DNA of 33,478 bases, from the NCBI GenBank assembly GCA_028867135.1, contig JAGWGW010000009.1, positions 1 to 33,478 on the forward strand. The letters are read 5' to 3'. The translations under genes were made by a program, and so were the position numbers. The stretch comes from Microcaldota archaeon. GTDB taxonomy: Archaea; Micrarchaeota; Micrarchaeia; Micrarchaeales; CABMGC01. Shown one piece after another: positions 1-33,478 of this stretch (positions are counted from its first letter, which is position 1; each line of letters begins with the position of its first letter). A model generated the notes under the pieces. It ran no database searches. It saw only the letters and a list, made by a program, of their open reading frames with translations, and was not told where the DNA came from.

Positions 1-382
1 TGTTCTCCTCGTCAACGCAGAAGAGCATCTTTATTTTTTTATCCCGTATCTGGTCCACTGCAGTTAGTATGGCCGCCATGCCCCCCTTCATGTCGCATGA
101 GCCCAAGCCGAATAGCGCATTGCCCTTTGCTGTCAGTCTGAACGGATTGGTGTGCCAATTTCCATAATCTGGCACAGTATCCAGATGGCAATAGAACAGC
201 ACCGAACCATTGCCTGTTCCGCGCTCGGCAAGAATATTGTACCTAGTCTTTGACAGGTAGTCTCTCCGTGTTGCGAAGCCCATCCTTTTGAGTCGATGCT
301 CCACGAAGACGGCGAGCCCTTTTTCATTAGGAAAGATGGAATTTATGCGCACAATCTCTGACAACAGTCTTTCCACATCCAT
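1..382 (-). CDS. M20 family metallopeptidase/deacylase (ArgE/DapE-like), C-terminus beyond window
   Basis: This is the N-terminal 127 residues of an M20-family zinc hydrolase, the family of acetylornithine deacetylase, succinyl-diaminopimelate desuccinylase and carboxypeptidases. The start is ATG at 382. The first metal motif HLDTVP lies at residues 66-71 (His66, Asp68). The second, GLGSCDMKGG, lies at 92-101 and contains the bridging Asp97. The read ends at VDEEN, where the catalytic glutamate pair (125-126) sits. The reaction is hydrolysis of an amide or peptide bond with two zinc ions in the cytoplasm; the substrate cannot be told from this fragment. It starts 12 nt after the stop of the GNAT-like gene on the same strand, so the two are probably co-transcribed. 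The gene is cut by the window edge, not visibly broken. Confidence 0.88.
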   Translation of the reverse strand, partial: MDVERLLSEIVRINSIFPNEKGLAVFVEHRLKRMGFATRRDYLSKTRYNILAERGTGNGSVLFYCHLDTVPDYGNWHTNPFRLTAKGNALFGLGSCDMKGGMAAILTAVDQIRDKKIKMLFCVDEEN

Positions 383-394
383 GAAACCAAGCTA

Positions 395-1447
395 TTAGAA
401 CCTTAGGGCTTCTTTTATGGGGGCTCTGAGCGCTTCGCCCTGAAGATATGTCACTGCAAAATCTTTTAAGTTGCCGTCTATGCTTACGTGGTTCGAAAGC
501 ATGCCCGTGAAGTGCCTACCCTGCAGCAGCGCGGTTTTTATCAGCGATGGGTTCTGCACGTTAGATTCCGCAAACACCAGGTCTGTCGGAGCCGTTCCCC
601 TCACGCTATCTCTTATAATATCGTTTATAAGGGCGGTGGAAAGCTCGTAGTAAAGGCCGTTGCCCTGGTGCCTTTCCAGTATTTTGGCGTCTGTTATCTC
701 TACAAGTCTGAGCTGTTCCCCAGTATTCAGGGTGATTGTGACCCGTTCGGCTATGCATATCCCTACAACCGCCTGTTTGAAGTCTCCGGTGCCCGATAGA
801 TGTATGACTCCGAGGAGCGCGTGCGGGTTGTTCATCACCCTAGCTGCGCTTTCTGCGGTATGGCCGAAGCTGCGCAGGAGGTTTGCAACCTCTGTCCTAT
901 GCTCCTGTGAGAATATTGCGCTGTTGCTTCTGTCGCCGTTGGAATACAATCCTATTGAATATGTGCCTTTATATGGATCATGAAACTCTGTTTGGCTCAT
1001 TGGGTCGGTGGCCAGGTTCTGCACATCCCTGGTATACTGTCTCTCCTGCGTGTTGTAGCCCATGTACACCATTGAATATCTTTCATTCACCGGTATTACA
1101 GCCTCGACATTGGCTGTTGTGAACAGGTCGTCTCTCAAGGCGTTTACGAGATAAGGATTTATCAGCGTCCTTACCGTTATCCTGCTAAGATCCTCTTTTG
1201 CAATCCTCCCTTTTCCATATCTGAGAACGTGCGTCATGAAGTCGATGCTTTTTGCATCGGTTATTGGGGTTATTGGCCTATCCCTAATGCTCCTCAACGG
1301 TTCATCCCTGTAGCCCACAAGACCTCTCCTCCGCCCGTCAGTGGCGAATGCGACGTGACCTACTGAGCCGAAGCTGCTTGTATCCAGCCTATTTCTGAAT
1401 AGGGATTTGATGACTATATCCTGCTGTTCCCTTGTTTGCCATGCCAT
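395..1447 (-). CDS. GNAT-like N-acyltransferase domain protein, function unknown
   Basis: This is a 350-residue protein with no confident family match. The C-terminal third looks like a GNAT acyltransferase fold: strands around 226-240, a motif-A-like segment ERHQGNGLY at 258-266 that would hold the acyl-CoA pyrophosphate, a long helix after it, and a final strand and helix near 289-312. The N-terminal 200 residues are not recognised. They contain no membrane segment or signal peptide, so the protein is probably cytoplasmic. The ATG at 1447 is favoured because a TATA-like CATTATAC on the minus strand is centred about 25 bp upstream, giving a leaderless transcript. It follows the Lrp gene and precedes an M20 deacylase, which could make an acylation/deacylation pair, but that is inference. 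The GNAT call is moderate. Confidence 0.6.
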   Translation of the reverse strand: MAWQTREQQDIVIKSLFRNRLDTSSFGSVGHVAFATDGRRRGLVGYRDEPLRSIRDRPITPITDAKSIDFMTHVLRYGKGRIAKEDLSRITVRTLINPYLVNALRDDLFTTANVEAVIPVNERYSMVYMGYNTQERQYTRDVQNLATDPMSQTEFHDPYKGTYSIGLYSNGDRSNSAIFSQEHRTEVANLLRSFGHTAESAARVMNNPHALLGVIHLSGTGDFKQAVVGICIAERVTITLNTGEQLRLVEITDAKILERHQGNGLYYELSTALINDIIRDSVRGTAPTDLVFAESNVQNPSLIKTALLQGRHFTGMLSNHVSIDGNLKDFAVTYLQGEALRAPIKEALRF

Positions 1448-1506
1448 ATTGAGCGCCTATTCTCAGTATAATGATTTGCAACAATAGTGAATTGGCTGGT
1501 ATTTAA

Positions 1507-1531
1507 ATATTCGTATTTGGATTACGAATAT
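1507..1531. promoter_or_regulatory. Perfect 9-bp inverted repeat, candidate Lrp-family operator
   Basis: ATATTCGTA (1507-1515) and TACGAATAT (1523-1531) are exact inverted copies separated by 7 bp. The element lies between the stop of the Lrp/AsnC gene and the promoter of the GNAT-like gene, about 35 bp upstream of that gene's TATA-like box. A dyad of this size suits a dimeric Lrp-type regulator. In the Lrp transcript it could also form an A/U-rich hairpin, but there is no U-tract that would make a terminator. Confidence 0.5.
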
Positions 1532-1538
1532 CGTAGAA

Positions 1539-1940
1539 TTAGTCGTTCTTTAGTACGATTGTCGTAGATGTATCCTCAACGCCTTCAAGCTTCCTTATGG
1601 TCTCAACTAAGCTGTTCGTGCTGTCGATCGAGGACGCTGCGACAAGGCAGAATATATCGTAATTTCCAGATACCTCATACACATGCTCTATTCCAAGGTT
1701 CTTAATCTTGAGGGCAACTTCAGATGTTGGTACAGATCTTGATGTTGCGACCATGACTATGGCCCGTACATCCTCCTTCGTGTCTATGGTAAACCTTTCT
1801 ATCACACCGTCCTTGACCAGCTTGTGGACCCTAGCTCTTATTGCTCCCTCGGTAAGATTGAGCTCTTTTGCAATGTCGACGAATGGCTTCCTGCCGTCAG
1901 CCTTGAGAATTGAGATTATCTTCTCGTCTGTTGCGTCCAT
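1539..1940 (-). CDS. Lrp/AsnC family transcriptional regulator
   Basis: This 133-residue protein has the two-domain Lrp plan. An N-terminal winged helix (about 4-50) carries the recognition segment LTEGAIRARVHKL. It is followed by a RAM ligand-binding/oligomerisation domain (about 60-130) with the typical YEVSGNYDIFCLV strand. Its length matches the short archaeal Lrp class. Members bind DNA as dimers or octamers and answer to amino acids or related small molecules; the effector here is unknown. The start codon shares its A with the stop of the upstream Nudix gene (TGATG at 1938-1942), so the two are translationally coupled. The dyad at 1507-1531 just downstream is a plausible binding site. 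Confidence 0.93.
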   Translation of the reverse strand: MDATDEKIISILKADGRKPFVDIAKELNLTEGAIRARVHKLVKDGVIERFTIDTKEDVRAIVMVATSRSVPTSEVALKIKNLGIEHVYEVSGNYDIFCLVAASSIDSTNSLVETIRKLEGVEDTSTTIVLKND

Positions 1941-2401
1941 CAGTTCCTTATTCGGATTACGGCTTTAATTACCTTTTTGTTGCGTTTATCGTAATAAAAC
2001 TCCGAATCGAATACCCTGCCGTGGAGCATCGGCACTATCCAGTACTTGTCATCATCCCACATCTCCCCGTATGGCAGCTTGTCGAAATAGAACCATTTGA
2101 GCCTGCCTTCGTCAGTACGCCTCATTCTGCCGGAGAAGCTGCTGGTGGAGAACAGTGATACGTTGAATACCTTGCCATAAACGTGGAACATGAGCGTTCC
2201 ATGGTAGAATGGCTTCCTTATCCTCAGTCCGCTCTCTTCATAGACCTCTCTTATGGCGCCGTTCGATGCGCTCTCTCCTTTCTCTATCTTGCCGCCAAGG
2301 CAGTTCCACTTACCCTTGCTCACACCCCTTGTCGCGAGTTTTAGCAGCATTCTGCCTTTCTTCCTGTCTATAATGTGGCAGTTGGTGGCACGTACGGTCA
2401 T
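1940..2401 (-). CDS. Nudix hydrolase (MutT/NUDT1-like)
   Basis: This 153-residue Nudix enzyme starts at ATG 2401. The Nudix box runs from GGKIEKGES through REVYEESG, matching G-x5-E-x7-R-E-U-x-E-E-x-G, whose glutamates bind Mg2+. The flanking sequence (TVRATNCHII at the start, WNCLGGKIEKGES, later a WFYFDKLPYGEMWDDDKYW segment) resembles NUDT1/MutT-type 8-oxo-dGTP diphosphatases with their downstream acidic loop. The likely role is sanitising oxidised nucleotides by cutting them to the monophosphate and pyrophosphate. An upstream in-frame extension to 2491 exists but would run into the divergent HAD gene. The 2401 start lies about 32 bp from the centre of the shared TATA box at 2429-2437. The substrate assignment is tentative. 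Confidence 0.88.
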   Translation of the reverse strand: MTVRATNCHIIDRKKGRMLLKLATRGVSKGKWNCLGGKIEKGESASNGAIREVYEESGLRIRKPFYHGTLMFHVYGKVFNVSLFSTSSFSGRMRRTDEGRLKWFYFDKLPYGEMWDDDKYWIVPMLHGRVFDSEFYYDKRNKKVIKAVIRIRN

Positions 2402-2428
2402 TTGATCGCTTACAAAATCGACATTCGC

Positions 2429-2437
2429 ATTTATATT
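2429..2437. promoter_or_regulatory. Shared bidirectional TATA box (Nudix / HAD)
   Basis: ATTTATATT is the only good TATA-like element in the 58-bp gap between the divergent Nudix start (2401) and HAD start (2460). Its centre (about 2433) is 27 bp from the HAD ATG and 32 bp from the Nudix ATG. One near-symmetric box could therefore serve both genes, giving leaderless or nearly leaderless mRNAs. A CGCAT/ATGCG inverted pair (2426-2430, 2443-2447) flanks it. Confidence 0.55.
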
Positions 2438-2459
2438 GGTTTGATGCGTTATCCGTTCA

Positions 2460-3155
2460 ATGGAGACCAGAGGCCTCGTCATATTCGACATAGACCATAC
2501 GATGACTGAGAGCGGCTCAGGAACCGATCCCTTCTACTTCGCTGTCAGTAAGGTCTTCGGCATAGAACCTGCCAAGGACTTCAAGTTCGAAACTGGAAAG
2601 GCAGATGTTATATACCTTATGGAACTGTCAAGAGCCTCTGGCATAGACCAGATAGAGATAGAGAAGCGCATGCAGGAACTTTACGCTGCGCTGCTCGACT
2701 TCTGGGAGATTAACGGCAAGAGGCTGTACAGGCTCGCTGGAGTGAAGGAGATATTGGAATATCTAAAGGGTTCTGGCTATGCACTTGCCGTGATAACCGG
2801 GAATATAGAGAGGACTGGAAGGAAGAAACTGGAACTGGCAAACGTTCTTGGGTTCTTCGACATGGACATATGCAGTTTCGGAGACGCGTTTGTTACTAGG
2901 GGCAGACTGATAGAGGAGACCATAAGGAAGGCGGAGCGCAAGTACGGAATTAGAATCGACAAGAGAAAGGTGCTGTATTTCGGCGACTCTGCGCTTGACG
3001 TAGCTGCGGCCAAGGAGGCCAAGGTCAGGATATGCGCGGTCTCCACTGGAAAGCATACTATGGAGCACCTTAACGGAAGCTCACCGGATTTCCTGCTCAA
3101 GGACCTGTCGGATACGGCCAAGGTCATTGGCATTGTCAGGACCGTCTGCGGCTAG
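2460..3155 (+). CDS. HAD-superfamily hydrolase (phosphoglycolate phosphatase-like)
   Basis: This 231-residue HAD phosphatase has all four motifs. Motif I is FDIDHT with nucleophile Asp10 and acid Asp12. Motif II is VITGN with Thr113. A lysine in the following basic stretch likely serves as motif III. Motif IV is YFGDSALD with Asp176 and Asp180. A helical cap of about 80 residues sits between motifs I and II, the subclass I arrangement of phosphoglycolate phosphatase-like enzymes. It should hydrolyse a small phosphomonoester in the cytoplasm; the substrate is not readable from the sequence. The ATG at 2460 is 27 bp from the TATA box centre, so the mRNA is probably leaderless. The first seven isoleucine codons are all ATA. 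Confidence 0.9.
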   Translation: METRGLVIFDIDHTMTESGSGTDPFYFAVSKVFGIEPAKDFKFETGKADVIYLMELSRASGIDQIEIEKRMQELYAALLDFWEINGKRLYRLAGVKEILEYLKGSGYALAVITGNIERTGRKKLELANVLGFFDMDICSFGDAFVTRGRLIEETIRKAERKYGIRIDKRKVLYFGDSALDVAAAKEAKVRICAVSTGKHTMEHLNGSSPDFLLKDLSDTAKVIGIVRTVCG

Positions 3156-3168
3156 ATGCTTAAAAGTT

Positions 3169-3287
3169 TGGCGGGGGCGAGATTTGAACACACGACCTCC
3201 AGATTTCTAAGATCACAGCAAAATGCTCATCACTCATATTGCTTAGCATATGAGTCTGGCGCTCTAACCAGGCTGAGCTACCCCGCC
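3169..3287 (-). tRNA. tRNA-Met (CAU, elongator type) with 44-nt intron
   Basis: On the minus strand the 7-bp acceptor stem GGCGGGG (3287-3281) pairs with CCCCGCC (3176-3170), followed by discriminator A at 3169. The D-stem is GCTC/GAGC. The anticodon stem CCAGA/TCTGG is split by an intron at the canonical 37/38 position (3205-3248). The spliced loop is CTCATAA, giving anticodon CAU. The T-loop is TTCAAAT on a stem with one U-U mismatch. GAGCG followed by an AGGTC variable loop resembles archaeal elongator tRNA-Met. The acceptor is unlike Ile tRNAs, which argues against tRNA-Ile2. CCA is not encoded. A TATA-like element at 3313-3325 lies about 32 bp upstream. Confidence 0.88.
3205..3248 (-). 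other. Archaeal tRNA intron (in tRNA-Met)
   Basis: This 44-nt insertion after position 37 of tRNA-Met is placed so that splicing restores a normal 7-nt anticodon loop. On the 3' side an AAA bulge sits next to the anticodon stem, as expected for a bulge-helix-bulge cut after the second A. The four-base helix opposite the anticodon has one mismatch and the inner helix is poorly paired, so a relaxed motif is likely. The anticodon segment CTCATAT is exactly complementary to ATATGAG inside the intron, giving an alternative hairpin. Confidence 0.75.
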
Positions 3288-3329
3288 AATGCTGTAATAT
3301 CCTCTTCTTTACTTTATATATTTTGCCTA

Positions 3330-4205
3330 TCAGAAGAGGCTGAGCGCGACTGCTCCGGCCACCATTATCAGGAATCCGAAGAACTGCATGCCGTTCATCC
3401 TGTCCTTGTATATGAAGTATGAGAGTATGGCGACCACCATCGGGGTCAGGGCTGAGAGCGCGCTTCCGAGCGTGAGATAGTTGGATTTTATTATGATGCT
3501 GAATGCTATGTCTCCGCTGCCGTCGAGGAAGCCTCCAAGCAGCACCAGGGCAATAAGCGACAACGCCAGCTCGCTCCGCCTGAACCTCGGGAGCTTTATC
3601 GCATGGCCCTTTTTCAGCACCGTGGACAGGTACAGGACCGCTATCACCAGCCCCATTATCCTGGATATGACAAGGGGAGTAAATGTATCAGCAGATGAGG
3701 TTATGGAATAGTTCATCAGTATCCAATACGCTGTGAACGAGACGTTTGCGAGAAGCGCTGGTATCAGCCTTTTATTGAGCCTGAGGTCCTCTGTGGTTAT
3801 GACGAAGAGGACGCCGAGGAATATGACCGAGATTCCCACAGCCTCTATTGTTGTGATCTTCTGACCTAGGATTAGAAGTCCAAATGTGACAAGCAGCGCA
3901 GGCTGCACCTCCGACAGCACGTATGCGTTTGTCAGCTGCTCTGTTTCAAGGGACCTGTATATCAGGAAAAACCCTACGAACAGGAACAGGCCTGCGGAAA
4001 CTGCTGTGGCTATGCTGAAGTACGTGACCTTTACTGCGAAATTGCCAAGAGCCATTGTGATGACTATGGGCAGCACTCCCAGCGCTATCATGGTTATGCT
4101 GGGCAGGATGTTGCCCAGTTTGACTGCGAGCCTTTTCGCCACGATGTTGGCGAATGCCCACAGCGCTATGGCAAAGAGCGTTGCAGTAAAGCCTATGTCT
4201 ATCAT
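3330..4205 (-). CDS. EamA/DMT-superfamily transporter
   Basis: This is a 291-residue integral membrane protein with about ten hydrophobic segments in two five-helix halves. The first half starts GFTATLFAIALWAFANIVAK; the second begins near residue 150 and contains SALTPMVVAILSYFIYK. This is the EamA repeat plan of the drug/metabolite transporter superfamily. Members export or import small metabolites, amino acids or nucleotide sugars; the substrate here is unknown. The start at 4205 lies about 26 bp from the centre of a TATA element at 4225-4236 that also fits the divergent tRNA-His gene. The tRNA-Met promoter begins just beyond its stop. Confidence 0.88.
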   Translation of the reverse strand: MIDIGFTATLFAIALWAFANIVAKRLAVKLGNILPSITMIALGVLPIVITMALGNFAVKVTYFSIATAVSAGLFLFVGFFLIYRSLETEQLTNAYVLSEVQPALLVTFGLLILGQKITTIEAVGISVIFLGVLFVITTEDLRLNKRLIPALLANVSFTAYWILMNYSITSSADTFTPLVISRIMGLVIAVLYLSTVLKKGHAIKLPRFRRSELALSLIALVLLGGFLDGSGDIAFSIIIKSNYLTLGSALSALTPMVVAILSYFIYKDRMNGMQFFGFLIMVAGAVALSLF

Positions 4206-4224
4206 CAGAATCAGCCAAGAGGGG

Positions 4225-4236
4225 ATTATATATTAT
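4225..4236. promoter_or_regulatory. Shared TATA box (DMT transporter / tRNA-His)
   Basis: ATTATATATTAT is nearly symmetric. Its centre (about 4231) is 26 bp from the transporter ATG at 4205 on the minus strand and about 32 bp from the tRNA-His 5' end at 4263 on the plus strand. No other box serves the transporter. A second box, GTATAAAAT (4245-4253), is too close to the tRNA. Confidence 0.5.
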
Positions 4237-4262
4237 ATGAGAAAGTATAAAATCTAATAAAT

Positions 4263-4335
4263 GGCCTTGGTAGTGTAGTGGCTTGCATAGGGGACTGTGG
4301 ATCCTCAGGTCCGGGTCCGATTCCCGGCCAAGGCC
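4263..4335 (+). tRNA. tRNA-His (GUG)
   Basis: G-1 at 4263 faces C73 at 4335, the His identity pair. The acceptor GCCTTGG (4264-4270) pairs with CCAAGGC (4328-4334). The D-arm GTGT/GCAT encloses a loop with the GG pair. The anticodon stem GGGGA/TCCTC has one G-U pair, and the loop CTGTGGA gives anticodon GUG. The T-stem CCGGG/CCCGG carries the loop TCCGATT, so position 55 is C instead of the near-universal U (pseudouridine). There is no intron and no encoded CCA. A short T-tract follows. Confidence 0.93.
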
Positions 4336-4460
4336 TTTTACATTGTTTGCTTTCGGAAGCATCTGCTGTCTTTAAATATCATTGCGGGATTGCATTTACA
4401 TTCAAGGTATAGGCTTCTTTGGGACCTGTTTAAATACCTTGCTTTTCTACTATATTTGGT

Positions 4461-4475
4461 GGTTAGGGTCTAACC
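4461..4475. promoter_or_regulatory. Inverted repeat at the ribonucleotide reductase promoter
   Basis: GGTTAG (4461-4466) and CTAACC (4470-4475) are perfect inverted copies separated by GGT. They sit between the nearest TATA-like box (4449-4457) and the ATG at 4484, covering the expected transcription start. This is a classic repressor position for a gene whose expression usually follows dNTP demand. The 147 bp between tRNA-His and this gene also hold two other TATA-like boxes (about 4370-4379 and 4429-4438). No cobalamin riboswitch-like structure is seen. Confidence 0.5.
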
Positions 4476-4483
4476 TTAACACA

Positions 4484-6910
4484 ATGGGTTGTGGTGTTCC
4501 TATGGTCGATTCAGAGAACAAGAATGATGCTTTGGCGCAGACGGAGGTAAAGGCTGCTGCAAACAGCCTGCCTGCAGAAACCCTTGATTTCTTCAACGGC
4601 GATGAGATCAGGGCAAGGGTATTCTACGAGAAATACGCACTGAAGGACAAGGATGGAATAACAGTGGAGAAAACCCCAAGGGAGCTCTGGGACAGGGTCT
4701 CGAGGGAGATAGCCAGCGTGGAGAAGGGGGAGAAGAAGGCCGTATGGCAGGAGAGGTTCAAGTGGCTGCTTACGGATTTCAGGTTCCTTCCTGGCGGGAG
4801 AATACTTTTTGGGGCAGGGCAGTCGAGGAAGAGCACACTCCTGAACTGCTATGTCATTCCTGTAAAGGATGACACCATCGAGGCGATATTCGACTGGTGC
4901 AAGGAGGCTGCAAGGACATACAGCTATGGAGGAGGAGTCGGCACAGACATAAGCATACTCAGGCCTAGGAAGGCTCCGGTGAACAACTCCGCTGTTGTTT
5001 CCACGGGCTCAACATCATTCATGAACATATTCAGCGAAACGACGCACACGATAGGCCAGCAGGGAAGGAGAGGGGCGCTAATGATCACTATGAGCGTCGA
5101 CCATCCGGACATACTCGACTTCATAAGGATAAAGAGGAACCTGGGCAACGTAAGGTATGCGAACATAAGCGTAAAGATAACAGACGAGTTCATGAGGGCT
5201 GTAAAGGAAGACAAGGAGTTCACGCTCAGGTTCGAGAACAAGGTTGTTGGAAGGATAGAGAAGAAGGTAAATGCAAGGTTCCTGTGGAACGAGCTTGTGC
5301 AGTCAGCAAGGGACTGGGCGGAACCCGGCCTCGTTTTCTGGGATACAATGAAAAAGTATTCCCCAAGCGAATACAACGGCATGGAGATAATAAGCACCAA
5401 TCCGTGCAGCGAACAGCCGCTGCAGCCTTATGGCGCGTGCGACCTTGGAAACCTTAACCTTTCGGCATTCGTGATCTCGCCCTTCACAAAGAGCGCATCT
5501 CTTGACTGGGCAAACCTGGAGACAGCGACAAGGTATGCGACAAGGTTCCTTGACAACGTCCTTGATTACAACGATGATAAGCACCCGTTGAAGGAACAGA
5601 CCCTTGCGGGCAGGAACAGCAGGAGGATAGGGGTAGGCATAACCGGACTTGCTGATATGTTCGTCAAGCTCAGCATAGCGTACGATAGCGATGAAGCGCT
5701 AAGTTTTGTTGATGAATTGTTCAACAGGATAAAGGTCTGGTCCTACGACGAGAGCATAGAGATAGCCAAGGAGAAGGGCTCGTTCCTGATGTTCGACAGG
5801 GACAAGCATCTCAGCATGCAGTTCATAAAGACCCTGCCAAAGGAGCTGCAGGATAAGATATACAACAATGGCTTGAGAAACGTGGCGATACTTACAGTAC
5901 CGCCTACAGGCAGCGTCTCGGTTCTTGCAGGGACATCGAGCGGCATCGAGCCAATATTCGCATTCAGTTATACGAGGAGGAGCGAATCGCTGAGCCAGAG
6001 CGAGTTCAAGGTCTACCATCCGCTTGCATTTGAATACATGAGGCTGTTCAACATCGCTGACGAGAAGGACCTTCCTGAATTCTTCGTTCCTGCGCACAAG
6101 ATACAGGCGGATTTCAGGGTAAAGCTGCAGGGAATAATCCAGAAGCACATCGACAGTGCGATATCATCAACTGTAAACCTTCCAGAGGAAACGACAGCCG
6201 AGGAGGTCGGCAAGATATACTTCCAGGCCTGGGAGGCCGGCTGCAAGGGAATAACTGTTTACAGGGAAGGGTCGAGGGAAGGGATACTCATAACTGATGA
6301 GCAGCAGAAGAAGAACGCGAGCAAGCAGGAAGCAAAGATGGAGGCGGAGCAGGTGCACCATCTAAGCGCCGAGTGGAAGCGTGAGAGCGTTCTCACAGGC
6401 CAGACAATGAAGATAAGGATGCAAGAAGGGCCTTTGTATGTAACTGCAAACTACGACAACACCCAAATAAGAGAGGTGTTCGTTACTCTTGGATCTTCTG
6501 GAAGCGAGGAGAGGAGCTACTGCGAGGCGATGGGAAGGCTGATAAGCAAGTACCTGCAACAGGGAGGAGACATACGCGAGATAGTGGATACGTTGAGAGG
6601 CATAAAGGCCAACTCGTCGATAAGCTACGACAAGGGCATGAAGATATACAGCGTGCCGGACGCAATTGCGAAGGCGCTTGAGGTAATGGCAGGTCTGGTG
6701 GAACCGACAAAGGCCGCAAAGCTGCTCAAGGACGATGCAAAGCAAAAAGAGACCATAATAGACGGGGTTCAGAAGTCCGTTGTCAAGCCCGGAATGTTCG
6801 AAGGCAAGGAGATAAGGGCAGGGGTATGCCCGCACTGCAGCGAAAGGACTCTTGTGAACGAGAACGGCTGCTTCACCTGCAAGAGCTGCAGCTACACCAA
6901 GTGTGAATAG
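4484..6910 (+). CDS. nrdJ: Adenosylcobalamin-dependent (class II) ribonucleoside-diphosphate reductase
   Basis: This 808-residue class II ribonucleotide reductase reduces ribonucleotides to deoxyribonucleotides using a cobalamin-generated thiyl radical. Visible landmarks are the first redox cysteine in STLLNCYV, the active-site NPCSEQPL (radical Cys and catalytic Glu) and its partner GACDLGNLNLS, the GITGLADMF segment, and PPTGSVSVLAGTSSGIEP, which contacts substrate phosphate. A TSCPD-like domain follows (SSGSEERSYCEAMGRLI). The C-terminal tail has a zinc-ribbon CPHC...CFTCKSC and a final CSYTKC pair, the usual re-reducing tail. No ATP-cone precedes the catalytic domain. The ATG at 4484 is about 31 bp from a TATA box. 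ATG 4502, preceded by GGTG, is an alternative start. It implies a need for B12 made or scavenged elsewhere. Confidence 0.96.
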   Translation: MGCGVPMVDSENKNDALAQTEVKAAANSLPAETLDFFNGDEIRARVFYEKYALKDKDGITVEKTPRELWDRVSREIASVEKGEKKAVWQERFKWLLTDFRFLPGGRILFGAGQSRKSTLLNCYVIPVKDDTIEAIFDWCKEAARTYSYGGGVGTDISILRPRKAPVNNSAVVSTGSTSFMNIFSETTHTIGQQGRRGALMITMSVDHPDILDFIRIKRNLGNVRYANISVKITDEFMRAVKEDKEFTLRFENKVVGRIEKKVNARFLWNELVQSARDWAEPGLVFWDTMKKYSPSEYNGMEIISTNPCSEQPLQPYGACDLGNLNLSAFVISPFTKSASLDWANLETATRYATRFLDNVLDYNDDKHPLKEQTLAGRNSRRIGVGITGLADMFVKLSIAYDSDEALSFVDELFNRIKVWSYDESIEIAKEKGSFLMFDRDKHLSMQFIKTLPKELQDKIYNNGLRNVAILTVPPTGSVSVLAGTSSGIEPIFAFSYTRRSESLSQSEFKVYHPLAFEYMRLFNIADEKDLPEFFVPAHKIQADFRVKLQGIIQKHIDSAISSTVNLPEETTAEEVGKIYFQAWEAGCKGITVYREGSREGILITDEQQKKNASKQEAKMEAEQVHHLSAEWKRESVLTGQTMKIRMQEGPLYVTANYDNTQIREVFVTLGSSGSEERSYCEAMGRLISKYLQQGGDIREIVDTLRGIKANSSISYDKGMKIYSVPDAIAKALEVMAGLVEPTKAAKLLKDDAKQKETIIDGVQKSVVKPGMFEGKEIRAGVCPHCSERTLVNENGCFTCKSCSYTKCE

Positions 6911-6945
6911 AGACTTATTTTATCTTTTTCGGCCATAGTTAGTCT

Positions 6946-7821
6946 ATGCCGGCAGATTTGAAATCACAGTCAGCAATGGAATACCTGATGACGTATGGAT
7001 GGGCGATACTCGCAATCGCCATCGTCATGGTCTCGCTCTATTCCCTCGGGATATTCAACCTAGGAAGCCTGCAGCCCACTGCAACTCCGGGTTCCTGCCA
7101 GGTGATAAGGACCGCTGCGCAGACGAGCCTCGCGGGGCAGTGTAATAATCTTATACCGAAGTACGTGGGGCAGTTCAACGGAGCGAACAGTTATGCTGAT
7201 ATCGGAAACTCTTCATCTCTCAACCTGATAAGCGCGTTTACAATTACCACATGGGTAAGCCCCAGATACCCTCCCAATTCGAATGTCGCATATGGCCAGT
7301 TGGCGGCCAAGACAGATTCGCAAGGGGCAGGCGGCTATGAGTTTGGATGGCTAGGGAACCAAAATCCATGTGCACCAATATATGTCACGAACGGCCCAAG
7401 CACCCTGAATAGCAACCAAAACATATGCACAAGCGGATGGTCCTTCATAGCTATGACCTTTGATGGGACAACGACCGTATTATACATCAATGGGCAGGCG
7501 CATGGCAGCAATAGCGGCATATCCTATCCTTCGAGCATACAGCATACCGGAATAGGAAGGGCACCTGGCAGGACAGGATACCCGTATAATGGTCTGATTG
7601 CCGATGTGCAGATTTATAACGCATCTCTTGACAGCTCGTCTCTCCAGACACTCTACAAAGAGGGAATCGGAGGGGATCCGATAAATCTGAATAATCTTAA
7701 AGGATGGTGGCCGCTCAACGGCGATGCGAACGACTATTCAGGGAATAACAACAAGGGCGTGCCCAACAACATCGTATGGAATGCGAACTGGCAATCTGGA
7801 TATACGCAGCCTACATCTTAG
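6946..7821 (+). CDS. Secreted LamG-domain protein with class III (prepilin-like) signal peptide
   Basis: This 291-residue protein has a type IV pilin-like start. A short basic head ending K6-S7 is followed by QSAMEYLM (Glu at +5 after a predicted S7/Q8 cut) and a hydrophobic helix to about residue 36. This matches the archaeal class III signal peptide and would let a prepilin peptidase process it into a pilus-like fibre or surface anchor. Residues 70-245 resemble a LamG/concanavalin-like lectin fold: YVGQFNGANSYADIG, FTITTWVSP, GWSFIAMTFDG and a closing GLIADVQIYN. LamG domains usually bind glycans or matrix. Cysteines at about 51, 66, 136 and 154 could form disulfides outside the cell. A TATA-like ATTTTATC is about 26 bp upstream. 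The ligand is unknown. Confidence 0.82.
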   Translation: MPADLKSQSAMEYLMTYGWAILAIAIVMVSLYSLGIFNLGSLQPTATPGSCQVIRTAAQTSLAGQCNNLIPKYVGQFNGANSYADIGNSSSLNLISAFTITTWVSPRYPPNSNVAYGQLAAKTDSQGAGGYEFGWLGNQNPCAPIYVTNGPSTLNSNQNICTSGWSFIAMTFDGTTTVLYINGQAHGSNSGISYPSSIQHTGIGRAPGRTGYPYNGLIADVQIYNASLDSSSLQTLYKEGIGGDPINLNNLKGWWPLNGDANDYSGNNNKGVPNNIVWNANWQSGYTQPTS

Positions 7822-7828
7822 AAACAGT

Positions 7829-8059
7829 TTATGCAGGGGAGATGAAAAGGATGTTTCCTCCCCTTAGGAGTATTGTTCCGAGCTTCGCCTTCAGGTTTCC
7901 TTCGTCAAGCTCTTCAGCAGTGTCTATGACTATGTTCATGTGCGCATCGAACGAGACTACCTTGCCCCTTATGTCTGTTCCATTCTTCAGCCTTATCAGC
8001 ACCTGCTGGCCTATTGCCTTGTTGAGCAGGTCGAACGGCCTTTCATTTGTCAACGTCAA
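7829..8059 (-). CDS. Sm-like archaeal RNA-binding protein (LSM/SmAP)
   Basis: This 76-residue Sm-fold protein has Sm1 (IGQQVLIRLKNGTDIRGKVVSFDAHMNIV, written here only as a landmark spanning residues 16-44) with its conserved Asp and Asn, and Sm2 (LGTILLRGGNILFI) with the Arg-Gly pair that binds uridines. It should form a heptameric ring for RNA binding. No ATG is available upstream in frame. TTG at 8059 is the likely start because TATA-like CATATAAG lies about 25 bp upstream; TTG 8053 is an alternative. It lies downstream of the RNA polymerase operon and the 53-residue small gene, but seems to have its own promoter. Confidence 0.93.
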   Translation of the reverse strand: MTLTNERPFDLLNKAIGQQVLIRLKNGTDIRGKVVSFDAHMNIVIDTAEELDEGNLKAKLGTILLRGGNILFISPA

Positions 8060-8104
8060 AACCCCAATATTCTTGCTTATATGGCAAAGGATAAATTATT
8101 ATAA

Positions 8105-8266
8105 CTAAGTGCGTTTCAGCACTTTTCCGTCCCTTGCTATCAGCGATTCCTGCTTTGGATACCTCGCGGACTCTTTCAGCACAGCAGCCGTGAATTTTAT
8201 TCTGTCCTGAATCCTCCTTACGCTGTTCTGCATCCTGAATCTTCGTTGCTTGTTCGGATGCTCCAT
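8105..8266 (-). CDS. 53-residue basic protein, last gene of the rpo operon (unknown)
   Basis: This small open frame encodes 53 residues, starting MEHPNKQRRF and ending KVLKRT, with a net positive charge and a long predicted helix (about 8-35). No membrane segment or metal motif is present and no family is recognised. Its ATG begins 2 nt after the rpoA'' stop (TGA-GC-ATG), the tight coupling expected of a real operon member. Codon choice (AGG, ATA, AAG) matches its neighbours. In many euryarchaea this slot holds rpl30e, nusA and rps12; the protein resembles none of them. An RNA polymerase- or RNA-binding role is only a guess from position and charge. Confidence 0.6.
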   Translation of the reverse strand: MEHPNKQRRFRMQNSVRRIQDRIKFTAAVLKESARYPKQESLIARDGKVLKRT

Positions 8267-8268
8267 GC

Positions 8269-9330
8269 TCAATCCTTCTTGCTCTTTATCTTTGCCATGT
8301 CCTCCTTCTTTATCGTGAGCCTTACGGATCCCGTTCCGATAGGAATCTGCTTGCCTACGAGTATGTTCTCGGTCACCCCTTTCATCGGGTCCACCTCCCC
8401 ATACGCAGCCGCATGGATGAGATGCTTGACCGTTTCCTCGTAGGCGGCCCTTGCGAACACAGAATTCTTCTCTCCGCTGAGCCCGTGCCTCCCGACCCCT
8501 TTCGGAATTCCGCTCGCGGTCATCGCGTCTGAGATGAGGTACAGATGCCTCTGGTTTACCGATATCTTCTGCTCGTCCAATGTTTTCTTGAGCTCGTTTG
8601 CGAGCGCGTTCCTTGCCGCCTCTATTCCGAAGAGCCTGTAAACCGCGAATATGTCGTTCGTGGTTATCCTTGACTTGTCGATGCCTGCAACATTGATTAT
8701 GCCCTCCATGTTGCTTCCTGCAGCTACAAGGTAGAACTCTCCGGTCTTTTCCTCCTTCCTTATCATCACCTTTCCTGCGCCCTCTATGCCGCTTATTACG
8801 CTCTTCTGGATCTTGACCGTCGTTGCCCTTATCAGCTTGAGGTTCTTGGTGTGCATGTGCACTGTGACGGATTTCTCGTCCTCAGCCTTGGCATCAACCT
8901 CGAGGAGCTTCTCCAGCCTTGCGGCTACCTGCTTCGGGGTCAGGCCCTCGAGCTCGAGCTCCTGCTTGTTGAACAGGAACCTTATCGTGCCCTTGGAGAA
9001 GTTCTCTATTGTCCTTCTTATTATGTTGGACATGATCACCTCGTTGATCTTCTTCTGCATCTCCTCCGCCTTGTCGAAGCTCTTGTTTATGCTCTTCTCC
9101 AGGTATATGTACGTTACGGGGGTTGCGGGCTTCTTCTTCGCGTCCACGAGCTCCACTATCCTTGGAAGCCCTGATGTCGAAATCGTCGATTCTATTCCTG
9201 CAAGGTGGAACGACCTGAGGATCATCTGCGTTCCAGGCTCTCCGACAGATTGCGCGGCTATCATCCCTACGGGCTCGCCGTACTGGACCATGTACTTCTC
9301 CTTGTTCTTATCGATGATGTTCTTGGCCAT
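8269..9330 (-). CDS. rpoA2: DNA-directed RNA polymerase subunit A'' (Rpo1C)
   Basis: This 353-residue protein is the C-terminal part of the archaeal largest subunit. It forms the jaw and the second half of the trigger-loop/cleft region of RNA polymerase. The N-terminal hallmark [20 protein letters not shown] is at residues 18-37, followed by RSFHLAG. The C-terminal block [22 protein letters not shown] is the conserved clamp/cleft end; only parts are quoted here for recognition. Length is slightly short for the family. It begins 1 nt after the rpoA' stop, so the two are coupled. A 53-residue gene follows after 2 nt. Confidence 0.98.
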
Positions 9331-9331
9331 T

Positions 9332-11887
9332 TTAATCGCTCTTCTTTGCAGATATCTTGGAGAGCTGCACGTTTATCGGGTTTATTGCGTCTCCTCCGTA
9401 TATTGTCTGGATTATGTTGTTGCTTGCGTCCCTCACGCTGTAATCGTCATCTATGCAGTAGTCCTGCAGCGCGTTGGACAGCCTTCTGTACAGGTATCCC
9501 GACCTTGCGGTCAGCAGCGCCTTGTACACCTCCGAGCTCCTTGAACCGACGGCGTGCATGAACAGGTCTATGGGCGCGAGCCCCGAATAGTAGCACGTTG
9601 CCACGAATCCCCTTGCCCCTGGCTTGATGTCGTTGGGCACTATGTGCGGCAGCACCCTGTTGCTATAGTACCCTCTCTTGATCCTGCCGCCTGAAAGCGT
9701 TGCCTGCTGGCCGAGGAACATCGTCATCTGCTCTATGTTCAGTATGCTCCCTCTTGATCCTGCCTGGGCCATCTGGAACGCGTTGTTGTCCTCATGCTCG
9801 TACTTTGCAAGGACTCCGCTGGCCTTCTCCCTGACTAGGTTAAGCTCCGCTATGATCATCCTTTCCAGCGACTCCCTCAACGTGTAGCCCATGAGCGCCT
9901 CGAGCTTCCTTGCCTTGTAGTCCCTTATCAGCTGCGTGCACTTTTCAAATGTCTCGGTGAGCAGCCTCGTCCTCTCGTCTTCCAGCTTCTTGTCCGTCTT
10001 GTACTCCTTTACGCCCACTGTGGTGCCTGCCAATGTTACGTAGGCGTCTGCAACCTTGGATGATACGAATATGAACCTCTTGAGCTCCTGGGGCCCGTAG
10101 TCCTCCCCGATCTTTGTCATGAGCGGATTCCTGCCCCTTCCGTAGGTGTCCTTGTTGAGCGTCCCCTCGATCAGCCTTCCGTTCTTCACTGTGAAATGGC
10201 CGGTGCCTGTCTTCATCTCGAAATCGAGGCCCCTCGGAAGTATCATTGAGAAGACGTCCTTGCCCTTGTACATGCCGTTCTTCTCGGGTTTAGGGAGCTC
10301 GTATATGCCTGCAAGCGAAAGCAGGTAAGCCGTCTCGGGCTTTGTAAGGTACGTCTCGTCCCTTGTGAGCAGGTACATGCCGGTTATGCCGTCTTCGTTG
10401 TTTGCGATTATGACCTCTCCGTCCCTAGGCGAGAATATCTGGAATTCCGGGCTCATGAGGTACTTCGCCTCGGACCTTGCCTCAAGCGTCTGCGGCACGT
10501 GGAGGTTCATTTCGTCTCCGTCGAAGTCTGCGTTGTATGGAGGCGTCACGCAGTAGTTCATCCTGAAGGTCTTGCCGCTCAGGACCTTGACCTTGTGGGC
10601 CATTATTGAGACCCTGTGCAGCGAAGGCTGCCTGTTGAACAGCACTATGTCGCCGTTCATAAGCTGTCTTTCCATTATGTCTCCTGCCGCAACTGACTTG
10701 AGTATCTCCTCCCTGTTCGCGTCGATTATCCTCTTCCTTTTCCCGTCCTTGCTTATTATGTTGATGACCATCGGATACTGCGACCTTGCCAGCATCTCCT
10801 TGGCCTTCTCGATGTTCCATTCCGTGACGTAGAACGGCACAGTGAGCTTCTCAGCTATCTCGATAGGCACGCCCACCTCGTCTATGTTTACGTTGGGGTC
10901 GACGCTGATCACCGTCCTTGCCGAGTAGTTGACCCTCTTGCCGCTGAGGTTGTACCTGAATCTGCCTTCCTTGCCCTTGAGCCTCTGGGTAAGCGTCTTG
11001 AGTGCCCTTCCGCTCCTGTGCCTTGCTGGAGGCAGGCTTGACGTCTCGTTGTTGAAGTATGTGGTCACGTGGTACTGCAGCAGTTCCCAGAGGTCGTCTA
11101 TGATTATCTGCGGCGCTCCGGCATTGAGGTTCTGCTCAAGCCTCTGGTTTATACGCATGATGTCCACGAGCTTGTGCGTCAGGTCGTCCTCGCTCCTCTC
11201 CCCGCTTTCAAGCGTGATCGAAGGCCTTACGTTGACAGGAGGCACGAGAAGATAGCTGAGTATCAGCCATTCGGGCCTGCTGGCCTGGCTGTCTATCCCC
11301 AGCACTGACAGGTCGTCGCCGCTGACCTTGGAAAGCTGGTCGCGTATCTCGTCGGGCTTCAGCTTGTATTCGTCGATGTAGAAATACGTCGGTGGCGAGA
11401 ACTTGAGCTTGCCCTTTACTGTTCCGCATCTCTCGCATTTCCTTATGTTCTTCAGCTTCTTGAGCATGCTGCTCTTCTGCTCCTCGCCCTGCTCGTCCTC
11501 CTCGTCGGCCTCTGCGGCCATAACGCCGAGGTTGCTGCCGAAGTTCTTCAGGTGCTCGTCGCTGAGCATGAGCCTGTGGCAGTTTCTGCAGGTTGACTGC
11601 AGTATCATGTACACTATCTTGGAAAATTCGGAATGTATGACAGGCCTGACCAGCTCTATGTGGCCGAAGTGGCCCGGGCATGTCTTGGCCCTGGCTCCGC
11701 ATGTCTTGCAGATGAGCCCAGGGTCGATCACTCCCAGCTTCTGGTCCAGCAGCCCGTCCTCTATAGGATACCCGTCCTCGTTGTACGTGTCAGGCACAGA
11801 CAGCTTCGCTACGCTCAGTTTCTTTATCTGCTCCGGGTTTATGACGCCGAATTTTATAAAGTCGATTACCTCTGTCTTCATAATCAT
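9332..11887 (-). CDS. rpoA1: DNA-directed RNA polymerase subunit A' (Rpo1N)
   Basis: This 851-residue protein is the N-terminal part of the largest subunit and carries the catalytic centre. NADFDGD at 452-458 supplies the three Asp residues that hold the active-site Mg2+. The clamp zinc site [19 protein letters not shown] lies near 61-79, with further CxxC pairs at CRNC and CERC. The switch and lid regions ([29 protein letters not shown]) are intact. ATG 11887 shares one base with the rpoB' stop (TGATG); an in-frame GTG at 11890 and an ATG at 11881 are alternatives. It is the fourth gene of a minus-strand operon rpoH-B''-B'-A'-A''. Confidence 0.98.
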
Positions 11888-13716
11888 CACTCGTTGAGCT
11901 TCACGCTCGGAAGTATGTGCAGGGACTTGATCTCGTCAAGCAGCACCTTGAACGCGTAGCTTATCTCCACCTCTGAGAAGCTGTTGGACTTGCAGAGCGG
12001 GCAGACATTAACCTTCTTGATGTGATCGTAATAGCCGAATGAGCCGCACTCCTTGCATATGAGCACCTCTGTCTTGTCGCTCTGGTCCAGCAATCTCTCC
12101 TTGAGCAGCAGGCTCGCTCCGTATCCTATGAGCGCGTCACGTTCCATCTCCCCGAATCTCAACGCTCCCTGCCTTGCCTTTCCTTCAGTCGGCTGGTGGG
12201 TGAGTATCTGCACCTTTCCTCTGCTCCTCACCTGTATCTTGTTGCTCACCATGTGGTAGAGCCTGTTGTAGTAGACCACGCCTGTAAACACCTGCGCCTT
12301 GAACGGCATGCCGGTTATCCCATCGTAGAGGACCTCGTTCCCGTTCTGGTCGAATCCGTAATTGTTCAGTATCTTACCGTACTGCTCTAGCCTGTCTGTG
12401 CCCTTGTCCGTGAATGCTGTTCCGTCAAGAGGCGCTCCGTTGAGAGCTGCAGCTTTTCCTGCAAGCATCTCGAGCAGGTGGCCGAATGTAAGCCTTGTAG
12501 GTATCGAGTGCGGGTTGAGCAGCAGATCTGGCACTATGCCCTCGGCCGTGAACGGCATGTCTTCTGGAGGGACCAGCAGCGCGACTACCCCCTTCTGCCC
12601 GTGCCTGCTTGCGAACTTGTCCCCGTTCTCAGGTATCTTCAGGCTCCTTATCCTTATCTTGACTATCTTGGTCGCACCTGTCGATTCCGTAAGTATGACG
12701 CTGTCTACGGTTCCTTTCTCCCCCGTCTTCAGCACCGTTGAATCGTCGCGGACCTTCTCCTCGAGGCCGCCTGCCCCTATGTTCTCCTCGAGGAACCTTG
12801 GCGGCGCTACCTTGCCTATCAGCGCCTCGCCTTCCTGGATCTGCATCTCAGGCTCTATGATCCCGTCCTCGCTGAGCTTTGAGTATACGTTCTCTCCCAT
12901 GTATCCCTCCGCTGTCGGCGCAGGTATCTTGAACCTGTCCCTCTGGCCTCCAGGATACCTTCTCTCCTCGTCAGAATAGGTCTTGTAGAAGATCGATCTT
13001 CCAAGGCCTCTCTCCACGGCTGCCCTGTTGAGCACTATAGCGTCTGCCATGTTGTAGCCGTAGTAAGTTGACAGCGCCACGACGAAGTTCTGGCCTGATG
13101 GGTGGTTTTTTATGTTGGTGAAGTCGTAGGCTGTTGTGGTCACTGCGGGTATCTGCGGATAGAATAGAAGATAGGCCCTTGAATCGAACCTCTGGTTGAA
13201 GTTGGTTGCGTAAAGACCCTCTGCCTGCTTTGTGAAGTTCGCAAGCATAGCGTGCCTTGCTAGAGAGTTGTGCTCCGGGAACGGCGACGTGTTTATAGTG
13301 AATCCGAAGATCGACGCTATGTCGACCTCCATGTGCGTTGTGCGGTCAGTGATGTCGTGCTCGGTGAATGCCACGAGCGCGTTCTCCTCCTCCTCCGCAT
13401 CAAGGTACTCGATTATCCCGTTCCTTACAAGATAGTTGAAGTTTATCTCCCTGCTGCTGAGCTTCTCAAGTATGTCCTTGGTCATCTTTGGAGCCATGTT
13501 CTCCACTATTATGTAGGGCTTCCTGACCCTTCCCCTGTCAGTGTTTATGTTGACGACATTGAGCTTCTCTATGTATGCGACGTTTACCTCGCCCGATATG
13601 ACTCCCTTCCTCCTTGCGCTCCTCACCTCGCTGACGAACTTCAAAGGATCCTCAACGAATCCTATTATCCTGCCATTAAGGTAAAGGTAAGTTTTCCCAT
13701 GAGTCTTCAATGCCAT
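11887..13716 (-). CDS. rpoB1: DNA-directed RNA polymerase subunit B' (Rpo2C)
   Basis: This 609-residue protein is the C-terminal half of the split second-largest subunit. It includes the hybrid-binding and clamp-anchor regions: NMADAIVLNRAAVERGLG, GDKFASRHGQKGV (contacts to the active site and RNA), LTFGHLLEM, and RFGEMERDALIGYGA. A C-terminal zinc ribbon CKEC...CPLC sits near the end. The frame is open upstream to 13872, but that part overlaps rpoB'' and does not look like polymerase. ATG 13716 (MALKTHGKTYL) is the natural start, 5 nt after the rpoB'' stop. Splitting of B into B'' and B' is known in methanogens, Archaeoglobus and haloarchaea. Confidence 0.98.
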   Translation of the reverse strand: MALKTHGKTYLYLNGRIIGFVEDPLKFVSEVRSARRKGVISGEVNVAYIEKLNVVNINTDRGRVRKPYIIVENMAPKMTKDILEKLSSREINFNYLVRNGIIEYLDAEEEENALVAFTEHDITDRTTHMEVDIASIFGFTINTSPFPEHNSLARHAMLANFTKQAEGLYATNFNQRFDSRAYLLFYPQIPAVTTTAYDFTNIKNHPSGQNFVVALSTYYGYNMADAIVLNRAAVERGLGRSIFYKTYSDEERRYPGGQRDRFKIPAPTAEGYMGENVYSKLSEDGIIEPEMQIQEGEALIGKVAPPRFLEENIGAGGLEEKVRDDSTVLKTGEKGTVDSVILTESTGATKIVKIRIRSLKIPENGDKFASRHGQKGVVALLVPPEDMPFTAEGIVPDLLLNPHSIPTRLTFGHLLEMLAGKAAALNGAPLDGTAFTDKGTDRLEQYGKILNNYGFDQNGNEVLYDGITGMPFKAQVFTGVVYYNRLYHMVSNKIQVRSRGKVQILTHQPTEGKARQGALRFGEMERDALIGYGASLLLKERLLDQSDKTEVLICKECGSFGYYDHIKKVNVCPLCKSNSFSEVEISYAFKVLLDEIKSLHILPSVKLNE

Positions 13717-13721
13717 AATAA

Positions 13722-15197
13722 TCACAACGGCTCTATCTTCGAGAGCTCCTTTATCTTCGCTTCTGTCAGCTTCTCCTCGGCTCCTACAGTGACCTTTGCC
13801 ATGAGCGCTAGATACTTGGTGAGCCCTACCTCCTGGCCTTCGGGGGTTTCCGAAGGGCATATCTTGCCCCACTGGGTTCCGTGCACATCCCTTGCCTTGA
13901 AGTGTGGGTGCTTCTTAGCCAGCGGGGATTTTACCCTCCTCAGATGCGTGTAGGTGCTTATTATGTTGGTCCTGTCGAGCACCTGCGATACTCCCGTCTG
14001 CCCCGCAACCCACGTCCCTGTACCCATCGCGTATGCGATTCTTTCCGTTATCGTGTCGGGGTTGATTATAGACTGGATGCTGAGCTTCCTGCCTCTTGCG
14101 CTCGTCCTCTCTATCTGGTACTTGACCTCTTTTGTGAAGAACCTGAACGCGTATGCGAACAGCTCCTCCATCAGCTCTCCTGCGAACTTTACCCTTTTGT
14201 TAGCGTAATGGTCCTTGTCGTCCTCCTTCGCCATCCTGTTCGCTATTATCGTAGACTTCCTTGCCATCTGTATCAGGTACTTGCCCTTCTGGAATCTGTC
14301 GTCGGGGGTCTCGCCTATGTGCGGCAGCAGGTAGTTGTCAATCTGCGTCTCGGCCCTCCTCTGCTGGTATTCCTTGGCCTGGCCAGGCGCGGCGAGCTTC
14401 CCGAGCTCTATGAGCGCTTCTGACTGGTTCATCTCGCGGAATTCGCCGTTGACGTCAAGGTTGAGCATCATGTCGTTCTTGAACTGGAGCAGGTCTTCTG
14501 AATATTCGAGCATGTCAGTAGGCTTCACGCCGAGGGCCCTGAGCAGCAGTATGAAGTTTATGCTCTTTGTGGTGGTCGGGAAGTCTACCACGAACATGCC
14601 GCTCTGGTTCCTTGTGACCACGCACCTTGCCCTGAAGCCTGGAGCGGTTGAGAACACGACGCTGGAAACCTTGTCGCCTCCCTTCTTCTTGGTCGTTATT
14701 ATCCTGTTCGCTGCTATGTCTTCGAGCCCTATCAGGACCCTTTCCACTCCCTTGATTATGAAGTATCCGCCGGGGTCGTCTGGATCGTCGCCGTTCTCTA
14801 TCAGCTGCGCTGTGGAAGCGTTCTTTGTGTAGCAGAGATTGGACTTTACCATTATCGGAAGCTCTCCGACGAATACCTCTCCGAAGGAGGCGGATTTCTC
14901 TATGCCGCGTATTATCGGGACGACCTCGATGAATATTGGCGCCGCGTATGTCAGGTTCCTCAGCCTCGTCTCGTTCGGCATTATCGGCCTTCGCGAGCCG
15001 TCTGCTTCTATAACAGAAGCCTTGTCTAGCCTTACCTTGCCGAGCCTCAGGGCGAATCCCTCTATCGACGGCTCTATTATGTTCTTCCTGTTTATGACGT
15101 TCTGTATACCTGTATCAAGGAACCTGTTGAACGACTCGACCTGATGCTGCACAAGCGGGTTTGTGTTCAGGTACGATTCTAGGATTGTTGATGTCAT
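13722..15197 (-). CDS. rpoB2: DNA-directed RNA polymerase subunit B'' (Rpo2N)
   Basis: This 491-residue protein is the N-terminal half of the split RpoB, covering protrusion, lobe and fork. Recognisable blocks include LVQHQVESFNRFLD near the start, GYFIIKGVERVLIGLE, RDKDHYANKRVKF-like KDHYANKRVKFAGELM, and the fork region QVLDRTNIISTYTHLRRVKSPL followed by VHGTQWGKICPSETPEGQ. The protein ends soon after SETPEGQEVGLTKYLALMAKV, where the B''/B' split is normally placed. It begins 9 nt after the rpoH stop. There is no sign of damage. Confidence 0.98.
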   Translation of the reverse strand: MTSTILESYLNTNPLVQHQVESFNRFLDTGIQNVINRKNIIEPSIEGFALRLGKVRLDKASVIEADGSRRPIMPNETRLRNLTYAAPIFIEVVPIIRGIEKSASFGEVFVGELPIMVKSNLCYTKNASTAQLIENGDDPDDPGGYFIIKGVERVLIGLEDIAANRIITTKKKGGDKVSSVVFSTAPGFRARCVVTRNQSGMFVVDFPTTTKSINFILLLRALGVKPTDMLEYSEDLLQFKNDMMLNLDVNGEFREMNQSEALIELGKLAAPGQAKEYQQRRAETQIDNYLLPHIGETPDDRFQKGKYLIQMARKSTIIANRMAKEDDKDHYANKRVKFAGELMEELFAYAFRFFTKEVKYQIERTSARGRKLSIQSIINPDTITERIAYAMGTGTWVAGQTGVSQVLDRTNIISTYTHLRRVKSPLAKKHPHFKARDVHGTQWGKICPSETPEGQEVGLTKYLALMAKVTVGAEEKLTEAKIKELSKIEPL

Positions 15198-15206
15198 GAT
15201 ATCACG

Positions 15207-15437
15207 CTAGCCCTCCACCACTATCCTGTAGTAGAGGAATTCGTTTCCGTTGTCACTCCTGTATATCTTCAGCACATCCCCGGGCTTTGCCTGGAGCTTC
15301 ACAGACTGCGGATCCGATGACAGTATCTTCGGCAGCCTTTCTGTTGTGATTCCCTTCTCCTTGCACAGTTCCTTTACTTCGCTCTCGCTCATTATCTCAT
15401 GCGGTGGTACGTTCTCATGGTCGCTCCTTGGAATCAA
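15207..15437 (-). CDS. rpoH: DNA-directed RNA polymerase subunit H (Rpo5)
   Basis: This is the small, first-in-operon subunit that sits at the polymerase jaw, homologous to the C-terminal part of eukaryotic RPB5. Diagnostic sequence is DHENVPPHEIMSESEVKELC, then LPKILSSDP and the C-terminal YYRIVVEG. No ATG is in a suitable place. TTG 15437 is chosen because the minus strand carries AGGTG (15447-15443) ending 5 nt before it, and because it gives 76 residues, close to family length. GTG 15458 (83 residues) is the alternative. TATA-like TTTTATAAG at about 15495-15503 would start transcription near 15472. The whole polymerase operon probably depends on it. Confidence 0.93.
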   Translation of the reverse strand: MIPRSDHENVPPHEIMSESEVKELCKEKGITTERLPKILSSDPQSVKLQAKPGDVLKIYRSDNGNEFLYYRIVVEG

Positions 15438-15605
15438 CAATACACCTAAAATAAGCACTAGCGAAGGCAGCTACCAAGGTATATGGATAACAAAGCTTAT
15501 AAAATCTGTTATGGATTGCGTAACCGCGCTACCCAGTAAGACTACCTTTGACTGCGTCCAATTATATGGTACCTATCTACTATTTAAGTATTATCTGCAA
15601 TTCCC

Positions 15606-16751
15606 ATGTATAATGGTGGCATGGCAGCCGATGACTCCTTCAAAGTGGACCCCTATTCTGTCGAGGGCACTATAGACTACAAGGCTCTGGCGGGCAGGTT
15701 CGGGATAAAGCTAATCGACGAGAAGCTGAAGGAGAGGATAAGGAAGGACGCTGGGGGCCTGCACTTCATGATCAGGAGGGACATATACTTCGCGAACAGG
15801 GACATGGACTGGCTGCTGGACCAGTACGAGAAGGGCAACAGGTTCTACCTTTATTCTGGGATAGCGCCTTCAGGCACCATGACCATAGGTCACCTCATGC
15901 CCTTCATGATGATGCAGTGGCTTCAGGAGAAATTCGGCGTAGAGGTGATGATACAGATACCTGATGAGGAGAAGTTCCTTGCGAAAAGGGACCTCAAGCT
16001 CAGTATGGAGGAGCTGCACAAGCTCGCATACGACGACGCGCTGAACATAGGTGCTTTGGGATTCGACCCGAAGAAGACGAAAATATTCCTTAATACTGAG
16101 TATGCGGGCACGCTGTACAAGCATGCTGTAAGAGTCGCGAAGCACATAACCTTCTCGATAGTCAAGGACGCATTCGGCTTCGGCAACGACACGAACATAG
16201 GTACTCTTTTTTACACAAGCATGCAGGCTGTCCCCGCATTCTTGAAGTCGGTAGAGCAGAGGAAGAACGTTCCGTGCCTTATTCCGCTGGGAGTCGACCA
16301 GGACGTGCACTTCAGGGTTGCGAGGAACGCGATAGAGAAGCTGGGATACTACAAGCCTGCGATAATGCACTCGAAGTTCCTTCCCTCGCTGAAAGGAGGG
16401 GCCAAGATGTCGTCAAGCGACCCTGACAACACGATATACATCAACGACGACCATGCGGCAGTGGTCAAGAAGGTCAACAGGGCGATTACAGGCCAGCAGT
16501 CAACTGCTGAACTGCAGAAGAAGCTGGGAGGAGACCCTGAGAAGTGCGCAGTCTGCCAGTACTACAAGTACATCTTCGAGCCTGACGACAAGAAGCTCGA
16601 CAAGATACTTGATGCTGAAAGGAAGGGGACATTGCTTGCGGGGGAGCATAAGAAGCATTTGGCTGATACGATAAACAAGTTCTTAGACAACCACAGAAAG
16701 AATAAGGAAGCGATAAAGGGCAGGCTTAGCGAGTTTATGGTAAAGGATTGA
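15606..16751 (+). CDS. trpS: Tryptophanyl-tRNA synthetase (archaeal/eukaryotic type)
   Basis: This 381-residue class I aminoacyl-tRNA synthetase charges tRNA-Trp. The N-terminal block DPYSVEGTIDYKALAGRFG is typical of the archaeal/eukaryotic TrpRS group. The HIGH-type signature is TIGH at 93-96 inside SGIAPSGTMTIGHLMPF, and KMSSS is at 267-271. IPLGVDQDVHFRVAR identifies the tryptophan-pocket region. Length fits archaeal enzymes. The gap upstream (15459-15605) holds two TATA-like boxes (15561-15568, 15580-15588) and nothing else. ATG 15606 and ATG 15621 are both possible starts. It is convergent with the wHTH gene, leaving only 3 nt between the two stops. Confidence 0.97.
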   Translation: MYNGGMAADDSFKVDPYSVEGTIDYKALAGRFGIKLIDEKLKERIRKDAGGLHFMIRRDIYFANRDMDWLLDQYEKGNRFYLYSGIAPSGTMTIGHLMPFMMMQWLQEKFGVEVMIQIPDEEKFLAKRDLKLSMEELHKLAYDDALNIGALGFDPKKTKIFLNTEYAGTLYKHAVRVAKHITFSIVKDAFGFGNDTNIGTLFYTSMQAVPAFLKSVEQRKNVPCLIPLGVDQDVHFRVARNAIEKLGYYKPAIMHSKFLPSLKGGAKMSSSDPDNTIYINDDHAAVVKKVNRAITGQQSTAELQKKLGGDPEKCAVCQYYKYIFEPDDKKLDKILDAERKGTLLAGEHKKHLADTINKFLDNHRKNKEAIKGRLSEFMVKD

Positions 16752-16754
16752 TAT

Positions 16755-17030
16755 TCACAATTTCTCTATTTTCTCCAATACATGCAGGCCTTTTTCCGAT
16801 ATCTTGTACGTATTCACGTACTTTTTCTCGGTCTTTTTCGGAACTACCTTGATCAGATCCGACTCCAGGAGTTTGCTGAGTTTCAGCGAGAGCGTCCTTT
16901 CGTTAGCCACATACTGCTTAAGCTCGCTAAATCTCTTTGCATCTGCCCTTAACGCCTCAAGTATCTCTATACTATAGGGTTGTAGGACAAGCCTAAGGAT
17001 GTCGAGTTTGCCACTTATATTGCCTTTCAT
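16755..17030 (-). CDS. Winged-helix transcriptional regulator (HxlR/ArsR-like)
   Basis: This 91-residue single-domain winged helix has helices at about 17-28 and 33-41, a recognition helix in ERTLSLKLSKLLESDLI (43-59), a wing around VPKKTEKKYVNTYKISEKG, and a C-terminal helix. Such proteins bind dyads as dimers. No cysteine-based metal site is present, so it is not a classical metal-sensing ArsR. The 70 bp upstream contain two tandem 20-bp palindromes (17062-17099), strongly suggesting autoregulation and control of the divergent small gene at 17124. TATA-like GAATATACG sits about 23 bp before the ATG. The signal it senses is unknown. Confidence 0.85.
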   Translation of the reverse strand: MKGNISGKLDILRLVLQPYSIEILEALRADAKRFSELKQYVANERTLSLKLSKLLESDLIKVVPKKTEKKYVNTYKISEKGLHVLEKIEKL

Positions 17031-17061
17031 GATTTTGTTGTCGCTAAGCCGTATATTCTAC

Positions 17062-17081
17062 TTTACTAAAAATATAGTAAA
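17062..17081. promoter_or_regulatory. Operator 1: palindrome TTTACTA-N6-TAGTAAA
   Basis: The 7-bp arms at 17062-17068 and 17075-17081 are perfect inverted copies with a 6-bp AT-rich spacer. The centre (17071.5) is exactly 18 bp from the centre of operator 2. It lies just upstream of the regulator's TATA-like box. Confidence 0.75.
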
Positions 17082-17099
17082 CTATATTTAAGTATAGTT
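17080..17099. promoter_or_regulatory. Operator 2: palindrome AACTATA-N6-TATAGTT
   Basis: Perfect 7-bp arms lie at 17080-17086 and 17093-17099 with the same 6-bp spacer as operator 1; the two sites overlap by 2 bp. The spacer TTTAAG is itself part of a TATA-like stretch that could drive the divergent small gene at 17124. A bound dimer would therefore block that promoter. Confidence 0.75.
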
Positions 17100-17123
17100 A
17101 TATTGTTGTGATGTGGTGTGTGA

Positions 17124-17299
17124 ATGAAGAGCAGGATATATATTGTTTGGCTTCATGGTCGTGTCATCCATTTGTGCGGCGTATATGACAGCAGAAAGAA
17201 AGCGGTGGATGGCATAAAGCGTACTTGGATAACGTCGAGAGCGATCATATGTTTAGCGATTTCGAGGTAAAAGAGTACGAAATAGATATATGGACATGA
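17124..17299 (+). pseudogene. Frameshifted small gene (about 58 residues if restored)
   Basis: ATG 17124 opens MKSRIYIVWLHGRVIHLCG and continues through VYDSRKKAVDGIK, then drifts into a nonsense tail and stop. The frame one base back, from about 17216, reads AYLDNVESDHMFSDF then EVKEYEIDIWT and stops at 17299. Joined, the two halves make a coherent alpha/beta mini-protein. Restoring a single A in the run ATAAAG at 17214-17219 would fuse them, so a one-base deletion in an A-run is the simplest explanation, real or a sequencing error. The classical heptamer for programmed -1 shifting is not present. The strand-helix-strand pattern ending EYEIDIW resembles small phage and archaeal proteins of unknown role. 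It sits under the tandem operators. Confidence 0.6.
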
Positions 17300-17347
17300 G
17301 AGATCAAGAACATAGCTAATAATAATTTGGTTCCATAGTCTTAGATT

Positions 17348-18328
17348 ATGCTTGTAGTGGGGATAGAGAGCAGCGCGCATACGTTCGGGGTAGGGGTAGC
17401 CAGGAACGGGAAGATACTGGCGAACGAAAAATCAATGTACAGGATAGGCACAACCGGCATGATCCCCGCTAAGGTCGCCCAGTTCCATTCCGAGAACGCG
17501 GGCGAGGTCATAGAAAGGGCCTTGGCTGTTGCACGCATCGAATTCGAGGATATCGAAGGGATTGGATACACGATGGGACCTGGAATAGGGCATTGCCTGC
17601 AGGTCGGCGCCCTGTCTGCTAAGACGATTGCGAAGATGCTGCATATACCGATAGTTCCAGTCAACCACGCCGTTGGGCATGTTGAGATAGTCAGGCATAT
17701 CTCACGGCTTAAGGATCCGCTTGCGCTCTATGTCAGCGGGGGCAATTCCCAGATACTGAAGAAGGCGCCTGGTGCCTATCCGCATTACAAGGTTCTCGGC
17801 GAGACTTTCGACATAGGGATAGGCAATATGCTGGATAGCTTTGCAAGGGAGATGAAGCTTGACCCTGCATGGGGGTCCAGCGTGGAGAAGAAGGCCGTTG
17901 GCGGCAGATACATGAGGATGCCTTATACTGTAAAGGGCATGGATTTCTCCTTCACAGGCCTTCTCACGCACAGCATAAAGCAGATAGGGAAGGAAAACGG
18001 CCGCGACATCTGCTTCTCTCTTCAGGAAACGGCGTTCTCGATGCTTTGCGAAGCTACTGAGCGTGCGCTGCTGCTTACGAACAGCAGCGAACTGGAAGTC
18101 TGCGGCGGCGTGGCGCAGAATTCAAGGCTGAGGGAGATGCTCGCATCGATTGCGAAGGAGCATTGCGCAAGATTCGGCTTTGTAGAGAAACAGTACGATG
18201 CGGATAACGGTGCGATGATTGCGGTTGTAGCTGAGAAAATGCTCAAGGATGGAATGGCCGTCAAGATCGGGGATTGCGGCATACTCCAGAGGTACAGGAT
18301 TGACAAAGCGAGGCTGGCTGGTGCTTGA
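17348..18328 (+). CDS. kae1: KEOPS complex tRNA N6-threonylcarbamoyladenosine transferase Kae1
   Basis: This 326-residue ASKHA-fold enzyme transfers the threonylcarbamoyl group to A37 of ANN-decoding tRNAs. The N-terminal GIESSAHTFGVGV binds phosphate. NHAVGHVE supplies metal ligands His107 and His111. YVSGGNSQIL and ETFDIGIGNMLD are further family motifs. CGGVAQNSRLR and DADNGAMIA near the C-terminus complete the nucleotide site. The ATG at 17348 is about 26 bp from an AT-rich TATA-like stretch, so a leaderless transcript is likely. The stop is directly followed by the ATG of bud32, its KEOPS partner, so they are one operon. In several euryarchaea the two are fused; here they are separate. 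Confidence 0.97.
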   Translation: MLVVGIESSAHTFGVGVARNGKILANEKSMYRIGTTGMIPAKVAQFHSENAGEVIERALAVARIEFEDIEGIGYTMGPGIGHCLQVGALSAKTIAKMLHIPIVPVNHAVGHVEIVRHISRLKDPLALYVSGGNSQILKKAPGAYPHYKVLGETFDIGIGNMLDSFAREMKLDPAWGSSVEKKAVGGRYMRMPYTVKGMDFSFTGLLTHSIKQIGKENGRDICFSLQETAFSMLCEATERALLLTNSSELEVCGGVAQNSRLREMLASIAKEHCARFGFVEKQYDADNGAMIAVVAEKMLKDGMAVKIGDCGILQRYRIDKARLAGA

Positions 18329-18916
18329 ATGAGGAAGATAGCTGAAGGCGCAGAGGCTGACGTTTTCAAGGCAAAGCTGTTTGGCAAAGCGGTCATTGTG
18401 AAAACCAGGAAAAGGAAGAAATACAGGATAAGGGAGCTCGACGAAAGCATAAGAAAGGAGAGGACAAGGATAGAGGCGAGGGTGCTCGAGAGGGCTTACT
18501 CGGCAGGAATACTCGTGCCTAAGCTGCTTGGCGTTGGCTCGTTCTCCATATACATGGGTTTCGTGGGAGGGAGGCTGCTCAAGGATACGAAACTGGGCTC
18601 TGGGATGTATGAAAAGCTGGGCAGAATACTGGGCAGGATGCATGATGTTGACATAGTCCACGGTGATTTCACCCCGGCAAACATCATGATAGATGCGGGC
18701 AGCGCGTATGTCATAGACTTCGGCCTTTCGGAGATAAGCAAGAGCCGAGAGGAGAAGGCGCTCGACATCCTGCTGATGAAGAGGGCGATCGGGAAAGGCC
18801 ATTACGCTAGTTTCGTTAAAGGTTACGAATCCTCAAATAAAGAATCGGTGGGGATAATGAGAAGGTTGGCATCCATAGAGCTGCGCGGCAGATACCAGGT
18901 AAGGACTCTTGCGTAG
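18329..18916 (+). CDS. bud32: KEOPS complex atypical kinase/ATPase Bud32
   Basis: This 195-residue minimal kinase works with Kae1 in the t6A-forming KEOPS complex, acting as a P-loop-free ATPase in archaea. Motifs present are EGAEADVFKA (glycine-rich loop equivalent), the invariant lysine in VIVKTRKRKKYR, the catalytic loop VHGDFTPANIM and the metal-binding IDFGLSE, the DFG equivalent. The short length without an activation segment is typical. Its ATG directly follows the kae1 TGA. The stop lies 1 nt before the end of the convergent ahcY gene. Confidence 0.95.
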   Translation: MRKIAEGAEADVFKAKLFGKAVIVKTRKRKKYRIRELDESIRKERTRIEARVLERAYSAGILVPKLLGVGSFSIYMGFVGGRLLKDTKLGSGMYEKLGRILGRMHDVDIVHGDFTPANIMIDAGSAYVIDFGLSEISKSREEKALDILLMKRAIGKGHYASFVKGYESSNKESVGIMRRLASIELRGRYQVRTLA

Positions 18917-18917
18917 C

Positions 18918-20291
18918 TCATGTTCCGTGCGACCACTGGCTCAGGTAGTCCTTCTGCTCCTGTGTGAGCTTGTCTATGCCTATGTTCATCGACTTGAGCT
19001 TTAGGTATGCTATCCTTTCGTCTATCTCCTTAGGTATGCTGTAAACCTTGTTCTGCAGGTCCTTCCTGTTTTCGTATACATATAGCGCGGAGAGGACCTG
19101 GTTGCAGAAACTGAGGTCCATGACCTCGCTCGGGTGCCCTTCCGCAGCGCCAAGATTCACTATCCTCCCTTCTGCCAGCAGGTATATCCTGTTCCCGTTG
19201 GGCATCTTGTATTCCTGCATGTGCTCCCTTATCCTTTTCGGCTCCTTGGCTATCTTTCTGAGCCCTGTGACATCTATCTCAACATCAAAATGGCCGGTAT
19301 TTGACACTATGGCACCGTCCTTCATGCTCCTCATGTGCTCAACCCTTATGACGTTCAGGTCGCCAGTTGCCGTCACGAATATGTCTCCGACCTTTGCTGC
19401 CTGCTCCATCTTCATCACTTCGAAGCTGTCGTGCACCGCCTCGAGGGCCTTGAATGGATCCACCTCTGTGACTACAATCCTCGCGCCCATTCCGTGGAAT
19501 CTCATTGCCACTCCCCTGCCCACCCAGCCGTACCCCGCAACCACGACAACCTTGCCGGGTATGAAGATGTTTGTCGCCCTTATGACTCCGTCCACTGTGC
19601 TCTGCCCCGTCCCGTACCTGTTGTCGAAAAGGTACTTTGTGCTTGCGTTGTTTACAGCGACTACAGGATACCTGAGCACCTTTTCCTTCTCCATGGCCCT
19701 GAGCCTTATGACTCCTGTCGTGGTCTCTTCGGTTCCGCCGATTATCCTCGGATCCTTTTTCCTCTTGTGCAGCGTTGCATGAAGGTCGCTGCCGTCATCC
19801 ATTATTACCTGGGGCCCGTTCTTCAGCGCCTTCTCTATGTTTTCATCGTACTCCTTCTGCGTTTCGTCCTTCCACGCGAAGATGTTGATGCCTTCGCTTG
19901 CCAGGGCAGCTGCCACGTCGTCCTGCGTTGAGAGCGGGTTTGCAGCGGCTATTGAAACTATTGCGCCTGCCGCCTTGAGCGTGCGCATTAGCACGCCAGT
20001 CTCCTTTGTTACATGAAGGCAGGCAGATACCTTTACTCCTTTCAGTGGCTTCGACTTTTCAAGTTCCGACCTTACGACCATCAGCGCGGGCATGTGCATC
20101 TCCGCCCAGCCAAGCTGTAGCTTTCCCTGCTCTGCTAGTTTTATGTCCTTTACATCATACATGGCATCAACAAACGATATGCGCGTGAAAAGGAGGATTA
20201 CAGCTCTCCTACCCTTCTCTTCTGCGCTCTCTTTATCCTGCGCCTTCTTTTCTTTACCCATTTCCAGCGCATTCTCCCTTTTTTCTTCCAC
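18918..20291 (-). CDS. ahcY: S-adenosyl-L-homocysteine hydrolase
   Basis: This NAD-dependent enzyme splits S-adenosylhomocysteine into adenosine and homocysteine, recycling the product of methylation. Clear blocks are [14 protein letters not shown], the catalytic [19 protein letters not shown] with Lys and Asp, the NAD-binding [17 protein letters not shown], and the C-terminal [12 protein letters not shown]. Family homology begins at residue 44 ([17 protein letters not shown] 20162). The frame stays open to GTG 20291, adding a Lys/Glu-rich 43-residue extension. The only good TATA-like box (AAATAAAT, about 20322-20330) is about 35 bp before that GTG and none precedes 20162, which favours the long form. 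The short form, 18918-20162, is the conservative alternative. Confidence 0.93.
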
Positions 20292-20373
20292 TTACGAGGT
20301 ATGCTCCCCAAAAAAACACCATTATTTATTTGTTATCAATTCAATCCCTAAATATATTAATAATGATGGTATT

Positions 20374-21159
20374 GTGCACAAAGGGATAATATTATACGTA
20401 GCCATACTGGTCGCGCTTGTTGCGATTGTGGTTTTCGGGTTTTTCGGGATCGGCGGGGTCAAGACGAGTAGTTCAAGCAGTTCGACAACGACAGTGGGCG
20501 GCGCAGGCAATGCCACTACAACAGTAGTTTCCAGTTCGTCAGTGCCGACAACGGTTTCGACAACGATGCAGAATACGAACTACACAAGCTGCCTGTCGAG
20601 CAAGGCGGCCGAAAGCATACCTAATGGCAATTTCTCATCCGGTACGTACGCCTTCTGGAATTCAAGCGGGCCTGGCTTCGGTCTTGCGCCATTCAACCTC
20701 ACCAGTGCAAACGCAAATGGCGATTATTACAACCACACCTGGAACAATTACAACGGGATTTTCTTCGCAACCACATATCAGGGGGGCAGCGCCCTGCAGG
20801 TGGGCAACCTTACATCTGACAACTTCACTGTTACGGAGCCTTTCCTGAACTTCAGGATAATATCCCCGCAGAACGCCCTTCTATATGTCGAGGTGCTTTC
20901 AGGAAACCGAGTGCTCGCTACAGCGCACTACAACACGTTCAATACATCCGTAAGCAAGTATTATCTATCGACATTCCAGAACGCAAGCATACCGCTGGTG
21001 AACGCCCTGTGCAAGCAAGTTCAGATAAGGGTCGTGGCAGGGATCATTAACTCTGGCAGTGGGGCAAGCCAGTACCAGTACATTGCTGTAGGGGACTTCT
21101 ACATGGGCAAGGGGCCGGTGCAGGCAAAAGGCATAGTCGTAAACCAGACAGTAACATGA
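20374..21159 (+). CDS. Membrane-anchored Ser/Thr-rich extracellular protein, unknown function
   Basis: This 261-residue protein has an N-terminal transmembrane anchor (about residues 4-24, LYVAILVALVAIVVFGFFG). A 40-residue linker very rich in Ser, Thr and Val follows, then a globular domain of about 200 residues with many Asn-x-Ser/Thr sequons. The linker looks like an O-glycosylated stalk and the sequons like N-glycosylation sites, so the bulk should lie outside the cell. The first part of the domain (ESIPNGNFSSGTYAFWN) recalls carbohydrate-binding jelly-roll modules, but no family is certain. GTG 20374 is the likely start, about 20 bp after TATA-like AAATATAT. CysRS starts 12 nt after its stop. 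Confidence 0.75.
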   Translation: MHKGIILYVAILVALVAIVVFGFFGIGGVKTSSSSSSTTTVGGAGNATTTVVSSSSVPTTVSTTMQNTNYTSCLSSKAAESIPNGNFSSGTYAFWNSSGPGFGLAPFNLTSANANGDYYNHTWNNYNGIFFATTYQGGSALQVGNLTSDNFTVTEPFLNFRIISPQNALLYVEVLSGNRVLATAHYNTFNTSVSKYYLSTFQNASIPLVNALCKQVQIRVVAGIINSGSGASQYQYIAVGDFYMGKGPVQAKGIVVNQTVT

Positions 21160-21171
21160 TCCGCTGGTTCT

Positions 21172-22605
21172 ATGGTAGAAGGCCCGCGATTGTATAACTC
21201 TCTGACAAGGAGGGAAGAGAAGTTCGTCCCTGCACATGACGATGACGTAAGGTTCTTTGTCTGCGGCCAGACAGTTTATGACGACGCGCACCTTGGCCAC
21301 GCGAAGAGCTATGTGAACTTCGACGTTGTGGTAAGGTGGCTGCGATGCAGGGGCTACAAGGTAAGGTACATACAGAACATAACCGACGTGGATGACAAGA
21401 TAATAGCAAGGGCAAAAGAGAGGGGCGAGGAGCCCGTGGCCCTTGCAAGGCGCTACGAGGAGAGGTTCCTTGAGGACATGGAGAGGATAGGGGTAAGGAA
21501 GAATGTAGACATGTACCCCCGCTCTCACGATTACATAAAGCAGATAGCTGAGCAGATAGGACTTCTAGTGAAAAAAGGGTATGCGTACAGCATAGGCCAG
21601 GACATATATTTTGACGTTGCGAAGTTCAAGGATTATACAAAGCTCTCGGGCATGAAGCTTGAGGAGCTTGAGAAGCACAGGATAGAGGCAAAGGAGGGCA
21701 AGAGGCATGCGTACGATTTCGCATTGTGGAAGGAAGCAAAGGAAGAGGAACCATCCTGGAAGATAGCTGTAGAAGAGAACGGAGTCGAGAAGAAGTTTGT
21801 AGGGAGGCCAGGGTGGCACATAGAGGACACTGCAATGTCGGTATCAATATTCGGGGAGCAGTATGATCTCCATGGGGGCGCAAGGGAGCTGATATTCCCG
21901 CACCACACCAACGAGATAGCCCAGGCAGAGGCTGCGTACGGCAAGAGGCCGTTCGTGAAGTACTGGATACATTCTGGGATATTGAGCGTGAACGGGGAGA
22001 AGATGTCAAAGAGCCTTGGCAACTTCATAACCATAAGGGAGATACTGAAGGATTACAGCTCTGAGACGCTAAGGCTATTCGTATGCTCGACTCAATATGC
22101 GAAGGACATAGACTACAACGAGAGGGCGATGTCCGAGGCGAAGAAGAGGCTTGCGTACATCAACTCGTCGCTGTCCATATTCTACAATGCTAAGGAGTTA
22201 GAGGAGGATAAGGAATCTGATATCGGCCATATCACTGAAGGGCTTTGGAAGGAGTTCAGGGCTGCCATGGATGGCGATTTCAACACGCCGCTTGCATTGT
22301 CTTCGATAATCAGGGCTGTTGAAAAGCTGAGGGCCTATGCGGAGATGAAAGGGGGCGTAGGAAAGCTGGAGAAGGAGCATGCGCTTTCAAGGGTGCTCGA
22401 ATGCGCATCGGTGCTGGGGCTGCTTGAAGACGGGGTTTACAGGAAATCGATTCCGAAAGAGGCCAGCGCATTGATCAAGGAAAGGGAAAGGCTTAGAAGT
22501 GTGAAGGACTTTGGCAAGGCCGATGCCATAAGGACTGAGCTGAAGGCCAAATACAATATAGGTATAGAGGACAGCGAATACGGGACCGTATGGTACTATG
22601 TCTAG
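21172..22605 (+). CDS. cysS: Cysteinyl-tRNA synthetase
   Basis: This 477-residue class I synthetase charges tRNA-Cys. HLGH (40-43) and KMSKS (277-281) form the ATP site. VCGQTVYDDAHLGHAKSYV, NITDVDDKIIARA and FPHHTNEIAQAEA are family blocks. Of the four zinc ligands known in the E. coli enzyme, Cys31, His244 and Glu248 are in place. The Cys expected in GWHIEC is replaced: the sequence here is GWHIEDTAM with Asp220. HHEN is also HHTN. The C-terminal anticodon-binding helical domain (about 350-477) is complete. Its stop shares CTAG with the stop of the convergent downstream gene. Confidence 0.97.
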   Translation: MVEGPRLYNSLTRREEKFVPAHDDDVRFFVCGQTVYDDAHLGHAKSYVNFDVVVRWLRCRGYKVRYIQNITDVDDKIIARAKERGEEPVALARRYEERFLEDMERIGVRKNVDMYPRSHDYIKQIAEQIGLLVKKGYAYSIGQDIYFDVAKFKDYTKLSGMKLEELEKHRIEAKEGKRHAYDFALWKEAKEEEPSWKIAVEENGVEKKFVGRPGWHIEDTAMSVSIFGEQYDLHGGARELIFPHHTNEIAQAEAAYGKRPFVKYWIHSGILSVNGEKMSKSLGNFITIREILKDYSSETLRLFVCSTQYAKDIDYNERAMSEAKKRLAYINSSLSIFYNAKELEEDKESDIGHITEGLWKEFRAAMDGDFNTPLALSSIIRAVEKLRAYAEMKGGVGKLEKEHALSRVLECASVLGLLEDGVYRKSIPKEASALIKERERLRSVKDFGKADAIRTELKAKYNIGIEDSEYGTVWYYV

Positions 22606-23045
22606 GCCTGCTGCGCTGCTGCAGGCTCCTCGCCTTCCTGGATCCTTCTTCCGCCGCGCTTCTGCTGCCTTCCGGTCTTTGCCGTCGCGAACATCACAGC
22701 CAAGTCCTCGTCCTTGCCGTTATCGATCCATGCCTTGATGTATATCGATATGTTCTTGAGGGGCTTTGAATACCTGTCCGTGAACTCGTACATGCCGCCT
22801 TCGTGCTTGAGTATGCCGACGGTCACCCCAAAATCAAGATACCTTTTCCATGTCGCCAGGGGCAGCTCGGGGTTGCAGTCCTTGAGCCTCAGCTGGCCCT
22901 TCTTCTTGACCTCGTACAATGCCCTTGCGAACCTGTATGCCTTCGTCTCGTTCTCGAAGTAAATCTTCGCCACCTCTTTCACGTTAGGATCCTTAAGCTT
23001 CTCCCTGAGCGGCGCATCCTCGTACTCCCAGTACTTTATGGGCAT
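22602..23045 (-). CDS. Conserved-looking hypothetical protein, winged-helix-like
   Basis: This 147-residue protein, starting MPIKYWEYED, is not recognised as a named family. Residues 20-110 alternate helices with a possible winged-helix core (RFARALYEVKKKGQLRL, LPLATWKRYLDFGVTVGILKHEGGMYEFTD), which suggests nucleic-acid binding. The tail is basic then acidic and low in complexity (KTGRQQKRGGRRIQEGEE). ATG 23045 is about 25 bp from TATA-like CTAAATAC, preferable to the in-frame TTG at 23060. The gene ends in CTAG (22602-22605), which also holds the convergent cysS stop. It lies just after the DRG GTPase gene but appears to have its own promoter. Confidence 0.8.
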   Translation of the reverse strand: MPIKYWEYEDAPLREKLKDPNVKEVAKIYFENETKAYRFARALYEVKKKGQLRLKDCNPELPLATWKRYLDFGVTVGILKHEGGMYEFTDRYSKPLKNISIYIKAWIDNGKDEDLAVMFATAKTGRQQKRGGRRIQEGEEPAAAQQA

Positions 23046-23075
23046 TGAATCAACTACCAATCGTATTTAGTTAAT

Positions 23076-24191
23076 TTAAGCTTTATCGTAAATCATCGTT
23101 ATTACGTCGCCGTCGGCTACTTCGTGCTCGGTGCCCACCTTCTGGTTCACGAATTTGGCGCTGGAGCCGGTTATGTTCGCGAATTTCGCGTTTTTCGCAG
23201 TTTTCGAGTTGAGCTTCTTTGCAACATCCATCACTGTAGCGCCTTTCTTCATTATCATAGGCTTCTCGAAATCTGGCTTGCCGTCCCTGGGCTTCAGGTA
23301 CAGGCGCACGAGATCGAGCCTGCTGAATACCTCCGCCTTGAGCTGCTCTATGTTTATGCTTTTGGTCACGCTTATCGGTATCACTGCCATCCCCGTTCTG
23401 CTCCTTATCTCGTTTATGTACTTAGTTAGCGAGGCACCGTCAACCACGTCTATCTTGTTGAGCGCGACTATCCCTTTCATGTAGGTGCAGTTGCCGGCTA
23501 TCACGTCAAGAAGGTCGTCTACGCTTGAGTCCTGCCAGAAGATTATCTCTGCGTTAAATATACCGAACTCCTTGAGTATGTCTATTATCGTTTTCCTGTC
23601 AGGCACCTTGAATTTCCCGCTCTCTATCTTCATGCCGAGCGTATCCTTCCTCTCGAACTTTATGCTGGGAGCTTTCTTGTTCACCCTTATGTTTAGCGCC
23701 TCGAGCTCGTCGATAAGGCTGTAGATGTGGCTTGGCTCCTTCGCGTCTATAAGGAACAGTATCATGTCCGAAACCCTGACGACGCTTATTATCTTCCGCC
23801 CTTCGCCTTTCCCAATGCGAGCGCCGACAATCAGCCCTGGAAGATCAAGGACCTGTATGTTGGCTCCGGAATATCCCATCATGCCGGGAATGACGTCTAT
23901 CGTTGTGAAGGCGTAATCCGCAACCTTGGATTCGACGTCCGTGAGCTTCTTTAGGAGCGATGATTTCCCTGCGTTGGGGAATCCAACAAGCGCGACTGTC
24001 GCATCGCCGGTCTTCTTGACGGAGAAACCTGTGCCTTTCCTTCCGTGCTTCTGCTCCATCTCCTTTCTTATGTTCGCGATCTTGGCCCTGAGCAGCCCGA
24101 GGTGCTTGTTAGTAGCCTTGTTGTATTTTGTCTTTGAGTACTCCTCTTGGAGCTCCTCAAGTTTTTTGCTTAGATGCTCGTTTCCAGCCAT
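23076..24191 (-). CDS. DRG-family (OBG-like) GTPase with TGS domain
   Basis: This 371-residue translation-linked GTPase belongs to the developmentally regulated GTP-binding (DRG/Rbg) group of archaea and eukaryotes. It has an N-terminal helical region (1-55), G1 GFPNAGKS at 70-77, switch I with the TTID threonines near 96-97, G3 DLPG at 116-119, and G4 ALNKID. A DRG-type insertion interrupts the G domain, and a C-terminal TGS domain (about 300-371) ends DGDVITMIYDKA. It probably associates with ribosomes. The ATG is about 25 bp from TATA-like GATATAAG, so the mRNA is likely leaderless. Confidence 0.95.
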   Translation of the reverse strand: MAGNEHLSKKLEELQEEYSKTKYNKATNKHLGLLRAKIANIRKEMEQKHGRKGTGFSVKKTGDATVALVGFPNAGKSSLLKKLTDVESKVADYAFTTIDVIPGMMGYSGANIQVLDLPGLIVGARIGKGEGRKIISVVRVSDMILFLIDAKEPSHIYSLIDELEALNIRVNKKAPSIKFERKDTLGMKIESGKFKVPDRKTIIDILKEFGIFNAEIIFWQDSSVDDLLDVIAGNCTYMKGIVALNKIDVVDGASLTKYINEIRSRTGMAVIPISVTKSINIEQLKAEVFSRLDLVRLYLKPRDGKPDFEKPMIMKKGATVMDVAKKLNSKTAKNAKFANITGSSAKFVNQKVGTEHEVADGDVITMIYDKA

Positions 24192-24245
24192 AAAAACCGC
24201 GTTTGTTTGCCGTCTTATATCTTAATGTGTAATATTTTACATCTT

Positions 24246-24258
24246 GTTTATATATTTG
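24246..24258 (+). promoter_or_regulatory. Promoter (TATA box) of the 16-residue peptide gene
   Basis: GTTTATATATTTG is a strong archaeal TATA box. Transcription would start near 24278, leaving a leader of about 13 nt with GTGA (24282-24285) a few bases before ATG 24291. The box does not serve the upstream minus-strand DRG gene, which has its own. Confidence 0.6.
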
Positions 24259-24290
24259 ATATCGCAATCATTTACTGCAAAGTGAATCAA

Positions 24291-24341
24291 ATGGCAAAGA
24301 AGAAGGCACATAAGAAGGCGCATAAGAAGAGGAAAAGATAA
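24291..24341 (+). CDS. 16-residue Lys/His/Arg peptide, MAKKKAHKKAHKKRKR
   Basis: A minimal gene of 17 codons including the stop. It encodes only M, A, K, H and R, with a duplicated KKAH unit and about eleven positive charges. It has its own TATA box, a leader with a Shine-Dalgarno-like GTGA and a T-rich terminator directly after it, so it looks like an independent transcription unit, not chance. The composition recalls tiny rRNA-binding ribosomal proteins such as eL41 or bacterial Thx, but it is shorter and has no sequence match that can be claimed. A nucleic-acid-binding role is the natural inference. A non-coding transcript remains possible. Confidence 0.5.
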   Translation: MAKKKAHKKAHKKRKR

Positions 24342-24352
24342 GAGGGATTGAG

Positions 24353-24378
24353 TTTTTTCTTTTTTATCTTTTTCCTTT
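24353..24378 (+). terminator. T-rich archaeal terminator
   Basis: An almost uninterrupted T-tract (three T-runs broken by C or A) begins 11 bp after the stop of the 16-residue peptide gene and ends before the convergent SRP54 stop. Oligo-T on the coding strand is the usual archaeal terminator. Confidence 0.65.
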
Positions 24379-24385
24379 TCATTCT

Positions 24386-25690
24386 TTACATTCCGGGCAT
24401 GAACTTTGAGATGTTTTTCTTCAGGTCACGGTTGTTCTTGAACATCGTCGCGAATTTCTTCATCTTGTTGAAGTCGCTTATCAGTTCTCTGACGTCCTTT
24501 TCTGTTGTGCCGCTGCCTTTTGCTATCCTTGCAATCCTGCTGTGCTCTTTTACCAGCCTGTCGCTATTTCTCTCCTTCCTTGTCATGGAGCTTATTATCG
24601 AGCCGTATTTCTTGAGCTTCGTCTCGCCAGTTTCCAATACGTCCTTAGGTACATCTGACATGCCCATCATGCCGAGTATGTTCTTCATGGGTCCGACGTT
24701 CTGCATGGCCTTGAGCTGCTTGTAGAATGTGTCGAAGCTGAGGTTCTCGATGTCGGCTTCATCTTCCTTTATGTTTGCGCTCTTGACAGCTTCTTGGACC
24801 TTGAGCACGAGGGATTCCAGGTCAGGCATCCCAAGGAGCCTCCCCACGAACTTCTTGGAGTCGTAGGCCTCAAGCGCGTTCAGCTTCTCCCCGGTGCCTA
24901 TGAACGTGATACTCGTTTTAGATGCGGATACCGCACTGAGCGCGCCACCTCCCTTCCCTGAGCCGTCGAGCTTGGTGACTATGACCCCTGTGAGCTTTAT
25001 CCTGTTGTCGAATTCCGTGGCTTGCCTGCCTGCTACCTGCCCTATGTCAGCATTGATGACCAGCATCTTCTCGTCAGGCTTGAACTCGTCATTTATGAGC
25101 TTCAGCTCCTTCGCAAGCTCCGCATCCATCGCGTTCCGCCCTCCAGAATCGCAGATTATGACCTTTCTGCCTTTTAGCTCCTCAAGACCAGCCCGGATGG
25201 TCTTCCTTATGTCCTTCTCGTCCTTCCTGCCGAAGAATGCCACATTTGACTGCTTTGCAAGGGTCTCTAGTTGCTCGAATGCCGCGGGCCTCGATATGTC
25301 GCAGCATATTAGCCCAGCGCTAAGGCCCCTGTCCTGATAGAACTTCGCGAGCTTTGCTGCGGTTGTCGTCTTTCCGGACCCGTATATGCCTACAAGAAGT
25401 ATCCTCTTTGGCACTATCTCGGGAGCGTAGGAATCGCCCATCATCCCGACCAGCTCCTCGTACACCATGTTTGTGATGTAGTCCTTGGGGCTTATTCCGG
25501 ACGGGAGCTTCTCCTTTAGCGCGGCGTCCTCTATCTTCTTGGTAAAGGAGAATACCACATTTATGTCCACATCTGATGATATCAGCGCCTTCTGGAGCTC
25601 CTTTGTGAATTCCTTGATCGACTTCGCATCGATTATGGTAGCTCCGCTAAGCCTTGCGATCGCCTTTCTGAGCCCTTCTCCTAAATCCAT
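24386..25690 (-). CDS. srp54: Signal recognition particle GTPase SRP54
   Basis: This 434-residue SRP54/Ffh targets ribosomes making membrane and secreted proteins to the translocon. It has the N-terminal four-helix bundle (1-90) and the G domain with G1 GIYGSGKT, DISRPAAFEQL, and G4 TKLDGSGKGGGAL. The usual DTAGR of G3 reads DSGGR. The C-terminal methionine-rich M domain (about 295-434) contains MKNILGMMGM and a helix-turn-helix that binds SRP RNA, followed by SRIARIAKGSG. ATG 25690 (MDLGEGLRKAI) fits the family start. A 16-bp palindrome lies 18 bp upstream of it in the leader. No SRP RNA gene was found in the window. Confidence 0.97.
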   Translation of the reverse strand: MDLGEGLRKAIARLSGATIIDAKSIKEFTKELQKALISSDVDINVVFSFTKKIEDAALKEKLPSGISPKDYITNMVYEELVGMMGDSYAPEIVPKRILLVGIYGSGKTTTAAKLAKFYQDRGLSAGLICCDISRPAAFEQLETLAKQSNVAFFGRKDEKDIRKTIRAGLEELKGRKVIICDSGGRNAMDAELAKELKLINDEFKPDEKMLVINADIGQVAGRQATEFDNRIKLTGVIVTKLDGSGKGGGALSAVSASKTSITFIGTGEKLNALEAYDSKKFVGRLLGMPDLESLVLKVQEAVKSANIKEDEADIENLSFDTFYKQLKAMQNVGPMKNILGMMGMSDVPKDVLETGETKLKKYGSIISSMTRKERNSDRLVKEHSRIARIAKGSGTTEKDVRELISDFNKMKKFATMFKNNRDLKKNISKFMPGM

Positions 25691-25707
25691 GCTGAAAACC
25701 AAATTGC

Positions 25708-25723
25708 AGGCGGTTAACCGCCT
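25708..25723. promoter_or_regulatory. Perfect 16-bp palindrome upstream of srp54
   Basis: AGGCGGTTAACCGCCT is its own reverse complement. It lies in the expected 5' leader of srp54, whose TATA-like sequences on the minus strand are at about 25764-25773 or 25748-25756. It could be an operator or a leader hairpin with a 6-bp GC-rich stem and TTAA loop. Confidence 0.55.
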
Positions 25724-25781
25724 ATGGACAAATAGCCTTTACAATACATAATTAAGAATTTTGGTATATAAAGATATGCAG

Positions 25782-25889
25782 GGGCTCATAGCTCAGCCTG
25801 GTCAGAGCGCCGGTCTTATACTTCAAGTTTTCTTATGGGAACTTGGATATGATAGCCGGATGTCGTGAGTTCAAATCTCACTGGGCCCA
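25782..25889 (+). tRNA. tRNA-Ile (UAU) with 33-nt intron
   Basis: Acceptor GGGCTCA (25782-25788) pairs with TGGGCCC (25882-25888), with discriminator A at 25889. D-stem GCTC/GAGC. Anticodon stem CCGGT (25810-25814)/GCCGG (25855-25859), closing with U-G. T-stem GTGAG/CTCAC with loop TTCAAAT. Removing the intron at 37/38 gives loop CTTATAA and anticodon UAU, which reads AUA. The acceptor resembles archaeal Ile tRNAs. Most archaea read AUA with a CAU tRNA modified by agmatidine. CCA is not encoded. Confidence 0.9.
25821..25853 (+). other. Archaeal tRNA intron with canonical bulge-helix-bulge
   Basis: The inner helix TTCAAG (25822-25827) pairs with CTTGGA (25842-25847). The 5' bulge is TA^C and the 3' bulge AT^A. 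Between them, loop bases CTTA face TATG with one U-U mismatch. Both cuts fall after the second bulge base, the standard rule for the archaeal splicing endonuclease. Confidence 0.85.
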
Positions 25890-25893
25890 TCGC

Positions 25894-26292
25894 TCATTTC
25901 CGAGGAGACAGGGCCGTTATTGCAATAATCAAGATCAGCAGAAACATCGCCAACCCATAGACGCAGGGCGGCTGGCCGAATATGTCAAGAGTTGTGCATG
26001 ACGTGTTGCCCAGCACGGTGAGCGTCAGGTACGTTGCAAATGACATGCCGAGCAGCGACAGCACCAACATTGCAAGCGCTTTCATTCTCCTTGTTGCCAT
26101 GAAAAGCAGCGACGAGAATATGAAAATCACTAGGTACACAATGAAGCCGTAGAAGCAGCTTGGCAATCCGAAGTAGAATACCTCGCATCCTGGTATTCCG
26201 GATAGGAATGTGTACGCTGTCAGATACCCTGAGAAGAGAGTCCCGGCAAGTGCGAAAACAGTAATGGTCTTGGTATAGGTCTTGGCATCCAT
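25894..26292 (-). CDS. Four-helix membrane protein with two Cys-pair repeats, unknown function
   Basis: This 132-residue protein has four transmembrane helices and an internal duplication. Each half has a helix pair separated by a loop with two cysteines, ending C-[FV]-Y-G: Cys36...Cys46-FYG in the first half, Cys99...Cys110-VYG in the second, each preceded by a YLT-containing helix (SGYLTAYTFL, ATYLTLTVL). The positions suggest both Cys pairs face the same side of the membrane and could form disulfides or relay electrons, somewhat like VKOR/DsbB proteins, but the CxxC motif of VKOR is absent. Only 4 bp separate it from the upstream tRNA-Ile. TATA-like TTTTTATAAC lies about 30 bp before its ATG. 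Confidence 0.75.
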   Translation of the reverse strand: MDAKTYTKTITVFALAGTLFSGYLTAYTFLSGIPGCEVFYFGLPSCFYGFIVYLVIFIFSSLLFMATRRMKALAMLVLSLLGMSFATYLTLTVLGNTSCTTLDIFGQPPCVYGLAMFLLILIIAITALSPRK

Positions 26293-26367
26293 CGTAACAC
26301 AAAATGATTACGCTGCGCTGTTATAAAAATCCGACGACAAAGGTAAAACTCGGTTATAATGCTGTGT

Positions 26368-27471
26368 TCATTTGGAGAGGATTTGCTCTATGCTGTCGCA
26401 TACGTACTTTATCTCGTCTTTTGTGAGGTTCGGGCTGCTTGGCAGGTTTATGCCCCTTGCTGAGAGATCCTGAGCCACGGGCAGGCTCCTGCTGCTCTTG
26501 TACATCGGCAGCATGTGGAGCGGGTAGAAGAAGGGCCTTGTCTCGATTCCCTTCCTCTTAAGCTGATCCATGAGCCTGTTCCTCTTGCTCTTGTCGATGA
26601 GAATTGAGTAGTACCAGTATACGTTCTTGGCCCAAGGCATCTCAGGCTGCGTTACGACTCCGTCGATGCCGTCGAGGAAGGCATTGTAGTGCGATGCCAT
26701 CTTCCTTTTTTGGACGACAATCTGCTTTATCTTCTTGATCTGGGCTGCGCCTATCGCGGCCTGGAGGTTCGTCATGCGGTAGTTGAAACCGATGACATCG
26801 GTCCAGTACTTGTTTCCGTGGCTCTCTTTCAGCTTTGTGCCTTGGTTCCTCAGCACTTGCATCTTCTCTGCAAGTTCCGCATTGTTGGTCAGGCACATGC
26901 CTCCCTCTCCTGTTGTCACTATCTTGTTGCCGTAGAATGAGAAGCAGCTTATGTTGCCGAAAGTGCCGACCTTCCTCCCTTTGTACTCGGCCCCGTGGGC
27001 TTCGGCGGCATCCTCAATCAGATATAGGTCCCTCTCCTCTGCTATCTTTACTATCCTGTCCATGTCGCACGGGTGACCGTAAAGGTGCACTACGACAATG
27101 GCCTTGGTCCTTTTCGTGATCAACCTATCGAGTTCCTCTGGGTCTATGCACCAGTGGTCGCTGGTCGAGTCCGCAAATACGGGCTTGGCGCCGGTGTAGT
27201 GCACGGTATTCGCGTTTGCGATATTTGTAAGTGTAGGTATTACGACTTCGTCACCGTCCTTTACTCCTACCGCTGCAAGGGCGAGATGCAGGGCCGTTGT
27301 GCCGTTTGATGACGAGACACCGTATTTCATGCCTATGTAAGAGGAGAATTCCTTCTCGAAGAGCTCGATGTATTTGCCTTTGGAGCTTATCCAGCCGCTT
27401 TTGACAGCATCTGTTATATTGCCAAGTTCTTCCTTGCCCAACCTTACGTCTACTATTCTTATCTTGTTCAT
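26368..27471 (-). CDS. DegT/DnrJ/EryC1-family sugar aminotransferase
   Basis: This 367-residue PLP enzyme transfers an amino group onto a keto-sugar nucleotide. The PLP lysine is Lys183 in SFYGNKIVTTGEGG. EDAAEAHGAEYKG (around 153-165) holds the cofactor-ring Asp, and SSNGTTALHLAL (53-64) binds the phosphate. ETRPFFYPLHMLP near the C-terminus is also typical. It begins 6 nt after the FdtA-like cupin gene, mirroring fdtA-fdtB pairs where the ketoisomerase makes the 3-keto sugar and the aminotransferase makes the 3-amino sugar. 4-aminotransferases (such as perosamine synthase) are in the same family, so regiochemistry rests on the neighbour. Confidence 0.93.
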   Translation of the reverse strand: MNKIRIVDVRLGKEELGNITDAVKSGWISSKGKYIELFEKEFSSYIGMKYGVSSSNGTTALHLALAAVGVKDGDEVVIPTLTNIANANTVHYTGAKPVFADSTSDHWCIDPEELDRLITKRTKAIVVVHLYGHPCDMDRIVKIAEERDLYLIEDAAEAHGAEYKGRKVGTFGNISCFSFYGNKIVTTGEGGMCLTNNAELAEKMQVLRNQGTKLKESHGNKYWTDVIGFNYRMTNLQAAIGAAQIKKIKQIVVQKRKMASHYNAFLDGIDGVVTQPEMPWAKNVYWYYSILIDKSKRNRLMDQLKRKGIETRPFFYPLHMLPMYKSSRSLPVAQDLSARGINLPSSPNLTKDEIKYVCDSIEQILSK

Positions 27472-27477
27472 TAAACA

Positions 27478-27891
27478 TCATCTCGTTGCTCTTTTGAACT
27501 TTGCATAGTCTCTAATGTATTCGCTATCGCGCTTTACGTCATCCACAAGAGCGAGGAGAATGCCGTCCTTAGAGAATCTCCTGAACTCGCGCCACACCAT
27601 AGGCGCTATGTACAGCGCCTTCTTTGGGTCGTTCATCGTTATTCTCTTTTTCTGCACTCCGTTGTCAAGTAGCACTTCGAAGCTGCCGCTTATTGCGACT
27701 ATGACTTGCTTCTCGCTCTTGTGCGCGTGAGCGCCTCTTGCCTTGCTCTTCGGCACTCCGTAGAGGTAATATGCTCTCTTGATCTTGAATGGAACCTCCT
27801 TGCCCGATTGAAGGAACGATGCACTGCCCCTTGAATCACGAGCTGTCGGTATGCTCATTAATTTCCAGGACCTGGGGCTGCTTTTTGCCAT
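27478..27891 (-). CDS. FdtA/WxcM-like nucleotide-sugar 3,4-ketoisomerase (cupin)
   Basis: This 137-residue single cupin has the RGAHAHK motif (52-58) with the two catalytic histidines His55 and His57, as in FdtA, which converts dTDP-4-keto-6-deoxyglucose to the 3-keto isomer. Start and end features (IPTARDSRGSASF and VWREFRRFSKDGILLALVDD) also match. The usual substrate is a dTDP sugar, yet no RmlA or RmlB gene is in this window, while a GDP-mannose dehydratase is nearby. TATA at 27916-27926 is centred about 29 bp from the ATG. It is the first gene of a two-gene unit with the aminotransferase. Confidence 0.88.
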   Translation of the reverse strand: MAKSSPRSWKLMSIPTARDSRGSASFLQSGKEVPFKIKRAYYLYGVPKSKARGAHAHKSEKQVIVAISGSFEVLLDNGVQKKRITMNDPKKALYIAPMVWREFRRFSKDGILLALVDDVKRDSEYIRDYAKFKRATR

Positions 27892-27915
27892 AAAATCTAT
27901 TTTATATTGTTGCTC

Positions 27916-27926
27916 TTATATATTTA
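27916..27926. promoter_or_regulatory. Shared TATA box (ketoisomerase / glycosyltransferase)
   Basis: TTATATATTTA is the one strong box between the divergent cupin start (27891) and glycosyltransferase start (27950). Its centre is about 29 bp from each ATG, so both directions would give leaderless or nearly leaderless mRNAs. Confidence 0.55.
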
Positions 27927-27949
27927 TGGATTTTAGTCCGATTGATTCG

Positions 27950-29011
27950 ATGAAGGTAGCGATTGTCAATGTAACAAAGCCTGTTTCGGGAACCGGGGAC
28001 GGCATGACGGAATATACGTACCAGCTAATCAAGAACCTTGGCAGAGAGGGAGTGCGGGTGGGATCATTTTATGCCTTGACTGAGACGCGAAGGAGAAATA
28101 TGCTTGGCTTGGCGCGGGCGCAGACCTTGTTAAGAAACAAGGTTGCGGGGATCATTGCAGGAAATTACGACATAGTGCATATCACTAATCAGGAAGCTGG
28201 GTTTGTTGCAAAGGAGCTTAAAAAACAGGGATACTATGGGAGAATAGTGACGACTGTGCACGATACCATGAGGTTGAGAGATGATCTGCACAGGGGTGCG
28301 AAGCAGAAAATCTACAACTACCTAGTCAGGCATCATGTAAAAGACGCGATGGACTACTCTGATGAGTTGATATTCGACGAGCCTAAGACGATGAAGGAAC
28401 TAGGCTCTTTCGGAAGGTTTGGCAGGTATAAAATTGTATTTTTGGGGGTGGATGAAAGGTTTGCGGCAAAAAAGGCGAAACGCAAAGGTCCGAAATTCGT
28501 CGTTGGATATCTTGGTTCTTTCGCGCACAACAAGAACGTAGGGTTCGTACTTAGGGCCGCAGAGCTGATGAGGAATGAGAAAGGTTTCAGGTTTGATATA
28601 TACGGCAGCGGAGGGGAGATAGACTCGCTGGTAAGCTATAAGAAGGCCAACGGCCTTGAAAACGTGCGCTTTTTGGGATTTGCACCTGAAAACAGGAAGA
28701 GAGAGATATACGACGGTTTTGACGCTTTCGTCTTCCCCACAGTTGGTGAAGTTTGGTCAATACCGATAATGGAGGCCATGGCAAGGGAGCTCCCGGTGAT
28801 AATACCAAGGTCCTCTGACATTGTTGGTAGTGTGAGGGAGCATTGCCTGGAGGTCAAGGATGAGAAAGGGATGGCGTCTTTGCTCTCGAAATTGAGGAAA
28901 CGCGGCGTTGACAGCGGCTTTGTCAAAGACGCAGCGAAGTTCGCGAGATCGCTTACATGGAGGAGGACGGCAAGAGAGACGTTGAAACATTATAGGGAGC
29001 TGCTTGGCTGA
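27950..29011 (+). CDS. Glycosyltransferase, GT4-like (GT-B fold)
   Basis: This 353-residue protein has two Rossmann domains. The N-terminal MKVAIVNVTKPVSGTGDGMTEY opens with the glycine-rich acceptor loop, and the C-terminal donor domain has FVVGYLGSFAHNKNVGFVLRA, YGSGGEIDSL, FAPENRK, and the E-x7-E type segment VWSIPIMEAMARELPVIIP. It likely transfers a sugar from a nucleotide donor to a lipid or growing glycan on the cytoplasmic face. The start at 27950 is preferred over upstream in-frame codons because those would sit inside or next to the TATA box. It is convergent with and directly abuts the dehydratase gene. Confidence 0.9.
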   Translation: MKVAIVNVTKPVSGTGDGMTEYTYQLIKNLGREGVRVGSFYALTETRRRNMLGLARAQTLLRNKVAGIIAGNYDIVHITNQEAGFVAKELKKQGYYGRIVTTVHDTMRLRDDLHRGAKQKIYNYLVRHHVKDAMDYSDELIFDEPKTMKELGSFGRFGRYKIVFLGVDERFAAKKAKRKGPKFVVGYLGSFAHNKNVGFVLRAAELMRNEKGFRFDIYGSGGEIDSLVSYKKANGLENVRFLGFAPENRKREIYDGFDAFVFPTVGEVWSIPIMEAMARELPVIIPRSSDIVGSVREHCLEVKDEKGMASLLSKLRKRGVDSGFVKDAAKFARSLTWRRTARETLKHYRELLG

Positions 29012-30070
29012 CTATTCGAGAATTTCCCTCCCTTTCTTCTTCATGTCCATCTCCTTGTAGTAAGGAGCATCGAACGGGAATCTCTCGCCTTCCTGCCACA
29101 GATTCCACCTCTTTATGTCCTCCTTTACCATTATCTTTACCAGCTCCTTGAAGCTTGTCTTCGGTTTCCAGCCCAGTTCCTTCCTCGCATTGGCCGGATC
29201 GCCGAGAACCAGGTCGAAATCGTTGTGCCTGAGGAAGGTCCTGTCGCTTTTGACGTATCTGCCAGGGTTTTCCCCTATAACCTTGAATGCCTCTACCACG
29301 AATTCCCTCACCGAATGCGATTCTCCAGTTGCGAGAACATAGTCCTTGGGATTCTTTGAGTTGAGCATGGTGTGCATCGCCTCTACGTATTCTGGGGCAT
29401 AGCCCCAGTCTCTCTTGCTGTCCATATTTCCAAGCCTAAGCTCCTTGGAAAGCCCGAGTTGTATCCTTGCGACCTCATTCGATATCTTCCTGGTCACGAA
29501 TTCGAGGCCCCTGAGAGGCGATTCGTGGTTGAACAGGATCCCCGACACGGAGAACAGTTTGTATGCATCTCTGTATATCTTTGTTACCCAATAGCTGTAC
29601 AGCTTTGCTGCTGCATATGGGCTTACGGGCCTGAATGGTGACTCTTCGTTGAGTTTCTTGTTCTGATACTGCACGGACTTGCCGTACATCTCGCTTGTGC
29701 CAGCGAAGTAGAACCTGATGCTTTCATCGTACATCCTTATCGCCTCCAGGAAATTCAGGGTTGATATTCCGTCTATATTGGCTGTTGCAATGGGAGACTC
29801 GAAGCTTGCACGGACGAAGCTCTGCGCAGCAAGATGGTATATCTCGTCAGGCTGCGATGTCTTTATCGCATCGAGTATGGATGAGAAGTCGGTAATGTCA
29901 GCGGATATTATATTTATCTTGTCGAATATGCCGAGGTAATCGAGGCGCCAGAAGTTCGGTGTGCTCGTCCTCCTGTACATTCCGTAGACTTCGTAGCCTT
30001 TATCAAGAAGGTATTTGGACAGATATGCGCCGTCCTGACCTGTGACCCCAGAAACCAGTGCTTTTTTCAT
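29012..30070 (-). CDS. gmd: GDP-mannose 4,6-dehydratase
   Basis: This 352-residue short-chain dehydrogenase/reductase converts GDP-mannose to GDP-4-keto-6-deoxymannose, the branch point to GDP-fucose, -rhamnose and -perosamine. The NADP motif GVTGQDGAYLSKYL is near the N-terminus. YGMYRRTSTPN, AAQSFVRASFE, AGTSEMYGKS and the catalytic Tyr/Lys in SPYAAAKLYSYW follow. FNHESPLRGLEFVTRKI, RDWGYAPEYVEAM and ATGESHSVREF are Gmd landmarks. ATG 30070 is used; upstream in-frame TTG 30097 adds nine residues. TATA-like elements lie at 30079-30087 and 30103-30110. The next enzymes are probably in the aminotransferase/ketoisomerase unit. Confidence 0.95.
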   Translation of the reverse strand: MKKALVSGVTGQDGAYLSKYLLDKGYEVYGMYRRTSTPNFWRLDYLGIFDKINIISADITDFSSILDAIKTSQPDEIYHLAAQSFVRASFESPIATANIDGISTLNFLEAIRMYDESIRFYFAGTSEMYGKSVQYQNKKLNEESPFRPVSPYAAAKLYSYWVTKIYRDAYKLFSVSGILFNHESPLRGLEFVTRKISNEVARIQLGLSKELRLGNMDSKRDWGYAPEYVEAMHTMLNSKNPKDYVLATGESHSVREFVVEAFKVIGENPGRYVKSDRTFLRHNDFDLVLGDPANARKELGWKPKTSFKELVKIMVKEDIKRWNLWQEGERFPFDAPYYKEMDMKKKGREILE

Positions 30071-30109
30071 GCTGATACCATTTATAGACGTTCCCAATTG
30101 ATATAAACT

Positions 30110-30790
30110 TTAGCCATTGCGCCTGTGCTTCTTGACGAAGAGGGTAGGGTTGTAGAAATATCCAAGGTTCTGCTTGATCATCGAATCACTCCAGTCCCAC
30201 CACTGTATCTTGAGCAGCTTCTCCCTTATCCCTTTGGAGAACCTGTAGCCTATCCTCTTTGCCGGAGTGCCGCCTACTATCTCATAAGGTTCTACATCGT
30301 GCGTGACAACCGCCCCTGCCGCAACGACTGCGCCATCTCCTATTCTCCTGCTCCCTATTATCTTGACGTCGTTGCCTATCCACACGTCGTTCCCTATGGC
30401 TATGTTGGCTGCTTTGTTCGGCTTTTTTGACCTGTATAGTGCGTCGTATTTTTCATCATAGTTGTCGAAGAAAAGCCTGTTCATGTGGGAGCTGACAAAG
30501 TTCGGGGTATGCCTGCTGTTCAGCATAAGATAGAGGTTTTCTCCTATCCTCGTATAGCTGCCGACCTCTATTTGCGTGTACTCTGGAGAAAATGTTATGG
30601 TGCGTATGACATTGCTGCTTGACGAATTCCTGCCTATCTTGATCTTCTTGAAGGCGCTTGGCCACTTGTCGAAGTATACCCCTTCTGTGCCCTGCCCGAA
30701 ATGGGAGAGGTACTTGAGTCTGTATATGAAGTTTATGATGTTGGGAAACAGCAGGTACAGGTCTCCGTAGCGCCTTCTCCAAAAGCCCAT
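30110..30790 (-). CDS. Hexapeptide-repeat (CatB/Vat-like) acetyltransferase
   Basis: This 226-residue left-handed beta-helix acyltransferase shows several hexapeptide turns (IEVGSYTRIGENLYL, IAIGNDVWIGNDVKI, IGDGAVVAAGAVVTHDV), then GGTPAKRIGYRFSKG and a C-terminal helix IREKLLKIQWWDWS, the signature of the CatB/Vat subfamily. The loop with NSRHTPNFVSSH holds the usual catalytic His. It uses acetyl-CoA and probably acetylates a sugar amine or hydroxyl, given the amino-sugar genes nearby. The ATG is about 37 bp from the TATA box at 30819-30830, with AGGT between. Chloramphenicol acetylation is possible in the family but not suggested by context. Confidence 0.9.
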   Translation of the reverse strand: MGFWRRRYGDLYLLFPNIINFIYRLKYLSHFGQGTEGVYFDKWPSAFKKIKIGRNSSSSNVIRTITFSPEYTQIEVGSYTRIGENLYLMLNSRHTPNFVSSHMNRLFFDNYDEKYDALYRSKKPNKAANIAIGNDVWIGNDVKIIGSRRIGDGAVVAAGAVVTHDVEPYEIVGGTPAKRIGYRFSKGIREKLLKIQWWDWSDSMIKQNLGYFYNPTLFVKKHRRNG

Positions 30791-30818
30791 CTGATTACCT
30801 TCAAAGATTAGGGTTTTG

Positions 30819-30830
30819 GTAATTTATATA
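30819..30830. promoter_or_regulatory. Shared TATA box (acetyltransferase / sulfatase-fold enzyme)
   Basis: GTAATTTATATA is the main box between the divergent starts at 30790 and 30872. Both distances leave short leaders (about 10 and 18 nt), each with a ribosome binding site. A weaker box, CATTTAAG (30841-30848), could also serve the plus gene. Confidence 0.45.
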
Positions 30831-30860
30831 GCTTCTTGCACATTTAAGATTCAGAAGACC

Positions 30861-30868
30861 GAGGTGAT
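30861..30868 (+). promoter_or_regulatory. Strong Shine-Dalgarno deciding a TTG start
   Basis: GAGGTGAT is a near-perfect complement of the archaeal 16S 3' end and ends 3 nt before TTG 30872. The ATG inside it (30866) is followed at once by a stop, so TTG is the start. Confidence 0.8.
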
Positions 30869-30871
30869 GCC

Positions 30872-32269
30872 TTGAAGGGAAGCAAAAAACCCAATATCGT
30901 CATGATCATGCTTGACACCTTTAGGGCTGACTATCTGAGCGATTATGGAGGCGAAGGCCGGCTGAAGACTATGGAAGGCATGGCCAGGAGTGGCGTGGTC
31001 TACAAAAACGCGTATTCGCCAGGAACATACACTGTGCCGTCTCACGCTGCGCTTTTTCTGAATAAGCGTGTTGTGGATATACCAAGCGTTTTGAGAGGGC
31101 ATAAGGTCAAGTTATCTGTGGAGTCGAAAGGTCTGCCACAATACATTAGAAAGAGAGAACCTACTTTGGCAAGGAAACTTTCTGATTTGGGATATGAGAC
31201 TGCGTTATTTTCCAGCAACCCATTCATAGCTGAGCGCACTGGATTCGGAGAGGGCTTCCATGTTGCAAGAGATACGGAAAGCGAAAAGGCTGCTGAAGAG
31301 GGAGGTGGAGGACCAGGAATTGCGGATAAGGTACTGAACAGCGATGCGTTCATGAAGTCCGTTCAGTTGGCCTCGCATGTCATAAGAGGGGATGTGCTGG
31401 ACAGGCTGTTCATAGATTTTGCGAAAAGGATGGAAAGGCGGCTGGCTAGGGACTCTGGCTACGCTGATTTGGACATGGGGGCGGAGTTACTAAGCAAGAT
31501 GGTAAAGAGGCATCTTGATAGGGCCAGCATCGAGAGGCCGAAATTCGTCTTCATCAACTACATGGAAGCCCACGAGCCCTACCCGCTTGTGAAAGCGGAT
31601 GTGATACAGGGAAGATGGCTTTACATGGGTGGCCTGGTCGACATCGGGGGTTTGAAGGACATAAAAGAAGCATGCGGTAAAAGGCTGGTATACCTTGATG
31701 CCCAGATCGGCAAGCTGATTGACATGCTAAGAGGGCAGGGATTGCTTGATGATGCATTTGTCATTTTGATGAGCGACCACGGCCAGGCATTCATGGAACA
31801 TGGACAGTTGTATCATGATCTTCTACCGTATAATGAGATGGTTAGGATACCTCTTGTCATAAGCAGGTTCGTTAAAGGAATGCAGGTATCCTCAAGGAAA
31901 GTTGTGGAGGACCCAGTCGGCCTCACACTCATGCATGATTTTGCGCTTGATGTTGCTCGTGGTAAACCGGGTAAGGCACCGCCCCACAATGCTGTGTTTG
32001 CTGACCATATAGGCACTGCGCGGTGGTGGGGGTCTGACATAGTGAAAAGGCTGCATGATAGATCAAGGGGCTTCGCAAGGATAAACGAGATGATGGAACT
32101 GTTCGACACCAAGGCCACGGCGGTGTACTACAAGAGATACAAGCTGATCCACTATTATGGCGAAAGGAGGGATGAATTGTACGACTTGGACAATGACCCT
32201 GCTGAAGTAGACAACATAATAAACGGGGAAAAAGAGATGCATGCGAAAATGAGGAAGATGGTCAAGTAA
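30872..32269 (+). CDS. Alkaline-phosphatase/sulfatase-fold enzyme (Thr nucleophile type)
   Basis: This 465-residue protein has the sulfatase/phosphodiesterase core. Metal-binding KKPNIVMIMLDTFRAD supplies Asp15. The nucleophile segment GTYTVPSHAAL sits at 51-61. A second metal site is SDHGQAFMEHGQLYHD, and a C-terminal YKLIHYYGERRDELYDLDNDP closes the fold as in true sulfatases. The formylglycine precursor Cys/Ser of C/S-x-P-x-R is Thr54 in T-x-P-x-H, so conventional sulfatase chemistry is unlikely. Thr-nucleophile relatives are phosphoglycerol- or phosphoethanolamine-type transferases and phosphodiesterases. There is no signal peptide or membrane helix, so it seems cytoplasmic. Its end overlaps the convergent glycosyltransferase by 8 nt. 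Confidence 0.88.
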   Translation: MKGSKKPNIVMIMLDTFRADYLSDYGGEGRLKTMEGMARSGVVYKNAYSPGTYTVPSHAALFLNKRVVDIPSVLRGHKVKLSVESKGLPQYIRKREPTLARKLSDLGYETALFSSNPFIAERTGFGEGFHVARDTESEKAAEEGGGGPGIADKVLNSDAFMKSVQLASHVIRGDVLDRLFIDFAKRMERRLARDSGYADLDMGAELLSKMVKRHLDRASIERPKFVFINYMEAHEPYPLVKADVIQGRWLYMGGLVDIGGLKDIKEACGKRLVYLDAQIGKLIDMLRGQGLLDDAFVILMSDHGQAFMEHGQLYHDLLPYNEMVRIPLVISRFVKGMQVSSRKVVEDPVGLTLMHDFALDVARGKPGKAPPHNAVFADHIGTARWWGSDIVKRLHDRSRGFARINEMMELFDTKATAVYYKRYKLIHYYGERRDELYDLDNDPAEVDNIINGEKEMHAKMRKMVK

Positions 32270-33332
32270 CCGTTTTCTCCATATATTTCTCCCTGTACTT
32301 CTTGTTCATCAGTTCCATAAGAAGATTTATTCCCTGTCTTTTGTTCTTATATTTGCTGTTGAGCTGGATTATCGTCTTTTCCTTGTCGAGCTCAAGGAAC
32401 TTAGTTATGCCGATCCGGTGTATTATCTTTGATATCTCCAGTATCTTCTGCGAGTCGGGTTCCCTTTTCCAGTTTGCTATGTCGCTGAGCCTCTTGGCCT
32501 TTTCATCCTTCAATTCCATGCGGATCTTCTCGTTTTTTGTCTGGGTTATCAACGGGCGGTATTTGAGGCTATAAAATATGCCGTAGTCAAAGTTTGTCAG
32601 TTCCTGGGCAGGGCTCTTGAGCGTTAGTTTCTCGTAGAGCACGAGCGCGCCCATGATCAGGTTGCCCAAGAGCGATTTTTGGCTTTCGTTTTTGCCCAAG
32701 ACGTTCTTTTCGTAAAAGTATTCTGATATCTTGTCATTGAACATCCTATACGTGAACCTCTCGTATTTCTCCAACTTATCGTATTCGATTGAGCTTTTGC
32801 CCGAAAGCATGCGCACAACATAGTGCTTGATGCAGTATTTGTCATCCCCAAGTTTTTCTACAGCGCCATTTATCTCGGGCTGTTCGTGCAGGAGGCCTTT
32901 GAAACTTGCACTGCTTTTTTTGAAGATGCGTATCTGCCACGTGACAAAATCAGTCGCCTTTTTGTTATTCAGCATGATGTAGTTCCTTAAGGTAAATGCC
33001 TTAGCAGAGTCGGTTTCTATAAGCTTCTTGAGGTCTTTCCTGAGCGCGGGACTCAACCTCTCATCGGTTCCCATGAGCAGCACCCATTCACTCCTGCATT
33101 TGCCCATCCCATACATGAAAAGAGGATCTGCAAGGCCCAGTGCTATTGCATGGTATATCCTCAATTTTGTCAGCTCCTCTGTTTTCTTTGTGGATAGTAG
33201 CTTCCTTGAATTCCTGGCGTCGCTCGAATCCACAACGACTATCTCGTCTACTGTATTGTATAGGTCGTTGATTAGGCCTACCGCCTTGTCTATGTCGTTC
33301 CTGCAGAAAATAAGTGCGGATATGCTACTCAT
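32262..33332 (-). CDS. Glycosyltransferase, GT2-like (GT-A fold)
   Basis: This 356-residue protein begins [19 protein letters not shown] followed by [15 protein letters not shown], the GT2 donor-binding start with the usual IVVVDSSS-like strand. [19 protein letters not shown] holds the metal-binding acidic triplet (TDE in place of DxD). [17 protein letters not shown] follows, the acceptor-side block with a His-Glu. The C-terminal 150 residues are basic and helical, with no clear membrane span. It likely adds a sugar to a lipid-linked or protein glycan. It overlaps the hexapeptide transferase upstream by 8 nt (ATGAGTAG), so the two are coupled. Confidence 0.82.
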
Positions 33333-33478
33333 GCTTATCTATCGGTCTTGCCGGGTTGCCGTAGACCACAGTCTTGTCTGGCACGTCCTTTGTAACAACG
33401 GACCCTGCGCCGACCATGCTGCCCTTGCCTATTCTTATCCCTGGTAGTATCACCGAGTGCGCTCCTATCGAGGCTCCG
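33325..33478 (-). CDS. Hexapeptide-repeat acyltransferase, N-terminus beyond window
   Basis: This is the last 50 residues of a left-handed beta-helix acyltransferase: [17 protein letters not shown], then [18 protein letters not shown], and the closing [20 protein letters not shown] followed by GNPA is the usual end of WbbJ/FdtC/NeuD-type sugar O- or N-acetyltransferases. It is a second candidate, beside the gene at 30110, for acetylating the amino sugar made by the ketoisomerase/aminotransferase pair. The stop lies inside the start of the next gene (8-nt overlap). The gene is cut only by the window edge. Confidence 0.88.

Follow-up and report, generated by a model that had tools for sequence, protein, structure and literature searches.

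A conserved micro-gene for a lysine-rich peptide between DRG and srp54 in a Micrarchaeota order

The window, the whole 33,478-nucleotide stretch of DNA analyzed here, is contig C2 of a 961 kb genome assembled in 33 contigs. The SRP54 proteins of named Ca. Micrarchaeota MAG relatives are up to 91% identical to that encoded in the window. Between the genes for a DRG-type GTPase and SRP54, both assigned by Pfam domains and synteny, lies a very short gene of its own with the following layout.

23076..24191, minus strand: DRG-type GTPase gene (Pfam MMR_HSR1, MMR_HSR1_Xtn, and TGS), divergent to the peptide gene.
24247..24254, plus strand: TATA box TTTATATA, a putative archaeal-type promoter recognized by its sequence and kept in a same-genus genome.
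24282..24285, plus strand: GTGA, a Shine-Dalgarno-type element 5 nt 5′ of the ATG.
24291..24341, plus strand: ORF encoding the 16-aa peptide MAKKKAHKKAHKKRKR, with ATG at 24291 and stop TAA at 24339-24341; it has orthologs across the order and coding-type substitutions.
24353..24379, plus strand: T-rich tract that, as judged by sequence, probably terminates transcription of the peptide gene in the archaeal manner.
24386..25702, minus strand: srp54 (Pfam SRP54_N, GTPase, and M domain), convergent to the peptide gene.

The peptide MAKKKAHKKAHKKRKR consists of M, A, K, H, and R only, with 8 K, 2 R, 2 H, and 3 A among its 16 residues. Transcription is expected to start near 24276. Termination is assumed to occur at the T-tract, as in archaea generally, and a search for a bacterial-type terminator hairpin at the peptide gene found none. 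The TATA element, the GTGA leader, the frame restricted to M, A, K, H, and R, and the T-tract had all been picked out by an earlier sequence-only reading, and each was confirmed in the sequence. An Rfam scan of the whole window returned tRNAs as the only matches, including genes at 25782-25889 (plus strand) and 3169-3287 (minus strand) whose Rfam lengths of 108 and 119 bases make introns possible. On the other side of DRG, positions 22602-23060 (minus strand) encode a protein of 148-152 aa that has no Pfam match and a K/R- and Q-rich C terminus in the window. This protein adjoins DRG in other genera as well (G278, L321:603-1050; G289, L322:634-1078), indicating a conserved unknown partner gene.

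The gene neighborhood was surveyed in 98 genomes of the order to which the window belongs (families f1 and f2), anchored on SRP54, and the flanks were scanned for short K/R/H-rich ORFs; the genomes surveyed were mostly MAGs. With all placements counted, a counterpart of the peptide was present in 63 of these genomes, which represent 34 of the 48 genera, nearly always at the DRG/srp54 junction, where the sequence-only reading had proposed to look for it. Eight more members of the order, sampled via DRG, carry the gene, as do several MAGs in a GTDB scan. In the same-genus genome G001, the TATA element, GTGAATCAA, the ATG, and the open frame (MAKKKKAKRKAHKKGKKKR) are all kept at ~77% identity, with a 3-nt insertion and an altered peptide C terminus relative to the window. 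The other 35 genomes, among them the nearly complete G003, G029, and G062, have no peptide at the locus, which suggests that it is either dispensable or was missed elsewhere in the genome.

The main peptide set comprises 69 peptides from 69 genomes, with a median length of 20 aa and a range of 12-65 aa; G064 carries a 65-aa version. Lysine makes up 49% of the residues, followed by alanine (16%), serine (12%), and arginine (9%), with D+E at 0.2%, L at 0.1%, and no W. Together K, R, and H account for ~60%, and the median net charge is +12. The peptides begin with MA in 62 cases and carry two basic residues at the C terminus in 67, and no position beyond the two ends is fixed. Length and residue order drift among relatives while the charge stays constant. 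The tandem KKAH repeat stressed in the sequence-only reading did not extend to the family, most relatives having KKAK, KKSK, or KKGK. An exact GTGA lies 5-15 nt upstream of the ATG in 50 of the 69 (at −9 in 35 of these), and the remaining relatives mostly have GTGG, GTGT, or GGGA at that site. A TATA-like element is found 25-55 nt upstream of the ATG in most of the 69, and 67 have five or more consecutive T within 60 nt 3′ of the stop.

Substitutions were compared in eight close pairs with peptides of equal length. Third codon positions take 28 of 48 substitutions, with 16 expected, and of the 37 codons that changed, 19 still specify the same amino acid, compared to 9.1 expected by simulation (P ~6e-4). 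The basic or nonbasic character is retained in 16 of 18 amino acid replacements, and relatives differ in length by complete codons. Across 650 kb of locus sequence, a scan for comparable ORFs away from the orthologous site yielded two to three chance-like ones. Retention of the frame together with the codon-position bias is thus direct evidence for a coding gene, whatever its expression level.

With regard to INDEPENDENCE and place, the usual arrangement is DRG (−), peptide (+), and srp54 (−). The peptide stays by DRG where inserts intervene (G044 and G055) and where DRG and srp54 have separated (G075, G077, G078, and G161). In genus g11, examination of the DRG/srp54 locus found no peptide there, and the peptides of this genus, MAKKMKHKKGKKGKK (G011), MAKKTKHAKGKKGKKGKKR (G033), and MAKKIKHKASKKGKKHR (G134), lie at sites without DRG and srp54, each preceded by GTGAA. 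The association of the peptide with DRG is therefore common but not obligatory, and retention on the DRG side together with relocation in g11 with its own leader indicates an independent gene rather than a terminator of srp54. The T/C-rich reverse strand just past srp54 might suggest that no protein is made and that the A-rich strand reflects the pyrimidine-rich 3′ end or terminator of the opposite-strand srp54, or else a small RNA. However, the frame, start, GTGA leader, and stop survive in-frame length changes with a codon-position bias, the gene persists apart from srp54, and the longest T run of the srp54 strand within the ORF is 4, making a noncoding origin very improbable. Both the srp54-terminator and the small RNA readings were rejected because the frame is kept and the gene relocates. 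The peptide ORF is conserved and under selection as a reading frame, has a promoter, leader, and terminator layout of its own, and does not depend on srp54. The earlier proposal of a stand-alone protein gene is supported by its conservation between DRG and srp54 across relatives.

Several loci of the survey depart from the usual arrangement. In several genomes DRG abuts srp54, with both the spacer and the peptide gone; at L013, L016, L021, L035, L053, L055, L067, and L071, the DRG start lies between a few and some tens of bases from the srp54 stop with no peptide gene present, spacer loss and peptide loss coinciding. Contig C11 of G088 carries two near-identical peptide genes, MAKKGGSKKRVKARSKHR and MAKKGGKKKMVKAKSKHR, with matching promoters (L319:2017-2073 and L320:1480-1536). 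One is on the DRG side and the other beside srp54; the ~9.5 kb that separate them hold sugar-nucleotide genes, and srp54 is inverted, which looks like a duplication with rearrangement. G031, a genome without the peptide at the DRG/srp54 junction, has on contig C49 (L240, minus strand near 3425) a 42-aa ORF, MAKKSTKRSSKKMEEECCMNCCSCCDCGCCSGRKAKCGCECC, with a lysine-rich start followed by a cysteine-rich, metallothionein-like part. In the divergent genus of G070, MSRIRVKKAKNSKRPGRPLKR (L088:1423-1488) adjoins srp54 and has an AT-hook-like RPGRP core, possibly representing an unrelated DNA-binding replacement.

The tendency of the peptide to go with DRG, and not with srp54, when the two separate is what would be expected of a cis-partner of DRG, in which the stalling of ribosomes would be sensed or titrated through translation of the polybasic micro-ORF, expressed from a divergent promoter region shared with DRG. 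This reading is attractive because yeast Rbg1/Tma46, a eukaryotic DRG relative, eases ribosome passage over Lys/Arg-rich stretches (PMC8629797). Nevertheless, there is no same-strand gene downstream to regulate, the T-tract follows immediately, and the peptide is not beside DRG in genus g11 or outside the order, so we regard such a role as very improbable. A leader peptide or uORF was likewise rejected, as the gene is convergent to srp54 and divergent to DRG, with the T-tract right after its stop.

Outside the order, inspection of the DRG flanks in 25 genomes that belong to the class but to other families identified no such ORF beside DRG (0 of 25). A phylum-wide pattern of GTGA, 3-8 nt, MAKK, a short gap, K/R, and a stop matched 50 of 301 genomes, compared to one for the reversed pattern used as a control. 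Some matches are ordinary gene starts, and others are complete micro-genes with a GTGA leader, often with a TATA-like sequence and a T-tract. The GTGA-led micro-genes encode MAKKKAKKKGKKK (G228 and G186), MAKKKSKKKK (G186), MAKKKTAKSKKKR (G115), the decalysine-like MAKKKKKKKK (G124), MAKKLKKKKGSKKGKKK (G291), MAKKKKGGKKKK (G300), MAKKRRRR (G293), and MAKKKMKSKAKKKVAPKKGKKKR (G160); a further micro-gene, MAKKKATKKKKKK (G103), is without GTGA. In some other families of the class the peptides are 8-10 aa long. Their neighbors vary and their sites are unrelated, and shared ancestry with the window gene is beyond the reach of alignment, as low-complexity sequence may arise repeatedly.

Pfam, NCBIfam, PHROGs, and PDB sequence searches with the longer peptides gave no match, such searches being weak for low-complexity sequence, and none of the literature searched describes a peptide of this kind from Micrarchaeota. 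The sequence-only reading had pointed to eL41 as a comparison in size. Both are small, eL41/eS32 having 25-37 aa, and strongly positively charged, but eL41 retains W, M, and L and a helix rich in Arg in eukaryotes and archaea alike (PMC7005279), and archaeal and eukaryotic PDB chains align with each other. Compared to these chains, the 69 peptides have no W, almost no L, and far more lysine than arginine, so the likeness ends with the size class, and membership in eL41 was rejected because the mostly Arg W/M/L helix is missing.

Even without eL41 kinship, a minimal lineage-specific ribosomal or ribosome-associated protein seated in a basic rRNA pocket, in concept like eL41, bS22, mS38, or the Thermoprotei-only aS33/aS34, is the main rival to the coating of nucleic acids. 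Known eL41 sits in the decoding-center pocket of the small subunit. The strong leader and own promoter would fit such a protein, as would the translation and secretion genes on either side, DRG and srp54, and the invariable DRG-side placement in the order hints at a link to translation and counts against DNA or RNA coating. The eL41 profile PF05162 gave no match above cut-off in G000 or 59 relatives, and none at the peptide, which would fit a protein of this kind in these 60 genomes; however, control archaea fell below the cut-off too, indicating that the profile is weak in archaea and that the absence of eL41 is not established. Furthermore, ribosomal micro-proteins have fixed contact residues, whereas order and length (12-65 aa) are free here, hydrophobic and aromatic residues are nearly absent, and absence from the locus in one third of genomes would be unusual for a ribosomal protein. 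We therefore consider a ribosomal seat unlikely, though well ahead of the other rivals.

A closer parallel is offered by bacterial lysine-rich H1-like proteins, which bind DNA and vary in the repeat number of their tails (PMC2848022, PMC9239181). Like chlamydial Hc1/Hc2 and the C-terminal tails of AlgP/PhaF, which are K/A/S/P-rich, disordered, and almost free of acidic residues, the peptides form a K/A-rich low-complexity tail (K 49, A 16, S 12, and R 9%; D+E 0.2%). They also resemble them in having few fixed positions, a length that may drift via gain and loss of repeats, and probably charge-based binding. H1-like proteins differ in being 100-350 aa long, some with a folded N-terminal domain, whereas the archaeal peptide is the tail only, 8-65 aa long (16 in the window) and encoded by its own micro-gene. 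Hc1/Hc2 and H1 family profiles in Pfam and NCBIfam gave no match for the longest members, composition-bias filters weakening this search, and by composition the peptide may work like the H1-like proteins. Archaeal histones of the HMf family occur in the same genomes and likely share the DNA target, but they have a folded domain of ~65-70 aa, and the foldless peptide could at most be a tail supplied in trans.

Polyanions other than nucleic acids were also considered. The H1-like AlgP associates with polyphosphate granules (PMC9239181), a precedent for a counter-ion of polyphosphate, and the decalysine-like peptide of G124 would suit this role or that of a gene-encoded polyamine substitute. Against the latter, 39 of 40 genomes encode deoxyhypusine synthase. 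This enzyme uses spermidine, so polyamines are probably still needed and polyamine replacement is weakened; matches to the spermidine-synthase profile are mostly weak and uninformative. Overall we judge a counter-ion role very doubtful.

Taken together, the product of the monocistronic gene is probably a short polycation, disordered and bound to nucleic acids by charge alone, like a detached histone-H1 tail or a mini-protamine. The near absence of hydrophobic residues, the free length and order, and the constant charge make folding or position-specific contacts unlikely and binding to a polyanion possible; a length that varies while charge and K+R+H content hold is the signature of charge-based, unstructured binding. 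The K/A-rich composition with almost no acidic residues is likewise consistent with the RNA- or DNA-binding function suggested by the sequence-only reading. DNA and RNA are the abundant polyanions in such cells, and histones were found in all 60 genomes tested, which favors a coating polycation that resembles an H1 tail and most likely targets the chromosome. The peptide would lose its Met, Ala at position 2 being favorable, to leave a charge of about +10 to +12 over 15 residues. Made in quantity, it may then neutralize chromosomal phosphate beside the encoded histones or, less likely, bind ribosomal or other RNA; DNA is somewhat favored over RNA.

More tentatively, the class Micrarchaeia may encode in its genes an oligolysine, in places as short as 8-10 residues, that serves as a stand-alone and constitutive component of chromatin or the ribosome, in effect a histone or ribosomal protein tail acting in trans and among the smallest known. 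Gene callers miss genes so short and trypsin destroys lysine-rich products, so a whole archaeal class may make an abundant polycation that has gone unseen. A peptide that coats DNA would represent a histone-tail function detached from its histone, and one seated in the ribosome would count as a new, minimal ribosomal protein of a reduced, host-dependent lineage.
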